From the NCBI RefSeq assembly GCF_024345185.1, contig NZ_BROB01000016.1:1-64000 (forward strand): DNA of 64,000 nt, written 5' to 3'. This document shows positions 1-64,000 of this stretch, piece by piece. Each line of letters starts with the position of its first letter. Position 1 is the stretch's first letter. Source of the DNA: Levilactobacillus humaensis. GTDB taxonomy: Bacteria; Bacillota; Bacilli; Lactobacillales; Lactobacillaceae. A model generated the notes under the pieces. It made no database searches. It had not been told where the DNA came from and was given only the letters and a program-made list of their open reading frames with translations. The position numbers and the translations under genes were made by a program.

Positions 1-18
1 TGTTGTGGTAATTCTATT

Positions 19-42
19 AAAGGCCTCTATGGGCTTTTTTGT
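19..42 (+). terminator. weak intrinsic terminator of an upstream gene
   Basis: A short imperfect stem (AAAG and CC pairing with GG and CTTT) is followed by a run of six T. It probably ends a transcript entering from the left of the window. Low confidence because the stem is short and contains a G-G mismatch. Confidence 0.35.
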
Positions 43-171
43 CTACAAGTGTTCGGTTATATTTTACAATCTCCCGTGAATTAAAAATTTTGTTACCCAT
101 TGAGGGACTACCGCCGATCTGTTTTTCCAGTTTCGTTGTGACCAGTTTGTTTGGCATCGTTAGGTATCATT

Positions 172-376
172 TTGGTGCTTCCATCTAAGCCGTGAGGCCG
201 GTAGATAGGGGCTCAGGCGCGTCGTTCTCCTTAGTCAGTGAGTGATCTTCTCACTGGCTTAGGAGAAAACCAAGCTTGGAGACTCGTGAGCTTCGAGGCT
301 TCAAGTTGTGTTCGCACCGTTCCAGCCCCTAGCTACCGGCCGGTAAGGCGACAAGTACTGCCACGGTTGCCGATTG
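172..376 (+). repeat. dispersed structured repeat R2, copy 1
   Basis: About 180 nt match 45193-45371 almost without gaps, with weaker similarity for another 25 nt. A long outer stem pairs GCCGGTAGATAGGGGCT with AGCCCCTAGCTACCGGC. In the other copy the T-A pair has become C-G on both sides (GGCAG with CTGCC). An inner hairpin pairs TTCTCCTTAGTCAGTGAG with CTCACTGGCTTAGGAGAA. No credible ORF or promoter is seen, so it is either a structured RNA or a hairpin-forming DNA repeat. A 74-codon ORF across it (238-462) is not credible. Confidence 0.75.
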
Positions 377-393
377 AACGAAAAACCTGTGAC

Positions 394-427
394 AAAAAAA
401 GAAGCCATGCTCCGCGGCATGACTTCT
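394..427 (-). terminator. terminator of the nucleoside hydrolase gene
   Basis: Read on the minus strand, an 11-bp stem (GAAGTCATGCC with GGCATGGCTTC, allowing a wobble) is followed by seven T. It begins about 20 nt after the nucleoside hydrolase stop. Confidence 0.85.
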
Positions 428-444
428 CTAAAAAAGTTAAAAAT

Positions 445-1401
445 TTAGTTCTTTTTGAATAATGCGGTTAAGTATTCCATGAAGGTCTTCAAGTAACGGT
501 CCTTATCAACGGCAACAGAAACTTTGACGTTGGTAGGTTCGTTCAGACGGTTATCGTCACCGATAGTCCGGCCGTAAGTTTCCTTGTTGTAGTTAACCAC
601 CATGTTTAAGTCAATGGTCGTGACGAAGCTAGGGTCAAGGGCAACACCAACGGCGAGTGGGTCATGCAAAGCACAGCCACCAAGGTTGTCGTTAACGTCA
701 ACGTAAGCTTGGATGTAGTAGTCCACGATGTCGGCAAACTTTTCACCGGCTTCGGTACCTAAGTCACGCCATTGTTGGGTTTCCTTCTTGGTTAAGAGGG
801 TCCGTAAGGTAACGTCCAAACCAACCATGGTTGAGTGCATTGGGCTGGTCAATACGGCGTTAGCAGCTTCAGCATCTTGGTTGATGTTGGCTTCAGCATA
901 GGCCGTCACGTTACCAGGAACAGTTAAGGCACCACCCATGAAGGTCATGTTCCCAATTTCATTGGCGATTTCAGGAGCCTTCTTGAGGGCAGCAGCTAAG
1001 TTGGTCATTGGACCAGTAGGAACTAAGGTTAAGTCCTTACCATATTTGTGGGCAGCTTCGATTAAGAAGTCGACACCAGATTCTTTTTCGATAGAGCGCT
1101 TTGGTTCAGGCAATTCGACTTGACCAATCCCATTTTCACCGTGGATGTCGGCACTAACTTGCATGCGGTCAAAGTGATCACTAGTTGAAGAATGGCTTTC
1201 GCCCAGGTAGACAGGAATGTCAGTGTGGCCGAGTAATTCCAAAATCTTCAAAGAGTTTTGGCCACCGGCTTCAACAACAACGTTCCCATAGGAACCAATA
1301 ATCCCAATTAAGTCTACATCTGGAGCACCTAATGCATATGCGATTGCGAGTGAATCGTCAATCCCAGTATCTAGGTCTAAAATCATTTTGCGTTTTGCCA
1401 T
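445..1401 (-). CDS. nucleoside hydrolase (IUNH family)
   Basis: 318 aa, the usual family length. Near the N-terminus it carries the family signature DLDTGIDDSLAIAYAL, whose aspartates bind the catalytic calcium and the ribose. The family hydrolyses ribonucleosides to base plus ribose in the cytoplasm, in purine or pyrimidine salvage. I chose the ATG at 1401 because GAGGAG lies just upstream; the frame stays open a further 30 codons but that part is not protein-like. It is a single-gene unit with its own terminator. A cre-like sequence inside the promoter suggests catabolite repression by CcpA. Substrate preference cannot be told from sequence. Confidence 0.93.
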   Translation of the reverse strand: MAKRKMILDLDTGIDDSLAIAYALGAPDVDLIGIIGSYGNVVVEAGGQNSLKILELLGHTDIPVYLGESHSSTSDHFDRMQVSADIHGENGIGQVELPEPKRSIEKESGVDFLIEAAHKYGKDLTLVPTGPMTNLAAALKKAPEIANEIGNMTFMGGALTVPGNVTAYAEANINQDAEAANAVLTSPMHSTMVGLDVTLRTLLTKKETQQWRDLGTEAGEKFADIVDYYIQAYVDVNDNLGGCALHDPLAVGVALDPSFVTTIDLNMVVNYNKETYGRTIGDDNRLNEPTNVKVSVAVDKDRYLKTFMEYLTALFKKN

Positions 1402-1450
1402 GATATATTTATCTCCTCTTTCAGCTATAGTTGGCGGGTCGCCTACTACA

Positions 1451-1479
1451 ACTATAATGTAACTGTTTACATTTAGCAA
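1451..1479 (-). promoter_or_regulatory. nucleoside hydrolase promoter with overlapping cre-like site
   Basis: On the minus strand TTGCTA (1479-1474), a 17-bp spacer and TATAGT (1456-1451) form a plausible sigma-A promoter. The spacer and adjacent bases hold TGTAAACAGTTACA (1471-1458), which matches the Gram-positive cre consensus TGWAANCGNTNWCA at all but one position (the central G). Its position between the promoter boxes would fit repression by CcpA. Confidence 0.6.
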
Positions 1480-1585
1480 CCTCCGAACCATCAGATGTTG
1501 AAGCGATTCGTCGTTCAGGGTAAGATAGGACTCAGGTTTAAGAAACGACTTGCAACACGCCTAAACCGTTTAGGGGGGACTGTGT

Positions 1586-2629
1586 ATGGCTGATAAAGAG
1601 TCAGTAAAGCCGGTTAAACGGCATTTCGAGTACCACAATCATTTACTAGATGATGCAACCAAAGAGATGAATGAGTGGACTGGAGAAAATAAAGTTGTGG
1701 AAATTCATTTATTTTCGATGTTTTCCGCCGTATTTAAGCATCATGATCTGGACGACGCGGAGTCGTTGTTTATCGTCGGAACCCGAACAACCACACCATC
1801 GTTGGAGGCCGTTTCGGCGGCACCCGTCAAGCCTTGGTTATTTTCACGAGTCTTTGGCGTCCTAGGGGTCAGCTTCGTGCTACTAGCGCTGTTATTCCTG
1901 GGATTCCGGAGTAATAATGCCGTACCCGGGATGATCTTCATTGGGTCATTGACGGTGCCATTCTCACTGCTGATCATGTTCTTTGAAATTAACGTCTTCC
2001 GGAACATTTCCGTTTACCAACTGATGACGGTTTTCTTAGTCGGCGGTATCCTATCTCTGGTGGCGACAATGATTCTCTACTCCTTGATTCCATCTGGAAA
2101 TGGGACCTCGTGGGAGTCGGCCGTCATTGTTGGCTTTATTGAGGAAACGGCCAAGATGTTGATTATTGCTTATTTTGTCAATCGATTTAAATTAAATTAT
2201 ATCTTCAACGGTCTCCTCATTGGCGCCGCGATTGGGGCTGGATTTGCCGTCTTCGAAACCGCAGGATATACCGGCCAGTATGGGTTAGTGACGTTGCTCA
2301 TGCGAAGTTGGCAAGCCATTGGAACCCATACAATCTGGTCAGCAATTATGGGAGCTGCCATCATTTTGGCTAAGGAGCGACATCAGCCTGTTACTGGGAG
2401 CAATATGGTTGCCCCCAAGTTCCTTAGGTTTTACCTACTGGCGATCGCGCTACACGCCGGTTGGGATTGGAATGCGCCCTTTAACGTTCTAGATATTCTC
2501 TACCTACAACAGTGGGTCTTGATTGCTATTGGTTGGCTGGCCATTTTCGTTCTCATCAATGCGGGATTGCGTGAGGCCCGGACCTTACAGGGGCAACGCA
2601 TCCTAAAGAATAGTCAACTCGGTGGATAG
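1586..2629 (+). CDS. PrsW-family intramembrane metalloprotease
   Basis: 347 aa. About 85 soluble N-terminal residues precede roughly seven to eight hydrophobic segments. PrsW-type motifs are visible in order: EE at about residues 186-187 within FIEETAK, then GAAIGAGFAVFE, then HAGWDWN near the C-terminus. PrsW proteases cut membrane substrates such as anti-sigma factors in Bacillus. No sigma or anti-sigma gene lies nearby, so the substrate is unknown. The start follows a G-rich ribosome site (GGGGGG). The 3' end overlaps the convergent hydrolase gene by 16 bp. Confidence 0.85.
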   Translation: MADKESVKPVKRHFEYHNHLLDDATKEMNEWTGENKVVEIHLFSMFSAVFKHHDLDDAESLFIVGTRTTTPSLEAVSAAPVKPWLFSRVFGVLGVSFVLLALLFLGFRSNNAVPGMIFIGSLTVPFSLLIMFFEINVFRNISVYQLMTVFLVGGILSLVATMILYSLIPSGNGTSWESAVIVGFIEETAKMLIIAYFVNRFKLNYIFNGLLIGAAIGAGFAVFETAGYTGQYGLVTLLMRSWQAIGTHTIWSAIMGAAIILAKERHQPVTGSNMVAPKFLRFYLLAIALHAGWDWNAPFNVLDILYLQQWVLIAIGWLAIFVLINAGLREARTLQGQRILKNSQLGG

Positions 2630-3369
2630 AGGAAGCGAATCATGATTCGGTCGATTGCCGGATTCTCATGAAGCAGGGAGTGCTGCATCTGCCAGACAGG
2701 CCCTCTAAGCTCTTGAAAGCGGTAGCTGGCTACTTGTCCGGCTACGAGGCGTTTCAGGGGTGTGACGGTGTCTATGGGCACCTCACTGTCGTTATCGAGG
2801 CTACCAATAGCTCCAGCCAGGTTTAAAATGTGGAGTTGAGGTTCCGCCTGCTTGAGTGGTTGGCGACCTGGAAAGTCGGCGCCGATACAGACGAGGCGTG
2901 AGACCGTGACTGGCGCGTGTTGGGCCTGGTTCAAATAATCATAGGCAATGGTACCGCCAGAGGAATGCCCAACCATATTAACGTGGGTAATGCCATAGCG
3001 ATTATGGAGCTGTTGCAGGACAGTCACGAGTTGCCGAGCTTCTTTGCGGGAGTGCGTGTTATCTTTAAAGAGCACGGGGATCAGCGTATTCGTTGTGATG
3101 GGGGCATGTTGCTGCCAGCTGACCTGACCGTCATTTGTCACGCGTGCCGTTAGGCTGTAATGCCCAAGATGGGGCCGGTCGAGACTGGTGACCATCCCAC
3201 GCAGGGACAACCAACCACCACTATTCCCCGGTAGAAAAAGGGTGGCGGTGTGGGTTTGCGGGACGCGCAGGTTGGTTAAGGATCGTTGGCGTGCCTGCCA
3301 GGCCCAGCCCAAGACACCCAGGGTCAGACAAGTTGTGAGAAAGATAATGAGGCCACGACGATGTTTCAA
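2614..3369 (-). CDS. membrane-anchored alpha/beta hydrolase (DUF915-like)
   Basis: About 251 aa. An N-terminal signal anchor (about residues 8-25) precedes an alpha/beta-hydrolase domain with nucleophile elbow GHSSGG. This resembles the lactobacillar cell-surface hydrolases assigned to DUF915. I chose a TTG start at 3369 because AAAGGAGGT lies 7 nt upstream; a longer ORF from an ATG at 3462 would run into the neighbouring gene. It is transcribed divergently from the flavoprotein gene with only 43 bp between the starts, so their promoters must overlap the opposing coding ends. Substrate unknown. Confidence 0.82.
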   Translation of the reverse strand: MKHRRGLIIFLTTCLTLGVLGWAWQARQRSLTNLRVPQTHTATLFLPGNSGGWLSLRGMVTSLDRPHLGHYSLTARVTNDGQVSWQQHAPITTNTLIPVLFKDNTHSRKEARQLVTVLQQLHNRYGITHVNMVGHSSGGTIAYDYLNQAQHAPVTVSRLVCIGADFPGRQPLKQAEPQLHILNLAGAIGSLDNDSEVPIDTVTPLKRLVAGQVASYRFQELRGPVWQMQHSLLHENPAIDRIMIRFLYPPS

Positions 3370-3412
3370 GAGTAAGACCTCCTTTAAAGGCGTCGAAATG
3401 GAGTGAAGAGAA

Positions 3413-4411
3413 TTGATCGAAAACTTTGATATCACAATTATTGGTGGGGGACCGGTCGGCATGTTTGCGGCCTTCTATGCCGGCATGCACAACGCCCACA
3501 CCCAGGTTATTGAAAGCCTGAGCGAGTTGGGTGGTCAGGTGAATGCCTTGTACCCGGAGAAAACGATTTTAGATATTGCTGGGGTGCCGAGCATCACCGG
3601 TAAGGATCTGATTCGTGCCCAGCAGGACCAGTTAACGCAATTTCCATTAACCTTGAAGACCGGTGAGGCAGTCAATAACGTCATCCCGAATGAAACAGGA
3701 TTTCTGGTGACGACCCCCAAAGGAACCAGCCAGACCAAAGCGGTGATTGTCGCCGTCGGTAACGGAGCATTTACCCCGCGGCCACTCAAGGTTCCAGGCG
3801 CCGCCGAACTCACGGGGCAGCACCTTTTCTACAGTGTTCGTGACCTGGAACGGTTCCGCGATCGGCGCGTCTTGATTGCCGGTGGCGGGGATGCGGCGAT
3901 CGACGAGGCTTTGATGTTAGCAACGGTAGCTGAATCGGTCACGCTGATTCACCGTCGTGCCCAATTCAGAGGGCTTCCGCACATGGTGGACCGGTTGCAT
4001 GCCTCCAGTGTTCAGGTGGTGACGCCGTATCTGATCAAAGCCCTGGCCAGCACGCCAACTGGTGAGATTGCCGTGACCTTGAAGCCCGTGGGCGGCGACG
4101 GTGAACCGCTAGAGCAGGTCGTTGATGACGTTGTGGTCAGTTATGGCTTCATTGCCGACCACCGGGCGTTAGATGCCTGGGACGTGGACTTCGAACAGGA
4201 CCGACACGTGATTACCGTTGACCGCCAAATGATGACCAGCGTTCCCGGCATTTATGCCATTGGGGATGGTGCCACGTATCCCGGCAAGCAACCTTTGATT
4301 GCCGTGGGCTATGGTGAGGCGCCGCTAGCTGTTCAAGCCATCATGGATCGTGAATTTCCGGATCGCCGGGGTCCTATTCATAGTACCTCCCTGGCACCTA
4401 AACAGTCCTGA
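3413..4411 (+). CDS. ferredoxin/flavodoxin-NADP reductase (YumC type)
   Basis: 332 aa, two-dinucleotide-binding-domain flavoprotein. The FAD motif GGGPVG is at about residues 10-15, the NADP-domain motif GGGDAAIDEA at about 157-166 and the C-terminal FAD contact AIGDGATYPG near 281. It lacks the CxxC of thioredoxin reductase, which with its length points to the type 2 ferredoxin-NADP reductase family. It would pass electrons between NADPH and ferredoxin or flavodoxin. Start is TTG, preceded by GGAGTGAAGAGAA. A strong terminator follows, so the gene stands alone. Confidence 0.9.
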   Translation: MIENFDITIIGGGPVGMFAAFYAGMHNAHTQVIESLSELGGQVNALYPEKTILDIAGVPSITGKDLIRAQQDQLTQFPLTLKTGEAVNNVIPNETGFLVTTPKGTSQTKAVIVAVGNGAFTPRPLKVPGAAELTGQHLFYSVRDLERFRDRRVLIAGGGDAAIDEALMLATVAESVTLIHRRAQFRGLPHMVDRLHASSVQVVTPYLIKALASTPTGEIAVTLKPVGGDGEPLEQVVDDVVVSYGFIADHRALDAWDVDFEQDRHVITVDRQMMTSVPGIYAIGDGATYPGKQPLIAVGYGEAPLAVQAIMDREFPDRRGPIHSTSLAPKQS

Positions 4412-4431
4412 TAAAAGCTTAAAAATTAAAG

Positions 4432-4474
4432 GAAGCTGACCAATTAACCCTTGTGGGATTGGTCAGCTTCTTTT
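4432..4474 (+). terminator. terminator of the YumC-type reductase
   Basis: A 13-bp perfect stem (GAAGCTGACCAAT with ATTGGTCAGCTTC) is followed by TTTT. Confidence 0.88.
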
Positions 4475-4500
4475 GGTGCTTGTGGAGATTGAGGTAATAG

Positions 4501-4534
4501 AAAAGGTGGCGCTGCTGCTAGCAGGCCACCTTTT
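4501..4534 (-). terminator. probable ltaS terminator downstream of repeat R1-A
   Basis: A 10-bp stem (AAAAGGTGGC with GCCACCTTTT) read on the minus strand ends in CTTTTCTATT. It follows R1-A in the direction of ltaS transcription. The U tract is short. Confidence 0.55.
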
Positions 4535-4559
4535 GGCGTGTGCGGGGAAGTTTACATTG

Positions 4560-4678
4560 TCGAAACGTGTGCGCCCAGGCAGTCAGCTCCGCTTAACACC
4601 GATAGCCAAACAATCCAAGTTCGGGATTGTCTGGCTATCGCCGTTAATGCTCACTGACTAACCGCCTGTGCGCGCACT
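4560..4678 (-). repeat. structured repeat R1-A, 3' of ltaS
   Basis: Minus-strand copy of the R1 element, beginning 3 nt after the ltaS stop. The outer stem pairs GTGCGCGCACAGGC with GCCTGGGCGCACAC. The middle stem pairs AGTCAG with CTGACT. The inner stem pairs CGATAGCC-GACAATCC with GGATTGTTTGGCTATCG. Conserved blocks are GGCGGTTAG, GAGCATTAACG, GTTAAGCGGAG and ACACGTTTCGA. Other copies are at 17604, 21622, 26430 and 54824. Confidence 0.85.
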
Positions 4679-4681
4679 CTC

Positions 4682-6814
4682 TTACTTGCCGCTAGTATCA
4701 TCCTGATTCGTAATCTTGATCCGGTTAGAATCAGTTTCCTTATGGTTCAGTTCCGGAGCATCCGTGCGGTAAAGGTCCTGAGTCGACTTGTCGCCGTCTC
4801 TGGAGAAGATACTGGTTGACTTGAGTCCCAGTGACTTCTCGAGTTTCTCGGCCTTGGTGAGGCCGTTAGCGTAGTTGTAATCAGAAGGGTCTACTGCCTT
4901 GAAGCCCTTAGGATTGTAGAACCGCAAGAGATTCTTTTGGTTCAATGAGTCGGAATCGGACAGGCCTTGGTTGACCTTATCCTGCATCTTTTCCAACTTT
5001 TCCTTGAGCTTACCGGTTGGATGGATCTCCTGTTGCGTCTTGTTGCTGTAAATCGTGCCGTCGATGGACGTGTAGTCTGGGCTGATCCAGTCACGGTTAC
5101 GGAAGGCCACGACCTGGTTGTGTTCCTTAGAGAAGAGGTCGGTCCCAAATTGTAGGTACTGTTTAGAACTCATCCCCATCAAATGGAGCAACGTTGGCAA
5201 GACATCGACTTCACCACCATAGGTGTGTTCAACCTTCCCGTGTTTGTACCCAGGCATGTTGAACATGAGGGGGACGCGTTGGAGCTGCGCATTGTCGTAG
5301 TCGTTCCAGTCGTCGGGATTGACGCCCAGGACCTTGGCCAGATTCTTATTCGACGAGTTAGAAATCCCGTAGTGGTCCCCGTAAATCATCACGATGGAGT
5401 TCTTAGCTAAACCAGACTTGTTCAGGTAAGCGTAGAATTCTTTGATGGATTGGTCGAGGTAGTTGGCGGTCTTGAAGTAGTTATCCACCGTCTTATCCCC
5501 AGTATCTGGCGTCTTGAAGGAAGAATCTTCACTATCCAGAGTGAATGGGAAGTGATTGCTGACGGTCAGGTACTTCACGTAGAACGGTTGTTGTAAATGC
5601 TCGAGGTATTTGACCGAGTCATTGAAGAGGAGCTTATCCTTCAAACCATAACCCAAGGACTTGTCACCCGAAGTATCGTAGTAGCTGGCGTCGAAGAAGT
5701 ATTGATAACCTAAGTTTTTGTAGGTGTTATTTCGATTCCAGAAACTCCCGACGTTTCCGTGGAAGACAGCCGTTGAGTAACCAGCCTGATCGAAGATGGC
5801 AGGGGCCGCCTGGAAGGTGTTGTCATTCCCTAATTGGGTGAACAACGATCCTTGCGGCAGGCCATAGGTCCCGGTCTCCAGCATCGTTTCGGCATCAGAG
5901 GTCTTACCTTGACCGACTTCATGGAAGAAGTTGTCAAAGGCATAGGTCGACTTGCTCTTGTAGAGCTTGTTCAAAAACGGCGTGACCTCTTGGCCGTTAA
6001 CCTTCTTGTTAATTAGGAACTGTTGGAAACTTTCCAAGTGAATGATGATGACGTTTTTCTTTTTGGCCACCCCGTAGAGTTGTTTATCCGGAGCCGCATA
6101 ATTTTTATGGATGTATTTAAGGATGCCATCGAGTTCGGATTTCTTGGCGTTCGCCCGCATCTCGCTAGTATGTCCGGACTTGATACCGTCGTAAACAGTG
6201 AAGGCATCCAGCCCGAGGTACTTGACCACGTAGGTCCGATCGAAGGTCCGCGTCAGGAGTTGCGGACGGTCCATTTCACCCAGCGACAGGTTTACCGTGA
6301 AGGCTAGAAAAGCGACCGAGGTGACGGCCAGGCCGACGCGCTTGTTTACCGGTCGAGGGTCGATGCGAATTCGCCGGACGGCCAGAAGAACCAAGATGAC
6401 AACCAGGTCCAGCCAGTACAGGATGTCATGAGGGGAGGTCAGGGCCAGCGAACTCCCGGAGAGTCCTTGGTCAACCTTGGAATAGCCCAGCATCGTGCTC
6501 ACGGTCATGAAGTCCGTGAATTCCCGGAAGTAGATGACATTGATGTAGAGTAATAGGGTATTGAGAATATCAATCAGAAAGAGAAACGGGTAGAAGAAAC
6601 GGGCCCGTTTAAAATAAAGAGCGAGACCAAACAACAGGATGGTCGTCGCGATAGGATTGAGGAGCACAATTAGAAATTGAAACGGGTCGCTCAAGTTTAA
6701 CTTAAAGTCAACGAAGTAGGCGACCAGCGTTTTTAACCAAAAAAGGATGACCATCAGGGTGACAAAGCCCATACGGGTTCCCGTTCTGGCCCATAGTTGT
6801 TTGAGACGTTCCAA
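4682..6814 (-). CDS. ltaS: lipoteichoic acid synthase family protein (LtaS-like)
   Basis: About 710 aa. Five N-terminal membrane segments (roughly residues 10-190) precede an extracellular sulfatase-fold domain. The domain shows NVIIIHLESFQ with metal ligand E near residue 261, the catalytic Thr near 310 in DAETMLETGTYG, and YGDHYG further on. The family polymerises glycerol phosphate from phosphatidylglycerol into lipoteichoic acid outside the membrane. I favour the TTG start at 6814, 9 nt after AAGGAG; an in-frame ATG at 6832 has a poor ribosome site. Paralogues exist in many lactobacilli, so the exact role (LTA polymerase or primase-like) is uncertain. Repeat R1-A forms its 3' untranslated region. 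Confidence 0.9.
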   Translation of the reverse strand: MERLKQLWARTGTRMGFVTLMVILFWLKTLVAYFVDFKLNLSDPFQFLIVLLNPIATTILLFGLALYFKRARFFYPFLFLIDILNTLLLYINVIYFREFTDFMTVSTMLGYSKVDQGLSGSSLALTSPHDILYWLDLVVILVLLAVRRIRIDPRPVNKRVGLAVTSVAFLAFTVNLSLGEMDRPQLLTRTFDRTYVVKYLGLDAFTVYDGIKSGHTSEMRANAKKSELDGILKYIHKNYAAPDKQLYGVAKKKNVIIIHLESFQQFLINKKVNGQEVTPFLNKLYKSKSTYAFDNFFHEVGQGKTSDAETMLETGTYGLPQGSLFTQLGNDNTFQAAPAIFDQAGYSTAVFHGNVGSFWNRNNTYKNLGYQYFFDASYYDTSGDKSLGYGLKDKLLFNDSVKYLEHLQQPFYVKYLTVSNHFPFTLDSEDSSFKTPDTGDKTVDNYFKTANYLDQSIKEFYAYLNKSGLAKNSIVMIYGDHYGISNSSNKNLAKVLGVNPDDWNDYDNAQLQRVPLMFNMPGYKHGKVEHTYGGEVDVLPTLLHLMGMSSKQYLQFGTDLFSKEHNQVVAFRNRDWISPDYTSIDGTIYSNKTQQEIHPTGKLKEKLEKMQDKVNQGLSDSDSLNQKNLLRFYNPKGFKAVDPSDYNYANGLTKAEKLEKSLGLKSTSIFSRDGDKSTQDLYRTDAPELNHKETDSNRIKITNQDDTSGK

Positions 6815-7051
6815 AATATTTCGCTCCTTCATGTCTAAATAAAGTAGTTCCAGTTTACCATAGATGAGTCGCGGTGCGATCACTAGGGTCCGGTGTTCAT
6901 CCTAGCAAAGAATTCAGCTAAGGTGGGGGGAATAGGGCAACTTTAGGAAAAGTTTAAGGCCGCTTAAAATGCTTGTCGCGGGTGACCACATCTTTGGTAG
7001 AATAGAGCTAAGAACGGAAGTAACTGATGTGATGAAAGGTGTGAAGGCGTT

Positions 7052-7723
7052 ATGGATAAGGAAGTCACGCTCTACGTGGTTCGCCACGGCCAGACCTATT
7101 TTAACATTTATAATAAATTGCAAGGGTGGAGTAATTCACCTTTGACGGACAATGGAATTGCGGATGCTAAGGCCGCGGGAGAACGGTTAGCCGCTGTGCC
7201 CTTTGTGGCCGCCTATTGCAGCGATACCACGCGAGCCGAACAGACGGCTGGCATGATTTTAGCCGCCAATCAGTCGCAACCGGCAGTTCACCTGACCGCG
7301 TTACCTGAATTTCGTGAGGAGTTTTACGGCTATTACGAGGGAACGGACATGGCACAGGCCTGGTACGTTGCCGGTGCTCCCCATGGCACGCCAACCTTTA
7401 AGGCGATCGAAGAGAAATATTCGATTGGCCAGGCCAAGGACTTCCTGAAGGCTGCCGATCCTTTCCATCAGGCGGAAGATAATCAGGAGTATTGGACGCG
7501 CGTGGACCGCGGCTTTGCGGCGATTTTGGCCAATCCAGCCGTGCATGACGGCGACAAGGTGCTTCTGATCAGCCATGGCAATACGCTCTTGAGTCTGATG
7601 GAACGTTACGGCCAGGGTCGCTACGACCTGAGTGTCCGGCCAGCTAACGGGAGTCTGACCAAGTTACGTTTGACCGCCGATGGCATTACCGTACTTAGTT
7701 ATAACGAAAAAGATGAGAAGTGA
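7052..7723 (+). CDS. histidine phosphatase family protein (phosphoglycerate mutase-like), paralogue 1
   Basis: 223 aa. The RHGQT signature near residues 11-15 carries the phosphate-accepting histidine, and ISHGNT near residue 173 holds the second. This superfamily ranges from phosphoglycerate mutases to broad phosphatases; the short, single-domain form here suggests a phosphatase. It closely resembles the protein at 56499-57158, sharing IQGWS/LQGWS and the GIADA segment. An extended -10 (TGG-TAGAAT, 6998-7003) lies upstream. The next gene (GNAT) starts 10 nt after the stop, so the two are likely co-transcribed. Confidence 0.88.
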   Translation: MDKEVTLYVVRHGQTYFNIYNKLQGWSNSPLTDNGIADAKAAGERLAAVPFVAAYCSDTTRAEQTAGMILAANQSQPAVHLTALPEFREEFYGYYEGTDMAQAWYVAGAPHGTPTFKAIEEKYSIGQAKDFLKAADPFHQAEDNQEYWTRVDRGFAAILANPAVHDGDKVLLISHGNTLLSLMERYGQGRYDLSVRPANGSLTKLRLTADGITVLSYNEKDEK

Positions 7724-7733
7724 GGGTGGCTTA

Positions 7734-8165
7734 ATGGAGTGTAAACATGCTTGGGGTGTCGCAACGCCCTGCTACGAGGACGCGCTAGGAATCCGTGAGG
7801 CGGTCTTTATCGATGAACAAGGGATTGACCCTGAAATTGAGTTAGACGGCGCTGACGAGGATAAGATGCACTATGTCGGCTACGTCGATGGCCAACCCGT
7901 GACGACGGCCAGAATTGATATGCTCGCAGGTAATCGCGTGAAGATTCAGCGTGTCGCCACGGTTAAGACCGCTAGACATCACGGTTATGCTGGCGCTTTG
8001 ATTAAGCAAATTATCAGTGATGCCCAGCACTCCGAAGTTCGGGGCGTGGAGCTCGATGCGCAGGAAACGGCGATCAATTTTTACAAAGAACTCGGGTTTG
8101 AACCCGTTGGAACAACCTTTCAAGAGGCTGGTATCACGCATCAAACCATGCGTTATGGTGCCTAA
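7734..8165 (+). CDS. GNAT-family N-acetyltransferase
   Basis: 143 aa. The N-terminal REAVFIDEQGI segment followed by an acyl-CoA site (VATVKTARHHGYAGALI) matches the small GNAT proteins of the YjcF type. It probably acetylates a small amine or protein; the substrate cannot be told. It resembles the 143-residue protein at 21729-22160 in length and layout. I chose ATG 7734, which has GAGGGTGG just upstream, over an earlier in-frame start inside the preceding gene. Confidence 0.85.
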   Translation: MECKHAWGVATPCYEDALGIREAVFIDEQGIDPEIELDGADEDKMHYVGYVDGQPVTTARIDMLAGNRVKIQRVATVKTARHHGYAGALIKQIISDAQHSEVRGVELDAQETAINFYKELGFEPVGTTFQEAGITHQTMRYGA

Positions 8166-8180
8166 GATGGCCCTAATAAG

Positions 8181-8219
8181 ACGTCCCACTGACCGGTAAT
8201 CGGGAGTGGGGCGTTTTTC
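8181..8219 (+). terminator. terminator of the phosphatase-GNAT unit
   Basis: A 10-bp stem (ACGTCCCACT with AGTGGGGCGT) is followed by TTTTTCT. Confidence 0.85.
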
Positions 8220-8230
8220 TATGGGATCAG

Positions 8231-8270
8231 AAAAGCGTCACCGTAAGCCAATTGCTTACCGGTGACGCTT
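8231..8270 (-). terminator. terminator of the NlpC/P60 gene
   Basis: On the minus strand AAGCGTCACCGGTAAGC pairs with GCTTACGGTGACGCTT, ending in TTTTCT, about 38 nt after the stop. Confidence 0.82.
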
Positions 8271-8308
8271 CATTTATAACGTTCAGTCATTCATGAGGAA
8301 ACTTGAAA

Positions 8309-8776
8309 CTAGTCAGTCGTCACACGAGCATAACCAACAGCGTGCCACCATGGGGCGTGAACAGCTTCGCGAACCACACCACGGTTTTGTGCATCGATCA
8401 TCTTACCTTTACCAATGTACATCCCAACGTGAGAGATAGAACCCTTACTCCAACCGAAGAAGACCAAATCACCCTTCTTGATGTTCTTGTAGCTCACGTG
8501 CTTGTAATGGTTGTATTGGGCTTGAGCAGTCCGAGGAAGTGTGGTCTGAGCACCCTTCTTGTAGATGTAGCTGGTAAACCCAGAGCAATCAAATGCGGAA
8601 GGACCAGTAGCACCGTAAACGTAACGGGCACCTAAATGCGACTTAGCAACTTTGTAAACTTGGTTGTATGACTTGTTTGAAGCAGCAGAAGCGGTCGTGG
8701 AAGTGGACATGGTCAGTGCGAAGAAACCAACAACCAGTAAGGCTAAAGCGGCAATCGTTTTGACAACTTTCTTCAT
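8309..8776 (-). CDS. secreted NlpC/P60 peptidoglycan endopeptidase
   Basis: 155 aa. A signal peptide (about residues 1-31, ending in SAA/ASA type residues) leads directly into an NlpC/P60 domain with no extra wall-binding module. The catalytic Cys is near residue 64 in DCSGF, followed by the histidine in SHVGMYIG. It would cut stem-peptide bonds in peptidoglycan during growth or separation. I chose ATG 8776 because the predicted signal peptide begins there. The upstream region contains TGTGAC-N5-TGTAAC (8829-8845), close to the WalR consensus TGTWAH-N5-TGTWAH; control by WalKR is plausible but tentative. Confidence 0.9.
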   Translation of the reverse strand: MKKVVKTIAALALLVVGFFALTMSTSTTASAASNKSYNQVYKVAKSHLGARYVYGATGPSAFDCSGFTSYIYKKGAQTTLPRTAQAQYNHYKHVSYKNIKKGDLVFFGWSKGSISHVGMYIGKGKMIDAQNRGVVREAVHAPWWHAVGYARVTTD

Positions 8777-8976
8777 TCCTATAAACAACTCCTCATGAAT
8801 TATTACAACTACAAGCCTACCAATGTAATGTGACAAACGTGTAACAAGAAAGTTGCAAGCCCGTTAAATGTCTTAAACAATTCATTACTTTTGCTGAAAT
8901 CTTGTAAAATAACGCGTAATATTGGTAAAATCTAACATGAATGGTAACTAAGTTGACAGGGGAGGTTGAGATCCAG

Positions 8977-9447
8977 ATGGCAGAATTTACGAAACAAGTG
9001 CGTGAAACCTTTGATTTTCACCGGTTAGTCTTTCGAATTGGGGAATTGGGGACGATGACCGGCGTTTCAGCCCGGCAACTGCGATACTGGGAGAAGAAGG
9101 GCTTCATTACTTCGCAGGAACGGACTGATGAACAGCAGGCCCGGGTCTACACGTTCAAAACCCTCATCAAGGTATCCATGATGAAACATTTCTTGGATAT
9201 GGGATTTACGCTGACCGCCGCAGAACATCAGTCCACGGCACGTGAGCAACGGGTTAAATACATTCACCGGTTTATTTCAACGGGCTTGCAGGGACTGGCT
9301 AACATCGATGGGCAGATGGCGCTGAACCTGGGGGCCTTTGATGATCAGCAAACGCTGATGGCGCTGCTCCCAGATGATGGTCCGATAACCTATCGGTTGT
9401 TACCTAACGCCGAGGCCCAGCGCTTAACGGATGAAACAGAGGAATAG
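8977..9447 (+). CDS. MerR-family transcriptional regulator
   Basis: 156 aa. The N-terminal winged helix-turn-helix (about residues 15-80) reads IGELGTMTGVSARQLRYWEKKGFI, the MerR pattern, and is followed by a short effector region with no cysteines suggestive of metal sensing. Start ATG 8977 follows GGGGAGG; an earlier ATG at 8941 lacks a ribosome site. It is divergent from the NlpC/P60 gene and ends in its own terminator, so its target may be itself or that gene. Ligand unknown. Confidence 0.86.
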   Translation: MAEFTKQVRETFDFHRLVFRIGELGTMTGVSARQLRYWEKKGFITSQERTDEQQARVYTFKTLIKVSMMKHFLDMGFTLTAAEHQSTAREQRVKYIHRFISTGLQGLANIDGQMALNLGAFDDQQTLMALLPDDGPITYRLLPNAEAQRLTDETEE

Positions 9448-9455
9448 ATTGACTG

Positions 9456-9483
9456 AAAGACGACGTCCGGTCGTCTTTTTTTC
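9456..9483 (+). terminator. terminator of the MerR gene
   Basis: A 9-bp stem (AAAGACGAC with GTCGTCTTT) is followed by a T run. Confidence 0.88.
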
Positions 9484-9497
9484 ATGAGAATTAATTG

Positions 9498-9526
9498 TTG
9501 AATATATCGTCCCGATATATTATAAT
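9498..9526 (+). promoter_or_regulatory. promoter and palindromic operator of the PadR-MFS operon
   Basis: TTGAAT (9498-9503), a 17-bp spacer and TATAAT (9521-9526) make a strong promoter. A perfect palindrome AATATATCG-TCC-CGATATATT (9501-9521) fills the spacer. A repressor bound there would block RNA polymerase; the PadR protein encoded directly downstream is the obvious candidate. Confidence 0.82.
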
Positions 9527-9555
9527 AAGTTTCCGAAAGTTGAGGTGTTCGCGTG

Positions 9556-10092
9556 ATGTATCATTTATTTGTGTTGGGCCAGCTCATGGATCACGCCATG
9601 ACCGGCTATCAGCTTCGTAAGGCTTTGGCGGCCGCAGTGGGGCAGGAGCAAACCATGAGTTATGGCGTCCTCTATCCCTTACTCGAACGGTTGGCCGCGG
9701 CGGGGGAAGTGACCCTGACCGAGAAGACCGAGGGTCAACGTCAAAAGCGCTGGGTGGCAATCACGGATCGGGGACGTGACCAGTTCCACCAGTTGATTGT
9801 GATTCCCGTCGTGCGTAACAAACAGACCCAACTCTGGTTCCAGATTAAGATGATGGGGTTACACCTCTTGTCACCAGCAGACCGGCGATTGGTGTTGACC
9901 GACTTTCAAACTTGCACCCAGGAGCAACTGGCCCATTGGCAACACGTTCACGACTACTTCTCCGATCAGCCGAATATGGTTCCCGGGGATGTGGCCGATG
10001 GCTTGCAATTGAATCAATTGCAACAACAGCAGACCCAGGTTCAACTGGACTGGATCACGCAACAACTCACGAGATTAGATAAGGGAGAATAA
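9556..10092 (+). CDS. PadR-family transcriptional regulator
   Basis: 178 aa. The winged-helix domain (residues 1-90) has the PadR pattern GVLYPLLERLAAAGEVTLTEKTEGQRQKRWVAIT, broken here at its centre by the recognition wing, and a helical C-terminal dimerisation part. Start is ATG 9556, or GTG 9553 one codon earlier; TGAGGTG suits either. The gene sits 2 nt ahead of an MFS exporter, the common arrangement in which a PadR repressor controls a drug-efflux gene. The palindrome in the promoter is its likely operator. Confidence 0.88.
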   Translation: MYHLFVLGQLMDHAMTGYQLRKALAAAVGQEQTMSYGVLYPLLERLAAAGEVTLTEKTEGQRQKRWVAITDRGRDQFHQLIVIPVVRNKQTQLWFQIKMMGLHLLSPADRRLVLTDFQTCTQEQLAHWQHVHDYFSDQPNMVPGDVADGLQLNQLQQQQTQVQLDWITQQLTRLDKGE

Positions 10093-10094
10093 GT

Positions 10095-11543
10095 ATGGCA
10101 GTGAAAAACTTTGCGGCAGATCCGCAGATTCAAAAGCACCGGTGGTGGATTCTCATCGCTGTGTGCCTCTTTACATTTATGTCGACGTTGGACGGGAGTA
10201 TCGTCAATATTGCGTTACCGGTCATGAGTCAAGATTTAAGGATTCCGATGAATCAAGCAGAGTGGGTCGTGTCCGTTTACCTGATCGCGATCTGTGCATT
10301 ATTGCTATTATTTGGAAAATTAGGGGATACCCGTGGTAAGATTCGAATTTTTAAAATTGGGTCCGTGTTGTTTACCATTGGGTCCTTACTCTGTGGATTC
10401 AGTGTGGGCTTGCCCTTCCTACTGATTGCCCGAGCCGTTCAAGCTATCGGGGCCGCCATGACTATGGCGACGAACAGTGGGATTATCACGGAAGTCTTTC
10501 CCTTCAATGAACGGGGACGGGCCTTGGGGATGATTGGATCCTTCGTGGCGCTTGGCAGTATTGCCGGACCTGTAGTTGGGGGCATCATCCTGGCCCATCT
10601 CAGTTGGGGGTACATCTTCTGGATCAACGTGCCGATTGGGATTGTGGCCTTGTTGATTGGCCAACGAATCCTACCGCGAGATATTACGGTCACCAAGGCC
10701 GCCATCGACGGCCGGGGTGCAGGATTATTCGGCCTCATCATGGTGAGTGTTTTTGCCGGCGTCTTCGTGGGCCAAGAGATTGGGTTCAACCAACCAGTCA
10801 TCTGGGGGCTCTTCGCCATCGGATTGGTGGCAGTTGTGGTCTTTGTCCGGTGGGAACTCAAGGCCGATGATCCCATTCTGGCGTTGAAACTCTTTAAGAA
10901 TAAACGGTTCGCTGTCAGTATTCTCTGTGCCTTCTTAATCTTCGTGGCCAACTTCTTCTTTAACGTGATTTCACCATTCTACTTGGAAAATGCTCGGGGG
11001 ATGGCGGCCAACTACGCTGGCTATGCGCTGATGACTTTCCCAATTGTGCAGGTCGTTGTGGCGCCAATTGCCGGGGCGGTTTCCGATAAGATTGGGCCAG
11101 AATTATTGACGTTTATCGGCTTAGTTCTCATCTCAATTAGCCAAGTGGGGTACATGTTTGCCGGCCTAGCGACACCGCTGTGGGTCTTCATGGGCTTCAT
11201 TGGTCTGGTTGGTTTCGGTAACGGAATCTTCATGGCACCAAATAACACGATTGTCATGAGTTCCGTTCCAGTGAAAGATCTTGGGGTTGCCGGAGGCATC
11301 AACGCCTTGGCCAGAGAACTTGGGATGATTATCGGGATCTCCGTGGCCACGACCGTGCTGTTCTCTGCGATGGGCCACTATGCTGGGCATCGCGTGACAG
11401 CCTACCTGCCAAAGCAACCACAAGTTTTTATTGATGGGATGCACGTGGCATTTATGGTCTCACTGGCAATCTGTCTGGTTGCCACTGTCATTACCGGTTG
11501 GCGACTGTTTCATCGTCAAGGGCCGGCTAAGACCGCTGCTTAG
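10095..11543 (+). CDS. MFS drug exporter, DHA2 (EmrB/QacA) type
   Basis: 482 aa with about 14 predicted membrane segments, matching the 14-helix DHA2 family rather than the 12-helix one. TM1 carries the LDGSIVNIALP motif and the TM2-3 loop GKLGDTRGK. Such proteins export lipophilic drugs or cations using the proton gradient. It is translationally close to the PadR gene, so inducible efflux is likely. Substrates are unknown. Confidence 0.9.
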   Translation: MAVKNFAADPQIQKHRWWILIAVCLFTFMSTLDGSIVNIALPVMSQDLRIPMNQAEWVVSVYLIAICALLLLFGKLGDTRGKIRIFKIGSVLFTIGSLLCGFSVGLPFLLIARAVQAIGAAMTMATNSGIITEVFPFNERGRALGMIGSFVALGSIAGPVVGGIILAHLSWGYIFWINVPIGIVALLIGQRILPRDITVTKAAIDGRGAGLFGLIMVSVFAGVFVGQEIGFNQPVIWGLFAIGLVAVVVFVRWELKADDPILALKLFKNKRFAVSILCAFLIFVANFFFNVISPFYLENARGMAANYAGYALMTFPIVQVVVAPIAGAVSDKIGPELLTFIGLVLISISQVGYMFAGLATPLWVFMGFIGLVGFGNGIFMAPNNTIVMSSVPVKDLGVAGGINALARELGMIIGISVATTVLFSAMGHYAGHRVTAYLPKQPQVFIDGMHVAFMVSLAICLVATVITGWRLFHRQGPAKTAA

Positions 11544-11564
11544 ATTAATAAATGATCGCAAAAG

Positions 11565-11603
11565 AAATCCCCGCAACCAGATATTCTGGCTACGGGGATT
11601 TTT
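11565..11603. terminator. bidirectional terminator between MFS and MMPL genes
   Basis: A 9-bp stem (AAATCCCCG with CGGGGATTT) has T runs on the plus side and TTTCTTTT on the minus side, so it can end both convergent genes. Confidence 0.82.
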
Positions 11604-11618
11604 AAGTTATTAGTTTTT

Positions 11619-14375
11619 TTACTTATCTTGGTCTTGATGATCTTCTGGGACGGGCCGGTCAGCACGCTTCTTGTGGCGGAACTGAATTGGCTTTTGTCCA
11701 GGGATAATCACGGACAGCTTCCCGAATGAGGAGGCCATCAGTGGTAAGGCCAGGTTGAAGATGATCGCCGTGAAGATGGTAATCAGGGCCACGGCGGTTA
11801 ATGTCTGCGATTCCGCGGCCAAGAGCCCCAGGACCCCAGCAATGACGATAAACAGCGAGTGACGCATGGTTTGACCCACTTCATGGATACCTGGGAGTAA
11901 CCAGTCTAACAATGGGGCATCATTGAGCCGGTAACTCAGTGCGAGTTGCGTGAGTTCAACGACGGCCAACACCGTCAGTGGCACGAAACTCAACAATGGC
12001 ACTTGCCAGTTGAATTCATTGTTTCCAGTTAACCACTTCATCAGGAGTTGCGTCAGTTGGTAACCAGCAGCGGTCGAGGCGATAAACGTCAGGAACCAGT
12101 AGCTGGATTGCAGGACGGAACGGCTGAAGAGGATCAGGAGTAACAGGGTAATTCCAGCAATGAGCAGGAGAACCCGTGGTAAGTCGTGTTGATATTGTGA
12201 TTGAATGGTGCTGGCAACGACCGGTTGGCCGCTAAAGGTTAACGTTGCCTTGGAGAGGGACGTGCCGCGAAGTTGACTCTGAGCGACTTGCTTCAATTGC
12301 TTGAGCGTCTTCGTTGTCGTCTTAGCGTTTGGTTCCTGCTTCAAAGTGATGGTCAGGTACGTGGTCTTAACCTTAGCATCGGTATAGTTGACCAGGGACT
12401 GTTGGAAATCGCCACTGGAAATCTGAGCTGGTGATAGGTAGAGGGCCTTTGCTGCTTCGGACGTTTGTAAGCCCCCGAGGTAGAGGTAAATCTGGTTCAA
12501 TGACTTTTGCATTGAAGCAACCTGCTTCTTCGAACTCTTCAGGCTCTTGTTAACGGCTTTGAGAGAGGCAGCGTAGTTGCTGAGGTTACTGTGAGCCGTT
12601 GTCACGTCGGTATTGGTGGTGCTGACCGCGGAAGAGAGGCTACTCAAGGAACTCAGCGCACTGTTTAATTCGGAATTAACCTGGTTTAACTGGTTAATGT
12701 ATTGGGTGATTCGAGCAGAGGTCTTGCTGCTCCCGGAAGCGTTTGAACGGTTCAATGCCGCTTGGAGGGAGGTTTGCAGAGAACTGCTATCGCTCATCAA
12801 CGTTGATGTCTGACCGGCCAACGTGTTTAAACGTTTGACTTCGGCATTCAACGTCTTTTGTTTCAGGTTGGACTGGTCGGACTGCAAGTCATTGCGGACC
12901 GTTCCCAGTTGACCAACGATCCCTGTGAGGTTTTCACTCAGGGAGGTCAGTTGGTTAGAAACGTAATATTGGGTGATTGGTTGACCACCAGGTTGCGTTA
13001 CTGAGGTGACGGAAGCCACACCCGGTTGCGCCTTGAGTTTTTTGGTTAAATTGTCCAATTGGAATAATTGGTTCTGATTGTCTAGGCGTTGGTTCGATTG
13101 GATGTAGAGCGTTACCGGAGTGGCTTGCCCTTGACCGAAGTGCGCGCTTAAGACCCGAGCACCCTGCACGGCTTGGTTATTGGGAATATCCTGAGTGTTG
13201 TTGTAGTTGAGCTGTTGGTGACCGACCGTCAAAGGGACGATCAGGTAGAGGACGGCAGCAACGGCAATCCAAGGTTGCCAGAGGCCGAACTTAGCCAAGT
13301 GTCCCCAGAGACGGTGATCCTTGAGCTGTGGCCGCGTCTTCTTAGGCCAGAAGAGGCTTTCGCCAAGCATCCCGGTGAAGATTGGGGTAAGACTCAGGCT
13401 GGCGATTCCAGTGATGGCAAAGCCAATCCCGAGAATGCCGAGGGCCCGAACAGATGAGAAGTCAAAGAACATGAGGCTACCAAAGGCAATCGTCAAGCTC
13501 AGGGTACTGATTAGAATCCGGTAACCCAAGTTGTAAATGACCGTCGAGGTGGCTTCTTGACTCTCCATCCCGTCGTCAACTAACTGGCGTAATTCTCTGT
13601 AGAACCAGAAGCTGGTCAACAGCGTGAAGAGGCTAATCCCCATTAACAGGAAGATTGGCGTGTATTCGGAGTACGCGAAGTTCCAGTGGTAGGCCAAGTT
13701 GGTTGCGAGTGAAAGCGTCGTCACATAACTGATTAAAATGGCAAGGAACGTAATAATCGGTGCAATCACTGAGGCAAAGAGAATGCCCATCGCAACTAAA
13801 GCAATCAGCAACGTCATGAGAATCACAATGAGCGTGAACGAGGAAATATGTTCGTTGGCCGCGTCACTGACAATTTCTGGACTTGTCACGTAGGTCGTGA
13901 GGCCAACGGTGGAGACGGCCGACTTCAGTTGACTGGCCATCTGGCGAACCGTGCCTTGGTTCCGGCTAACGGCCAGCTGCACAATTTCCGTGGATTTATC
14001 CTTGGAGAAGAGTTGTGGCTTACTGGTTGGCGTGTTGGTCATCGTAGTAATCTTCTTGATGCCGTAGTAGCTCGACTTCTGTTGCAAATTGGAAACGGTC
14101 TTGTTGACCGAGGCCAATTGCTTATTCGTCAGCACACCATCGGGATTGTTGAAGACCGCGTTAACGGTGTAGGTCCCGTCTAAGTTGCGTCCCCAATTGT
14201 TCTTAATCTGGGATGCTTTTACGGGCTGACTCGTATTTGCTAATTGTGGTTGACCGTCATATTGAATGATGGTCTTGATGTTTGGCAGGGTAACAATTGC
14301 CGCAAAGACCACGATTAGCCAGAATACGAGTGCAAAAATCCGGTTGTGGTGAAGCTTTCTTATCCGTTCTTGCAT
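11619..14375 (-). CDS. MMPL-family (RND-like) membrane transporter
   Basis: 918 aa. TM1 is at about residues 12-32, an extracellular domain follows, then a five-helix block (about 180-350), a long Ser/Gln/Asn-rich coiled-coil extracellular region (about 440-660) and a second helix block (about 720-900). This is the MmpL/YdfJ arrangement of Gram-positive bacteria, used to export lipids or other lipophilic compounds with proton energy. The start has GAGAGGAC upstream. No regulator or partner gene adjoins it, so the cargo is unknown. The C-terminus is basic and cytoplasmic. Confidence 0.88.
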   Translation of the reverse strand: MQERIRKLHHNRIFALVFWLIVVFAAIVTLPNIKTIIQYDGQPQLANTSQPVKASQIKNNWGRNLDGTYTVNAVFNNPDGVLTNKQLASVNKTVSNLQQKSSYYGIKKITTMTNTPTSKPQLFSKDKSTEIVQLAVSRNQGTVRQMASQLKSAVSTVGLTTYVTSPEIVSDAANEHISSFTLIVILMTLLIALVAMGILFASVIAPIITFLAILISYVTTLSLATNLAYHWNFAYSEYTPIFLLMGISLFTLLTSFWFYRELRQLVDDGMESQEATSTVIYNLGYRILISTLSLTIAFGSLMFFDFSSVRALGILGIGFAITGIASLSLTPIFTGMLGESLFWPKKTRPQLKDHRLWGHLAKFGLWQPWIAVAAVLYLIVPLTVGHQQLNYNNTQDIPNNQAVQGARVLSAHFGQGQATPVTLYIQSNQRLDNQNQLFQLDNLTKKLKAQPGVASVTSVTQPGGQPITQYYVSNQLTSLSENLTGIVGQLGTVRNDLQSDQSNLKQKTLNAEVKRLNTLAGQTSTLMSDSSSLQTSLQAALNRSNASGSSKTSARITQYINQLNQVNSELNSALSSLSSLSSAVSTTNTDVTTAHSNLSNYAASLKAVNKSLKSSKKQVASMQKSLNQIYLYLGGLQTSEAAKALYLSPAQISSGDFQQSLVNYTDAKVKTTYLTITLKQEPNAKTTTKTLKQLKQVAQSQLRGTSLSKATLTFSGQPVVASTIQSQYQHDLPRVLLLIAGITLLLLILFSRSVLQSSYWFLTFIASTAAGYQLTQLLMKWLTGNNEFNWQVPLLSFVPLTVLAVVELTQLALSYRLNDAPLLDWLLPGIHEVGQTMRHSLFIVIAGVLGLLAAESQTLTAVALITIFTAIIFNLALPLMASSFGKLSVIIPGQKPIQFRHKKRADRPVPEDHQDQDK

Positions 14376-14521
14376 ATGTAATCTGAGTCCTCTCTATGTA
14401 ATCAATTTCCCGCCGTGCAAGCAGGGTGCAGTTCAATGTTAATTTTACCATATCGGCAGACAATCGGGCTGTTTTCCTGGTTATTTAAGAAAGTTTAAAA
14501 AAGTCGTAAGGATGTCTTTCG

Positions 14522-14549
14522 TTGACTCTGGCCACAAAGCGGGTAAAGT
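14522..14549 (+). promoter_or_regulatory. promoter of the 77-residue gene
   Basis: TTGACT and TAAAGT are separated by 16 bp, about 45 nt before the start codon. Confidence 0.5.
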
Positions 14550-14592
14550 AAAAGATCTGATTCTAAATATTTAAGAAGGAAAGTGACCCCTA

Positions 14593-14826
14593 ATGGCCAA
14601 ACATCGTCGTCCTTATCAAAGTCCCTTTGCCCCACTCCTTACTGCTGATCGCTATGCGTTTGCGACACAATTAGCCACGCGTTATGGCAAGGATCAGAGT
14701 GAGATTCTCTTCGCCTACCTCCAAATCACGGCCGCTACTCAGGCTTTAAGCTTAGCCGAAGGCTCCCGGCAACGAGAGATCGATCGCCGTTTTCAAGCCT
14801 TTTTAGCCGCGGATCAGCCGCAGTAA
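14593..14826 (+). CDS. small basic hypothetical protein
   Basis: 77 aa, soluble, no membrane segment or signal peptide. It is basic at the N-terminus (AKHRRPYQSP) and mostly helical after that. AAGGAAAG lies 8 nt before the ATG and a promoter is visible upstream, so the gene looks real. I do not recognise the family. The following choloylglycine hydrolase gene starts 80 nt downstream and may share the transcript. Confidence 0.65.
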   Translation: MAKHRRPYQSPFAPLLTADRYAFATQLATRYGKDQSEILFAYLQITAATQALSLAEGSRQREIDRRFQAFLAADQPQ

Positions 14827-14906
14827 GGCAATTGATTGAATCGGTTCAAATTTTCACGTAAACTGAATTAACGATCTAAATTAATTATTCAGGGAGGGTG
14901 TTTGGC

Positions 14907-15887
14907 ATGTGTACCAGTATCTTACAGTTGACGCGCGATGGTCGCCACATTCTGGCGCGGACCATGGATTGGCACCGTTTGGCGGTGCAACCGGTCTTCG
15001 TTCCCCGGAATTTTCGGTGGCAGAGTGTGTTTGACAATCGCTGGCACACCAGTCGTTACGCGATGATCGGTGGTGGCGGAGCGCATCATCACGAGATCGA
15101 CGTGTCCGACGGCGTTAATGAACAGGGATTGAGTGTTCAAAAGTTGACATTTGCCAACGGCTCCCAGCTCGTTGACCACCCTACGCCAGGTAAAGTTCAT
15201 CTGGCGCCTTACGAATTTTCCTATTATCTGCTAGCTAATTTTGGCACGGTGGCCGAGATTGAAGATCATCTGGCCGAAATTGAACTCATGAGTCGTCAAT
15301 TTGCGGTCAATCCAATTGGGGATGCGGAACTCCATTTTGCCGTGGTCGACCGAACTGGTCGGACCGTGGTGATTGAACCGACACATTTTCCCATGACGAT
15401 GCGGGAGAACCCCCTGGGGGTAGTTACCAACAGTAAGGACTTCGAGGTTCAGTTGTCGCGCTTGGGACAGTATGTCACCTACACCGATGACTTCTTGGCC
15501 GGCACCGTGCCCCTTAACACACCGCGAGTGACGACCGGTAAGTTCTCCGGTAAACCCGTTCCCAGTGGATCCTTTACGCCCGGTGGCCGGTTTGCCCGTG
15601 CCGCTTATTATAAGGAACGAGTAGATTTTCCGGAGGATGAGGCGGCGGGAATCATTAGTGCTTGGCACCTGCTAAATAGCGTGACGGTTCCTCAGAGTCA
15701 TCGCTATCGCCCGACCTATTCCGTGTATCGGGCGGCGACGAGTTGCGAGTCGTTGACCTACTACTTTCAGCCCTACAATCGGTTGGACGTGGTGAAACTA
15801 CAATTAACCCCGGCGATGCTCACGGCAACCGAGCCAAAGTTCTATCCGGTAGCGAATACCTTGCAGGTCACGTCGCTAAATGAGTAG
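14907..15887 (+). CDS. choloylglycine hydrolase family protein (bile salt hydrolase / penicillin V acylase)
   Basis: 326 aa, the family length. Cys2 directly follows the start Met and becomes the N-terminal nucleophile after Met removal. Other active-site residues are in place: R18 and D21 in ARTMDW, N175 in VTNSKDF and R231 in GRFARAAYYK. The family cleaves the amide of conjugated bile salts or of penicillin V; sequence alone does not decide, and related lactobacillar proteins can also act on N-acyl homoserine lactones or other amides. ATG 14907 is chosen because AGGGAGGGTG precedes it and it places Cys at position 2. It overlaps the convergent YdcF gene by 12 bp. Confidence 0.9.
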   Translation: MCTSILQLTRDGRHILARTMDWHRLAVQPVFVPRNFRWQSVFDNRWHTSRYAMIGGGGAHHHEIDVSDGVNEQGLSVQKLTFANGSQLVDHPTPGKVHLAPYEFSYYLLANFGTVAEIEDHLAEIELMSRQFAVNPIGDAELHFAVVDRTGRTVVIEPTHFPMTMRENPLGVVTNSKDFEVQLSRLGQYVTYTDDFLAGTVPLNTPRVTTGKFSGKPVPSGSFTPGGRFARAAYYKERVDFPEDEAAGIISAWHLLNSVTVPQSHRYRPTYSVYRAATSCESLTYYFQPYNRLDVVKLQLTPAMLTATEPKFYPVANTLQVTSLNE

Positions 15888-16862
15888 CCAGACCAGGTTA
15901 ACCGCTAGTAAGAGCACAGTCACCAGACAGTGAAAACGCCAGTCACTAACCAAAATGGCCATGAACTCGCGGGCAAAACCGATGGGCACGTAGTCCAGAG
16001 GCGTCGGCGCGGGAACACTACCGACGTTAAGGCCCAGGTGACTGGCCAGGCGTCGCGTTCGAAATAAATGATAGCCATTGGTGATGACGACGACGCGGCC
16101 ACCGTGGTTAGGCAGTTGTTGCCAGATGGCTAGGCTATTGGCGAGGTTGGATCGCGTATTGGTCGCAGCCGTTTCCAAGCGAATGGCGGTCGCCGGAAAG
16201 TGGTGGCTTCGCAGGTAAGCAGCCATTGCCGCAGCTTCGGTCAGGTCTTCATCGGGGCCTTGACCACCGCTAACAATGATGGTGACGGGATGGTCCTGTC
16301 GGCGGGCGACTTGTAGGGCTGTGTCGAGCCGAGCAGCCAGCACGCGACCAATGTGGTGGCCGGCGATGAGTCCAGCCCCCAGAACCACGAGGGTGTCAGC
16401 CTGATGTGCGCGCCAGATAACGACGCGTAGATAACCCACGACACTGGCCGCGAAGAGCAGCCCGAGATAGGCACTCAGTCCGGGGATGAAAGTCAGCCAA
16501 GGCCAGAGGGTGCCAGTGAAGTGGCCGGTGCTTAGCGCCCAGATCCAGCCGGCGGTTAGCAGAAGCCACCCCCAGATGCCTACACTCATCCCCAGTGAGA
16601 GACGTTCCTGCTTGCGGACGATAAGCTGGGGGCGTATCGCAATTAGCAAGAGTGTCAGTAGGCCCCACAAACCGATGAAGCCAATGGTAATGGTACCGAT
16701 GCCAGCCATCAGAGTTGGCAACCAACCGTGGGCCCGATAGGCCATCCCCGTGATGATCCCGCCACCAATGACGGTGAGTGTAGCACTGAATAGACGCTGT
16801 GGGGGCCACCAGGTAGCCAGGATCATGATACCGATAATGAAGATGATTAGGTAACCGAACAT
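15876..16862 (-). CDS. YdcF-family membrane protein (DUF218)
   Basis: 328 aa. Four to five hydrophobic segments in the first 150 residues are followed by a DUF218 domain starting VVLGAGLIAG, with the internal ISGGQGPDE and ITNGYHLFR segments, and a final membrane segment. DUF218 proteins include SanA/YdcF/ElyC, linked to envelope and lipid-carrier processes; the biochemical activity is unsettled. AAGGGGTGG precedes the ATG. Confidence 0.85.
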   Translation of the reverse strand: MFGYLIIFIIGIMILATWWPPQRLFSATLTVIGGGIITGMAYRAHGWLPTLMAGIGTITIGFIGLWGLLTLLLIAIRPQLIVRKQERLSLGMSVGIWGWLLLTAGWIWALSTGHFTGTLWPWLTFIPGLSAYLGLLFAASVVGYLRVVIWRAHQADTLVVLGAGLIAGHHIGRVLAARLDTALQVARRQDHPVTIIVSGGQGPDEDLTEAAAMAAYLRSHHFPATAIRLETAATNTRSNLANSLAIWQQLPNHGGRVVVITNGYHLFRTRRLASHLGLNVGSVPAPTPLDYVPIGFAREFMAILVSDWRFHCLVTVLLLAVNLVWLLI

Positions 16863-16931
16863 AAGCCACCCCTTTCAAAGCTTAAGTTTTTTTGAGAGTT
16901 CGTAAATTTTAACGTTTTAACAGGAAAGATC

Positions 16932-16954
16932 GTTATAATTGAGAACATTATAAC
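16932..16954 (+). promoter_or_regulatory. palindrome over the -10 region of the GH73 gene
   Basis: GTTATAAT-TGAGAAC-ATTATAAC is a perfect inverted repeat with 8-bp arms and 7-bp spacing. Each arm contains a TATAAT-like or TATAAC box, 20-40 nt before the GTG start. It may be an operator, or simply two overlapping -10 elements for divergent transcription. Confidence 0.5.
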
Positions 16955-16973
16955 TGAGATTGGAGGGACGAGG

Positions 16974-17597
16974 GTGCCTAAACGACGAAAAAGACGGCGA
17001 AAAAAGACGGCGAGTCCGGCGACGGCCACGTGGATCTTTGTCATGGTCCTCTTGGTTCTGGGTGGCGGATTGCTAGTCCGCGGTAAGATCAAGACGGAGA
17101 TGCAAAACCAAGCGACGACCCAGACCGAGACGGGTGCGAGTTCCAATGAGTCGGCGAGCCAACAGAAATTTATTAAGAAAATGGCGAAGCCGGCAGTGCG
17201 TGTTTATCGCCAAAATGGGCAGGTGCTTCCCAGCATCGTGATTGCTCAGGCCATTCTTGAATCCAGTTGGGGTACCTCAGCCCTTTTCCTACAGGCGAAT
17301 AATCCGTTTGGTGTGAAAGGAAGTTATGAAGGGCGGACTAAGAGTTTTCCTACCACGGAATACGTGAACAATAAGAAAATTTCGATCAATGCCAACTTCC
17401 GGGATTATCCGTCATTAACGGCGGCGATCTTGGACCACGATGCGTTACTCAAGCGGGACTACTTCAAGCAAACGGTCACGGATTATCCGACGGCGGCTAA
17501 GCTCCTCCAGCGAAATGGCTACGCAACGGACCCCAAGTATGCCAAGAAACTCACGAATTTGATCGCAACGTACAACTTAAATGAATATGACACCTAA
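16974..17597 (+). CDS. membrane-anchored GH73 N-acetylglucosaminidase
   Basis: 207 aa. A very basic N-terminus (PKRRKRRRKK) and one membrane segment (about residues 20-36) anchor a glucosaminidase domain of glycoside hydrolase family 73. The catalytic Glu is near residue 96 in ILESSWG, followed by NNPFGVKG and the YATDPKY motif. It would cut the glycan chain of peptidoglycan at the outer membrane face. Start is GTG with TGGAGGG upstream. R1-B follows 6 nt after the stop. Confidence 0.9.
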   Translation: MPKRRKRRRKKTASPATATWIFVMVLLVLGGGLLVRGKIKTEMQNQATTQTETGASSNESASQQKFIKKMAKPAVRVYRQNGQVLPSIVIAQAILESSWGTSALFLQANNPFGVKGSYEGRTKSFPTTEYVNNKKISINANFRDYPSLTAAILDHDALLKRDYFKQTVTDYPTAAKLLQRNGYATDPKYAKKLTNLIATYNLNEYDT

Positions 17598-17603
17598 TAA
17601 AAG

Positions 17604-17724
17604 AGAGTGGGAAAAAAGGCGGTTAGTCAGCGAGCATTAACGTCGATAGTCGGACAATCCTGGGTTTGGATTGTTTGACTATCGGGGTTAAGCGGAGTTG
17701 ACTGCCTTTTTTTGCGCGTTTTGG
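17604..17724 (+). repeat. structured repeat R1-B, 3' of the GH73 gene
   Basis: A full-length R1 copy. The outer stem pairs AAAAAAGGC with GCCTTTTTT. The middle stem pairs AGTCA with TGACT. The inner stem pairs CGATAGTC-GGACAATCC with GGATTGTTTGACTATCG. The blocks GGCGGTTAG, GAGCATTAACG and GGGGTTAAGCGGAG are intact; the terminal ACACGTTTC has decayed to GCGCGTTTT. Confidence 0.85.
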
Positions 17725-17742
17725 CAAGATAAACTTGACGGC

Positions 17743-17777
17743 AAAAAGACCGGGACAGTTGTCCCAGCCTTTTTTTA
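17743..17777. terminator. bidirectional terminator between GH73 and serine hydrolase genes
   Basis: AAAGACCGGGACA pairs with TGTCCCAGCCTTT, with T runs on both strands. Confidence 0.85.
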
Positions 17778-17785
17778 ATTTCAGA

Positions 17786-19111
17786 TTAGTTTTCGTTGTA
17801 GTAGCGCGCCACATCGTAGAGGTCTTGTGCCAAATCGTCAATCGAACGCGTTGGACGCTGGTTGGCGAAGAGGACGACGCCTTGACGGTTACCCTCGGTA
17901 CCATAGAGGATGGCTTCGTAGCCACTGCCACTTAAGACCCCGCGAACTCGTTTGATACTCCCGGTCAGGTGGTAAAGCCCACCCGCATAGGAATAGTGAT
18001 AGTCGTTCATCAGGTCGTAGTACTGGTTTTTCGTCAGAATCTTGCCATTACGAATCCCCTTTTGGATGGCATAGTAGTCTTCGGGGGTGGTGTAGTAGTT
18101 CCCTGCACCCAGAAGAGATGACATCATCTTCGTGGAGACTGCGCCGGACTGGTTGGCTTTGCCGTTGGCGTACCGGTAACCCGTGGCAACCTGGGCGTTA
18201 CTTGGCAACTGGTTCCAGGCATAGGTGTGCTTCAAGCCCAGCGGCTTCACGATACGCTGATTGACCAGGGTGTTGTAATCCTTACCGGTGACTTTGGAGG
18301 CAATGCCGGCCAGCAAGACGTAGTTGGCATTGGTGTAATTATAGTTATTGTTCCCGGCAACCTTCATTTGGTCGAGGGTGTAGTTGATTTCGGAATTCTG
18401 CGACGTCAATACCTTGCTAGGGGTCGTTTCATCCATATCGATGCCGGAACGGTGATTCAGGAGTTGACGAATCGTGATGTTCTTGCTGTTATTGACCGAA
18501 GGATAGTAGGCACTCAACTTGGTATTCATGGAGAGTTTACCGCTGGCCGCCAACTGTTCGATGAGGGCTCCGGTCATGACCTTCTGTAGGGAGGCCGTTG
18601 GGTAGAGAGAGTTCGTCGAGTTCAGGATCTTCTTGTCGGCATTGGCATAGCCGACGCTGACGTGGCTAGCCCCTTTTGTGAAGTTGTTGAAGACCATGGC
18701 ACTCCCTTGAAAGTTAGCATGATTCAAGAAAGTCTGGATCTTCTGGGAGCGACTGTACTTTTGGAGGGCCTTGACGTCTACCCAACCAATGGTTTTCCCA
18801 TACCAAGAGAACTTGGCAAATTGTGCGCCGTTTGACAATGTGACGGTTTGGCTAACCCGGACGAAACGATGCTGCCAGTTCTTACCGCTAGCATCCCGTG
18901 TCTTCGCGGAATGCTGGGTGTAATAGGGACCATAGTAGTAAATCCCATCGTTTCGAGCTTTCTGATTCACAAACCGGGCATTATAATCGGTATTCTTCGT
19001 TTTGGTAATGGTTAAATAACTTTTGGCATGAGCGACTTCAACGGGTGCCACTGCACCAACCAGGAGAGACAGTCCAGCAACAATCCACAAATACTTTTTC
19101 AAATTTATCAT
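17786..19111 (-). CDS. secreted serine hydrolase, beta-lactamase/DD-peptidase fold (PbpX-like)
   Basis: 441 aa. A signal peptide (about residues 1-29, ending AHA) is followed by a GW/SH3-like segment (about 30-125, with KTIGWVD) and a class-C beta-lactamase-type domain. The SxxK motif is SLQK with Ser near residue 174 and Lys near 177, the Tyr motif is in NYTNANY, and SGSGYE lies near the C-terminus. The family includes low-molecular-weight PBPs and esterases acting on D-Ala groups of the wall. The wall-binding N-terminal part supports a cell-wall role. The exact start is uncertain by a few codons. Confidence 0.87.
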   Translation of the reverse strand: MINLKKYLWIVAGLSLLVGAVAPVEVAHAKSYLTITKTKNTDYNARFVNQKARNDGIYYYGPYYTQHSAKTRDASGKNWQHRFVRVSQTVTLSNGAQFAKFSWYGKTIGWVDVKALQKYSRSQKIQTFLNHANFQGSAMVFNNFTKGASHVSVGYANADKKILNSTNSLYPTASLQKVMTGALIEQLAASGKLSMNTKLSAYYPSVNNSKNITIRQLLNHRSGIDMDETTPSKVLTSQNSEINYTLDQMKVAGNNNYNYTNANYVLLAGIASKVTGKDYNTLVNQRIVKPLGLKHTYAWNQLPSNAQVATGYRYANGKANQSGAVSTKMMSSLLGAGNYYTTPEDYYAIQKGIRNGKILTKNQYYDLMNDYHYSYAGGLYHLTGSIKRVRGVLSGSGYEAILYGTEGNRQGVVLFANQRPTRSIDDLAQDLYDVARYYNEN

Positions 19112-19313
19112 CCATTTCCCTTAAATTACCTCCCATACTAACGCGTTTTCATTGCTATTGTGTAACAGAGGCGTCGCAATTTGGTAAAGTTTTAAACGTT
19201 TTAAATTATAAATGAATTATTTTTGCTTATTAAATCGTTAATTAATAGCGGCCCTGTAACGATGAATACCGTGCAAGTCATGGGGGTGTATGGTACACTA
19301 GCCAAAAATAAAT

Positions 19314-20120
19314 ATGTTAATTAAGGAGCTGAACCAAGCGTTGTTACATTTTCTTGGTCAATTATACGGGCCATTCTTTTCTGTTCATAATTGGGAAACC
19401 GTGATCACTTCCGGGGATGACTGGTTAATTATTTTTTCGTTAGTTTTAATTGAATGTTTATTATCCGTGGATAATGCCGTGGTACTGGCCGCGCAGACGC
19501 AGTCGTTGCCGACCCAGAAACAACGGGAAGAATCCCTGTTCTATGGGATCTGGGGTGCCTACATCTTCCGGTTTATCATCATTGGACTGGGAACCTATCT
19601 GATTAACTTTTGGGAAATCAAGGTGGTTGGGGCCCTATACCTGGCCTTTTTGGTCTTCCAATTCTTCAGTAAGACTCGTGTCACCCACACGCGGAAACTG
19701 GTGAGCGAGAAGAAGCGACGGATCTTACCGTTGTTCTGGTCGGTGGTGCTGCAGATTGAAATGATGGATATTATCTTTTCGATTGATTCCGTCCTGGCTT
19801 CGTTAGCCATTTCCAGTAATCCGGTGATCGTGTTGATCGGGGGCCTGATTGGGATTCTAGCCATGCGAGGGGTTGCCGAGGTCATCATGAAGCTGATGCA
19901 ACGGATTCCAGAACTGGAACCCATGGCCTACATTCTTATTGGCTTGATTGCCGTAAAACTCTTCATTTCGATTCCTGCCATTGACATTGAAATTCCAGCT
20001 GCCTTGTTTGGCATGATCGTCGTTGGGGCCATTGTCTTGACGTTACTGATTCATGTCGTGCGTAAACGCCGTCATGACAAGGAAACCGAGGACAAACCCG
20101 CAACCGAAGATGAGAAGTAA
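19314..20120 (+). CDS. TerC-family integral membrane protein
   Basis: 268 aa with about seven membrane segments. ECLLSVDNAVVLA and MMDIIFSIDSVLA, two acidic membrane motifs, are the TerC hallmarks. TerC relatives (for example YceF/YkoY in Bacillus) load metalloenzymes with or export manganese. The start is odd: the likely -10 TACACT (19294-19299, extended TGG) would put transcription within about 10 nt of ATG 19314, leaving no ribosome site. AAGGAG lies inside the reading frame and precedes a TTG at 19341 by 12 nt. No yybP-ykoY manganese riboswitch fits in the space. A charged tail ends the protein. Confidence 0.88.
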   Translation: MLIKELNQALLHFLGQLYGPFFSVHNWETVITSGDDWLIIFSLVLIECLLSVDNAVVLAAQTQSLPTQKQREESLFYGIWGAYIFRFIIIGLGTYLINFWEIKVVGALYLAFLVFQFFSKTRVTHTRKLVSEKKRRILPLFWSVVLQIEMMDIIFSIDSVLASLAISSNPVIVLIGGLIGILAMRGVAEVIMKLMQRIPELEPMAYILIGLIAVKLFISIPAIDIEIPAALFGMIVVGAIVLTLLIHVVRKRRHDKETEDKPATEDEK

Positions 20121-20156
20121 CACGCTTCGTTTCGTTCGATAAAATCAAGATAAGTC

Positions 20157-20190
20157 AAGGGATCTGTGAGCTCATCACGGGTCCCTTTTT
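20157..20190 (+). terminator. terminator of the terC gene
   Basis: AAGGGATC-GTGA pairs with TCAC-GGGTCCCTT, followed by TTT. Confidence 0.8.
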
Positions 20191-20253
20191 ACTGGGCATT
20201 GGGGGTCTACTTCAGTGGTATGATAGAGATAAGTTATGAAGGAGGCACCGCTT

Positions 20254-21117
20254 ATGCAAATTGGATTTATCGGAACCGGTGTGATGGGCACCGGAATTGT
20301 GACGAACTTGTTGAAGGCTGGTCAATCGGTGGTTGTTTACAACCGAACGAAGGCCCATGCGCAGACTGTGTTGGATGCCGGGGCGACCTGGGCAGATTCA
20401 CCCCAGGCCGTGGCGGAACAGAGTCATCTGATCATGTCGATGGTTGGCTATCCTCGCGATGTTGAGGACGTTTATACCGGGCAGCAGGGGGTCTTTGCCG
20501 GTATCCAAGCTGGGAGTATCGTGGTGGATATGACCACCAGTACCCCCGCATTAGCGGTTAAATTAGCACAGCTGGCCCATGACCACGATGTACTGGCCTT
20601 GGACGCTCCCGTCTCCGGTGGGGATGTTGGTGCCAAGAATGCCACACTGACCGTGATGGTCGGCGGTGACAAGGCGGCCTACGATCAGGTGCTACCAGTC
20701 TTCAATGAAGTAGGACAACGCGTGGCATACTTTGGGGATGCCGGCAAGGGTCAACATACCAAGATGGCCAATCAGATTATGATTGCCGGCACCATGACCG
20801 GGATGACAGAAATGTTGGTCTACGCGAAGGCGGCCGGCTTGGATTTACCAGCTGTCCTGGAAACGTTGGCCAGCGGTAGTGCCGACAACTGGAGCATGGA
20901 CAACTATGCCCCACGCATCTTAAAGGGTGACTACACGCCAGGTTTCTTTGCTAAGCATTTCCTGAAGGACTTACGGATTGCCTTACAGGAGGCGGATCGC
21001 ATGGACCTGAATCTGCCAGCAACTAAGCAGGCAAAGTTATTGTACGAGGCCATGGTCGATGACGATGAACTCGGCAATGACGGGACGCAAGGCTTAATCA
21101 AGACCTACGAGAAGTAA
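20254..21117 (+). CDS. 3-hydroxyisobutyrate dehydrogenase family NAD(P)-dependent oxidoreductase
   Basis: 287 aa. The N-terminal Rossmann motif GFIGTGVMG is at residues 4-12, the substrate signature DAPVSGGDVGA near 117 and the catalytic Lys segment GKGQHTKMANQ near 170. This beta-hydroxyacid dehydrogenase family covers 3-hydroxyisobutyrate, tartronate semialdehyde and related acids; the exact substrate is open. ATG 20254 is chosen because AAGGAGG lies 8 nt upstream. No partner pathway gene is adjacent. Confidence 0.88.
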   Translation: MQIGFIGTGVMGTGIVTNLLKAGQSVVVYNRTKAHAQTVLDAGATWADSPQAVAEQSHLIMSMVGYPRDVEDVYTGQQGVFAGIQAGSIVVDMTTSTPALAVKLAQLAHDHDVLALDAPVSGGDVGAKNATLTVMVGGDKAAYDQVLPVFNEVGQRVAYFGDAGKGQHTKMANQIMIAGTMTGMTEMLVYAKAAGLDLPAVLETLASGSADNWSMDNYAPRILKGDYTPGFFAKHFLKDLRIALQEADRMDLNLPATKQAKLLYEAMVDDDELGNDGTQGLIKTYEK

Positions 21118-21202
21118 GTTTTTGATAAAAATAAACAGTCAATGAACAGGGGCAATGTTGCGTTGACCCTGTTTTGCGATCAAGTGGAAGTTGGCGGAAA
21201 CT

Positions 21203-21622
21203 ATGTTAAAAGCCTACTTAAAGGGCGTCGTGCCATTTATTTTGATTCTAGCCATTAGTACTTATAATTTGCGGGCTGGAAAATTTGATTTCAGTCTATC
21301 CTGGTGGCTGGTCTATCTGATTCTGAGTTATCTGGTTATTTTTCCCTGGGCGTATCGGCGTCTATCGGGGGACTTCAAGCGGGCGCCCGACTTCGCCAAA
21401 CGACTAAACCGTTCGCAGGAAGATTCGGAACAGAAGGCTTTGCGGATGGGGTCAAACTATGCCAACACCGGTCGGATGGGCGTTAGCCGAATTGGGGATG
21501 CTTCCGGAAAGGAAAGTTGGATCACCCGTTGGGGGACGGACTTCGTACTACGGATTTTTCTAATTCTGGCGGGTGTCTTTCCGGCTGTCTATTGGTGGGT
21601 TAAAGATCGTCGAGCGAGATGA
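21203..21622 (+). CDS. hypothetical membrane protein
   Basis: 139 aa. Two hydrophobic segments near the N-terminus (about residues 9-25 and 35-55), a charged cytoplasmic loop of about 55 residues and a C-terminal hydrophobic segment (about 112-132) are visible. ATG 21203 follows GGCGGAAA; an upstream TTG is less likely. I do not recognise the family. R1-E begins at its stop codon. Confidence 0.65.
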   Translation: MLKAYLKGVVPFILILAISTYNLRAGKFDFSLSWWLVYLILSYLVIFPWAYRRLSGDFKRAPDFAKRLNRSQEDSEQKALRMGSNYANTGRMGVSRIGDASGKESWITRWGTDFVLRIFLILAGVFPAVYWWVKDRRAR

Positions 21623-21671
21623 GAGTGTAACAAAAGGCGGAGTTGACTGCCTTTTGTCACACGTTTCGACT
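21622..21671 (+). repeat. structured repeat R1-E, internally deleted copy
   Basis: Only the two ends of R1 remain. GTGTAACAAAAGGC pairs with GCCTTTTGTCACAC around a GGAGTTGACT loop, followed by the conserved ACGTTTCGAC. The middle and inner stems are missing. The stem sequence differs from every other copy but still pairs. Confidence 0.75.
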
Positions 21672-21690
21672 ATAGATGTTCGGAGCGCAA

Positions 21691-21722
21691 GAAGGGCCTG
21701 AGACTTTTGTCTCAGGCCCTTC
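21691..21722. terminator. strong hairpin between convergent genes
   Basis: A 14-bp perfect stem, GAAGGGCCTGAGAC with GTCTCAGGCCCTTC around TTTT. Neither side has a good T run, so termination efficiency is uncertain. It would serve the membrane-protein gene and the minus-strand GNAT gene. Confidence 0.6.
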
Positions 21723-21728
21723 GATCAT

Positions 21729-22160
21729 TTAAAAGGTTTTGTGCAGCACCACTACGGGCGCGCCATCTTCATCATATGGACCGTCACTAACGGTGTAACA
21801 ACAACGCTCATAGAACTTCTGGGCGGTAACTTCACCGTGAATTAGGCCATTCTGATAGCCGTGTTGGCGGGACCAGTCTTCGGCCACCGTCATGAGTTGA
21901 CGTCCCAATCCGTGACCACGCAAATTTTGGCGGGTGCAGACCCGACCAAAGCGCATTTCAGTGGGTGTTTGGGGTTCCAACCGTAGCGTGGCAACGGGAT
22001 GACGGGCATCCTGGTAGAGCACAACATAGAGGCGTTCGGGTGTATCGCGGTCATCGAACTCAACCTCGCGAGGGATGCCACGTTCAGTGACGAAGACCGC
22101 CTGACGGAGTGACAGGGCAGCGGCGCGGTTGAAAGGTTCATTTGAAATAACGATTTCCAT
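21729..22160 (-). CDS. GNAT-family N-acetyltransferase
   Basis: 143 aa. LRQAVFVTERGIPREVEFD followed by the acyl-CoA motif NLRGHGLGRQLM matches the small YjcF-type GNAT family, like the protein at 7734-8165. It starts 13 nt after the ABC ATPase stop with AGGAGAAC upstream, so it appears to be the last gene of the TrpX-type importer operon. Whether it acts on the imported substrate is not known. Confidence 0.83.
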   Translation of the reverse strand: MEIVISNEPFNRAAALSLRQAVFVTERGIPREVEFDDRDTPERLYVVLYQDARHPVATLRLEPQTPTEMRFGRVCTRQNLRGHGLGRQLMTVAEDWSRQHGYQNGLIHGEVTAQKFYERCCYTVSDGPYDEDGAPVVVLHKTF

Positions 22161-22173
22161 GATTCAGGTTCTC

Positions 22174-22944
22174 CTATTCAATATCGGCAAAGAAGCTGTA
22201 GAGTTTTTCGGTGGTCAGGGCCGCCTTTTCCTCACCGGAAACGTCGAAGGTGACCTGACCGTGATGTAGCACAATCAGACGATTGCCGTAGGTTAGGGCA
22301 TCTTCAAGGTGATGGGTGATCATCAGGCAGGTGAGCGCTTCTTCTTGAACCCGCTGGTTGGTCAGGTGCATGAGGTCCTGACTGGTTTGTGGGTCCAGAG
22401 CGGCAGTATGTTCGTCGAGCAGCAGAATTTCTGGCCGCTTCAGGGTGGCCATCAGGAAACTCAGCGCTTGGCGTTGCCCCCCAGAAAGATTTCCGGTGGC
22501 TGTGGTGAGGCGTTGGTCCAGGCCATTATGCATGGTGGCCGTAATCTTCTCATAGCGTTCGAGTTGTTTATTGAGATGACGCGGTGCTAGGCGCCGGCGT
22601 TGGCCGCGGCGTTCCGCCAGCAATAGATTTTCCGCAACGTTCATCCGCGGTGCCGTCCCTAGCTTGGGATCTTGAAAGACGCGCGCGAGGAAGCGGGTGC
22701 GTTTCTCCACGGATTCATGGGAGATGTCCTTGCCCTTCAAGAGGATTTGACCGGAATCGATCGTCAGGTCGCCCCCGATGGCATTGAACAACGTGGACTT
22801 GCCGGCCCCATTTGATCCGAGGAGGGTGATGAAATCGCCCTCGTTAACGGTGAGGTTGAGGTGATTTAGAATCGTAATTTCTTCGGGCGTGTGGCGATTA
22901 ACCTTGAGTACGACGTCCTTGAGTTCGAGTAATGGTTTAGTCAT
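22174..22944 (-). CDS. ABC transporter ATP-binding protein (TrpZ-like), importer 1
   Basis: 256 aa. Walker A GSNGAGKST near residues 43-51, signature LSGGQRQ near 154, Walker B ILLLDEHTAALD and the switch His in MITHHLED are all present. It energises import through the permease encoded just upstream, overlapping that gene by 8 bp. The trio of BMP/PF04392-like binding protein, permease and ATPase is the arrangement called trpXYZ in streptococci, predicted there to import tryptophan. Confidence 0.9.
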   Translation of the reverse strand: MTKPLLELKDVVLKVNRHTPEEITILNHLNLTVNEGDFITLLGSNGAGKSTLFNAIGGDLTIDSGQILLKGKDISHESVEKRTRFLARVFQDPKLGTAPRMNVAENLLLAERRGQRRRLAPRHLNKQLERYEKITATMHNGLDQRLTTATGNLSGGQRQALSFLMATLKRPEILLLDEHTAALDPQTSQDLMHLTNQRVQEEALTCLMITHHLEDALTYGNRLIVLHHGQVTFDVSGEEKAALTTEKLYSFFADIE

Positions 22945-23836
22945 TGGTATCTAACCCCCGTTTCAGCAGGTGTTTAAAGTTCAAGACATTCTTGAAGACA
23001 GGTAACATCATGCAGACAGCCAGGATGATGGCGGAGATGAGGTTGAGGTCGTTGGCCTGGAACCCCAGCTTGAGCACAATCAGCAGGACAAAACGGTAGA
23101 GAATACTCCCGAGGGTCACGGCTACCAGTCGTTGGTTCAGCGTCAGATCGCCGAAGGCCACTTCACCGATAATGATGGAGGCCAGGGCAATGACAATGAT
23201 GCCGATTCCCATGTTAACGTCGGCGAACCCGTTGTTCTGAGCGACGAGGGCACCGCCAAAGGCGATCAGGCCGTTGGAAACCATCAGGCCCATAATCTTC
23301 ATGTTGTCGGTGTTGATCCCCAGGGACCGTGCCATGGTTTGGTTATCACCAGTGGCGATGAAACCTTGACCCAATTCCGTTTGCAGGAAGTAAATCACGA
23401 TCGTGGTGATAATCACCATGACAATCGTTCCCAAAACCACACTGTCGAAGTATTGGGGGAGACTGGCGAGAAAATGATTTTTAAACAACGTGTTTTTTCC
23501 GAGTAGGGAGACGTTGGCTCTGCCCATGATTCGTAAGTTCACGGAGTAGCAGGCCGTCATCACGAGAATCCCGGCTAATAGGATGGGAATGTGTCCCTTG
23601 GTGTAGAGCAACCCGGTGATGAGCCCGGCGAGAGCGCCCACGGCAAAGGCCAGCAGCGTGGCTAACAAGGGATTCATACCGTGGCTGATCGCCATGACGG
23701 CGGTAGCCGCACCGAGCGGGAAGGTTCCCTCAACAGTCATGTCGGCGAAATCTAGAATTCTAAAGGTCAGGAACAGCCCGACCCCGAGGACGGCCCAGAG
23801 CAGGCCTTGTCCGATAGAAGAAACGATTAAACTCAT
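22937..23836 (-). CDS. ABC transporter permease (TrpY-like), importer 1
   Basis: 299 aa with about eight to nine membrane segments of the branched-chain/BMP permease type (LFLTFRILDFADMTVEG near the N-terminus). It overlaps the ATPase gene by 8 bp and the binding-protein gene by 4 bp, so translation is coupled. It is clearly paralogous to the permease at 27708-28673. Confidence 0.9.
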   Translation of the reverse strand: MSLIVSSIGQGLLWAVLGVGLFLTFRILDFADMTVEGTFPLGAATAVMAISHGMNPLLATLLAFAVGALAGLITGLLYTKGHIPILLAGILVMTACYSVNLRIMGRANVSLLGKNTLFKNHFLASLPQYFDSVVLGTIVMVIITTIVIYFLQTELGQGFIATGDNQTMARSLGINTDNMKIMGLMVSNGLIAFGGALVAQNNGFADVNMGIGIIVIALASIIIGEVAFGDLTLNQRLVAVTLGSILYRFVLLIVLKLGFQANDLNLISAIILAVCMMLPVFKNVLNFKHLLKRGLDTND

Positions 23837-24828
23837 TTGAAAACCTCCCCGTGTTTTTGGGCTTCTTGAATGACTGAATCAGGTAACGTGATGCCGAGTT
23901 TTTTGGCCTGGGTGAGGTTGATGGTCATTTCACCCTGCCGTTCGAAATGAATGGGGGTGTCGGCCGGGTTCTTACCCTTAAGAATGGCGGCCGTCATCTT
24001 ACCAGTCTCAACACCCAGTTTGTATTGGTTGATGCTGAGGGTCGCGAGACCACCGGCCTTAACCATCGTGTCGACGGCTGGAAAGACGGGGACCTTCTTC
24101 GCGTTGGCCGTGGAGACCAGTGTCTGCATGGCACTGGCGACGGTGTTGTCGGTTGGCACGTAGATCGCGTCGACCTGGCTGACCATCTGTTGGGCTACTT
24201 GGTTGAGGTCGTTGGTGCTGGCGATCGTGTAGGCCTTGAGGCGAACGTGTTCCTGTTTACAGAGCGCCGCAAATTGGTGGTACTGTGCGGTTGCCGAGTC
24301 GTCGGAAGAGGTGTAAATGATTCCCAGCGTTTGCATCTTAGGCATGATTTTTTGGATGAGCTTCAGTTGCGATTTGAGGGGGGCTTGGTCAGAAACACCC
24401 GTGACGTTGTTGCCAGGGTGCTCGTTGCTGTGGACCAGGTCGGCGCCCTTGGGATCCGTGATGGCGCCAAGAACAACGGGAATATTGGAACTAGCGTTGG
24501 CCAGGGCCTGGGCAGATGGGGTGGCGATGCCGATCATGGCGTCCGCCTTCTCGTCCACGAAGCGGGCACTCATGGTTTTCAGATTACTCTGATCGTTCTG
24601 GGCATTCTGGAAGTCAATCTTAACGTTCTTGTTGACGTGATAGCCTTCCTCAGCCAATCCGTGAATAATTCCCTTATGAATGGCATCCAGGGCCGGATGG
24701 GATAACAGTTGAAGAATGCCGACCGTGGGGACGGGTTTCTTAGTGGCGGAGTCCGGTCGACTCTCCTGAACGAAGGCGAAGCCCAGGAAGACCACTAGAA
24801 TTGCGATTAAACCGTATAGACGTTTCAT
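23833..24828 (-). CDS. ABC transporter substrate-binding protein (TrpX-like), importer 1
   Basis: 331 aa. An N-terminal hydrophobic segment (about residues 4-20) lacks any lipobox Cys, so the protein is probably membrane-tethered by an uncleaved anchor or released. The mature part starts TVGILQLLSHPALDAI and follows the PF04392 TrpX-type fold, with IGIATPSAQALAN. GTGAGGT precedes the ATG. It is the first gene of a four-gene operon governed by the leader described at 24881-25140. Predicted substrate is tryptophan or a related aromatic compound (inference). Confidence 0.88.
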   Translation of the reverse strand: MKRLYGLIAILVVFLGFAFVQESRPDSATKKPVPTVGILQLLSHPALDAIHKGIIHGLAEEGYHVNKNVKIDFQNAQNDQSNLKTMSARFVDEKADAMIGIATPSAQALANASSNIPVVLGAITDPKGADLVHSNEHPGNNVTGVSDQAPLKSQLKLIQKIMPKMQTLGIIYTSSDDSATAQYHQFAALCKQEHVRLKAYTIASTNDLNQVAQQMVSQVDAIYVPTDNTVASAMQTLVSTANAKKVPVFPAVDTMVKAGGLATLSINQYKLGVETGKMTAAILKGKNPADTPIHFERQGEMTINLTQAKKLGITLPDSVIQEAQKHGEVFK

Positions 24829-24880
24829 ATTTTTACCTCACTTTAATTCAATGGTTGATGGTGTTAGTCGTATAGAAAAA

Positions 24881-24905
24881 GAGCACCCAGACCGGCTGGG
24901 TGCCC
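24881..24905 (-). terminator. second leader terminator before importer 1
   Basis: GCACCCAG pairs with CTGGGTGC around a short loop, followed on the minus strand by CTCTTTTTCT. It lies only about 50 nt before the binding-protein start, so it must be conditional or leaky. Confidence 0.75.
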
Positions 24906-24914
24906 AAGAAAAAG

Positions 24915-24950
24915 GCCCGCAAAACCGGAGAAGAAGACATCCGTGCGGGC
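24915..24950 (-). terminator. first leader terminator (attenuator) before importer 1
   Basis: GCCCGCA pairs with TGCGGGC, extended by CGGA with TCCG inside, and is followed by CCTTTTTCTT on the minus strand. It lies downstream of the leader peptide gene and alternative hairpins. Confidence 0.8.
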
Positions 24951-24952
24951 TA

Positions 24953-25030
24953 TTGCATCAGAAAGTTAGCCGGCGCAGATGCGAGAATCGCTCTGGGAGC
25001 TCAAGTCGCATCTACTCGATGACGACTTGA
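24953..25030 (-). promoter_or_regulatory. alternative hairpins of the importer 1 leader
   Basis: On the minus-strand RNA, TCAAGTCG (25030-25023), directly after the leader stop, can pair with CGACTTGA (25008-25001). The overlapping AGATGCGA (25013-25006) can instead pair with TCGCATCT (24985-24978), with GCTC-CCA-GAGC inside. GCATC of that last arm can also pair with GATGC (24957-24953). AGCCGG within the last leader codons can pair with CCGGCT (24973-24968). These pairings exclude each other, as expected for an attenuator. Confidence 0.65.
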
Positions 25031-25078
25031 TTACCGGCTTTGCCAACGTCCATTTAACTGAATACCAGACATTTGCAT
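25031..25078 (-). CDS. leader peptide with a single Trp codon
   Basis: 15 codons read MQMSGIQLNGRWQSR then TAA. AAGGAAAG lies 6 nt before the ATG and a promoter lies 35-60 nt upstream. Trp is codon 12. The stop is immediately followed by the alternative hairpins and two tandem terminators. Ribosome position on this ORF would choose between them, either by slow decoding of TGG or by nascent-peptide sensing as in E. coli TnaC, which also has one essential Trp. Too short for usual gene finders. Its role is inference from layout. Confidence 0.65.
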   Translation of the reverse strand: MQMSGIQLNGRWQSR

Positions 25079-25111
25079 AAACTTTCCTTCTTTCCGAATT
25101 TGATTAAGACT

Positions 25112-25140
25112 AGTTTACGGCATCGCTGAAAAACCGTCAA
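25112..25140 (-). promoter_or_regulatory. promoter of importer 1 leader
   Basis: On the minus strand TTGACG (25140-25135), a 17-bp spacer and TAAACT (25117-25112). Confidence 0.7.
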
Positions 25141-25205
25141 CCACCTTTTCGCCTTTTTTGTTATACTAGAAGCCAATAGAAACGATGAGGAGGGTGGCAC
25201 TAATC

Positions 25206-26096
25206 ATGAAAATTGCAGTGATGACGGACACATCATCGGGAATTTCTTTCGATGAAGCGGCACAACGCCACATAACACTCTTACCGGCACCCATCATGTT
25301 CGGTAACCGGCAGTATCACGAGTACTTAGACCTGTCCACGGCGGATTACTACCGTTTAATGCGACTGGCAAAGACGAAGAAGGTTGTGCCGACAGCGCCA
25401 CAGTTATCGATGAAGACGATTCAGGCAGCTTGCCAGAAGTTAGCCAGTGAGGGCTACACCGATGTCATTGTGATTGGGCCATCGCTGGGGATTTCCGGGT
25501 TCGTGAATACGCTGGCGGCTTATGTGGAAAATGTCACGGCGCTACACGTGCGACCATGGGATTCTCGGGGCGTCTTGACGGTCATGGGCGATCAGGTTCG
25601 TTTAGCGGCTGCGATGGTGCAACAAGGGGCCTCGATCACCGATGTCTTTGCACAATTGACGGCCTTACGCGCAACAGTTCACAGCGCCTTTGTCGTTGAC
25701 TCCATGAAACCCCTCCTGCGAACGGGGGAAGTTAATCCGCGCCACGCACCCGGGAGTAATCCGCTCTATGCGGGAAAACCAATGTTGACGTTTGAACCCT
25801 CGGGTAAGATGCGCTATGCCGGGAGTGCCTTGCGTTCTAAGGGCGCGCTCAGTGACTTTTTGGATAGTCTGGCAGTTGATCTGTCAGGGAAACACCCTGT
25901 CAAGACGACCATCCTTAATGCCGACCAGCCAGAGACGACGCAACAGTGGGTGGCGATTGCGCGCGATCGGTTCCCAATGGCGACCTTCGATGTTGCCCCA
26001 ATTGGTCCCAGCTTTGGGGTTCACGTTGGGGACGGCGCCATGGGCTTGGCCTGGTCGCAGGACTATCACAGTCTGATTCCGAAAGATGAGAACTAA
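25206..26096 (+). CDS. DegV-family fatty-acid-binding protein
   Basis: 296 aa. It begins MKIAVMTDTSSGI, with the conserved DTSS-type acidic/Ser motif, and continues in the two-domain DegV fold. DegV/FakB proteins bind fatty acids and can present them to the fatty acid kinase FakA for incorporation into phospholipids. ATG 25206 has GAGGAGGGTGG upstream and TATACT (25162-25167) serves as -10. It sits between the two aromatic importers but has no visible functional tie to them. Confidence 0.9.
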   Translation: MKIAVMTDTSSGISFDEAAQRHITLLPAPIMFGNRQYHEYLDLSTADYYRLMRLAKTKKVVPTAPQLSMKTIQAACQKLASEGYTDVIVIGPSLGISGFVNTLAAYVENVTALHVRPWDSRGVLTVMGDQVRLAAAMVQQGASITDVFAQLTALRATVHSAFVVDSMKPLLRTGEVNPRHAPGSNPLYAGKPMLTFEPSGKMRYAGSALRSKGALSDFLDSLAVDLSGKHPVKTTILNADQPETTQQWVAIARDRFPMATFDVAPIGPSFGVHVGDGAMGLAWSQDYHSLIPKDEN

Positions 26097-26110
26097 ATGA
26101 GAATTCGGGG

Positions 26111-26139
26111 TTGACAGTCTCATTTTTTAATGGTTAACT
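26111..26139 (+). promoter_or_regulatory. promoter of importer 2 leader
   Basis: Consensus TTGACA (26111-26116) and an extended -10 (TGG-TTAACT, -10 at 26134-26139) with 17-bp spacing, starting 15 nt after the degV stop. Confidence 0.6.
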
Positions 26140-26176
26140 GGTACTTGTAAATTGAAAAATGAAAGGAACTTCACTC

Positions 26177-26239
26177 ATGAAGCCAAACAACCTCACTCAT
26201 TTAAATAACCAATTTGCCTTTAGCTTTTTCTTTAGATAG
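26177..26239 (+). CDS. phenylalanine-rich leader peptide
   Basis: 20 codons read MKPNNLTHLNNQFAFSFFFR then TAG. Five of the last eight codons are Phe. AAAGGAA lies 8 nt before the ATG. It resembles the E. coli pheA leader peptide in principle: a run of codons for one amino acid just before mutually exclusive hairpins. The last bases of the ORF (CTTTAGC, 26218-26224) can pair with GCTAAAG (26301-26307), and the bases from the stop onward form the first arm of an alternative stem. Too short for usual gene finders. Confidence 0.8.
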   Translation: MKPNNLTHLNNQFAFSFFFR

Positions 26240-26357
26240 CGTTTGTATTCACACGTTGGATACGAACGCGCCGCTCAATTGCGTTCGTATCTATCGATTA
26301 GCTAAAGTTTTTCAACATGACTTAAGCGCCAGATAGGTACGGGTATAATCTATCTGG
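26239..26357 (+). promoter_or_regulatory. attenuator hairpins of importer 2
   Basis: Arm 1 GCGTTTGTAT (26239-26248) can pair with arm 2 ATACGAACGC (26260-26269). Arm 2 extended (26259-26269) can instead pair perfectly with GCGTTCGTATC (26281-26291, 11 bp). Further on, CCAGATAG (26329-26336) pairs with CTATCTGG (26350-26357), but AATCTATCTGG (26347-26357) can also pair with the left terminator arm (26384-26394), which would block termination. These choices suit ribosome-controlled attenuation. Confidence 0.7.
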
Positions 26358-26380
26358 AGAAAATATATCGGGGCCCGATA

Positions 26381-26426
26381 ACACCAGGTAGATTCTACTC
26401 AGAATCTATCTGGTGTTTTTTTGTTT
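26381..26426 (+). terminator. attenuator terminator of importer 2
   Basis: A 16-bp stem with one G-U pair, 26381-26396 with 26401-26416, is followed by TTTTTTTGTTTT. It stands about 290 nt before the binding-protein start. Confidence 0.9.
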
Positions 26427-26429
26427 TCA

Positions 26430-26546
26430 GAGTGTGAACCAAGGCGGTTAGGGGACGAGCATTAACGTCGCTAAGCCGATAATCCTGGTTTTGGATTATT
26501 GGTTTAGCGGGGTTAAGCGGAATCCCCTTGGCGAACACGTTTCAGA
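26430..26546 (+). repeat. structured repeat R1-C, after the attenuator terminator
   Basis: A full-length R1 copy. The outer stem pairs CCAAGG with CCTTGG. The middle stem pairs AGGGGA with TCCCCT, where copies A and B have AGTCA with TGACT. The inner stem pairs GCTAAGCCGATAATCC with GGATTATTGGTTTAGC, where copies A and B have the GATAG/CTATC version. Changes occur on both sides and keep pairing. It is the only copy ahead of a gene, but it still follows a transcription end point. Confidence 0.85.
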
Positions 26547-26714
26547 AGCAGGCCAGGCTGGCAAGATGGACGCATCACACCAGCCGCCACGTCGACTTAA
26601 ACAAAACCAAGTCAGTTGAAGAATCGGTGAGCCAAATGGCCCCATACTTATCAGTCAATGAAAATAACGAAGTGGCCAGCGCAACTGGTCCAACATACTT
26701 TGGAGGAATCGATT

Positions 26715-27686
26715 ATGAAAAAAGGATTATTAACGGGTATCGCCTTATTAGGATTGGGATTAACATTAGCGGGCTGTTCGAGCAAGTCCGATGCTAGCAG
26801 CAAGGACACACTGAATGTTGGAATTTTACAGGTCGTCCAACATGGGTCCCTCGATGAAGCCAGACAAGGTTTCAAGGCTGGCCTGAAGCAGGAATTAAAG
26901 GATCATCACAAGTCTACTAAGGTGACCTATCACTACCTTAACGCGCAGGGGGATCAGGCCAATCTAAACACGATGAGTCAACAGTTGAGCCAACAAAAGA
27001 ATGACCTTCTCTTAGGGATTGCCACACCGGCCGCTCAGGCCTTAGCCAAGAAGACGAAGACCACGCCAACCCTGGTAACGGCGGTGACCGACTTGAAGGC
27101 CGCCGGGTTGGTAAAGACCAACGACAAGCCACAGACCAACGTCAGTGGGACCAGCGATTTAACCCCGGTTGGCCTGCAATTGAAGCTCCTAGCCAGCCTG
27201 AGTAAGGGCAACAAGCCATTGGGAATTATGTACAACTCATCCGAAGAAAACTCGGTCTTACAGGTGAAATTAGCCAAGGCTTATGCGAAGAAGCATGATT
27301 TGAAGCTCAAGGTTGTCAGTGCGACCAGCACCAACGATGTGGCCAGCGTACTTGCTGGTTTGCAAGGCAAGATTTCTGGCTTGTACCTGCCAACCGATAA
27401 CCTGATGGCCAGTGCCATGAAGACAATTGGTCAGAAGGCCAAGGCCGCCAAGTTGCCTGTTGTGACTGGGTCGATTGAAATGGCTGAAGATGGTGGGACC
27501 GCGACCTACGGCATCAATTACTACGACCTCGGCAAGCAAACCGGGAAGATGGCATACAACGTGTTAGAGAACGGTAAGAAGCCACAGAACATGGCGGTTG
27601 AAACCTCCAAGCACCTACATCTCTACATCAACAAGGCCAACACCAAGGCCATTGGCATGCAACCCAAGCAGATTAAGCAACCCTAA
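26715..27686 (+). CDS. ABC transporter substrate-binding lipoprotein (TrpX-like), importer 2
   Basis: 323 aa. The lipobox LAGC (Cys near residue 20) makes it a lipoprotein, unlike its paralogue in importer 1. The mature part begins TLNVGILQVVQHGSLDEA and follows the same PF04392-type fold, with GIATPAAQALA. GGAGGAA precedes ATG 26715. The Phe-rich leader upstream predicts phenylalanine, or aromatic amino acids generally, as the substrate (inference). Confidence 0.9.
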   Translation: MKKGLLTGIALLGLGLTLAGCSSKSDASSKDTLNVGILQVVQHGSLDEARQGFKAGLKQELKDHHKSTKVTYHYLNAQGDQANLNTMSQQLSQQKNDLLLGIATPAAQALAKKTKTTPTLVTAVTDLKAAGLVKTNDKPQTNVSGTSDLTPVGLQLKLLASLSKGNKPLGIMYNSSEENSVLQVKLAKAYAKKHDLKLKVVSATSTNDVASVLAGLQGKISGLYLPTDNLMASAMKTIGQKAKAAKLPVVTGSIEMAEDGGTATYGINYYDLGKQTGKMAYNVLENGKKPQNMAVETSKHLHLYINKANTKAIGMQPKQIKQP

Positions 27687-27707
27687 ATTTAGAAAGGATG
27701 ATCAGTC

Positions 27708-28673
27708 ATGTTAATCACGAGTATCGGTCAAGGTCTTCTGTGGGCACCCCTGGTAATTGGGGTCTTCCTGACGTTTCGTATTTTAGATATTCCCGATCTG
27801 ACCACCGAGGGAAGTTTCCCACTGGGAGCCGCGGTGACCGTCAGTGCGATGATTCACGGCCAGTCGGCCATTGTGGCTAGTCTATTAGGCTTCTTAGCTG
27901 GCTGTCTGGCAGGATGGGTGACAGGGATGCTGGACACCAAGTTAAAAATGCCGTCGTTACTGGCGGGGATCCTCACAATGACGGGACTGTATTCCGTGAA
28001 CATGCATGTGATGGGTAAGTCTAACGTGCCGCTCCTGGATCAGAAGGTCCTGACGAGTTATCTACCAGCGACTTGGTCGGTGGACCTGCAGACCATCGTC
28101 GTGGGCCTGGGCGTCACCGCCCTGGTCATGGCGGGCCTCATCTGGTTGTTCCGAACGCGGCTTGGCCTTTCTCTCATGGCGACCGGGAACAATGCCGCTA
28201 TGAGTGCCGCTAACGGGATTTACACCGACCGGATGGTGATTCTGGGCTACATGGTTTCTAACGGCTGTATCGCCCTCTCTGGGGCCTTGATTGCCCAGAG
28301 TAATGGATTCGCCGATATTGGCATGGGGATTGGGACCATCGTGATTGGCCTAGCCTACGTGCTGGTCGGGGAGATCTTCTTGCGTGGCCGCCAGATTTGG
28401 TTACGTCTGACCGCGATGGTGTTGGGAGCCGTGATTTATCGTTACCTTCTGACCGTTGCCATGGGTCTGGGTTTCCCAGTCGACGACCTCAAGATTCTCT
28501 CAGCGGGCATTCTAGTTATCGTGATTTGCCTGCCATTGTTACGAAATAAGTTACAGACGAAGCAACAGTTGAAACGTTATCTCAAACAGATTGGAGTCGA
28601 TGAGCATGCCACAACCAGCAGTCTTAAGCGTCAAGCACCTACAGAAGGTCTTCTTTCCCGGAACGGTAAATGA
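27708..28673 (+). CDS. ABC transporter permease (TrpY-like), importer 2
   Basis: 321 aa, about eight to nine membrane segments, starting with GQGLLWAPLVIGVFLTFRIL, nearly the same as the importer 1 permease. The C-terminal 25-30 residues (after KRYLKQIG) are hydrophilic and coded in the region that overlaps the ATPase gene by 68 nt. AGAAAGGATG precedes the start. Confidence 0.9.
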   Translation: MLITSIGQGLLWAPLVIGVFLTFRILDIPDLTTEGSFPLGAAVTVSAMIHGQSAIVASLLGFLAGCLAGWVTGMLDTKLKMPSLLAGILTMTGLYSVNMHVMGKSNVPLLDQKVLTSYLPATWSVDLQTIVVGLGVTALVMAGLIWLFRTRLGLSLMATGNNAAMSAANGIYTDRMVILGYMVSNGCIALSGALIAQSNGFADIGMGIGTIVIGLAYVLVGEIFLRGRQIWLRLTAMVLGAVIYRYLLTVAMGLGFPVDDLKILSAGILVIVICLPLLRNKLQTKQQLKRYLKQIGVDEHATTSSLKRQAPTEGLLSRNGK

Positions 28674-29373
28674 GCGTCACGTCTTAAAGGATGTCAGTCT
28701 CACCATTGAACCAGGGGACTTCGTGGCCGTCATCGGGAATAATGGTGCCGGCAAATCTACGCTACTCAATACGATTGCCGGCACGTTGCCGGTCGACGCT
28801 GGCGAGTTACGGCTCGCCGACCATGATGTGACGCATAAGCCTGTGGCTTACCGGTCGCGTTGGTTGTCGCGGGTCTTCCAGGATCCCAAGATGGGCACGG
28901 CTGGTGAACTGAGTGTCGCCGAGAATCTCACGCTGGCGGAACAACACACCGGTAGCATGAGTCTTCGTGGATTCCGGCATAAGGGTCAGACAGCGGCCTA
29001 TCAAGAACTTCTACAGCCCTTGAACATGGGGTTAGAAGACCGCTTGACCACTCAGGTGAAATACCTATCGGGTGGGCAGCGCCAAGCATTATCCCTATTG
29101 ATGGCGACGCTGAGCCATCCTGAATTGTTATTGTTAGACGAACATACGGCAGCGCTGGATCCCCAGACTAGTCACCAGGTGATGGCCCTGACCCAAAAGA
29201 TTGTGACCGAGAATCACTTAACCACCCTGATGATTACCCATAAGATGAGTGATGCCTTAACTTATGGTAATCGCTTGGTCATGGTGCAAGATGGCCAAAT
29301 TAAACTGGATGTTCGGGGCGAAGAGAAGCAACGAATTCGTCAAGAGGATCTCTTGGGCTTGTTTGCCGATTAG
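28606..29373 (+). CDS. ABC transporter ATP-binding protein (TrpZ-like), importer 2
   Basis: 255 aa. Walker A GNNGAGKST, signature LSGGQRQ, Walker B LLLLDEHTAALD and the switch His in MITHKMSD are present. ATG 28606 has GGAG 9 nt upstream, inside the permease gene; ATG 28600 is an alternative. The 68-nt overlap with the permease, in a different frame, is long for an ABC operon. Confidence 0.9.
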   Translation: MPQPAVLSVKHLQKVFFPGTVNERHVLKDVSLTIEPGDFVAVIGNNGAGKSTLLNTIAGTLPVDAGELRLADHDVTHKPVAYRSRWLSRVFQDPKMGTAGELSVAENLTLAEQHTGSMSLRGFRHKGQTAAYQELLQPLNMGLEDRLTTQVKYLSGGQRQALSLLMATLSHPELLLLDEHTAALDPQTSHQVMALTQKIVTENHLTTLMITHKMSDALTYGNRLVMVQDGQIKLDVRGEEKQRIRQEDLLGLFAD

Positions 29374-29529
29374 CGCAGAGGGGTTAACGTTCCATTTCAG
29401 AAATAGCCTGAAGGCACAAATGACGGGGCTTAAGGACAAAACTAGTCAATAGTCGTTAATACTATACGCCACTATCGCGAATGTGTGGAGATTTGCTTTA
29501 TCTTCTGATAAATCAGCCGTATACTAAAG

Positions 29530-29743
29530 CCGTATTTAAGATTACGGATTTTTCTGAAGGTGTTCGGGGGAAGCCGTAAACAAAGTTGTGGAAGCTTCTT
29601 GTTGAAGACCTAAACGGACTAACCGTAATGAGAAGGCCACTATCCCAGTGATAGCGGCACTAAAAGGTCACCACCATCAGCGACGGGCTAGCGTCCTGTG
29701 GTGCAAGAAAGGTCCCCCGAGCGATTGCTCGGCGGACCTTTTT
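29530..29743 (+). ncRNA. candidate structured non-coding RNA ending in a terminator
   Basis: No gene fits 29374-29752. A possible -10 TATACT (29520-29525) precedes a series of hairpins: GCC-CTATC with GATAG-GGC around 29636-29658, and CACCAC-GACG with CGTC-GTGGTG around 29671-29705. The last is a strong plus-strand terminator. TCGGGGGA (29564-29571) pairs perfectly with TCCCCCGA (29713-29720) in the terminator arm, which would close the molecule. The next gene is on the other strand, so this is not a leader. It could be a 3' UTR of the importer 2 operon. I recognise no 6S, SRP, tmRNA or RNase P consensus. Confidence 0.4.
29708..29743 (+). terminator. terminator ending the importer 2 region or candidate ncRNA
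   Basis: A 15-nt arm pair, 29708-29722 with 29727-29741 (one mismatch), is followed by TTTTTG on the plus strand. Confidence 0.88.
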
Positions 29744-29752
29744 GTTATGTCG

Positions 29753-30445
29753 CTAGATTAATGACATCAAATTATTTAAGAAATGTAGGACGATGTTATA
29801 GCGAATATCCTTGAAGTGCAGGTAGGCGGCCCCGAGGACCCACCCCAGTCCAGAGTACATGAGTAGGGTTGGTGACAGGCCGGAGACGTGCATGCTACCG
29901 AAGATAATCCCAGAGATGAAGACCCCAAGGAAGTTCATGAGGCGGGTGTTCTTTCTGAAGAAGTAGTTCAAGAAGATCCCGCGGAAGATGAATTCCTCAT
30001 AGATTGGAGCCAACAAGATTGGATAGGCGGTGTTCCAGAAAGGCAACTTGACCACTTGCTGATCGATGATCTGCTGGTTAGCCGGACTCGGCAGAATGTG
30101 AAAGTGAATCAGCAATCCCCAGCTGTATTGAATGGCCATCATGAGGATGAAGAAACCAATCAACTGGGCAACGGACTTCCATGAAAAGGGTGTTCGGCCG
30201 ATCTGCCGGGGATTGTTCTGCTGAAGCTGTTTTTGATAGCGCCAGGTGATAAATGCCAGCAGTAAGCCAGAGTAAATCAGCATTGTCCCGATCAGCTGAT
30301 TGGTGGATCCGCCACGACTCGCCTGATCGGTAGCTAGCAAGAGAATCATGCTATCAATCAGATAGAGAACGAGGAAGCCCACCCACTGGAGATCACGTTT
30401 GAACCAATTCAGGAGCCAGCGGGTACTAGAACCAAACATATTCAT
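29753..30445 (-). CDS. CPBP-family intramembrane metalloprotease
   Basis: 230 aa with about six membrane segments. The Abi/CPBP motifs are present: EEFIFRG (EExxxR type) near residue 148 and the later GSMHVS and HFLNN segments carrying metal-binding His. The family resembles the CAAX protease Rce1; in lactobacilli some members protect against or process bacteriocins, but no bacteriocin gene is seen here. GGGAGG precedes the ATG. It starts 16 nt after the VOC gene and is probably co-transcribed. Confidence 0.87.
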   Translation of the reverse strand: MNMFGSSTRWLLNWFKRDLQWVGFLVLYLIDSMILLLATDQASRGGSTNQLIGTMLIYSGLLLAFITWRYQKQLQQNNPRQIGRTPFSWKSVAQLIGFFILMMAIQYSWGLLIHFHILPSPANQQIIDQQVVKLPFWNTAYPILLAPIYEEFIFRGIFLNYFFRKNTRLMNFLGVFISGIIFGSMHVSGLSPTLLMYSGLGWVLGAAYLHFKDIRYNIVLHFLNNLMSLI

Positions 30446-30461
30446 TCAAGCTGACCTCCCA

Positions 30462-30845
30462 TTAGTTGTCGTATTTACCAATTTCAATGAGGTTTTCATC
30501 CGGATCTCGGACGTAAACGGAGGTCATTGGGCCCTGGGCACCTTGCTTGGGGATGGGACCGTCCACGATCTCAACGGCATAGTTGGTGAGGTGAGCGAGG
30601 ATGTTGGCCAATGGGTCGGTGGCGATGATAGCAAAATCAGCGGCCCCAACCGTTGGGTGCTTGGCAATGGGCAGATGAGGGGCATCGGTGACTTGGAAAT
30701 TCAGCTTTTGTTTTCCCAGCTTAACGCCCTTACGGCCATCGTCGAAGGTAATAATGGGGAGGTCTAAGACCTCATGGTACCAGCGAAGTGAGCGTTCTAG
30801 GTCACTCACGGTGAGCGTAAGATGATCGATGTTTCGAATATTCAT
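30462..30845 (-). CDS. VOC/glyoxalase-family protein
   Basis: 127 aa, one VOC module pair: IDHLTLTVSDLERSLRWYHEVL at the N-terminus with metal His, and the C-terminal SVYVRDPDENLIEIG with metal Glu. Such proteins include glyoxalases, fosfomycin and bleomycin resistance proteins and dioxygenases; the fold alone does not assign a reaction. TTAAGGACTG precedes the ATG. Confidence 0.88.
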   Translation of the reverse strand: MNIRNIDHLTLTVSDLERSLRWYHEVLDLPIITFDDGRKGVKLGKQKLNFQVTDAPHLPIAKHPTVGAADFAIIATDPLANILAHLTNYAVEIVDGPIPKQGAQGPMTSVYVRDPDENLIEIGKYDN

Positions 30846-30917
30846 GACAGTCAGTCCTTAACTAGTAAATTTCAACCATTATAGCATAGATAACCCCCGA
30901 GGCCCTAGGCGGTGAAG

Positions 30918-30947
30918 TTGACGAACCCGGGCGTTTCGTGGTAAGTT
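30918..30947 (+). promoter_or_regulatory. promoter of the ABC-F gene
   Basis: TTGACG (30918-30923) and extended -10 TGG-TAAGTT (-10 at 30942-30947) with 18-bp spacing. Confidence 0.5.
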
Positions 30948-30969
30948 ACTACTTATATATTGTTTAAAT

Positions 30970-30998
30970 AAAGGCCTTGACGCTGTCGAGGCTTTTAT
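30970..30998 (+). terminator. leader terminator-like hairpin before the ABC-F gene
   Basis: AAAGGCCTTGAC pairs with GTCGAGGCTTTT (two G-U pairs), followed by ATT. It lies between promoter and start codon and could attenuate the gene. Confidence 0.5.
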
Positions 30999-31024
30999 TG
31001 CGTTAAGAGAGAGGAAGGATTTTT

Positions 31025-32581
31025 GTGCCACTATTAGAAGTTGACAACCTGAGCATGAGTTTCGCTGATAAGAAGCTGTACGAAGGTGCCAGTTTTCAAC
31101 TCAACAAGGGAGAACACATGGGCGTCGTTGGGCAAAACGGTGTCGGCAAGTCAACCTTGATTAAAATTATTACCGAACAAGAACTACCACTGACTGGAAG
31201 CATCAAGTGGCAGAAGAAGACGCATATTGGGTACTTGGACCAATACGCCGATATTCCGGCGGGGATGCAGTTGATTGATTTCCTCCATACGGCCTATGCA
31301 GACCTGTATGAGATGAATGACCGGATGACGGCCCTGTATTCGGAATACGCTGAAACCATGGACGACAAGCTCTTAGAGCGCGCCGGTCGAATTCAGGAAG
31401 AACTCGATGCGCGGAACTTCTACGGTGTCGAAACCGAAATCGAACGGGTTATCTCAGGTTTGGGTCTCGATGACATTGGTCGGGACCATGAAGTGGCGAA
31501 GATGTCCGGGGGACAACGGTCTAAAATTATTTTGGCCAAGCTACTCCTGGAAAATCCAGACGTCATTCTGTTGGACGAACCGACCAACTATCTGGATACC
31601 GCGCACATCGCGTGGTTGGAGGACTACCTGAATAACTTTGAGGGTGCCGCCCTCATCATCTCCCATGATTATGATTTCTTACAAAATGTGACGAACTGTA
31701 TCATCAACCTGGCCTTTGGGCAAATCACCAAATACCGAGGAAACTTCAAGCAGGCCATGCGGCAACGGGCCGAGAAGGAAAAGGTTCAGCAACGTGAATT
31801 CGACAAGCAACAGGTCGTGATTGAGAAGGCCGAACGCTTTATTCGGAAGAACAAGGCCGGGACGAAGTCAACGATGGCGAAGTCCCGAGAAAAGATGCTG
31901 AATCGGATGGATCGGGTTGATCCACCTTCGACGAACATCCAAGCCCACTTTGATTTCCCTTATCAGGAAACCGGGTCACAGAATGCCTTGGTCGTGGATG
32001 AATTGTCCGTTGGTTATGACCGGCCACTGTTGAAGCCCGTGACTTTCTCCGTGACGACTGACCAAAAGGTAGGTCTGACTGGATTCAACGGGGTTGGGAA
32101 GTCGACACTGATCAAGTCTATCCTGGGCATTATCAAAGCCAAGGGTGGCTCGGCCAGCTTCTCACCTTCTGCACGGATTAGTTACTTTAGCCAAGACTTG
32201 GTCTGGGAGAACAACCGGCAAACACCACTCCAGATCATTCAAGCCAAATACGAAAAGATGCCACAAAAGGCCATTCGAGGCAAATTGTCTAAGTGTGGTT
32301 TGGATTCCGCCAACGCCATGAAACCCATCGGAGAACTCTCCGGGGGAGAACAGACGAAGGTTAAGTTAGCCTTGCTGGAATTTGAACCCGCAAACTTCTT
32401 GATTATGGACGAACCCACGAACCATTTGGATGATGAAACTAAACACGCCTTGAAAGAGGCCATCGACAAGTTCCCAGGGAACGCCATCATCGTGAGTCAT
32501 GAGGAGAGCTTCTACACCGGATTGGTCGACAAGATCTTAAACGTGGAGAAGTTAAGCTTGCGTAACGCCCCACAAGAGTAA
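31025..32581 (+). CDS. ABC-F family ATP-binding protein
   Basis: 518 aa, two ABC domains and no membrane segment. Walker A motifs are GQNGVGKST (near residue 37) and GFNGVGKST (near 355); signatures are SGGQRSK and SGGEQTK, joined by a charged linker rich in Lys and Arg. This is the ABC-F layout of translation factors that bind the ribosomal E site. The length and linker recall the YbiT/YkpA housekeeping group rather than the antibiotic-resistance members, though that is uncertain. GTG start with GAGGAAGGA upstream. Confidence 0.9.
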   Translation: MPLLEVDNLSMSFADKKLYEGASFQLNKGEHMGVVGQNGVGKSTLIKIITEQELPLTGSIKWQKKTHIGYLDQYADIPAGMQLIDFLHTAYADLYEMNDRMTALYSEYAETMDDKLLERAGRIQEELDARNFYGVETEIERVISGLGLDDIGRDHEVAKMSGGQRSKIILAKLLLENPDVILLDEPTNYLDTAHIAWLEDYLNNFEGAALIISHDYDFLQNVTNCIINLAFGQITKYRGNFKQAMRQRAEKEKVQQREFDKQQVVIEKAERFIRKNKAGTKSTMAKSREKMLNRMDRVDPPSTNIQAHFDFPYQETGSQNALVVDELSVGYDRPLLKPVTFSVTTDQKVGLTGFNGVGKSTLIKSILGIIKAKGGSASFSPSARISYFSQDLVWENNRQTPLQIIQAKYEKMPQKAIRGKLSKCGLDSANAMKPIGELSGGEQTKVKLALLEFEPANFLIMDEPTNHLDDETKHALKEAIDKFPGNAIIVSHEESFYTGLVDKILNVEKLSLRNAPQE

Positions 32582-32680
32582 GTTACGGTAAGATTATAAT
32601 TCGGTTAAGGCCGTTCCCTTTTGCCTTAAAATCCGTTACAGTGAAGCTAGTATGAATTTTACTGAAAAGGACGGAAGAAC

Positions 32681-33265
32681 ATGAGACGATTTAGACAGTT
32701 ACTCGTCATTGTCGTATTGGTCCTCGTGGCGGGATTTGGCATTAATCGCGTGATTCAACGGACTTCCGCTAATCGGACGCCGGTGGCTCAGACGATTCGG
32801 AAAAAGTTTACGGCGACCAAGCAAATTAATTGGCGGGAACCTTCGGAAGATAAGGCGTATCCTAACCTGAAATCCTATCCCAATGCCTGGCTGGATGTGA
32901 ATACCAGTAAGCAGCGGGTCTACGTCCGGAGTGGCAACAAGGTGCTCTACACCATGTACTGCTCGACGGGGACCGGGAAAGACAATGCCACGCCGCACGG
33001 CACGTATTATATTCAGGCCGAGCGGGGCAAGTTCTTCTACAACCAGAACTCTGGCGAAGGCGCCAAGTACTGGGTATCGTGGAAGGACCACGGGATTTAT
33101 CTCTTCCACAGCGTGCCAACCGACAAGAACGGGAATTACATTGAAAGCGAAGCCAAACAGCTCGGCAAGACGGCGGCCTCACACGGTTGTGTGCGGTTGT
33201 CCGTGGCCGATGCCAAGTGGGTCTACACCAACGTGCCTTACGGGATGAAGGTTGTGATTCACTAA
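32681..33265 (+). CDS. L,D-transpeptidase (YkuD domain)
   Basis: 194 aa. One N-terminal membrane segment (about residues 5-22) and a YkuD domain ending in the catalytic SHGCVRLS with Cys near residue 170; the upstream His is in FHSVP. The family forms 3-3 cross-links or related links in peptidoglycan and resists beta-lactams other than carbapenems. GGACGGAAG precedes the ATG. It has its own terminator. Confidence 0.92.
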   Translation: MRRFRQLLVIVVLVLVAGFGINRVIQRTSANRTPVAQTIRKKFTATKQINWREPSEDKAYPNLKSYPNAWLDVNTSKQRVYVRSGNKVLYTMYCSTGTGKDNATPHGTYYIQAERGKFFYNQNSGEGAKYWVSWKDHGIYLFHSVPTDKNGNYIESEAKQLGKTAASHGCVRLSVADAKWVYTNVPYGMKVVIH

Positions 33266-33284
33266 CTTCACAGGAAATTTATCA

Positions 33285-33330
33285 AGCAGTCCGACAGCAA
33301 TCCTTAGTAGGTGGTTGTCAGACTGCTTTT
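33285..33330 (+). terminator. terminator of the L,D-transpeptidase gene
   Basis: GCAGTC-GACA pairs with TGTC-GACTGC, followed by six T. Confidence 0.82.
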
Positions 33331-33336
33331 TTGACG

Positions 33337-33378
33337 AAAAAAATCCTCATCACTAATTTTACTAGTGATGAGGATTTT
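33337..33378 (-). terminator. terminator of the proline iminopeptidase gene
   Basis: AAAATCCTCATCACTA pairs with TAGTGATGAGGATTTT; the minus strand continues TTTCG. Confidence 0.88.
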
Positions 33379-33390
33379 AGATGACCCTGA

Positions 33391-34302
33391 TTAAGCGTTG
33401 AAGTTGTCAGATTCCACGTCGCGGATAAACGTTGCCAAATGGTCGTAGTAGACCGGGGCATTGTCAATCATGTGGTGGTGGCCACCTTCAGGCGTCGTCA
33501 CGAAGCGAGAGTGGGGGATGAGTTCAGCCATCTTTTTACCGGTGGCAATTGGCATGGTTTCGTGTTCACCGAAGGTCAAGAGCGTTGGCACTTGGATTTC
33601 CTTCAGGTGTTCGCGGAAGTTCCATTCCTTGAGCTTACCCTTGATAACGAATTCGTTGTCACCTTGGAAGGCCCCGTAAACGGCAGTTGCCGTGGTGTCG
33701 ATTAAGTGAGAGATAGCGGCTGGCTTTTTCCGGTCAACGTAGCCATCGTTTAAGATGCCCACGTAGCTCTGGTATTTAGCGTCGTCGTAGTTTCCGTTGG
33801 CCTCGACTTGTTGCATGTAAGCCACTTGGTCAGCAGAGAGTACCGTTTCACGGATATGGTTGATGCTTTCAACGTATTCGTCAATGTTATCAACCATGGA
33901 TGAAATGATGGCACCCTTTAAGTGTTGGCCATACTTAGCAGCGTACATTTGAACTAATGCGCCACCCCATGATTGGCCAATCAAATAAAATTGGTCGATG
34001 CCTAATTTTTGCCGAACTTCTTCAACTTCGTCTAAGAAGTAGTCGTAAGTCAGGTACTTTTTAGCGATCTCTGGGTCGCTATAGTCGGGTTGGTCTGAAT
34101 ACCAGGACCCGAGTTGGTCGTACATGTGAACCTGAACGTTGAGTCCTTGGTTCGCTAATTGTTTCGCGGTGTCTTCCCAGTATTCGTGGTTGCCACCAGG
34201 GCCACCGTGTAAGGCGAGCAGGTGAATGTCACCAGTGCCTTGGGTGTTGGTCCAGAGGTGGTAGCCGTTGTCTAGCGTGATAATCGTGGTTCCTTGTTTC
34301 AT
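33391..34302 (-). CDS. pepI: proline iminopeptidase
   Basis: 303 aa. An alpha/beta hydrolase with the oxyanion motif HGGPGG near residues 32-37 and the nucleophile elbow GQSWGG with Ser near 111, the pattern of prolyl aminopeptidases. It removes N-terminal proline from peptides in the cytoplasm. GGGGGC precedes the ATG. It lies 82 nt after pepX on the same strand, possibly with its own promoter (TAAAAT box upstream), and complements PepX in using proline-rich peptides. Confidence 0.92.
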   Translation of the reverse strand: MKQGTTIITLDNGYHLWTNTQGTGDIHLLALHGGPGGNHEYWEDTAKQLANQGLNVQVHMYDQLGSWYSDQPDYSDPEIAKKYLTYDYFLDEVEEVRQKLGIDQFYLIGQSWGGALVQMYAAKYGQHLKGAIISSMVDNIDEYVESINHIRETVLSADQVAYMQQVEANGNYDDAKYQSYVGILNDGYVDRKKPAAISHLIDTTATAVYGAFQGDNEFVIKGKLKEWNFREHLKEIQVPTLLTFGEHETMPIATGKKMAELIPHSRFVTTPEGGHHHMIDNAPVYYDHLATFIRDVESDNFNA

Positions 34303-34384
34303 GGGAAAGCCCCCGTTTCTAATAAAGTTATTATTATTTTATCACTGTTATCTTAGTTACGAAACCGTGACCTGTAAATTCAAG

Positions 34385-36823
34385 TTAGTCCGTGACGGTT
34401 GGAATGGCCAAATTGGCCTGGGCCAACTGGATGGAATATTGTAAATCTTGATTGCCACGCACCGTCATGCCAAAGTCAGTGGCATAGATGACCAGGCCAA
34501 GTTGGTGACCCGCAACTAACTTGTAGTGAGTGGGTTGCAGGGTGACGGTGAGATCGTAGAACTGGTTTGGCTTGAGTTCGTCAATCTGGTAGGCGTTGGT
34601 ACGGTTCTGCAAGTTGCGATGGCCCTTGGTAATCATCTTCCAAGGGGTCGGTGCGGCCAGCTGGAATTCACGCAGGTCGTCTTCACGCCAGCGATAGCCC
34701 TCATCGAGCGCCTTGCGGGCAAGAATGGTTGGGCTGACGCCTAAGCGGGCCGCTTCACCATAGTCGACGACTTGGAAACTCAGCATACCAACAGGTTGGT
34801 TAACCGCCACCTGTAAGGTCACCGTTGGCTTTCCATCTAGGATCAAGTCATCGGTAAGGACCGCTGACTTGAAGATGAGCCGGTGACCAAAGAGGTCGTT
34901 ATGTTTGTCGCCAAGCAACTCTTTCTGCCAAGCGGCGATGTCCTTCGTGTAGCGATGGTACTGGGCCACAGGAAGTTGGTCGTTGAAACTCGTGGCGTAG
35001 GGCTGTGGGTCCTGCGTGCCAGCATCGACCAGTTCATCGTGTTGGAGGTTGAAGACCCGTTCATTGTTGGCGGGATTATCCCAATCCGCAGCGGCGTGCC
35101 AAGTTTCGGGTTCGACGTTGTCCTGAATGATGACATTTGGCAGGAGGGTGTCCGCTTGGTTATCGACGCCCAGGAGTTCGTGGGTCAACCAGAGATTGAC
35201 GATGTCGGTATAGTCGATGGAACGAAAGGCATTGATGTAGATGTGCTGCCCTTGATGCAGGATGAGTTTCTTGGTAACCGGGAGGTCGCGTACCGCGTTC
35301 CAAAGGTTGTTAACGTTACGGGGCTTGACGTTCCAGTCGTTGAGACCATGAACCAAGAGCAGGTCGGCCTTGATGTTCTGCGCGTGTTTGATGTAATTTC
35401 GCGCATCCCAGAAACTGTTGTAGTTTCCAGTGGCGCGGTCTTGATCATGGGTGATGCCAGCCAGATCGGCTTGCCATTTCGCTTGAATACGGTGATAGTC
35501 ACCGGGCAAGAGTTCACGGCTAAAGGTTTCTTCGGCCAACACATCGGCGTCTTCGCCAGGGAAACCACCGGGAGCGATGACCAAGCCACCGTCACGGTAG
35601 TAGTCATACCAGTTGGAAATAGCGGCTTCACTGATGATCGTCTTGAGCCCCGTGACCCCGCTGGTTGCGGCAGCGGTGGCCAAGGTTCCCAGGTAGGAAC
35701 GACCGGTCATGGCAACTTGGTGGTTGCTCCACCAAGCGGGGATGGCTTCGGTCGCGGCACGGGTGGTGAAGGCGGTGCGATTGCCGGCTAGCCATTCGAT
35801 GATGGCAATGGTCGAGGTCGTTTCCTCGGGGTCACCCGTGGTGCGGACCCCATCCGAATCCCTGGTCCCAATCCCAGCGGCATAAACCACGGCGAATCCC
35901 CGTGCTAAGAAGTAGTCATTTAAGGTATATGACTGTTCTCGCGCGAAGGTTTCGACGGCCGTGTGCGTACTCGTGGTTACTGGACGCGGGTCGGGAAGGG
36001 CATCGGTGGCTGGTGTGGCTAAATCAGCCAAGGTGACCTGTTGAGGTTGCTTGGGCTGTAGCGGAACGTTGACGTTGTGGGTCAAGGCTTCACCAGCTTC
36101 ATCGTTGGTACCTTGATTGTAAGGACTGGCGGTGTAGAGTACCGGAACCTTGAGGCCCGTGGCTGTTTCGACTGGACGAATGATCTCAGCCTTCAACAGG
36201 TCACGGTGCCCGTCGTGGTCAGTGTCTTGCGGACTTTCGACGTAGACGACCTCGCGGATGAGGTGGGTCGTATCGAAGACGGCCTGGGCCTTACCGTTGA
36301 AGATTAAGGGCTTAGGAACACTGGGATCGGTCACGAAGGGGGCAAAGTAGCCGTGCGTCGTGAGGTGGTCCAGGAAGCTTTGACCATTCTTGGTATGGGT
36401 AGTTAGCAACAGATACCAGGCTTGCTTTAACTCGTTGACGGTGAAGTCATCAGTGGCATGGCCGCTAACGGGCAATTGGATCTTAGCCATAGCGGCCAGA
36501 GGATCGGTTAGCTGGAAGTCCAGCTCAGGACTGAAGCCTAAGCGTTGGAGAGCCAGGTTGTAGAACACTGTGACGGGTAATGTGTCGTGGGTGGTCAGGT
36601 ACGTCCAACCATCTTCGTCCGGGGTGGCCATGAGATTGGCTAACTGGGCGGTGACACTGGCGTGGTCCTGATATTCGGGCCAACTTAAGTCATAGAAGTT
36701 TAGGAGCAGGGCGGTAGGACTGGTTAAATCCTGATTGTCCGTCGTTAAAAAGTGAATCTCTTCGAGCTCGCGCAGGGCTTCCGCCGGCTGCGTCGGTCGA
36801 ATAGCAAACTGTTGATTACGCAA
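34385..36823 (-). CDS. pepX: Xaa-Pro dipeptidyl-peptidase
   Basis: 812 aa, the normal PepX length. The helical N-terminal domain (about residues 1-150) is followed by the S15 catalytic domain with the nucleophile near Ser376 in GRSYLGTLA, and a C-terminal jelly-roll domain. It releases Xaa-Pro dipeptides from peptide N-termini. The gene follows the APC permease gene by 39 nt with no terminator between, so they may form a permease-peptidase unit, with pepI next. Confidence 0.95.
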
Positions 36824-36862
36824 AACGATCGCCTACCTTTTCTAAAGTCTGACTAACTAATT

Positions 36863-38257
36863 TTAATCCTGATCATTTAAGCGGCTGTGATGTAATCCAT
36901 AGCTGAAGTAAATCACCAGGCCAAGCGCAAACCAAATGGATGATGCAATCCAGGTTTCGGCGGGTAATTGAAGCATCATGCCGAAACACAGGAGTCCCGA
37001 GATAATGGGTAAGACGGGATAGAGGGGAACCTTGAACCCAGAGTTCTGGGGCAGTCCCTTGAGGTGCCGGAGCCGCAGAATCCCAAAGGAAACGAAGAGA
37101 AACGCCACCAGCGTGCCGATGTTAACCAAGTTGGTCAGCTGGGCCAGGGGAACGAAGCCCCCGAGCAGGGCAATGACCACGGTAATCACGGCGAGACTGT
37201 TGCGAGGCGTTCCCGTTTCATCGTCGATCTTGCCGAGAAATTTGGGTAACAGGCCGTCGCGACCGATCGAGTAGATCAGCCGGGACGAACTGTAAATCAT
37301 GGTGACCATCATGGTAAACATCCCCGCGAGGGCGCCCAGTGAGATAATCCCAGACGTCCAATCCTGATGAACCAGGGTCAGGGCAAAGGCGACGGGGTCG
37401 GCCACGTTGAGCCGGGTGTAGTGCACCATCCCGGTGAGAACCACGGCGACCAGCATGTAGAGCACAGAGGCCACGATGAGGGTCCCGATGATCCCAATTG
37501 GCATATTCTTCTTGGGATTCTTAACCTCGGCGGCCGAGGCCGAAACGACGTCGAAACCGAGATAGGCAAAGAAGACGGTCGAGGCACCGCGGAGAATTCC
37601 CTTGGTTCCAAAGGGCGCGAAGGGATGCCAGTTAGCTGGCTTGACGTAGAAGATCCCAACCAGGACGAAAAGAATAATAATGGCAATTTTCACGATGACG
37701 ATGACGTTGTTAATCCGCATCGATTCGCGCATGCCCCGGCTGAGTAGCCAGCTAATCAGGAAGACCACGAGAATGGCAATAATGTTGCCATAGGTGCCGT
37801 GAGCCGGGTCATAGGGTCCGGTTACAGCCGTTGGCAAGGCCAGGTGGAACCCCTTCAGGAGAGAATTGAAATACGCTCCGAAGGAATTGGCAACCGCCGC
37901 CACGGCGAGCACATATTCCAGAATGAGGGCCCACCCGAGGACCCAGCCGATGATTTCGCCGAAGACCAGGTTCCCGTAGGAATAGGCGGATCCGGCGACC
38001 GGTAAGACGGAGGCAAATTCGGCGTAGCACATCGCCGCAGTGGAACAGACGATCGCGGCGAGGAGAAAAGACAACACGATTCCCGGTCCGCTGTATTGGG
38101 CCGCGATGGTGCCGGGGAGAATGAAGATCCCGGTTCCAATCACCGCCCCAATACCCAGTGACATCAAGTCCTTTGCCGACATGGTTTTGGCAAAGTGTTG
38201 GTCACTTTCTAAATAATTATCTAAGCGTTCGCGGCGGAAAATTCGCGAAATAGCCAT
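36863..38257 (-). CDS. APC-family amino acid permease
   Basis: 464 aa with about 12 to 13 membrane segments. The TM1 motif GIGAVIGTGIF is near residue 36 and the TM8 region carries the APC pattern. It resembles the cationic/branched-chain YfnA-type permeases rather than the GABA or glutamate antiporters. AAGGAGG precedes the ATG. The substrate is unknown; its place ahead of pepX suggests a link to peptide and amino acid use. Confidence 0.88.
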   Translation of the reverse strand: MAISRIFRRERLDNYLESDQHFAKTMSAKDLMSLGIGAVIGTGIFILPGTIAAQYSGPGIVLSFLLAAIVCSTAAMCYAEFASVLPVAGSAYSYGNLVFGEIIGWVLGWALILEYVLAVAAVANSFGAYFNSLLKGFHLALPTAVTGPYDPAHGTYGNIIAILVVFLISWLLSRGMRESMRINNVIVIVKIAIIILFVLVGIFYVKPANWHPFAPFGTKGILRGASTVFFAYLGFDVVSASAAEVKNPKKNMPIGIIGTLIVASVLYMLVAVVLTGMVHYTRLNVADPVAFALTLVHQDWTSGIISLGALAGMFTMMVTMIYSSSRLIYSIGRDGLLPKFLGKIDDETGTPRNSLAVITVVIALLGGFVPLAQLTNLVNIGTLVAFLFVSFGILRLRHLKGLPQNSGFKVPLYPVLPIISGLLCFGMMLQLPAETWIASSIWFALGLVIYFSYGLHHSRLNDQD

Positions 38258-38426
38258 AAGAAGCCTCCTTAATTAATGGTGATATCTCGGATAGTGTACC
38301 CTAGACTTAAATTAAAAGTCAATGAGAGTTGGCGGTTGTTTTGAAAAATGCAGCGGAAAACCTTTCCGTTCAGGGGACTTTCGGGCTAAAATAGAACAGA
38401 ACTAATAACGAGGAGGAACGCTAGTC

Positions 38427-38852
38427 ATGATTACTGAACGCGCAAGTGGCGCTGTGGTTTACCAGCGCCGTGCTGGTGTGCCCTATTATTTATTATTAAA
38501 GAGTGCCACCAGTGACTTCTGGGGGTTTCCTAAGGGCCACGTCGAGGGTCAGGAAACCGATGTCGCCACGGCCCAACGGGAGATTCGCGAGGAGACAGCA
38601 TTAGAAGTTGCGGTTGCCACGGAATTCCATGCCGACCTCGATTACGATATGGCCAATGGTCACCACAAACACGTGGTGCTGTTTACCGCGGAGGTGTCAA
38701 CCGATGTGGTGATTGACCGGCAAAAAATTGAAATCAGTGAGACGGCTTGGTTACCATACAACGAGGCTCGTGAACGGCTGACGTTCGATAATCTTAAGGG
38801 ATTATTGGATCAGGCCAACGACTACCTAGTGGGGTCGACACATGGCAAATAA
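38427..38852 (+). CDS. NUDIX hydrolase, dinucleoside tetraphosphatase-like
   Basis: 141 aa. The NUDIX box GHVEGQETDVATAQREIREETAL is near residues 38-60 (shown here in the usual GX5EX7REUXEEXGU spacing, with the final G replaced by L). FWGFPKGHVE is typical of bis(5'-nucleosyl)-tetraphosphate hydrolases. CGAGGAGG precedes the ATG. Its last 11 bp overlap the guanylate-kinase-like gene, so the two proteins are made together. Confidence 0.88.
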   Translation: MITERASGAVVYQRRAGVPYYLLLKSATSDFWGFPKGHVEGQETDVATAQREIREETALEVAVATEFHADLDYDMANGHHKHVVLFTAEVSTDVVIDRQKIEISETAWLPYNEARERLTFDNLKGLLDQANDYLVGSTHGK

Positions 38853-39402
38853 GGTGTTGGTCATTACTGGGGCAACGGGGACTGGGAAGACCACGGTCCA
38901 GGACTACCTCGTGGAACACTTTCCAGTTACTAAAGTGATCACGCATACGACGCGGCCACCTCGTCTGGGAGAAGTTGATGGGCGCGACTACTATTTCGAG
39001 ACGACCGAGAGCTTTGAACAGAACCATTATTTGGAATCGGTTCGTTACGCCGGCTACCAGTACGGCTCGTCTCGTGAAGGTCTGGCTGATGGTTTTAATC
39101 GTGCGCAATTCGTGGCCATTGTCCTTGATTCCAAGGGTGCGGTGACTTATCAGGAACAGCTAGGTGATGAGGCTGTTGTTCTGTTCTTAACGGTAAGTGA
39201 TCCCGAGTCACTGATGCACCGGGTGACGCGCCGTGGGGATGACCAATTGATGGTCAAACAACGTTTCGCCAGTGCCGAGTATCGGCGTGATCTGACGATG
39301 CCATTAGCCTTACAGGGACGAGTTATTCAGATCAACAATGACAATTGGTCACAGACCAAGGTCAAGTTGGCGAACCTGATGCGGACGCTTCAGGAGGACT
39401 AA
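38842..39402 (+). CDS. guanylate kinase-like P-loop kinase
   Basis: 186 aa. P-loop GATGTGKTT near residues 10-18, then the THTTRPPRLGEVDGRDYYF segment that in guanylate kinase binds GMP. The protein is shorter and more divergent than housekeeping Gmk, so it is likely a second, special-purpose nucleotide kinase. It overlaps the NUDIX gene by 11 bp. Substrate unknown. Confidence 0.83.
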   Translation: MANKVLVITGATGTGKTTVQDYLVEHFPVTKVITHTTRPPRLGEVDGRDYYFETTESFEQNHYLESVRYAGYQYGSSREGLADGFNRAQFVAIVLDSKGAVTYQEQLGDEAVVLFLTVSDPESLMHRVTRRGDDQLMVKQRFASAEYRRDLTMPLALQGRVIQINNDNWSQTKVKLANLMRTLQED

Positions 39403-39482
39403 GCGATTCGGTTGAGTTTATCCCTGAGATATGCGACACTAGCAAGGAATTCGGACTAAATTTGAGAAGGAGGCCGCCCATC

Positions 39483-39941
39483 ATGGCAGAGTCATTAAAC
39501 GCCGCTGTGGCTGTTTTAAGAAAGAATAAGTTGAAGTTAACCAAACAACGGCACGCGCTGTTAGAGTTTTTGTTGACTAATCAGAGCCATTATACCGATG
39601 TGGTGACCGTCGATGCGTACATGCGCACCGAGTTCCCAGGGATGAGCCATAACACCGTCTACCGCAACCTGAAGGAGTTCGAGGAAGTTGGCATTGTTGA
39701 GCAGAACACGGAACAGGAACGCGCCCGGGTTAAGTATCAGTGTGATGCCCAACACTCGCATCATCACCACTTCATTTGTCAGAACTGTGGGAAGGTTACG
39801 GAGCTTCAAATGTGCCCAATGGCGTTCTTCACGGACCAACTGCCAGGGTGTGAGGTGACGGGGCACAGTTTCGAACTCTATGGTCTCTGTGCCGATTGCA
39901 AGATGGCCGGTGTGACTACCGAGAGTTTAGCTAAAAATTAA
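39483..39941 (+). CDS. Fur-family metal or peroxide regulator
   Basis: 152 aa. An N-terminal winged helix (KLTKQRHALLEFLL) is followed by the HHHHFICQNCGK segment and a C-terminal CADCK, giving the two CxxC zinc sites of the Fur/PerR family. Which member (Fur, PerR, Zur) cannot be fixed; lactobacilli commonly have PerR. AAGGAGG precedes ATG 39483. It starts 80 nt after the kinase gene with no terminator visible in between. Confidence 0.88.
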   Translation: MAESLNAAVAVLRKNKLKLTKQRHALLEFLLTNQSHYTDVVTVDAYMRTEFPGMSHNTVYRNLKEFEEVGIVEQNTEQERARVKYQCDAQHSHHHHFICQNCGKVTELQMCPMAFFTDQLPGCEVTGHSFELYGLCADCKMAGVTTESLAKN

Positions 39942-40016
39942 GAGAAACTTGAGAGATTTTTGAGTTCCACGTGGGATAATGAATGCAACGAGTAATTGTG
40001 AAGGGAGGATGACGAC

Positions 40017-40496
40017 ATGGCATACCGCACACCACCATTTATCACGCCATTTGCCTTGGTCTCAATGGCCTTGGCTTTGGGTGCGACCAATGTGGTTACC
40101 AACTCGGTCACCAAGACGAATGAAGGGGCGACGCGAACTTCGCAGACCTCTTCAGTTGTGTCGAACTCGTCGACGAGTTCCAAGAAAAAGGAAAGCGACG
40201 ACAGTTCGAAAAAGAAAAATTCGGATTCTTCTAGCAGTAGCGAGTCATCCGATGAAAGCAGTAGCAGCAGTAGTTCATCGACGACCACGCAGAGTTCTTC
40301 CGCGGATAACACATCCGAGACGGAGAGCTCACATGGCACGACGACTGGCAATACCGGGACAACGTCTTCATCGACGACCTCGTCAAGCACTAGTGACACT
40401 ACTGATGATACGACAGGCACTTCTGGTGATACCGCTAATGATACGACCACCCAGAGTTCTCACACTTACAGTGGGACGACTGATACGGGTGAATAA
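40017..40496 (+). CDS. Ser/Thr-rich surface protein of low complexity
   Basis: 159 aa. A hydrophobic segment at residues 9-27 could be a signal anchor. Everything after about residue 35 is Ser, Thr, Asp, Glu and Lys, with long Ser runs, so it is predicted unstructured and outside the cell, possibly glycosylated. No LPXTG is present. AAGGGAGG lies before the ATG. The next gene starts 20 nt later and encodes a membrane protein, suggesting a two-gene unit. Other reading frames are also open here because of the repetitive codons; I prefer this frame for its ribosome site and membrane segment. Confidence 0.7.
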   Translation: MAYRTPPFITPFALVSMALALGATNVVTNSVTKTNEGATRTSQTSSVVSNSSTSSKKKESDDSSKKKNSDSSSSSESSDESSSSSSSSTTTQSSSADNTSETESSHGTTTGNTGTTSSSTTSSSTSDTTDDTTGTSGDTANDTTTQSSHTYSGTTDTGE

Positions 40497-40516
40497 GACA
40501 GAAAGGGGGACCGATA

Positions 40517-41425
40517 ATGCTTAGTTTTCTAGACATGATTAACCACTACTTAGGTTATATCAACGTGAGTGTTAAGCTGAAGAACCGCATATACACGGTG
40601 CTCGGGGCCCTAGGTAATCTCTACCTGTTCTACATTGGGTTCCGTTATCTCCAAAATGGCCATCCTTTCTGGGGATTGTTAATTCTGGCGATTGCCGTTG
40701 TCATGCTCTACTTCGTTTATCTCAATACGATGTACTACTTCACCAAGAAGAAGGCACCCTTCGACATCTCACCGAAGATTGAGAAGTGGTTGCACATGAA
40801 GCCCAAGGACGCCGACCTGGAAACGGGTAAGCCAGTCATTGGGGGGCGCAACATTCCAGCCAATGGGTATTTTGACGAAAAAAAGATATTACCCGGGAAA
40901 TTGTCATCATCCACAATCGAATTGCAGAATATTCAAAACTTGGCCACTCGGTTGCAGCAGAATCAGCTGATGCAGCTGGATTACTCTGGCCTCGGTGACC
41001 GGGAGATTACCGATCAAGTTCGTAAACTTGGGAAGCCGGTTTACGCTTCGGGACCAGGTGTCCTGATTCCCTACTTTGAGATGCAGACCGAAGGCAAGCA
41101 ACTCGTGGTCTACGCCGGGATTAACCAGGCGGAGAAGCAACGAGTCGGAACTGTCGCAACGGTTGGTCTCCAACAGGTGGCCGATGTTCAGGACCAGATT
41201 GAATTGTACCTGGCCAATGCCACACTGGTCGGCGGTCCTTTCAAGGTTCTCGGTCGGACGAGTCTGATTGAACAGGACAATGATTTCCAAGTAGCCGTGC
41301 AATTGGCCTATAAGCACCAAGGGTCAACGCCAACGACGACCTCGCGGGTTACCCGCGAGGCGTCACCGGTCACGCCGACCCGTGAGTCGGAACCAATGAC
41401 GCGGACGTCACGTTACCATCACTAG
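40517..41425 (+). CDS. conserved membrane protein, possibly DUF6681 family
   Basis: 302 aa. Two or more hydrophobic segments at about residues 28-78 (LGALGNLYLFYIGF and LLILAIAVVMLYFVYL) precede a soluble domain of about 200 residues and a Thr/Arg-rich disordered tail. I associate the sequence with lactobacillar DUF6681 proteins from memory; this is not verified. GAAAGGGGGACC precedes the ATG. Function unknown. Partner of the Ser/Thr-rich protein just upstream. Confidence 0.75.
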   Translation: MLSFLDMINHYLGYINVSVKLKNRIYTVLGALGNLYLFYIGFRYLQNGHPFWGLLILAIAVVMLYFVYLNTMYYFTKKKAPFDISPKIEKWLHMKPKDADLETGKPVIGGRNIPANGYFDEKKILPGKLSSSTIELQNIQNLATRLQQNQLMQLDYSGLGDREITDQVRKLGKPVYASGPGVLIPYFEMQTEGKQLVVYAGINQAEKQRVGTVATVGLQQVADVQDQIELYLANATLVGGPFKVLGRTSLIEQDNDFQVAVQLAYKHQGSTPTTTSRVTREASPVTPTRESEPMTRTSRYHH

Positions 41426-41462
41426 GGGTGACATTGAAAGTTCAATAGCATAACGAAACAGT

Positions 41463-41502
41463 AAGGACCTTCCGGCTAAATTTAGCTGGAAGGTCCTTTT
41501 TC
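41463..41502 (+). terminator. terminator of the surface-protein unit
   Basis: An 18-nt arm pair, 41463-41480 with 41481-41498, is followed by TTTT. Confidence 0.9.
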
Positions 41503-41655
41503 TATAACGACTGGCAATTAAGTCATATTCTGTCCAAACGACGCGTCAAGACATTTATTTTTTCAGGGGACTCGGTTACGAAGAAAATCCTTGGTACATC
41601 TAATATTAAGCGGCCTAAACTTTTTTCGGGGGTCCCCATACTGGAAGTGTTTGTT

Positions 41656-41684
41656 TTGACCGGGTTATTTTTTTGGTTTAAACT
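41656..41684 (+). promoter_or_regulatory. promoter of the glutamine-type ABC operon
   Basis: TTGACC (41656-41661), a 17-bp spacer and TAAACT (41679-41684). The stretch 41503-41655 upstream of it holds nothing I can identify. Confidence 0.55.
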
Positions 41685-41690
41685 TTGCAT

Positions 41691-41869
41691 TAGACCCTAA
41701 TCAATTCAGGTTACGACGCGGATAAAGACGATCGTCGAGAGGGTTGATGGGACGCCGCTGAATTCAGTTTGTGACGGTGTAACTTGATGGATAATCTGTT
41801 TGCATAAGTATTCATGTAAGCCGAAACAATTTTTTAAAAATGCGATTAATCAAGCAGGGGGAAAAGCTT
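41691..41869 (+). other. long untranslated leader of the glutamine-type ABC operon
   Basis: About 180 nt separate the predicted transcription start from the start codon. AATTCAG (41703-41709) can pair with CTGAATT (41758-41764), enclosing the palindrome GACGATCGTC. I do not recognise a riboswitch consensus and no terminator is visible, so the meaning is open. Confidence 0.35.
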
Positions 41870-42610
41870 ATGTCAATGATTGAATTTCACAACGTGGAAA
41901 AGTATTACGGTGACTTCCACGCGCTGCACAATATTAATTTGACGATTGAGGCCGGTGAAACGGTTGTGTTGATTGGTCCTTCCGGTTCAGGAAAATCGAC
42001 GCTGATCCGGACTGTCAACGGGCTGGAATCTATTCGTCACGGGCAATTGATCGTTAACGGTCAAGACCTTGCCAACCCCAAGACGGATATGAACCGAATT
42101 CGCAAGAACGTGGGGATGGTGTTCCAACACTTTAATCTCTATGCCAACAAGACCATTTTGGAAAACATTATGTTAGCCCCACGAATTGTGTTGCACCGAG
42201 AGGAAGCAGAGAACAAGAAGGTCGCCATGGAGATGCTCGACCGAGTGGGCCTGGCTGACCAAGCCCCAAAGATGCCTTCCCAACTTTCCGGGGGGCAACA
42301 ACAACGAATTGCCATTGCGCGATCCCTGGCGATGAAGCCGAAGTGTTTACTGTTCGACGAACCAACCAGTGCCTTGGACCCAGAAATGATTGATGATGTG
42401 TTAAATGTTATGAAATCCATTGCCCGTGACTCCAGTATGACGTCGCTTGTCGTGACTCATGAAATGGGCTTCGCTCGTGAAGTGGCCAACCGAGTAATCT
42501 TCATGGCGGACGGCCGTGTTCTGGAAGACGACACTAAGGAACAATTCTTCGATGGCCAGCCAACCAATGAACGGGCTCGTCAATTCTTAAGTAAGATTTT
42601 GACTCATTAG
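41870..42610 (+). CDS. glnQ: amino acid ABC transporter ATP-binding protein (GlnQ-like)
   Basis: 246 aa. Walker A GPSGSGKST near residues 39-47, signature LSGGQQQR near 145 and Walker B CLLFDEPTSALDPE match the polar amino acid uptake (PAAT) family. It starts a four-gene operon with a binding lipoprotein and two permeases. GlnQ is a family-level name; substrates of this family include glutamine, glutamate and aspartate. ATG 41870 follows CAGGGGG. Confidence 0.92.
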   Translation: MSMIEFHNVEKYYGDFHALHNINLTIEAGETVVLIGPSGSGKSTLIRTVNGLESIRHGQLIVNGQDLANPKTDMNRIRKNVGMVFQHFNLYANKTILENIMLAPRIVLHREEAENKKVAMEMLDRVGLADQAPKMPSQLSGGQQQRIAIARSLAMKPKCLLFDEPTSALDPEMIDDVLNVMKSIARDSSMTSLVVTHEMGFAREVANRVIFMADGRVLEDDTKEQFFDGQPTNERARQFLSKILTH

Positions 42611-42626
42611 TTGGGGGGATATCGAA

Positions 42627-43463
42627 ATGAAAAGATTAATTCGTCGTCTGGGCCTGCTGGTTGCCCTGACTGCCCTCACGGTGACGGTGACGGCCTGCGG
42701 GAGTAAGCCGTTGTCGTCACGAAATGTGTGGCACACGGATCAACAGTCCAAGACCATTACGTGGGGTGTGAAGGCCGATACCCGGTTGTTCGGGCTTCTT
42801 GACACCAAGGATGGCAAGATTAAAGGTTTTGAAGTGGATCTGGCCAACGCCTTAACCAAGCAGATGCTGGGTAAGAATGCTAAGGCCAAGTTCATTCAAG
42901 TGACGAGTTCGACGCGGATGCCCATGTTAAAGAATGGGAATATCGATGCCATTATGGCCACGATGACCAATACGCCAGAGCGGCGTAAACAGGTCGATTT
43001 CTCAAACACCTACTTCTTTGCCGGACAATCGCTCCTGGTGAAGAAGGGCAGTTCGATTAAAAATGTGAAGGATTTAAACCATGAGAAGGGCACTGTCCTT
43101 GGGGTGGTTGGATCCGACTCCGTTGAAAATGTTGCTAAGGTTGCGCCGAATGCCAAGGTACTCCAATTGACTGACTATGCGCAAGCCATGACAGCTTTAA
43201 AGTCTGGTCAAGGTCAGGCGTTAACGACCGATAACGGGATTTTATATGGGATGTCCGTTCAGAACCCGGGCTACGTCGTCACGGGTGGCACATTCGTCTC
43301 TGAACCTTACGGCATCGCGGTTGATAAGAACCAACAAGACTTCGTTAAGGCCACCAACAAGGCCTTAAAGGAACTCCGAGCTAACGGCGAATATAACCGG
43401 TTGCTTCACAAGTGGTTCCACAACGTGAAGGGCTTTGACTACGAGGAGGCGGCTAAAGAATGA
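42627..43463 (+). CDS. amino acid ABC transporter substrate-binding lipoprotein (GlnH-like)
   Basis: 278 aa. Signal peptide with lipobox TACG (Cys near residue 24). The solute-binding domain starts TITWGVKADTRLFGLLD, continues IKGFEVDLANALTKQML and contains the family MATMTNTPERRKQVDFS. It binds a polar amino acid outside the cell. Its stop overlaps the first permease gene by 4 bp. Confidence 0.91.
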   Translation: MKRLIRRLGLLVALTALTVTVTACGSKPLSSRNVWHTDQQSKTITWGVKADTRLFGLLDTKDGKIKGFEVDLANALTKQMLGKNAKAKFIQVTSSTRMPMLKNGNIDAIMATMTNTPERRKQVDFSNTYFFAGQSLLVKKGSSIKNVKDLNHEKGTVLGVVGSDSVENVAKVAPNAKVLQLTDYAQAMTALKSGQGQALTTDNGILYGMSVQNPGYVVTGGTFVSEPYGIAVDKNQQDFVKATNKALKELRANGEYNRLLHKWFHNVKGFDYEEAAKE

Positions 43464-44098
43464 TTAGTATCTTTCAAAACTACGGGGGAACGCTCTTGTA
43501 TGGCTTGGGTCAGACACTGTTATGTAGTCTGATTGCCTTGGTCCTTAGCCTCATCATCGGAACGTTCTTCGCTCTGCTTGAAGAGTCTCCCAGCAAGCTT
43601 GCTCGGGGTATTGCTCGAGTCTACATTGAAATTTTCCGGAACATTCCCTTACTGGTCATCACGATGTTCTTCTTCGTGGTTTTTCCCTTGTACGTCGTCA
43701 AGATGAACGGGTTTACCGCGGGGACCATTGGACTGACGTTGTATACGTCCTCCTTTATTGCCGAAACGGTGCGGGCGGGGATTAAGTCCGTGGATCCTGG
43801 TCAGATGGAAGGGGCCCGGGCCAATGGCCTGAGCTTCTGGCAAAGTATGCGTTACATCGTGTTACCACAAGCTTTCCGGTACGTTATTCCGCCATTAGGT
43901 AATCAATTTGTGAACCTGGTTAAGAACTCCTCGACGCTGGCCTTCGTGGGTGGCTTTGACCTGATGTATCAGGGGAATGTGATTGCTTCGAGTTCACTAC
44001 AAACCATTGCGGCTTACTCCGCGATTGGGGTGCTCTACTTGGTTATCACGTTGCCAATCAGTTACTACATGCGTTACCTGGAAAAACGGTTAGCTTAG
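43460..44098 (+). CDS. amino acid ABC transporter permease (GlnM-like)
   Basis: 212 aa, about five membrane segments. The EAA loop reads MEGARANGLSFWQSMRYIVLP. It pairs with the next permease to form the transmembrane channel. Overlaps the binding-protein gene by 4 bp. Confidence 0.91.
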   Translation: MISIFQNYGGTLLYGLGQTLLCSLIALVLSLIIGTFFALLEESPSKLARGIARVYIEIFRNIPLLVITMFFFVVFPLYVVKMNGFTAGTIGLTLYTSSFIAETVRAGIKSVDPGQMEGARANGLSFWQSMRYIVLPQAFRYVIPPLGNQFVNLVKNSSTLAFVGGFDLMYQGNVIASSSLQTIAAYSAIGVLYLVITLPISYYMRYLEKRLA

Positions 44099-44113
44099 GG
44101 GAGGAGAATAGAT

Positions 44114-44770
44114 ATGCTACAAAACTTTATTAACGCCTACTCCCCTGACAACCTCCGCTATCTCTTTGGCGGACTGGGGATCACACTGCTAGTCTCTGTG
44201 ATTTCTATCATCGGGAGCTTTATTATTGGGGCCATTCTGGGGATCATTCGTTACGTCAAGATTAAGTACGTCTCCGCCATTGTCGGGGTCGTCATCGATG
44301 TCATTCGGAACCTGCCGCTGATTCTGATTCTGTTCTTCACCTACTTCGGGTTACCCAACCTGGGGGTCAAGCCAGAGATTATTCCAGCGGCAATTCTGGC
44401 CATGACGATCTTCGAATCGACAATGCTGGCCGAAATTGTGCGTTCAGGGATTCAAGCCGTGGATTCTGGGCAGATGGAAGGGGCTCGAGCCAATGGGTTA
44501 ACCTACTGGCAAGGACTCTGGTATATCGTCTTGCCACAGGCTTTGGTGAAGATGATTCCAGCGATCGTGAGTCAATTTATCTCGCTGGTTAAGGATACGT
44601 CGTTGGCGACGATTATCCTCTTGCCAGAAATGCTGTTCCGGTCCCAGATTATCTATGGGCAGAACACCAATTACATTATTCCAATGTTCGTGGCCATTGC
44701 CGCCATGTACTTCGTGGTTTGTTACCTGCTATCATTGCTGGCACGCCACTTGGAAAAGCGTCAGGCTTAA
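44114..44770 (+). CDS. amino acid ABC transporter permease (GlnP-like)
   Basis: 218 aa, about five membrane segments, with the EAA loop MEGARANGLTYWQGLWYIVLP. It is the second half of the heterodimeric channel and ends the operon before a strong terminator. AGGGGAGGAG precedes the start. Confidence 0.91.
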   Translation: MLQNFINAYSPDNLRYLFGGLGITLLVSVISIIGSFIIGAILGIIRYVKIKYVSAIVGVVIDVIRNLPLILILFFTYFGLPNLGVKPEIIPAAILAMTIFESTMLAEIVRSGIQAVDSGQMEGARANGLTYWQGLWYIVLPQALVKMIPAIVSQFISLVKDTSLATIILLPEMLFRSQIIYGQNTNYIIPMFVAIAAMYFVVCYLLSLLARHLEKRQA

Positions 44771-44786
44771 CATTTTAAATTTGAAC

Positions 44787-44823
44787 GCCACACCGAGAAT
44801 CAAATTCGGTGTGGCGCTTTTTG
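44787..44823 (+). terminator. terminator of the glutamine-type ABC operon
   Basis: A 10-bp perfect stem (GCCACACCGA with TCGGTGTGGC) is followed by GCTTTTTG. Confidence 0.9.
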
Positions 44824-44839
44824 TTATGTTGTGTGCAGT

Positions 44840-45026
44840 TTGGCCGCCTGCGGCTGCCAGGGATTACGCCTGCTGTGGGGACGCTTCAGCCTGTGGGCTT
44901 CTCGCTCGATTTGAAGCCCCGCCAGGGGCGCGGGTCTTCAAAGTCGCCCGTGGTGTAAGGCCGAGAAAGATCACTCGGTCTAACACCACCTCCACGGCCG
45001 GCTCCATCCCTGGCCTCCTCCGGCTA
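44840..45026 (+). repeat. dispersed structured repeat R3, copy 1
   Basis: About 190 nt match 56267-56457 in inverted orientation. Several hairpins are shared: TTGAAGCCCCGC with GCGGGTCTTCAA, GTGGTGTAAGGCCGAGAAA with CTCGGTCTAACACCAC, and an outer ATCCCTGGC-type pairing between the two ends. Short ORFs inside (encoding an ARFEAPP-type peptide) occur in both copies but lack ribosome sites. Followed, after 166 nt of unremarkable sequence (45027-45192), by R2 copy 2. Confidence 0.75.
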
Positions 45027-45192
45027 AGATTGATCGTTACCGCGACAAAGAAAAAAGGCAGCGACGCTATTGTCTTGAGCATTCAGGTAGCCGGTTGGTC
45101 TGACTTATTGGCGTTTAGGTTATGGGATGGCTATTTGACTGCTCTTCAATTTTCACAGTGACGGACTTCAAGGACTTCCTCCTGAAGTTGGC

Positions 45193-45397
45193 TTGGTGCT
45201 TCCACCTAAGCCGTGAGGCCGGCAGATAGGGGCTCAGGCGCGTCGTTCTCCTTAGTCAGGGAGTGACCTTCTCGCTGGCTTAGGAGAAAACCAAGCTTGG
45301 AGACTCGTGGGTTTCGAGGCTTCAAGTTGTGTTCGCACCGTTCCAGCCCCTAGCTGCCGGCCGGTAAGGCGAGTGATTCTGCCAAAGTAGCCGAATA
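45193..45397 (+). repeat. dispersed structured repeat R2, copy 2
   Basis: Near-identical to 172-350 for 179 nt without a gap, then weakly similar. The outer stem pairs GCCGGCAGATAGGGGCT with AGCCCCTAGCTGCCGGC, carrying a compensatory change relative to copy 1. The inner TTCTCCTTAGTCAG with CTGGCTTAGGAGAA hairpin is kept. Confidence 0.75.
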
Positions 45398-45448
45398 TTG
45401 GAGATAGACTAATTGTCTTAGTACATCCCTAAACGGGATTGAGAACAA

Positions 45449-45482
45449 GAAAAAAGCCATCCTAGCAAGTGCTAGGATGGCT
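45449..45482 (-). terminator. terminator of hflX
   Basis: On the minus strand AGCCATCCTAGCA pairs with TGCTAGGATGGCT, followed by TTTTTC. Confidence 0.9.
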
Positions 45483-45494
45483 CACAAAACGAAT

Positions 45495-46781
45495 TTAGCT
45501 GTGTTCTTCGGTAACGACGAATTTCTTGAAACGGTCAAAGTCAGCCTGTTGGAGTTCGACCTTGATGGCTGTCCCATCCTCGACATAGTCCGTGCTCAAG
45601 ACGTGGGCATGTTCGTTGAGGTAAGAGACCACTTCACCCTCAGAGAAGGGGATGAGGAAGTTAGCCGTGACGTAGTTGTGGAAGACTTTCTCCTTGATAG
45701 CTTGAACCAACAGGTCCAAGGAAGCATCATCCAACGCCGAGAGGACCAATTGGTCACCGGCCCGGGTTGGGTAGGTGGCTTCGGTCAGGTCGGCCTTGTT
45801 GAAGACGGTAATCATGGGCACGTCGGTCACGCCAATGTCCATTAAAGTCTTCTCAGTGGTGGCCATCATCGATTCCTTATTGGCGTCGGCGTAGTCGACA
45901 ACCTGAATCAAGAGGTCGGCATTGGCAGCCTCGGCCAGCGTTGAGCGGAAGGCCTTGACCAGTTGGGTTGGCAACTGGCTGACGAATCCAACGGTATCGC
46001 TCAACAACATTTTCTTTTGATCGGGGAAGACCAGTTGCCGCACACTGGTATCCAGCGTTGCGAACAACATGTCCTTAACGAAGACCTGTTTGTCTTCGTT
46101 CTTCCCAAATTTACGAACTAGGGCATTCATCAACGTTGATTTGCCGGCGTTGGTGTAACCGACCAGGGCAACGGAAGGCAGTTGGTTGCGTTCTCGTTGT
46201 TGCCGCTGAGTCGCAGCGGCCTGGTTGATTTCCTTGAGTTCGTGGTTGACGTGGTTGATGGACCGTTGAATGGTCCGCCGACTCATTTCAGTCTGAGATT
46301 CACCGGAACCACGGTTGGTGAAACCACCGCCACCACCGCTACCAGTCTGTTGGTCCAGTCGTTGTGAGGCGCTGGTGTGTAGGCGAGGTAACTGGTATTG
46401 GAGCATGGCCAATTGCACCTGAAGCTTGGCTTCACGGGATTGGGCCCGGTTAGCGAAAATTTCGAGAATCAGGCCGGTCCGATCAATGATGCGGGCCTTG
46501 GTGCCATTCTCCAAGTTACGAATCTGACTTGGGGTCAGTTCGTCATTGACGATGATGACATTGACTTCGTCATCCGCCACAATCTCGGCCAATTCTTCAA
46601 CTTTCCCAGTTCCGAAATAAGTTCCGGGATTTGGTTTGGTGAGTGATTGTTGAATCTCCTCAACCACTGTCATGTTGTTGGCCTCGACCAAGTTTTTAAG
46701 TTCCGTCATCGAGTAATCAAACGTGGCCTGACCAGCGTTTAATCCAATCGTAATAACGGGTGTTCGTGGGGTTTCTTCCAT
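45495..46781 (-). CDS. hflX: ribosome-associated GTPase HflX
   Basis: 428 aa. The N-terminal HflX domain (about residues 1-195, with a Gly-rich GGGGG turn near 150) precedes the GTPase domain. G1 is GYTNAGKST near 208, G3 DTVGF and G4 NKAD. HflX splits stalled 70S ribosomes under stress and can confer some macrolide or lincosamide tolerance. AGGAGG precedes the ATG. It stands alone. Confidence 0.94.
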   Translation of the reverse strand: MEETPRTPVITIGLNAGQATFDYSMTELKNLVEANNMTVVEEIQQSLTKPNPGTYFGTGKVEELAEIVADDEVNVIIVNDELTPSQIRNLENGTKARIIDRTGLILEIFANRAQSREAKLQVQLAMLQYQLPRLHTSASQRLDQQTGSGGGGGFTNRGSGESQTEMSRRTIQRSINHVNHELKEINQAAATQRQQRERNQLPSVALVGYTNAGKSTLMNALVRKFGKNEDKQVFVKDMLFATLDTSVRQLVFPDQKKMLLSDTVGFVSQLPTQLVKAFRSTLAEAANADLLIQVVDYADANKESMMATTEKTLMDIGVTDVPMITVFNKADLTEATYPTRAGDQLVLSALDDASLDLLVQAIKEKVFHNYVTANFLIPFSEGEVVSYLNEHAHVLSTDYVEDGTAIKVELQQADFDRFKKFVVTEEHS

Positions 46782-46879
46782 GAGATGACCTCCTCTTAAA
46801 GTCCTTGTGTTGAGTATAACATGCAGGGCAAAATCCGGTTGATTTTTTGCCAGTAAATTAAATTAATTAAAAAAACATG

Positions 46880-46908
46880 TTGATTCTCACCGTTTTATAA
46901 TCTACAAT
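46880..46908 (+). promoter_or_regulatory. promoter of oppA copy 1
   Basis: TTGATT (46880-46885), a 17-bp spacer and TACAAT (46903-46908). The same two boxes and spacing recur before oppA copy 2. Confidence 0.7.
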
Positions 46909-46964
46909 GAATCCTGACGTTTACGTCGAGAGGAAATGAAAGATTGAGAGGGGTCGGAATTAGT

Positions 46965-48593
46965 ATGAAGGCTAGGTCATTAATTACGTTAGGAGCCGTT
47001 GCCACACTCGCTGCAGTTTCATTAGCAGGTTGTGGGAACTCCTCGAGCAGTGCCAGCCAGGCCAAGGATCAAACCTTAACTTGGATGGAAAGTTCTACCT
47101 CACCCACCATGGATAACTCATTGGCAACCGATGTGGTTTCCGGTGAAACACTTAACAACACTGGTGAAGGTCTACTGAAGTTTGGGAAAAACAGTAGCAC
47201 ACACCCAGGTGTCGCTAAGAGCTATAGCAAGTCCAAGGATGGCAAGACGTATACGTTCAATCTCCGGAAGTCCAACTGGAGTAATGGGGACAAGGTTACC
47301 GCAAAAGATTTCGTTTATGGGTGGCAACGCACTGTCAACCCGAAGACGGGGTCACAATACGCCTACTTATACGCTGATGTCGCGAATGCCAACGCCATTA
47401 TGAAGGGTAAGAAGGCTGTCTCGACCTTAGGAATTAAGGCTGAAGGGGATTACAAGGTTAAGGTTACCTTGACGCATCCCGTTAGTTACTTCCCAACGTT
47501 GGTTGCTCAGACAGCATTCTTCCCACAAAACCAAAGCGTCGTTGAAAAGTACGGTAAGAAGTACGCCACGACCGCTGCGGACAATGTCTACAACGGGGCA
47601 TTTACGCTGAGTTACTGGACCGGGACTTCCGATAACTGGACCCTCTCTAAGAACAACAAGTACTGGGATGCTAAGCATGTGAAGTTACATAAGATTAAGT
47701 TTAACGCGGTTAAGGATCCGCAGACGGCACTGAGTCAATACCAGAGTGGTAAGCTCGACGCCATCTACTTGAGTGGTCAACAACCAAAGAACTACAAGCA
47801 CGATAAGGAATACCATGCCCGGAACAGTTCACGAGTTTCTTACATCGAACTGAACCAACGTAAGGATAGCATGATGCAAAACGTCAAGGCTCGTCAGGCT
47901 CTGTCGCTTGTCTTGAACCGTAGCCAATTCGTCAACAAGGTTCTTGACGATGGCTCAAAGGTGGCTACTGGTATCGTTACCAGTGGGTTAGCTATCCGTA
48001 ACGGCAAGGACTTCGCCCAACAAGGGACGATTCCAGCTGCTACTGAACACAACGTTGCTAAGGCGCAGAAGTTGTGGAAGGAAGCCTTGAAGGAAACGGG
48101 TCGCAAGAGTTATGACCTGACCTTAACGGCCGACGACACGCCTGAAGGTAAGAGCACGACCGAATACGTTCAGAGTCAATGGTCGAAGTTGTCTGGTTTG
48201 AAGGTCACGAATGCCAACATTCCTTACAAGACGCGTTTGTCACGTTCCGCTTCTGGGGACTTCCAAGCCGTTGTCACCCTTTGGGGGGCCGACTTCCCAG
48301 ACCCAATCACCGACCTGTCACTGTTCACGTCTAACAACACTTACAACGATGGTCGTTGGAAGAACAGTCAATATGACAAGTTGATTGATGAAGCTACCAC
48401 CAAGAACGCTAACAAGCCAGCCGCTCGTTGGCAGAACTTGATTGATGCCCAAAAGGTTCTTTTGAAGGACCAAGGGATCATTCCGGTTGCTCAAAGTGGG
48501 AAGCCACAATTGGTCAAGTCTAACGTCAAGGGTGTTATCTACTTCCCAGTAAGTTCTAACTGGGACTTCAGTAGAGCCTACATTAGCAAGTAA
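46965..48593 (+). CDS. oppA: oligopeptide ABC transporter substrate-binding lipoprotein, copy 1
   Basis: 542 aa. The lipobox LAGC has Cys near residue 23. The SBP_bac_5 fold (family 5 solute-binding protein) follows, with DVVSGETLNNTGEGLLKFG near the N-terminus and the NWDFSRAYIS end. It captures oligopeptides for OppBCDF. GAGAGGGG precedes ATG 46965. It is the same length as copy 2 and aligns with it throughout, the two differing mostly in the middle and in the pocket region. It has its own promoter and terminator. Confidence 0.94.
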   Translation: MKARSLITLGAVATLAAVSLAGCGNSSSSASQAKDQTLTWMESSTSPTMDNSLATDVVSGETLNNTGEGLLKFGKNSSTHPGVAKSYSKSKDGKTYTFNLRKSNWSNGDKVTAKDFVYGWQRTVNPKTGSQYAYLYADVANANAIMKGKKAVSTLGIKAEGDYKVKVTLTHPVSYFPTLVAQTAFFPQNQSVVEKYGKKYATTAADNVYNGAFTLSYWTGTSDNWTLSKNNKYWDAKHVKLHKIKFNAVKDPQTALSQYQSGKLDAIYLSGQQPKNYKHDKEYHARNSSRVSYIELNQRKDSMMQNVKARQALSLVLNRSQFVNKVLDDGSKVATGIVTSGLAIRNGKDFAQQGTIPAATEHNVAKAQKLWKEALKETGRKSYDLTLTADDTPEGKSTTEYVQSQWSKLSGLKVTNANIPYKTRLSRSASGDFQAVVTLWGADFPDPITDLSLFTSNNTYNDGRWKNSQYDKLIDEATTKNANKPAARWQNLIDAQKVLLKDQGIIPVAQSGKPQLVKSNVKGVIYFPVSSNWDFSRAYISK

Positions 48594-48605
48594 AAATTAA
48601 ACAGG

Positions 48606-48646
48606 AAAGGTGGAAATCGGCGTGTTCGCTGATTCCCACCTTTTTG
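48606..48646 (+). terminator. terminator of oppA copy 1
   Basis: AAAGGTGG-AATC-GCG pairs with CGC-GATT-CCACCTTT, followed by TT. Confidence 0.85.
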
Positions 48647-48740
48647 GTCCTCAGGATAATGAGGTGACGGTTTCAAATAGCGGTTGTTGCAGGGTCGACC
48701 GACTGGGTTAAATACTTAACCTATAATAGGAAGAAACTGA

Positions 48741-48754
48741 TGAAAACGTTACCA
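48741..48754 (+). promoter_or_regulatory. cre-like site upstream of oppA copy 2
   Basis: TGAAAACGTTACCA matches the CcpA consensus TGWAANCGNTNWCA at all but one position. It lies just after a TATAAT box (48722-48727) and about 110 nt before the oppA copy 2 promoter. The rest of 48647-48865 shows no gene I trust. Confidence 0.4.
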
Positions 48755-48865
48755 AAAAGTTATCTGAATATGAGAGAAATGTGTAATTTAATTTTAATTT
48801 GCCATTTTAAAGCCTGTTATACCGGCATTTGCAAGTAATTCGTTAGTTTAAATTAATATTTGGCA

Positions 48866-48894
48866 TTGATTTTAATCGTATTCTAATATACAAT
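48866..48894 (+). promoter_or_regulatory. promoter of oppA copy 2
   Basis: TTGATT (48866-48871), a 17-bp spacer and TACAAT (48889-48894), the same boxes as before oppA copy 1. Confidence 0.7.
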
Positions 48895-48956
48895 TGGAAA
48901 CATCAAATTTGAGGCTATCAATTTATATCACAACTACACATAAAGGGGTTGGATTT

Positions 48957-50585
48957 ATGAAAGTCAAATCGGCAGTCAAACTGGGGACGGTGGCTACTTT
49001 CGCCGCAGTAATCCTTGCGGCCTGTGGGTCATCGTCGAGCAGTTCAAGTGAAGCAAGTAAACAAACGTTAAACTGGATGGAAGCCTCTGCTTTACCATCT
49101 ATGGATTCCGCCACCGCCACCGACGTCGTTTCGGGCGAAACGCTTAACAACACTGGTGAAGGTCTGTTACGGTTCGGTAAGAACAGTAGCGTTCATCCTG
49201 GGGTTGCCAAGAGTTACAAGGTTTCTAAAGACGGCAAAACCTACACCTTCAATTTACGTAAATCTAACTGGAGCAACGGGGACAAAGTTACCGCCAAGGA
49301 TTTCGTTTATGCCTGGCAACGCACTGTGAACCCGAAGACAGCTTCCCAATACGCCTACATGTATGCGCCGGTTAAAAATGCCAATGAAATCATGACCAGT
49401 AAAAAAGCTGTTTCTAGCTTAGGGGTCAAAGCTGTTGGTGATTACAAGTTGGTTGTGACCTTAACGCAAGCGACGGATTACTTCCCATCCTTAGCCGCTA
49501 GCCCAATGTTCTTCCCACAGAACAAGACGGTCGTTCAGAAGTACGGTAAAAAGTACGCCACGAACGCTCAGGACAACGTTTACAACGGACCATTCAAGTT
49601 AACCTACTGGACTGGGACATCAGATAACTGGACGTTAAGTAAAAACAGTAAGTACTGGAATGCAAAGAATGTTAAACTAAAGAAGATCAACTTTAAGACG
49701 GTGAAGGATCCACAAACCTCTTTGAGTCAATACCAAAGCGGGAAACTGGATGCCACTTACTTGAGTGGTCAACAACCGAAGAACTACAAGCACGATAAAC
49801 AATACGTTGAACGGAAGGGGGCTTCGACGTTCTACATTGAATTGAACCAACGGAAAGACAGTATGATGAAGAACAAGAAGGCCCGTCAAGCCTTATCATT
49901 GGCTATCAACCGGAAACAATTTGTGAACAAGGTCTTAGCCGATGGCTCCTCAGAAGCTAAGGGGTTGGTCTCAACTGGGTTGATGTCATACAAGGGTAAG
50001 GACTTCAACACCGCTTCCGCCGTTCCAGAAGCCACTTCCACTGATTTGACCAAAGCCAAAAAGCTTTGGAAAGAAGCCTTGAAGGAAACTGGTCGTTCAA
50101 GCTACGACTTAACGTTAACGGCTGACGATACGCCAGCTGCTAAGAACACCTTGGAATTCGTTCAAAGTCAATGGTCGAAGTTAGGCAACATCAAGGTTAC
50201 CAACCAAAGTCTCCCATTCAAGACGCGGTTGAGCCGTTCCGAAAACGGTCAGTTCCAAGCCGTTGTTTCTGGCTGGGGTGCTGATTACCCAGATGCTATC
50301 TCCTTCCTGGAAATGTTCACCAAGACCAATTCCTACAACCGTGGGAAATGGGTCAATGCTTCATACGACAAGGATATTGCCGCTGCTGATGGCAAAGATG
50401 CCAACAATGAAGCTGCTCGTTGGACCGATTTGGTTGACGCACAGAAGACGTTATTGAAGGACCAAGGGATCATCCCACTGTACCAACAAGGGAAATCACA
50501 ACTGGTCAAGTCTAACGTCAAGGGTGTTATCTACTTCCCAACCGGCGCTAACTGGGACTTCAGTAAAGCTTACATTGCCAAATAA
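48957..50585 (+). CDS. oppA: oligopeptide ABC transporter substrate-binding lipoprotein, copy 2
   Basis: 542 aa. Lipobox LAAC with Cys near residue 23, then a short Ser-rich linker and the family 5 solute-binding fold. It arose by tandem duplication with copy 1 (shared DVVSGETLNNTGEG, YLSGQQPKNYKHDK and SNVKGVIYFP). ATG 48957 follows AAAGGGG. Separate promoter and terminator suggest it can be expressed apart from OppBCDF, as expected when binding protein is needed in excess. The two copies may differ in peptide preference. Confidence 0.94.
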   Translation: MKVKSAVKLGTVATFAAVILAACGSSSSSSSEASKQTLNWMEASALPSMDSATATDVVSGETLNNTGEGLLRFGKNSSVHPGVAKSYKVSKDGKTYTFNLRKSNWSNGDKVTAKDFVYAWQRTVNPKTASQYAYMYAPVKNANEIMTSKKAVSSLGVKAVGDYKLVVTLTQATDYFPSLAASPMFFPQNKTVVQKYGKKYATNAQDNVYNGPFKLTYWTGTSDNWTLSKNSKYWNAKNVKLKKINFKTVKDPQTSLSQYQSGKLDATYLSGQQPKNYKHDKQYVERKGASTFYIELNQRKDSMMKNKKARQALSLAINRKQFVNKVLADGSSEAKGLVSTGLMSYKGKDFNTASAVPEATSTDLTKAKKLWKEALKETGRSSYDLTLTADDTPAAKNTLEFVQSQWSKLGNIKVTNQSLPFKTRLSRSENGQFQAVVSGWGADYPDAISFLEMFTKTNSYNRGKWVNASYDKDIAAADGKDANNEAARWTDLVDAQKTLLKDQGIIPLYQQGKSQLVKSNVKGVIYFPTGANWDFSKAYIAK

Positions 50586-50640
50586 TTTCATTTAAATTAG
50601 TCATTACGTTATAGAACCAATCGTGATAGTTTCATCGGGG

Positions 50641-50675
50641 AGTAAGGATTAACGAGACTGTTAGTCCTTACTTTT
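50641..50675 (+). terminator. terminator between oppA copy 2 and oppB
   Basis: AGTAAGGA pairs with TCCTTACT (with TTAAC and GTTAG extending the stem), followed by TTTT. Partial read-through would lower oppBCDF relative to oppA. Confidence 0.82.
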
Positions 50676-50720
50676 CGATATTTAGCAATCATTTATCGTC
50701 TTGTTGTTTTCAACTAATTC

Positions 50721-50736
50721 TTGTTAAGCTTAACAA
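50721..50736 (+). promoter_or_regulatory. perfect 16-bp palindrome before oppB
   Basis: TTGTTAAGCTTAACAA reads the same on both strands and lies 42 nt before the oppB start. It could be an operator for the oppBCDF unit. Confidence 0.45.
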
Positions 50737-50778
50737 CTTAACGGTAACGAATAAGTCTACTGATTGAGAGGTAAACAA

Positions 50779-51708
50779 ATGGCAAAGTACCTAGCAAAGC
50801 GGATCTTTTATCTGATCCTGACCTTATTCATCGTTATTACCGTCACATTCTTCCTGATGAAGTTGTTACCAGGGACTCCCTTGACCAACCAAGCCAAGCT
50901 CTCACAGAGCCAAATTGCCTTAATCTACAAGCAATATGGTTTGGACAAGCCAGAATGGCAGCAATACCTGCTTTACTTAGCAGGGGCTGTCAAAGGGGAC
51001 TTTGGAACGTCCTTCCAATTCAGCGATCAACCCGTATCCTACCTGCTTTCTAGTCGGATCGGACCATCCTTACAGATTGGGCTGCAAGCCATGGTTGTTG
51101 GGGTTGTTCTGGGAATCTTGGTCGGCGCCATCGGAGCTATGCGGCAAAACACTTGGGTTGATACGACCACTACGGTGGTGTCAATTCTGGGGATTTCAAT
51201 TCCTTCCTTCGTTCTTGCGGTCTTACTCCAATACTACTTGGGGTTAAAGGCCCAGCTCTTCCCAATCGCCGAATGGGGTGGCTTCATCTACACGGTGCTC
51301 CCAACCCTGGCGTTAGGCGCGACACCGTTAGCCGAATCGGCGCGGTTCGTTCGAACGGAAATGGTTGACGTACTCAGTTCCGATTACATTGAACTGGCAA
51401 AAGCCAAAGGGCTCAGCCGGATGGGGGTTATCTACCACCATGCCTTACGAAACAGTCTGATTCCGCTAATTACCATTGTGGGGCCTTTAGCGGTTAACAT
51501 CATGACCGGGTCCATGGTTGTGGAAAACATCTTCTCTATCCCTGGGATTGGGGAACAATTCGTCAAGTCCGTCTTGACCAATGACTACCCAACCATCATG
51601 GGCTTAACCATTATCTATTCATTCATGCTGTGTGTCGTCCTGTTGTTCACCGATATCCTTTACGGAATCGTTGACCCACGGATTCGACTCACGGGGAAAG
51701 CTAACTAG
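50779..51708 (+). CDS. oppB: oligopeptide ABC transporter permease OppB
   Basis: 309 aa with about six membrane segments. The EAA loop reads YIELAKAKGLSRMGVIYHHALRN. First gene of oppBCDF. GAGAGGT precedes ATG 50779. Confidence 0.94.
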   Translation: MAKYLAKRIFYLILTLFIVITVTFFLMKLLPGTPLTNQAKLSQSQIALIYKQYGLDKPEWQQYLLYLAGAVKGDFGTSFQFSDQPVSYLLSSRIGPSLQIGLQAMVVGVVLGILVGAIGAMRQNTWVDTTTTVVSILGISIPSFVLAVLLQYYLGLKAQLFPIAEWGGFIYTVLPTLALGATPLAESARFVRTEMVDVLSSDYIELAKAKGLSRMGVIYHHALRNSLIPLITIVGPLAVNIMTGSMVVENIFSIPGIGEQFVKSVLTNDYPTIMGLTIIYSFMLCVVLLFTDILYGIVDPRIRLTGKAN

Positions 51709-51719
51709 GAGGTAAATAA

Positions 51720-52745
51720 ATGGCAGATACAGCAAAACTTCCAGCAGATAGCTTCAAGCCAATGTCGGCCGACGATCGGGCTGCGTTAGATAGCGAAAAG
51801 ATCGCGGCGCCTTCACTGACATTTATGCAAGATGCCTGGCGTCGACTCAAGAAGAACAAGGGTGCTTGGGTATCCTTGATTCTCTTGGCGTTGATCTTCA
51901 TCTTCGCTTTTGGCTCAGCCATCGTTTCACCACACGATCCGAACCAAGTTCATCCAGAGTATGCGAACTTGCCGTCTAAGATTCCTGGCATCGGCATTAA
52001 CGGCTTTAATGGGACGCTGGTTCAGGCTGGCCAACGGATCGACGCTTACAAGCAGGCCGGAGCTACTGGTGCTCACTACTTGATGGGGACCGACTACTTA
52101 GGTCGTGACCTGCTCTCCCGGGTACTCTACGGGACGCGGATTTCTCTAATTATTGCCTTAGTGGCAACGTTGTTTGACCTGACCATCGGGGTAACCTACG
52201 GGATCTTCTCCGGTTGGAAGGGTGGCCGCGTGGATACCTTCATGCAACGGATTATTGAAATTATCCTGTCCATCCCTAACCTGGTGGTTATCGTCTTGTT
52301 AATCCTGATCTTAAAGCCTGGGATGCTGTCGATTATCATCGCAATTGCGTTGACGTCATGGACCAACATGGCCCGACTCGTCCGAGCGCAAACGTTGGAG
52401 ATTAAGGAACAAGAATACATCTTGGCGGCACGAACCTTGGGGGAGAGTTCCCTAAAGATTGCCTTCAAGCACCTGTTGCCAAATCTCTCGAGTGTCATTA
52501 TCATCAACACGATGTTCACCATTCCAAGTGCCATCTTCTTCGAAGCAACCTTGTCCTACATTGGGATCGGGATTTCTTCGCCACAGGCTTCCCTCGGGAC
52601 CCTGTTGAACGATGGGCAAAAGAACTTCCAGTTCTTGCCTTACCAGATGTGGTGGCCAGCCTTGGTCCTATGTATCATCATGTTAGCCTTTAACCTTCTG
52701 GGTGACGGGTTACGCGATGCATTCGACCCACGCACGAAAGAGTAG
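51720..52745 (+). CDS. oppC: oligopeptide ABC transporter permease OppC
   Basis: 341 aa. A soluble N-terminal stretch (about residues 1-45) precedes six membrane segments. HYLMGTDYLGRDLLSR, typical of OppC/DppC, is present, with the EAA loop YILAARTLGESSLKIAFKHLLPN interrupted only by normal variation. It forms the channel with OppB. Starts 11 nt after oppB with GGAGGT. Confidence 0.94.
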   Translation: MADTAKLPADSFKPMSADDRAALDSEKIAAPSLTFMQDAWRRLKKNKGAWVSLILLALIFIFAFGSAIVSPHDPNQVHPEYANLPSKIPGIGINGFNGTLVQAGQRIDAYKQAGATGAHYLMGTDYLGRDLLSRVLYGTRISLIIALVATLFDLTIGVTYGIFSGWKGGRVDTFMQRIIEIILSIPNLVVIVLLILILKPGMLSIIIAIALTSWTNMARLVRAQTLEIKEQEYILAARTLGESSLKIAFKHLLPNLSSVIIINTMFTIPSAIFFEATLSYIGIGISSPQASLGTLLNDGQKNFQFLPYQMWWPALVLCIIMLAFNLLGDGLRDAFDPRTKE

Positions 52746-52758
52746 GTGAAATAACGTC

Positions 52759-53859
52759 ATGGATAACGAAAACAACATTTTAGAGGTTCGTAACTTACAA
52801 GTGAACTTTAAGACCTATGCCGGTGACGTTAAGGCTATTCGTAACGTGAGCTTTGATTTACGGAAAGGGGAAACTCTCGCTATCGTGGGGGAATCCGGTT
52901 CCGGTAAGTCCGTTACCACACGGACGATCATGGGCTTGAACGCCAGCAACGCCGACATTGCCAGCGGTAGCATTATGTACAAGGATCAAGACTTACTCAA
53001 GAAGAGTGAGAAGGAAATGGAAGGGATTCGGGGGCAAGATATTGCCGAAATCTTCCAAGACCCGATGACCTCACTTGACCCAACGATGAAGATTGGCCGG
53101 CAGATCGCCGAACCCCTCATGGTTCACAAGGGGATGAAAAAGGATAAGGCCTGGGCGCAAGCTCTGGAAATGATGAAGCTGGTTGGGATCACCGATGCCG
53201 AAAGCCGAATCAACGATTATCCTCACCAATTCTCTGGTGGGATGCGGCAACGGATTGTGATTGCGATTGCTTTAATCAACTATCCAGAAATTCTGATTGC
53301 CGATGAACCCACGACCGCTTTGGACGTGACGATTCAGGCTCAGATTCTGAACTTGATGAAGGAATTACAAGACAAGATTTCGACGTCAATCATCTTCATC
53401 ACCCATGACCTTGGGGTTGTGGCGGGGATGGCTGACCGGGTCGCCGTCATGTACGCGGGTAAAATCGTGGAATACGGGACCGTTGATGAAATCTTCTACA
53501 ACCCAAAGCACCCATACACGTGGGGCTTACTGAGCTCGATGCCAACGTTGGACTCCAGTGGTGATGAGTTGCCTTCCATTCCAGGAACGCCACCCGATCT
53601 GTTGGATCCACCAACTGGGGATGCCTTTGCGGCTCGTAACGCGTATGCGTTGAAGATCGATACGGAACAGGAACCACCATTCTTCAAGGTTTCTGATACC
53701 CACTATGCCGCAACTTGGCTGCTCCATCCGGATGCCCCTAAAGTGACGCCACCCGCTCAGATTGTGGAACGGCAGGAGAAGTACGCGAAGATGCAACAGG
53801 CCTTGGCTCAAGCAAAGCAAACGACCGGGCCAGTTGAAGAAGAGGAGGAACAGCAATAA
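52759..53859 (+). CDS. oppD: oligopeptide ABC transporter ATPase OppD
   Basis: 366 aa. Walker A GESGSGKS near residue 42, signature FSGGMRQR near 157 and Walker B ILIADEPTTALD. The C-terminal oligopeptide/dipeptide domain (IPGTPPDLLDPP) is present and here extends to an acidic EEEEEQQ tail. The usual cysteines of the iron-sulfur-binding region in some homologues are absent (FAARNAYA instead of CPFAPRC). Confidence 0.94.
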   Translation: MDNENNILEVRNLQVNFKTYAGDVKAIRNVSFDLRKGETLAIVGESGSGKSVTTRTIMGLNASNADIASGSIMYKDQDLLKKSEKEMEGIRGQDIAEIFQDPMTSLDPTMKIGRQIAEPLMVHKGMKKDKAWAQALEMMKLVGITDAESRINDYPHQFSGGMRQRIVIAIALINYPEILIADEPTTALDVTIQAQILNLMKELQDKISTSIIFITHDLGVVAGMADRVAVMYAGKIVEYGTVDEIFYNPKHPYTWGLLSSMPTLDSSGDELPSIPGTPPDLLDPPTGDAFAARNAYALKIDTEQEPPFFKVSDTHYAATWLLHPDAPKVTPPAQIVERQEKYAKMQQALAQAKQTTGPVEEEEEQQ

Positions 53860-54818
53860 TGGACTACGAAAATGCCGAAAAAATCCTCGAGGTCAAGCAC
53901 CTCAAGCAGTACTTCAACGTGGGTAAGTCCGACGAAGTTCACGCGGTTGATGACATTTCCTTCGACATCTACAAGGGCGAGACCTTTGGACTTGTTGGAG
54001 AATCCGGTTCTGGTAAGACCACGACTGGACGCGCGATCATTCACCTGTACGAACCCACGTCCGGTGAGATTTTATTTGACGGGAAGAACGTTGATTCCTT
54101 TACCAGTAAGCAGGAGAAACGCGACTTCCGCCAAGAGATGCAGATGATTTTCCAAGATCCCTATGCGTCTCTGAATCCACGGATGAAGGTCAAGGACATT
54201 GTCGCCGAAGGCATTGATATTAATCATCTTGCCAAAGACGATGATGACCGGACCAAGCAGGTCGAGGACTTGTTGGAAACCGTTGGATTGAACAAGGACC
54301 ACTCCAGTCGTTACCCGCACGAATTTTCTGGTGGGCAACGTCAACGGATCGGGATTGCCCGGGCCTTGGCCGTGAGACCAAAGTTTGTCATTGCCGATGA
54401 ACCGATCTCCGCTTTGGATGTGTCGATTCAGGCCCAAGTGGTTAACCTGATGAAGAAGCTCCAACGTGAACAGGGCTTAACGTACCTGTTCATCGCCCAT
54501 GACTTGTCCATGGTGAAGTACATCTCCGATCGCATTGGGGTTATGCACTATGGCCGGATGTTAGAGATCGCCGATTCCGACGAAATCTATGCCCACCCTC
54601 TGCATGATTACACCAAGAGTCTCTTGTCAGCTGTTCCCGTACCGGACCCCGAGTTCGAACGGGCACGCCAAGAGATTGCCTACGATGGGGGCCAAGAAAA
54701 TGACGGCAAAGAACGTCACTTGGTTGAAATCGCACCACGTCACTGGGTCCGTGCGGCCGATGACGAGATCGACATGTACACCCAACGGGCACATGAGGCG
54801 TCGTTGATTCACGATTAA
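53859..54818 (+). CDS. oppF: oligopeptide ABC transporter ATPase OppF
   Basis: 319 aa. Walker A GESGSGKT near residue 49, signature FSGGQRQR near 153 and Walker B FVIADEPISALD. The start overlaps the oppD stop by one base (TAATG). The C-terminal domain carries the HWVRAADDEIDMY segment common in lactobacillar OppF. R1-D begins 5 nt after the stop. Confidence 0.94.
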   Translation: MDYENAEKILEVKHLKQYFNVGKSDEVHAVDDISFDIYKGETFGLVGESGSGKTTTGRAIIHLYEPTSGEILFDGKNVDSFTSKQEKRDFRQEMQMIFQDPYASLNPRMKVKDIVAEGIDINHLAKDDDDRTKQVEDLLETVGLNKDHSSRYPHEFSGGQRQRIGIARALAVRPKFVIADEPISALDVSIQAQVVNLMKKLQREQGLTYLFIAHDLSMVKYISDRIGVMHYGRMLEIADSDEIYAHPLHDYTKSLLSAVPVPDPEFERARQEIAYDGGQENDGKERHLVEIAPRHWVRAADDEIDMYTQRAHEASLIHD

Positions 54819-54823
54819 AGATA

Positions 54824-54909
54824 GCGTGTGCTAGCAGGCGGCTAGTCGTTGAGCATTAGTTGCTTACCAGGTTTAAGCGGAGTCTATTGCCTGCTAGCAC
54901 ACGTTTCAG
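54824..54909 (+). repeat. structured repeat R1-D, 3' of oppF
   Basis: The outer stem is the longest of the family: CGTGTGCTAGCAGGC with GCCTGCTAGCACACG. The blocks GGCGGCTAG, GAGCATTAG, TTTAAGCGGAG and ACACGTTTCAG are kept, but the inner stem has been lost. Confidence 0.82.
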
Positions 54910-54927
54910 CATTATAAATGCCAAGAA

Positions 54928-54971
54928 CACCAAGAGTGGTGACGACTGTCACCGACTCTTGGTGCTTTTTT
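54928..54971 (+). terminator. terminator of the oppBCDF operon
   Basis: CACCAAGAGT-GGTGAC pairs with GTCACC-ACTCTTGGTG (one bulged base), followed by CTTTTTT. Confidence 0.92.
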
Positions 54972-55050
54972 GTGAACCGAATGTTTTTACTGTCGCGCTG
55001 GTTTCGGTACAATGGGATCAAGAACTTCAAAAAATTAAGGAGGACTTCGC

Positions 55051-56145
55051 ATGACAGAGTATTCGGAAAAGTTACCTTTACGATCGGGTGTGACGTTGAA
55101 GAACCGACTGATGATGTCGCCGATGACGACCCGTCAGAGCTTCTTTGATGGCCAGGTTACGCGGGATGAAATCGCCTATTACCAGGAACGGTCGCAGGGA
55201 CTAGGTGCCGTGATCACCGGGGCAGCTAACGTTCAGGCAGGTGGCAAGGGCTGGCCCGGTGAGTTGAGCGTGGCCAGCGATGACATGATCCCTCAACTTC
55301 ATGACTTGGCCAGTGCCATCCAGGGTCAAGGAGCCAAGGCCATCTTGCAGATCTTCCATGCCGGCCGGATGACTTCTCGAGCAACCTTATCCGGGGAACA
55401 ACCCGTCTCGGCCAGCGCGGTGGCTGCCGAACGGCCAGAGGCGGAGACGCCACGAGAACTGACGGATGCTGAAATCGAAAGTATCATTCGTGACTTTGGT
55501 GAGGCGACGAAGCGGGCCATCGTGGCCGGTTTCGATGGGGTTGAGCTTCATGGGGCCAATACCTATCTGCTCCAGCAGTTCTTCTCACCACATTCCAACC
55601 GGCGGACTGACAAATGGGGTGGCGATCGGACGCAACGCGCAGCCTTCGTTCGCCGCGTGATTGAGAGTACCTTTGCGGCAGTTAAGGAGACGGCGGACCG
55701 GCCCTTCCTCGTCGGTTATCGCCTCTCTCCGGAAGAATTCGAAACACCGGGAATCCGGTTCGATGACACGCTATATCTCCTGACACAATTGCAGGAGTTC
55801 CCATTGGATTACATTCACGTCTCCCTCGGCAATTATGACCGGGTCGCTAGAGGAACCGACTATCAGGATAAATCAATGATGGCCTACATGTATGAGGCTT
55901 TAAATGGTCAAATCCCATTGGTCGGTGTCGGCGGGGTCCGCACCCGGCAGGACGTCGCTAATGTCCTCCAGGAGGCCGACTTGGTTGCGGTAGGGCAACA
56001 GCTCCTGTTTGACCCGAAGTGGGCCGTCAAGCTCGCTTTACACCAGGATAAGCAGATGGTGACAGCGGACTTCGGCAGCCTGGTCATGACCGGAGACTTT
56101 ACGTTACCACTGCGGGACTTCTTGGAACGGCGATATAACAAGTGA
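55051..56145 (+). CDS. NADH:flavin oxidoreductase, Old Yellow Enzyme family
   Basis: 364 aa TIM-barrel flavoprotein. NRLMMSPMTT binds FMN near residues 18-27, GVELHGANTYLLQQFFSP near 170 is the family signature, and GVGGVRT near 285 contacts the flavin phosphate. It lacks the extra domains of 2,4-dienoyl-CoA reductase. The family reduces activated C=C bonds with NAD(P)H; the natural substrate is unknown. AAGGAGG precedes the ATG and TACAAT (near 55008) is a likely -10. Confidence 0.9.
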   Translation: MTEYSEKLPLRSGVTLKNRLMMSPMTTRQSFFDGQVTRDEIAYYQERSQGLGAVITGAANVQAGGKGWPGELSVASDDMIPQLHDLASAIQGQGAKAILQIFHAGRMTSRATLSGEQPVSASAVAAERPEAETPRELTDAEIESIIRDFGEATKRAIVAGFDGVELHGANTYLLQQFFSPHSNRRTDKWGGDRTQRAAFVRRVIESTFAAVKETADRPFLVGYRLSPEEFETPGIRFDDTLYLLTQLQEFPLDYIHVSLGNYDRVARGTDYQDKSMMAYMYEALNGQIPLVGVGGVRTRQDVANVLQEADLVAVGQQLLFDPKWAVKLALHQDKQMVTADFGSLVMTGDFTLPLRDFLERRYNK

Positions 56146-56183
56146 AAGTACGCAATATTGTGTTAATTATTAGAACCCCATAA

Positions 56184-56222
56184 AAATAGCCTCATTCCAA
56201 TCAAATGGAATGAGGCTATTTC
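56184..56222 (+). terminator. terminator of the OYE-family gene
   Basis: A 16-nt arm pair, 56184-56199 with 56206-56221; the T run is short (ATTTC). Confidence 0.75.
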
Positions 56223-56266
56223 AGTTATTCTGAAAGATTTAACTAAATGATACTGAGTGATCAACT

Positions 56267-56457
56267 TTAGCCGGAGGAGGCCAGGGATGGAGCCGGCCGT
56301 GGAGGTGGCGTTAGACCGAGTGGATTTCTCGGTCTTACACCACGGGCGACTTTGAAGACCCGCGTCTTTGGCGGGGCTTCAAATCGAGCGAGAAGCCTGG
56401 TTTCCAGGCTGAAGCGTCCCCACAGCAGGCGTAATCCCTGGCAGCCGCAGGCGGCCA
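56267..56457 (-). repeat. dispersed structured repeat R3, copy 2
   Basis: Inverted copy of 44840-45026. In this copy the TTGAAG/CTTCAA hairpin and the CGTTAGACCGAG with CTCGGTCTTACACC hairpin keep pairing despite base changes. In minus orientation it begins about 42 nt after the histidine phosphatase stop. Confidence 0.75.
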
Positions 56458-56498
56458 GTTTCAACTCAGTTTCAACTCAATTTCAATACAGTTTAGAC

Positions 56499-57158
56499 CT
56501 AAGCAATCGGTCCTTCAGTATTGTTGTAGTCATCGACGCGATACTCGCCATCGGTCACGGTCAACTTGGTAATGCTCCCATTGGCCACGGGAACCGAGAC
56601 ATCGACGTCGGAGAACTTGGACACAATACTCCGAATAGTCGTACTGTGCGTGGCGATTAGGACGCGGTCACCGTCACTAGCAGTGGCCACGACATGGTCC
56701 AAACCAGGTTGCAACCGAGCCCAGTATTCTTGGTTGTCTTCGGCATCACCATAAGGATCGTTGGCCTTGAAGAGGTCTTTGGTCTTCTCAATGGTGAGGC
56801 TGGCAATCATTTGATTAAAGTCATCGAGACCCATCGGACTGCCCAACGTGTGCCAGGTGAAGCTGGTGTCGAGTCCTTCGAAGAAGCCGAAGTTCTCTTC
56901 CCGAAAAGCTGGCATAATGGTTGGCTGGTCGAGGGCGCTGACATTGCGTGCCAGGATCTCCTTGGCCGTGTTGCTAGCTCGGGTGGTGTCACTAGCGTAG
57001 GCTGCCGCGAAGGGGACCTTAGCCAGTCGTTTACCGGCGTTTTGGGCATCCGCGATACCTTTTTCCGTGAGTGGGGAGTCGGACCATCCTTGGATGCGAT
57101 TGTATTTGTTCAGATAGGTTTGGCCGTGACGGACCAAATAGATTTCAACTGTCGCCAT
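56499..57158 (-). CDS. histidine phosphatase family protein, paralogue 2
   Basis: 219 aa. RHGQT near residue 10 and ATHSTT near 170 hold the two catalytic His. It is closely similar to the protein at 7052-7723. AAAGGAGAG precedes the ATG. It starts 42 nt after the antiporter gene and is likely co-transcribed with it. Substrate unknown. Confidence 0.88.
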   Translation of the reverse strand: MATVEIYLVRHGQTYLNKYNRIQGWSDSPLTEKGIADAQNAGKRLAKVPFAAAYASDTTRASNTAKEILARNVSALDQPTIMPAFREENFGFFEGLDTSFTWHTLGSPMGLDDFNQMIASLTIEKTKDLFKANDPYGDAEDNQEYWARLQPGLDHVVATASDGDRVLIATHSTTIRSIVSKFSDVDVSVPVANGSITKLTVTDGEYRVDDYNNTEGPIA

Positions 57159-57200
57159 GTCATCTCTCCTTTAAACTTAGTTACTTTTATTTTAGCAGTT

Positions 57201-59057
57201 CTAATTGAGAATGCCTAGTTCGCGCCGAATTTCACGAGCCGTCTCGGGACTACTGGTGAAGATGATCCGGTCGTTAAATTTCAAGGTTGTCGCCCCAGTT
57301 GGTCGAACGAAATGACCATTTCTGAAGATCTGACTGATGGTGATATTCCCGACAAATGGCAAGCTACGGATAGCCTGATTGGTATAACGACGGTTGCGCA
57401 GGGCAACTTCGTAGACAGCCGAAGTGGAAGACGTCAACAGGCGCAGGGTCGTTGGGGCTTCGATCAGGCTTCGTAGCATGGCAATGTTGACGTTTGGTGT
57501 GTTGTAGACTTCAATGCCCAGTTCCTTGAGTTCGTCTTCCCGTTCATCGAGGACGTTACGGTCTTCGAAACGAACAATGACGCGGTTGACGCCGTAAGAT
57601 TTAGCGGATTTAGCCAACTCATAATTCTTGGTGGCATTGAGGTGGCCTAAGACCACAATGTCTGCGTCGAAGACGTCTTGGTCCTCGACGTATTGCGTCT
57701 CCAGCGAATCCAACAGGTGGACGTTGACCTCGGAGTTGTAGGTCTTGAAGTTTGTTTCCTTGTTGGTGTACATCGTGATGTCGTAGCGGTCCTGAGTTAA
57801 CTGTTGCGCTACGGGCACGGTGAGGAGGTTGGTGCCGATGAAGTGCACTGTGGACTTCTTCAGGTCCTCGGCTTCAGCGGTGTAGCCGGTGTTAAACAAC
57901 AGGGGCCCCAAGACACAGGTCAAGATGGCAGCCAGTAAGAAGGCACCAGACTGTTGGGTGGTGACGACCTTCATGGTTTTCGCCACCTGTAAGACGGCCA
58001 GGACCATCGTGATAGTAGCACTGTTGATGGCCATCCCGGCAAAGGCATTGCCCCGTTTGAAACGCAGACGTAGGCAGAAGTAGACGCCCACCTTGGCTAA
58101 GAGATAGGCCGCGAAGAAGGCGGGAATCAATAGGAGTGTCGCTGGTGAAGCCAGCAACGTCCGTAGGTTCAGGCCGGCCCCACTCATCATGAAAAAGATC
58201 GGAATGAAGAACCCGTAGCCGATCCCATCCAAACGAGTCCGCGTGTCTTCTTGCGGTTGTAAGAGCTTCATGACAATTCCGGCCACGAAGGCCCCGAGAA
58301 TTCCCTCAGCCCCCACGGACTCGGCAATGACCACCATGCTGAAAATCAGGAAGAACGCCAGCCGGATATCCAGTTGGGTGGTGGACTTGTTGATGCTCTC
58401 AAAGAAGCTAAAGAACGGCTTGAAGCGCCGGAAAAGTACCCCAGCCGCCAGGAAGACCAGTAGGAGAAGCCACAGAGACTTCCCACTCTTGCCAAAGATT
58501 GAGGCGTAGATGGTCAGGGCGAATAGGGGGATGATTTCCCCGAGGGCCGCGATTAACAGCACGGTTTGACCAAAGGGCTTGCTGAGGAGTTCCTTTTCCT
58601 TGAGTGTCGCGATGACGATCCCTAGTGAAATGGTCATGAAGATAATGGCAGCGAGCCAAGGATCCTTGAACAATCCGGTCCATCGGCAAATGAAGCCCAG
58701 CAATAGGGCACTGACGGCGATCGCTGCGTAACTACTGATGGCGATGAAGACCGGCGAGTACTTCGGCGCATTGCCGGCTACCTTAGCTGCTAGGGGGGTC
58801 TGCGGACGTTTTCGGCGGTTGAAGAGACTGAAATCAATCTCCATCCCACTTAAAAACATCAGGAAGATGACCCCGGTGTTGGACAGTAAATTTAGTGTTG
58901 AATTGGCATGCACGACGTTTAGAATGCTGGGCCCCAGTAGGATACCGACAAGAATTTCAACGACGGCCGTTGGTAAGACGGTGAGCTTGAATTTGGCCAT
59001 CACTAAGGGGGTAACTAAAGCGGCAGTTAAAATAATTAATAGAGAAACTTGATCCAT
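57201..59057 (-). CDS. CPA2-family cation:proton antiporter with C-terminal TrkA-like domains
   Basis: 618 aa. About 12 membrane segments (residues 3-390) of the KefB/CPA2 type with VEILVGILLGPSIL near the N-terminus. A RCK/TrkA-N-like domain follows (about 415-530), then a TrkA-C domain (about 535-618, ending ARE-type residues). The first beta-strand of the RCK domain reads VHFIGTNLLTVPVA, where a GxGxxG nucleotide-binding turn is expected, so NAD or c-di-AMP-independent gating may differ. ATG 59057 is chosen for CGGAGGTG upstream. It likely exchanges K+ or Na+ for protons. Confidence 0.9.
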   Translation of the reverse strand: MDQVSLLIILTAALVTPLVMAKFKLTVLPTAVVEILVGILLGPSILNVVHANSTLNLLSNTGVIFLMFLSGMEIDFSLFNRRKRPQTPLAAKVAGNAPKYSPVFIAISSYAAIAVSALLLGFICRWTGLFKDPWLAAIIFMTISLGIVIATLKEKELLSKPFGQTVLLIAALGEIIPLFALTIYASIFGKSGKSLWLLLLVFLAAGVLFRRFKPFFSFFESINKSTTQLDIRLAFFLIFSMVVIAESVGAEGILGAFVAGIVMKLLQPQEDTRTRLDGIGYGFFIPIFFMMSGAGLNLRTLLASPATLLLIPAFFAAYLLAKVGVYFCLRLRFKRGNAFAGMAINSATITMVLAVLQVAKTMKVVTTQQSGAFLLAAILTCVLGPLLFNTGYTAEAEDLKKSTVHFIGTNLLTVPVAQQLTQDRYDITMYTNKETNFKTYNSEVNVHLLDSLETQYVEDQDVFDADIVVLGHLNATKNYELAKSAKSYGVNRVIVRFEDRNVLDEREDELKELGIEVYNTPNVNIAMLRSLIEAPTTLRLLTSSTSAVYEVALRNRRYTNQAIRSLPFVGNITISQIFRNGHFVRPTGATTLKFNDRIIFTSSPETAREIRRELGILN

Positions 59058-59226
59058 TGTTTCACCTCCGAAAAATATCCCCTCAAGTATACCAAAGATA
59101 GAGGAAACTAACTGACTTAAAGCAATCACATTCCTTTCTTTATAAGGAGAAGACGTGTAGAATGGTAAGTCGAATTATTAAGCGTTTCACATACAGTTTG
59201 TCCGGTTAATTCGAGGAGGGATTGGC

Positions 59227-61521
59227 TTGCCAGATTCAATTAAGGCCCAAGAGCAGAAGCATTTAGACGCAGTCATCGCGAAGATTAAGGTCGCTGAGAC
59301 TGCCGCCAAGAAACGGATTGATTCCGCGGAGGGTGATGAAGCCGGTATCCGGAAAAACTTCGTCAATGACTTGCGAATCAAGACCGACAGTTATGAAGGA
59401 TTATTGGAAACGGCGCTGTCCGTGCGGCAACAGCAACAGTTACTGGCGGAACGTCAGAACAGTTGGCAACATGCCACGACGGAACTCAGTACCCTGAAAC
59501 GGTTGGAGGATAAGTCTTACTTTGCCCGCATCGATTTTCAAGAAGGGCCAACCGCTAAGCCTGAAACCATTTATATTGGGCTGGGGTCATTCTCAGATAC
59601 CCCGGATCACTTTCTGGTGTACGATTGGCGGGCCCCGATCTCCAGCATTTATTATGATGGGGAACTAGGGAACGTTAGCTATCAGACGCCCGATGGTGAA
59701 CAGACCGTGGACGTCCAGTTAAAACGACAATTCCAGATAGAGGATGGCACGATCGTTACCCTTTATGATACGGACCAAACGGTGACCGACCAGATGTTAT
59801 TGTCGGCACTGAGTGAACACTCCGATACTAAGATGAAGAGTATCGTGACCACGATTCAAAAGGAACAAAACCGAATTATCCGGGATACCCATTCGGACCT
59901 CCTCTTCGTTCAGGGGGCCGCGGGTTCCGGGAAGACGGCGGCGATTCTCCAACGGGTGGCTTATCTGCTGTACCGGTATCGGGGACATCTGAATGCCGGA
60001 CAGGTGATGCTCTTTTCACCCAATCAACTCTTTAATGACTATATTGACCAGGTGCTGCCCGAATTAGGGGAACACAACATGGTCCAAATGACTTACTACC
60101 AGTACGCTGGTCGGCGGTTGCCTAAGATTGAGGTCGAAACCTTGGCCCAACGGTTCGGTGAGGTCAATACCCCCGTTCAGAATCGAATCAGTCGGTTGAA
60201 GGGAAGCCTGACCTTCTTCGACGCCGTGACTAACTACGCCGATCACCTGGAGGGCCGCGACATGGTCTTCCGCAACATCAAGTTCAAGGACAAGGTGTTC
60301 ATCGACAAGGAAAAGATTGAAGAAATTTACTATGGCTTTAACCGAAACTATCACCTGGCCAACCGATTAAAGGCGACCAAGGAAGCCCTGATCCGAATTC
60401 TGAATCGGCGGATTTCCAGTGAGATGCGGACCAAGTGGGTGGAAGAAACCATTGAGGACCTCGACCGTGAACAGTTGAACGCTCTCTATGGGGATGACCC
60501 CCGGGAGTTCGAATCCGCCGACAAGGAATTTCAATTCTTAGCTCGGAAAGTGGTCATGACGGCCTTCGATCCGATTCGTAAGGCCATCGTGCGCGCCCGG
60601 TTCCTAAGTATCAACAATCAATACGTGCACATGCTACGGGACATGCCGAACCGCATTGACCTCAATGACTTCCACATCACCGCCGCCGATTGGCAGGCCA
60701 GTGTGGATGAAACCATTGAGAAGTTAAAGGAACGGCACATGCAGCTGGTCGATACCACGCCATACCTGTACCTCTACGATAAGATGACGGGTAAGGAAGG
60801 CGAGCGGAACATGCGCTACGTCTTCTTGGATGAAATTCAAGACTACAATGCCTTTCAACTGGCCTTCCTGAAGTTCAGTTTCCCCCGGGCACGTTTCACG
60901 ATGCTGGGAGACTTGAACCAAGCGATCTTCACCAAGGAAAATAGTCGGACGCTCCTACAGGAGTTGAGTACCATGTTCGATCCCGATAAGACGAAGGTCA
61001 TTCAGTTGACCCAGTCGTATCGGTCGACCCAACAGGTGACCGATTTCACCAAGCACATCCTGAAGAACGGGGAGGCTGTGACGGCCTTTGACCGTGAGGG
61101 TGAGTTGCCAACGGTGACGGTGGCGCGTGACGAGGCCGATGGGATTGCCAAGGTGATTGCTCAGGTTCAACGAAACAATGCCGAGGACGAGACCACGGCC
61201 ATTATCGGCAAGGATCTCGAAGACTGTCGGCGATTGAGCGAGGAACTCAAGGCTCAGGACGTGGCGGTGACGCTGATTCAGTCCGAAAACCAACGTTTGG
61301 CACCCGGCGTTATCGTGGTGCCATCCTTCCTGGCTAAGGGACTCGAATTTGATGCGGTTATTGTTTGGCAAGCCTCGGCGAGTCGCTATGCGGCCGAGGA
61401 TGAACGGCAATTGCTTTACACGATCTGTTCGCGAGCCATGCACCGGCTCAGTCTGATTGCGGTGGCAGAGCCTTCACCATTGTTGGCTGGAATTCCGGAA
61501 GATGAATACGAAACGATTTAA
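59227..61521 (+). CDS. helD: HelD-like UvrD/Rep-family helicase
   Basis: 764 aa. An N-terminal coiled-coil arm (about residues 1-80, rich in Lys, Glu and Gln) precedes a superfamily 1 ATPase domain. Walker A is GAAGSGKTA near residue 230 and motif II VFLDEIQDYN. HelD binds RNA polymerase and frees it from stalled complexes. The TTG start follows GAGGAGGG. It is the only gene in its unit. Confidence 0.92.
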   Translation: MPDSIKAQEQKHLDAVIAKIKVAETAAKKRIDSAEGDEAGIRKNFVNDLRIKTDSYEGLLETALSVRQQQQLLAERQNSWQHATTELSTLKRLEDKSYFARIDFQEGPTAKPETIYIGLGSFSDTPDHFLVYDWRAPISSIYYDGELGNVSYQTPDGEQTVDVQLKRQFQIEDGTIVTLYDTDQTVTDQMLLSALSEHSDTKMKSIVTTIQKEQNRIIRDTHSDLLFVQGAAGSGKTAAILQRVAYLLYRYRGHLNAGQVMLFSPNQLFNDYIDQVLPELGEHNMVQMTYYQYAGRRLPKIEVETLAQRFGEVNTPVQNRISRLKGSLTFFDAVTNYADHLEGRDMVFRNIKFKDKVFIDKEKIEEIYYGFNRNYHLANRLKATKEALIRILNRRISSEMRTKWVEETIEDLDREQLNALYGDDPREFESADKEFQFLARKVVMTAFDPIRKAIVRARFLSINNQYVHMLRDMPNRIDLNDFHITAADWQASVDETIEKLKERHMQLVDTTPYLYLYDKMTGKEGERNMRYVFLDEIQDYNAFQLAFLKFSFPRARFTMLGDLNQAIFTKENSRTLLQELSTMFDPDKTKVIQLTQSYRSTQQVTDFTKHILKNGEAVTAFDREGELPTVTVARDEADGIAKVIAQVQRNNAEDETTAIIGKDLEDCRRLSEELKAQDVAVTLIQSENQRLAPGVIVVPSFLAKGLEFDAVIVWQASASRYAAEDERQLLYTICSRAMHRLSLIAVAEPSPLLAGIPEDEYETI

Positions 61522-61526
61522 GGATG

Positions 61527-61559
61527 AAGAGTCGTGCCAACGGGTGCGACTCTTTTGTT
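61527..61559 (+). terminator. terminator of helD
   Basis: AAGAGTCG pairs with CGACTCTT, followed by TTGTTATTTT. Confidence 0.8.
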
Positions 61560-61658
61560 ATTTTCAAGGTGGTTAGCGGCGTAGGCGAAACGAGGCAAAT
61601 CAGGTAAAGTTGCGGTATAATATGACTAATTATTTCAGAGCAAGGTTGAGGTGTTATT

Positions 61659-62582
61659 ATGAGTGACCCCATTAATTACAATGCGTTTTCGCGCGAGGAG
61701 TGGCAAGGCTTTGCCGACCGCGCGACGTTACCCCTGACGCCCGAGAGTCTGCGGCAAATCAAGGCCTTTAATGACCGGATTTCACTACAAGATGTTCAGG
61801 ATGTCTACATTCCGTTGGTCCACCTGTTGCGCCTGCAGGTTGAACATTACCGGCAGTTACAACGTGACAAGGCGACCTTTCTGCAGCAGCCCGCTCATCG
61901 AATTCCCTTTATTATCGGAATTGCCGGGAGTGTGGCGGTGGGGAAGAGTACCGCGGCGCGCCTGTTAGAGGTGTTGCTCAATCACTACTTCACCGACCAG
62001 CGCATCCAACTGATCACGACCGACGGATTTCTCTATCCCAACGAGGAACTGAAAAAGCGGGATCTGATGAGTCGCAAGGGGTTCCCCGAGAGTTACGATA
62101 TGGCCGGGTTGATTCACTTCTTAAATGCCGTAAAGTCAGGGGCGCCATTGGTGAAGTCGCCGGTGTATTCCCACAAGGTTTACGACATCGTGCCCGATCA
62201 GTTTGACTATATCGAACATCCGGATATCCTGATTGTGGAGGGAATTAACACCCTGCAATTACCGACCAATGAACAGATTTATGTTAGCGATTTTACTGAC
62301 TTTTCCATTTACGTCGATGCCGATTCAGACTTGATTGAGGACTGGTTCTTGGAACGGTTCCAGCTGTTATTGGAAACAGCTTTCCAGGACCCGTCGAACT
62401 ATTACTACCCTTATGCGACGGGCGACCGTGACGTGGCCTTGGCAAAGGCGCGACAGGTCTGGCATGACATTGATTTGAAGAATCTTGAAGAGTATATTCT
62501 CCCTACGCGTAATCGGGCGGATATGATTATTCATAAGACGGTGGGTCATCGGATTGACCGGTTGCTCCTGCGAAAGTATTAG
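61659..62582 (+). CDS. coaA: pantothenate kinase, type I
   Basis: 307 aa. P-loop GIAGSVAVGKST near residues 88-99, then LITTDGFLYPN and the SRKGFPESYD segment are signatures of bacterial type I CoaA. It phosphorylates pantothenate, the first step of coenzyme A synthesis. GTTGAGGTG precedes the ATG. The GNAT gene follows 11 nt later. Confidence 0.95.
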   Translation: MSDPINYNAFSREEWQGFADRATLPLTPESLRQIKAFNDRISLQDVQDVYIPLVHLLRLQVEHYRQLQRDKATFLQQPAHRIPFIIGIAGSVAVGKSTAARLLEVLLNHYFTDQRIQLITTDGFLYPNEELKKRDLMSRKGFPESYDMAGLIHFLNAVKSGAPLVKSPVYSHKVYDIVPDQFDYIEHPDILIVEGINTLQLPTNEQIYVSDFTDFSIYVDADSDLIEDWFLERFQLLLETAFQDPSNYYYPYATGDRDVALAKARQVWHDIDLKNLEEYILPTRNRADMIIHKTVGHRIDRLLLRKY

Positions 62583-62593
62583 GGGGTGACGCC

Positions 62594-63172
62594 ATGTTAC
62601 GAGCGGCAACGATTGTCGATGCCGATGCGGTGGCGATCTTGGTGTTACACGAATTAGAGCGGCGGCACCTCCGCCGGCTGAGGCGACTGACCAAGGAACA
62701 GCTGTCACAGTTGCTATTTGTCGGCTACCATCAGGAAAACTTCCGTTATGGTTATCCTCAGGCACGTGTCTACCAGAACCAGGGCGTTGCGGTCGGAGTA
62801 GCCTATGGTTATCCCGCCGCAGTGGAACCGACCCTGGATAATCAGTGGGCGGCGTTGTTTGAACGGTTGCAGGTAGCGTCGCCACAACAGTTAGTGGTGA
62901 CACCCCGCGCGTTGCCGGATGAATGGTATTTGGACCTGTTGACAGTACGGTCACGTTCGGCCAATAAGACCTATCAACAGTGGTGGTTTGACGAGTGGTT
63001 GATGGCCGACGCCCTGCGACGGGCCCGCCAGAGTGGCGCGCGAGTCGTGGGGATGGATGTGCGGCCCGGCAGTCGCAATGCTCAGTTGGCCGCGGAATTT
63101 GGCTTTCTGGTGAGTGCCTATCGTCGGCTCGACCGCCAACCTTATGTCCATTTGCGTTATCGGCTTAACTAG
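62594..63172 (+). CDS. GNAT-family acetyltransferase
   Basis: 192 aa. The protein begins MLRAATIVDADAVAILVL, the usual GNAT N-terminus, with a divergent acyl-CoA region (LLTVRSRSANKTYQQWWFDEWLMADALRRAR, non-canonical) and a GVRNAQLAAEFGF-like end (RPGSRNAQLAAEFGF). TAGGGGGTGACGCC precedes the ATG. It follows coaA by 11 nt. Substrate unknown. Confidence 0.8.
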   Translation: MLRAATIVDADAVAILVLHELERRHLRRLRRLTKEQLSQLLFVGYHQENFRYGYPQARVYQNQGVAVGVAYGYPAAVEPTLDNQWAALFERLQVASPQQLVVTPRALPDEWYLDLLTVRSRSANKTYQQWWFDEWLMADALRRARQSGARVVGMDVRPGSRNAQLAAEFGFLVSAYRRLDRQPYVHLRYRLN

Positions 63173-63188
63173 TTGGGTTAGTTTTGCA

Positions 63189-63217
63189 TTGACCCGGGTT
63201 TCAGAAATCTGTATGAT
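63189..63217 (+). promoter_or_regulatory. guaA promoter
   Basis: TTGACC (63189-63194), 17-bp spacer and TATGAT (63212-63217). Only about 35 nt follow before the start codon, so there is no room for a purine riboswitch. Confidence 0.75.
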
Positions 63218-63253
63218 ATAAGCAATGTTTAAAAAGAAGAAAGGGTGAATGGC

Positions 63254-64000
63254 TTGGCAAACGTTGATATGTCAAAATTTGACAAAATCATCGTCCTAGA
63301 CTTTGGTAGTCAGTATAATCAATTGATCACACGCCGGATTCGTGACATGGGCGTGTACTCCGAACTCAAGGCGCACACCATGAGCGCCGCCGAAATCAAA
63401 GCTTGGGGACCCAAGGGGATTATCTTCTCCGGGGGACCAAACAGTGTGTACGACAGCAGTGCCTTTAATGTTGACCCGGAGATCTTCGAATTGGGTATTC
63501 CAATTCTAGGGATCTGTTATGGGATGCAACTGATGGCGCACAGCCTGACCGGTGGGAAGGTGGAGTCCGCCGACAACCGTGAATACGGTCGTGCGGATAT
63601 CACCGTTCTCAGCGACAATGCAAAGTTGTTCAAAGACACACCCAAGCAACAGACGGTGTGGATGAGCCATGGTGACCTGGTCACCCAGGTCCCAGACGGG
63701 TTCGAACGAGTGGCTACGAGCGAAAATTGCCCGATCTCGGCCATGCAAGACGTTGCCCGCAACTTCTACGGGATTCAATTCCACGCGGAAGTTCGGAATA
63801 CGGAATTCGGGAATGATATCCTGAAGCACTTTGCCTTTGACGTCTGTGGTGCAAAATCTAACTGGTCAATGGATGACTTCATTGACCTGCAAATCGAACA
63901 TATCCGTGAAACGGTGGGCGACAAGCGCGTCCTCCTCGGATTGTCCGGTGGGGTGGACTCCTCCGTTGTTGGGGTCCTCCTGCACAAGGCCATTGGCACG
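63254..64000 (+). CDS. guaA: GMP synthase (glutamine-hydrolysing), 5' part
   Basis: At least 249 codons; the gene runs off the window. It begins [20 protein letters not shown] using a TTG start preceded by AAAGGGTG. The glutamine amidotransferase domain has its nucleophile near Cys88 in GICYGMQ and the HAEV triad part near residue 178. The PP-loop of the ATP pyrophosphatase domain, [11 protein letters not shown], is near residue 230. It converts XMP to GMP with glutamine and ATP. Confidence 0.95.

Follow-up and report, generated by a model that had tools for sequence, protein, structure and literature searches.

Upstream of an ABC importer operon in Levilactobacillus humaensis, a short open reading frame (ORF) ending in a cluster of phenylalanine codons is followed by a series of stems and a terminator. 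This raises the question of how the operon is controlled and which substrate its importer carries. The locus was analyzed within a stretch of 64,000 nucleotides (contig NZ_BROB01000016.1, positions 1 to 64,000), referred to as the window. Judged from sequence comparison and predicted folds, the leader probably acts as a ribosome-mediated transcription attenuator, which would respond to charged tRNA-Phe and thereby control an importer that probably takes up phenylalanine; we assign this reading a probability of about 0.8.

Leader anatomy and competing helices

The leader and the operon comprise the following elements, all on the plus strand. Pairing percentages refer to the cells of an alignment of 40 leaders described below.

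26111-26139, plus strand: promoter-like elements read in the sequence, -35 TTGACA (26111-26116) and -10 TTAACT (26134-26139) with a 17-base spacer; TTGACA is kept in all 31 aligned leaders of the genus, the -10 element is variable, with TTTACT in several
26162-26167, plus strand: ribosome binding site AAAGGA, nine bases 5' of the ATG; AAAGG is kept in the genus alignment
26177-26239, plus strand: leader ORF MKPNNLTHLNNQFAFSFFFR, 20 codons, ATG at 26177, stop codon TAG at 26237-26239
26218-26224, plus strand: codon arm r1, CUUUAGC, partner r1' (26301-26307); 98.6% of cells paired, nearly invariant
26239-26251, plus strand: arm a, starting on the final base of the stop codon; a-b 98.7% paired
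26257-26269, plus strand: arm b, partner a or c, pairing counted in both folds
26281-26295, plus strand: arm c, partner b (26281-26291) or d (26287-26295); b-c 100%, c-d 99.4% paired
26301-26307, plus strand: arm r1', GCUAAAG, identified by pairing with r1 and by order-wide arm swaps
26329-26340, plus strand: arm d, partner c or e, pairing counted in both folds
26347-26357, plus strand: arm e, partner d or f, 5' arm of the antiterminator; d-e 99.5%, e-f 96.1% paired
26366-26380, plus strand: small hairpin h, UAUCG/CGAUA, between e and f, seen by eye in the alignment
26381-26396, plus strand: arm f, 5' arm of the terminator, from the pair list and fold counts
26401-26422, plus strand: terminator arm g and T run, from the sequence and fold counts
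26715-27686, plus strand: substrate-binding lipoprotein, PF04392, TrpX-like, by profile match; chosen start, with ATG 26658 also in frame
27708-28673, plus strand: ABC permease, PF02653, by profile match
28600-29373, plus strand: ABC ATPase, PF00005, by profile match; start at 28591 or 28600

The putative leader ORF thus combines a ribosome binding site with several codons for one amino acid near its end, as is typical of attenuators: phenylalanine is encoded at codons 13, 15, 17, 18 and 19, i.e. at five of the last eight. Among 323 ORFs of 10-40 codons preceded by a Shine-Dalgarno sequence on both strands of the window, it was the sole one with at least five phenylalanine codons in the last eight, and no ORF so phenylalanine-rich at its end occurred in 30 shuffled windows with a mean of 431 comparable ORFs each. 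The RNA 26147-26425 folds with a z of -8.81 against 200 dinucleotide shuffles. Fold and ORF end together show that the leader is not a product of chance. A second in-frame ATG at 26159 (26 codons) has no evident ribosome binding site and is present in only some of the 31 leaders.

Downstream of the ORF, arm a pairs with b (26239-26248/26260-26269, extending to 26251/26257; 13 pairs), b can instead pair with c (26259-26269/26281-26291; 11 pairs), and the antiterminator e-f (26347-26357/26384-26394; 11 pairs) competes with the terminator f-g (26381-26396/26401-26416; 16 pairs), which runs into seven T at 26416-26422. The initial annotation had already described the 20-codon ORF with its good ribosome site and five phenylalanine codons, the arm-sharing stems, the antiterminator option and the 16-bp terminator with T run, and all of these were recovered at the same positions. 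Its account of the alternation was incomplete, as it had missed the joining helices c-d (26287-26295/26332-26340) and d-e (26329-26338/26348-26357) as well as r1-r1'. Because c has d as a second partner and d has e, all seven arms (a-g) fall into two complete sets, namely a-b/c-d/e-f for read-through and b-c/d-e/f-g for termination. A second codon arm, r2 (26227-26239), has a possible partner in e (26350-26362).

Comparative pair counts were based on the 40 rows of alignment A2: a similarity threshold of 96.5% reduced 62 leaders to 40, to which the window was added, and leader L166, whose arms d to g do not align, was removed; L097 was excluded because of insufficient flank. The read-through set and the termination set each had 98.0% of their cells paired, which was reached by 0 of 500 shuffles, and slid versions of the two sets remained at or below 43% and 38%, respectively. 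Two-sided changes were present in 71 cells of the termination set. Across both sets, pairs with two-sided changes were located mostly in the terminator (six pairs), followed by e-f (two pairs) and by a-b, b-c, c-d and d-e with one pair each. At least as many such pairs as in the termination set occurred in nine of 500 shuffles; the four pairs in the read-through set were matched by 91 of 500 and are thus not unusual. The support of c-d and d-e by one co-varying position each is a weak point of the relay. The clearest co-change concerns one position shared by c, d and e: most rows have U in c, A in d and U in e there, and seven rows, belonging to Pediococcus, Lentilactobacillus and further relatives, have A, U and either A or G, respectively. 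At one position, e-f is without a standard pair in 11 of the 40 rows. Overall, the predicted terminator and antiterminator folds are mutually exclusive and conserved with compensatory changes, as would be expected for an attenuator.

In L166, the sequences of d, e, f and g are unrelated to those of the other leaders; d-e and f-g are part of its predicted fold, and c-d and e-f are readable by eye. Palindromes resembling hairpin h were seen by eye in many alignment rows.

Conservation and predicted direction of the switch

Leader DNA was found in 32 of the 35 genomes of the genus (own genome counted) with 81-100% identity, and the same 32 genomes encode a close orthologue of the binding protein of the operon (79-100% identity). 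The remaining three (G001, G033, G034) have neither the leader nor the orthologue and hold only a 39% identical paralogue, so that leader and importer orthologue fully coincide in their occurrence. The genus alignment comprised 31 leaders because a position filter left out that of G008 (L132), which has an intact ORF; indels in this alignment are located outside the ORF.

A pattern scan of named genomes yielded 61 matches, 59 of which are leaders; two from metagenome bins (L073, L085) were dropped because they have no leader ORF. The leaders come from Levilactobacillus, Companilactobacillus, Lactiplantibacillus (including plantarum), Pediococcus, Lentilactobacillus and three Lactobacillus sp. 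records; L118 has its ORF start at the locus edge. The peptide end QFAFSFFFR, with Q, K or E as first residue, was present in 59 of 59 leaders from five genera, with the scan pattern itself fixing the phenylalanine and alanine residues and TAG and leaving the AGC and AGA/AGG codons open. In contrast to this constant end, the N-terminal part of the peptide is variable, and outside the genus the ORF has 20-23 codons. Where the pattern permitted synonymous codons, few were used (GCC in 59/59, AGC in 59/59, and TTC at codon 18 in 59/59 leaders). This near-absence argues for a constraint acting largely on the RNA. At the sensitivity used, the leader was found in no plasmid record. The conservation anticipated in the initial annotation, i.e. 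of ORF, phenylalanine codons and stem alternation, thus extends over five genera with some compensatory changes, and the comparison of relatives lends weight to its reading of the locus as ribosome-mediated attenuation.

The leader ORF is presumably translated, and the switch would operate as follows. When phenylalanine is short, the ribosome would wait at a phenylalanine codon and cover the codon arm, leaving arm a free or mostly free; a-b, c-d and then the antiterminator e-f could form, and the operon would be read. When phenylalanine is plentiful, the ribosome would proceed to the stop codon, which overlaps arm a; with arm a covered, b-c, d-e and the terminator f-g would form and transcription would stop. 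If the ORF were not translated, the codon arms r1 and r2 would be free for r1', c or e, by which the partner of the antiterminator is predicted to be removed in this sequence, with relatives being less certain.

For analysis of the direction of the switch, the window was folded with a ribosome-sized mask of three footprint sizes. Predicted e-f pairing was 0.95-1.00 with the ribosome at phenylalanine codons 15, 17 and 18, 0.06-0.08 with the ribosome at the stop codon, and 0.02 without a ribosome; at codons 13 and 19 it varied with the footprint (0.17-0.93 and 0.66-1.00, respectively). In this sequence, masked folding therefore gives the direction described above.

Across the 40 relatives, the contrast between ribosome positions is weaker than in the window. 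With f present, e-f exceeded 0.5 in 36 rows with the ribosome at F13, in 39 at F15, in 39 at F17 and in 16 at the stop codon; without a ribosome, on transcripts beginning near the ORF end, it did so in 22 of 40. As 16 rows favor e-f even at the stop codon, the off state would depend on prior formation of d-e. On transcripts ending before f, d-e exceeded 0.5 in all 40 rows at the stop codon, as well as in 12, 20, 26, 38 and 40 of 40 rows at F13, F15, F17, F18 and F19, respectively; since d-e forms at phenylalanine codons too, e-f would have to displace it. The model hence requires that d-e persists while the ribosome sits on the stop codon, and that f displaces it once arm a is free. An automated version applied to 147 leaders with predicted terminators was nearly flat, with a drop of more than 0.3 in eight leaders compared to five of 441 shuffled controls and a mean drop of 0.072 compared to -0.003. 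Altogether, these predictions make the direction of the switch likely, but not proven.

Related leaders, rival explanations and known systems

For the detection of more distant relatives, a covariance model (R1) spanning the ORF end to r1' was applied with a threshold of E ≤ 0.01 per genome, at which about one genome in a hundred is expected to match by chance. R1 matched 226 of 395 sampled genomes of the order Lactobacillales (59 of 80 genera) and 115 of 397 sampled at family level (21 of 40 genera). A class-wide sample of 250 added five genomes from other orders at E ≤ 0.001. The initial annotation had set this layout against T-boxes as the more usual solution in Bacillota; given how widespread related leaders are across the order, the setting is no oddity.

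Of the matches listed, 111 loci from 85 genomes were read, comprising 100 picked by hand for genus spread and 11 of 18 further loci, the other seven being near copies. A leader ORF was in the expected place in all 111 read loci among the matches listed, with a four-base ribosome-site-like motif before each start, the start chosen among in-frame options, and the second-scoring frame taken for L289. At least four aromatic or at least four aliphatic residues occur among the nine end residues in 109 of these 111 loci among the matches listed, the exceptions being L270 and L275. Endings before the stop codon include FYFSYFR, YYFSYFR, FFFSFFR, IIISIIIR, LLLLSLIIR and LLISVIR. In the 98 aromatic peptides among the matches listed, aromatic residues account for 56% of the nine final positions compared to 1.6% elsewhere. 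Because R1 was built on phenylalanine leaders, the aromatic share is inflated.

A downstream gene was available for 110 loci, since L220 runs off its contig. The encoded proteins were clustered, and clusters were assigned to gene classes by reading before profile scans; 20 of the 110 proteins, including all 14 cluster representatives, were scanned and the other 90 named by cluster. Among the matches listed, the genes 3' of aromatic leaders encode 59 TrpX-like binding proteins, 16 shikimate dehydrogenases, eight MFS transporters (one representative being fused to chorismate mutase), five aminotransferases and four chorismate synthases, plus single cases of dehydroquinate synthase, DAHP synthase, transketolase, hydroxyacid dehydrogenase and another binding protein. 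Those 3' of aliphatic leaders, again among the matches listed, encode seven LivJ-like Peripla_BP_6 proteins, three threonine ammonia-lyases, two acetolactate synthases and one branched-chain aminotransferase. Thus, among the matches listed, all 13 aliphatic leaders precede branched-chain-type genes and all 97 aromatic leaders precede others (Fisher p 3.8e-17, kinship uncorrected), and the downstream gene fits the leader codons.

Helices were further analyzed by arm swaps between loci, from which L331 was left out throughout and nine more loci with unusable spacing were left out for e-f, c-d and c-f. For e-f, the mean z was -1.59, and in 41 of 101 loci the native combination outperformed at least 95% of swaps, compared to a z of 0.14 and six of 101 loci for the control pair c-f. 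The helix c-d has a mean of -17.6 kcal/mol, but swapped arms almost equal native ones (z -0.43; 10 of 101 loci). The codon arm and r1' paired at -12.1 kcal/mol in native and -8.6 kcal/mol in swapped combinations (110 loci), and 39 loci beat at least 95% of swaps. Aliphatic ORF ends fitted their own r1' better than aromatic ones did in 10 of 13 loci, and aromatic ends better than aliphatic ones in 79 of 97; within the aliphatic class, two of 13 stand out for their own r1'. It seems rather probable that one ancestral scaffold was re-coded many times across Lactobacillales and slightly beyond, keeping the same relay, carrying Phe, Phe/Tyr or Ile/Leu/Val codons, and changing codon arm and r1' together. 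If so, it would constitute a multi-specific regulon of T-box-like scope that is read by the ribosome.

Several loci showed further features. Five leaders of one family of the order (L283, L292, L303, L314, L319), which have TrpX-like genes downstream, carry their stop codon within arm a, shifted by nine bases in the 3' direction, with endings such as FSYFRSCL. Two genomes each carry two TrpX-like operons with different leaders, RYYFSYFR and TYYSYYR (L277, L278) or RFYFSYFR and RYYYSYFR (L324, L325); such pairs of different Phe/Tyr make-up possibly belong to Phe- and Tyr-tuned importers. Of four loci outside the order (L345, L346, L347, L352), three have the ending RFYFSYF and a next gene that by reading resembles DAHP synthase, and the remaining one has FYYYFGFFR and is followed by an aminotransferase-like gene. 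In another genus of the family, L163, L164 and L165 have a phenylalanine-rich ORF, MNSMQRVAFSFFFK.PSNRLVD, and a terminator-like hairpin upstream of a gene that by reading encodes an amino-acid permease. One of these three genomes (G058) has no R1 match, which indicates either a separate attenuator or a distant one.

Alternative explanations were weighed against these data. With the same arms, a three-step attenuator can be drawn in which plentiful phenylalanine lets r2 pair with e, a stalled ribosome frees e for f, and the a-b-c stems are passive. The helix r2-e is part of the minimum-energy fold of the whole leader and dominant in the window without ribosome (0.98). However, in the 40 rows its cells are 92.6% paired, with one inner pair lost in seven rows and another in 13, it has a single cell with a two-sided change overall, and it leaves the conserved a-b, b-c, c-d and d-e unexplained. 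It was rejected as the main switch on the pairing losses, and we regard this arrangement as unlikely. We consider it highly improbable that the peptide FAFSFFFR itself stalls the ribosome together with a free ligand or drug. The near-identical peptide end in 59 leaders would suit such an arrest, although it is partly imposed by the scan pattern; the near-absence of synonymous codons points to the RNA instead, order-wide the residues vary among Phe/Tyr or become Ile, Leu or Val before branched-chain-type genes, and r1' varies together with the ORF-end residues.

A trans-acting small RNA, the type given in Rfam for the related family RF02863 (sRNA_2410), has a similarly small chance of being the right explanation. 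According to the available part of the source, RF02863 was catalogued by RNA-seq in Enterococcus faecium, where it is expressed as a 195-nt RNA and gives two transcripts in Northern blots (PMC5593968); in Rfam it is typed as an sRNA gene, and the available part of the source gives no function, ORF or amino-acid role. Its cut-off of 61 bits was exceeded by five of ten loci tested, namely L203 (177.3 bits), L206, L166 (83.7 bits), L215 and L213, the hits in L206 and L213 being on the minus strand because these loci are stored in that orientation. The window scored 24 bits (E 0.053), below the cut-off. The relatives above it sit just 5' of a gene, with ORF, terminator and gene-matched codons, the model in L203 spans the ORF end to the terminator edge, and an attenuated transcript, which may have a second role in trans, could pass for a small RNA. 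We infer that sRNA_2410 is RNA from such a leader. Least credible is a metabolite riboswitch or an unrecognized T-box. T-boxes are common in the host genome (21 matches at E ≤ 0.001, four above cut-off), but a binding pocket would not account for the match between codons and genes. A T-box (RF00230) or catalogued riboswitch at the leader was rejected, since no Rfam family reached its cut-off in the window, enterobacterial leader families (presumably including Phe_leader) among those searched, and none of the 21 T-box matches is on the leader's contig. A weak match to RF04312 ('trpB ncRNA motif') at 26330-26425 covers the hairpins d-e and f-g (25.3 bits, cut-off 59, E 0.16) and reflects chance or distant resemblance.

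Ribosome-mediated attenuation by tRNA-Phe charging would link the leader to known systems. The pheL-pheA and trpL attenuators of E. coli have a short ORF rich in the regulated amino acid, with the stop codon at the switching arm. The leader described here resembles them in these features and in the competition of terminator and antiterminator; it differs by six competing steps instead of three, by its location before an import operon, and by control codons that also pair with r1'. Among Bacillota, leader-peptide attenuators are described, in the accessible text of the respective sources, for branched-chain amino-acid operons of Staphylococcus aureus and Listeria monocytogenes (PMC6123439) and for histidine genes (PMC2965389, PMC9413887), as are cases in neighboring groups, aroF of Acholeplasma and uORFC-13-1 (PMC8632094). 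Like the leader here, these have a terminator preceded by an ORF with amino-acid codons, and the accessible text of the four sources describes neither this scaffold nor a phenylalanine leader on an importer in Lactobacillales. In Streptococcus suis, trpXYZ is controlled by a tryptophan T-box according to the accessible part of PMC9382623; there, tRNA charging controls a TrpX-type importer, as proposed here, but unlike the leader here the T-box binds tRNA directly and has no ORF. Leader-peptide attenuation is thus a known kind of control in Bacillota, given the branched-chain operons and histidine genes; no description of the scaffold, of its spread or of its re-coding was found in the literature searched, which, subscription papers aside, contained no recognized paper on this leader. 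If the reading is correct, an order treated as T-box territory also runs widespread leader-peptide attenuators, which govern uptake and synthesis of aromatic and branched-chain amino acids. Leader codons would give testable substrate predictions for many TrpX-like importers, the small RNA catalogued as sRNA_2410 would gain a likely function, and the helix relay with its co-varying codon arm would offer a natural series for the study of specificity change.

Importer substrate and neighboring loci

Designation of the importer as TrpX-type was correct insofar as the binding protein (26715-27686) is TrpX-like; TrpX proper was rejected, since it scores 306.8 bits against the TrpX model NF041285, below the cut-off of 390. 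The neighboring paralogue (23836-24828) exceeds this cut-off with 489.5 bits. The nearest PDB entries are 6hni for the former and 3lft for the latter, which we take to be a tyrosine binder and the pneumococcal tryptophan-binding homologue, respectively. Binding of tryptophan by a pneumococcal homologue is reported in the accessible part of PMC9382623. In the host genome (estimated to be 99% complete), no prephenate dehydratase match was found, whereas 14 of 14 control genomes were positive; phenylalanine is therefore probably needed from outside. Based on the TrpX score below cut-off, the PDB neighbors and the lack of a prephenate dehydratase match, phenylalanine is favored as the importer's substrate.

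The divergent TrpX operon has a leader ORF of its own, MQMSGIQLNGRWQSR, with one tryptophan codon (window 24829-25140, minus strand), followed by possible alternative stems and a terminator. A DNA match to this leader is present in 35 of 35 genus genomes, and its last seven codons plus stop are base-identical in 30 of 30 loci read. Under the re-coding reading, this leader would represent another branch. A copy of a genome-wide repeat is located at about 26429-26540, between the terminator and the binding-protein gene. For 26429-26500, 39 further matches are listed in the genome (76-100% identity), one of them at 17604-17675, and the copy in the window folds as a long imperfect DNA hairpin.
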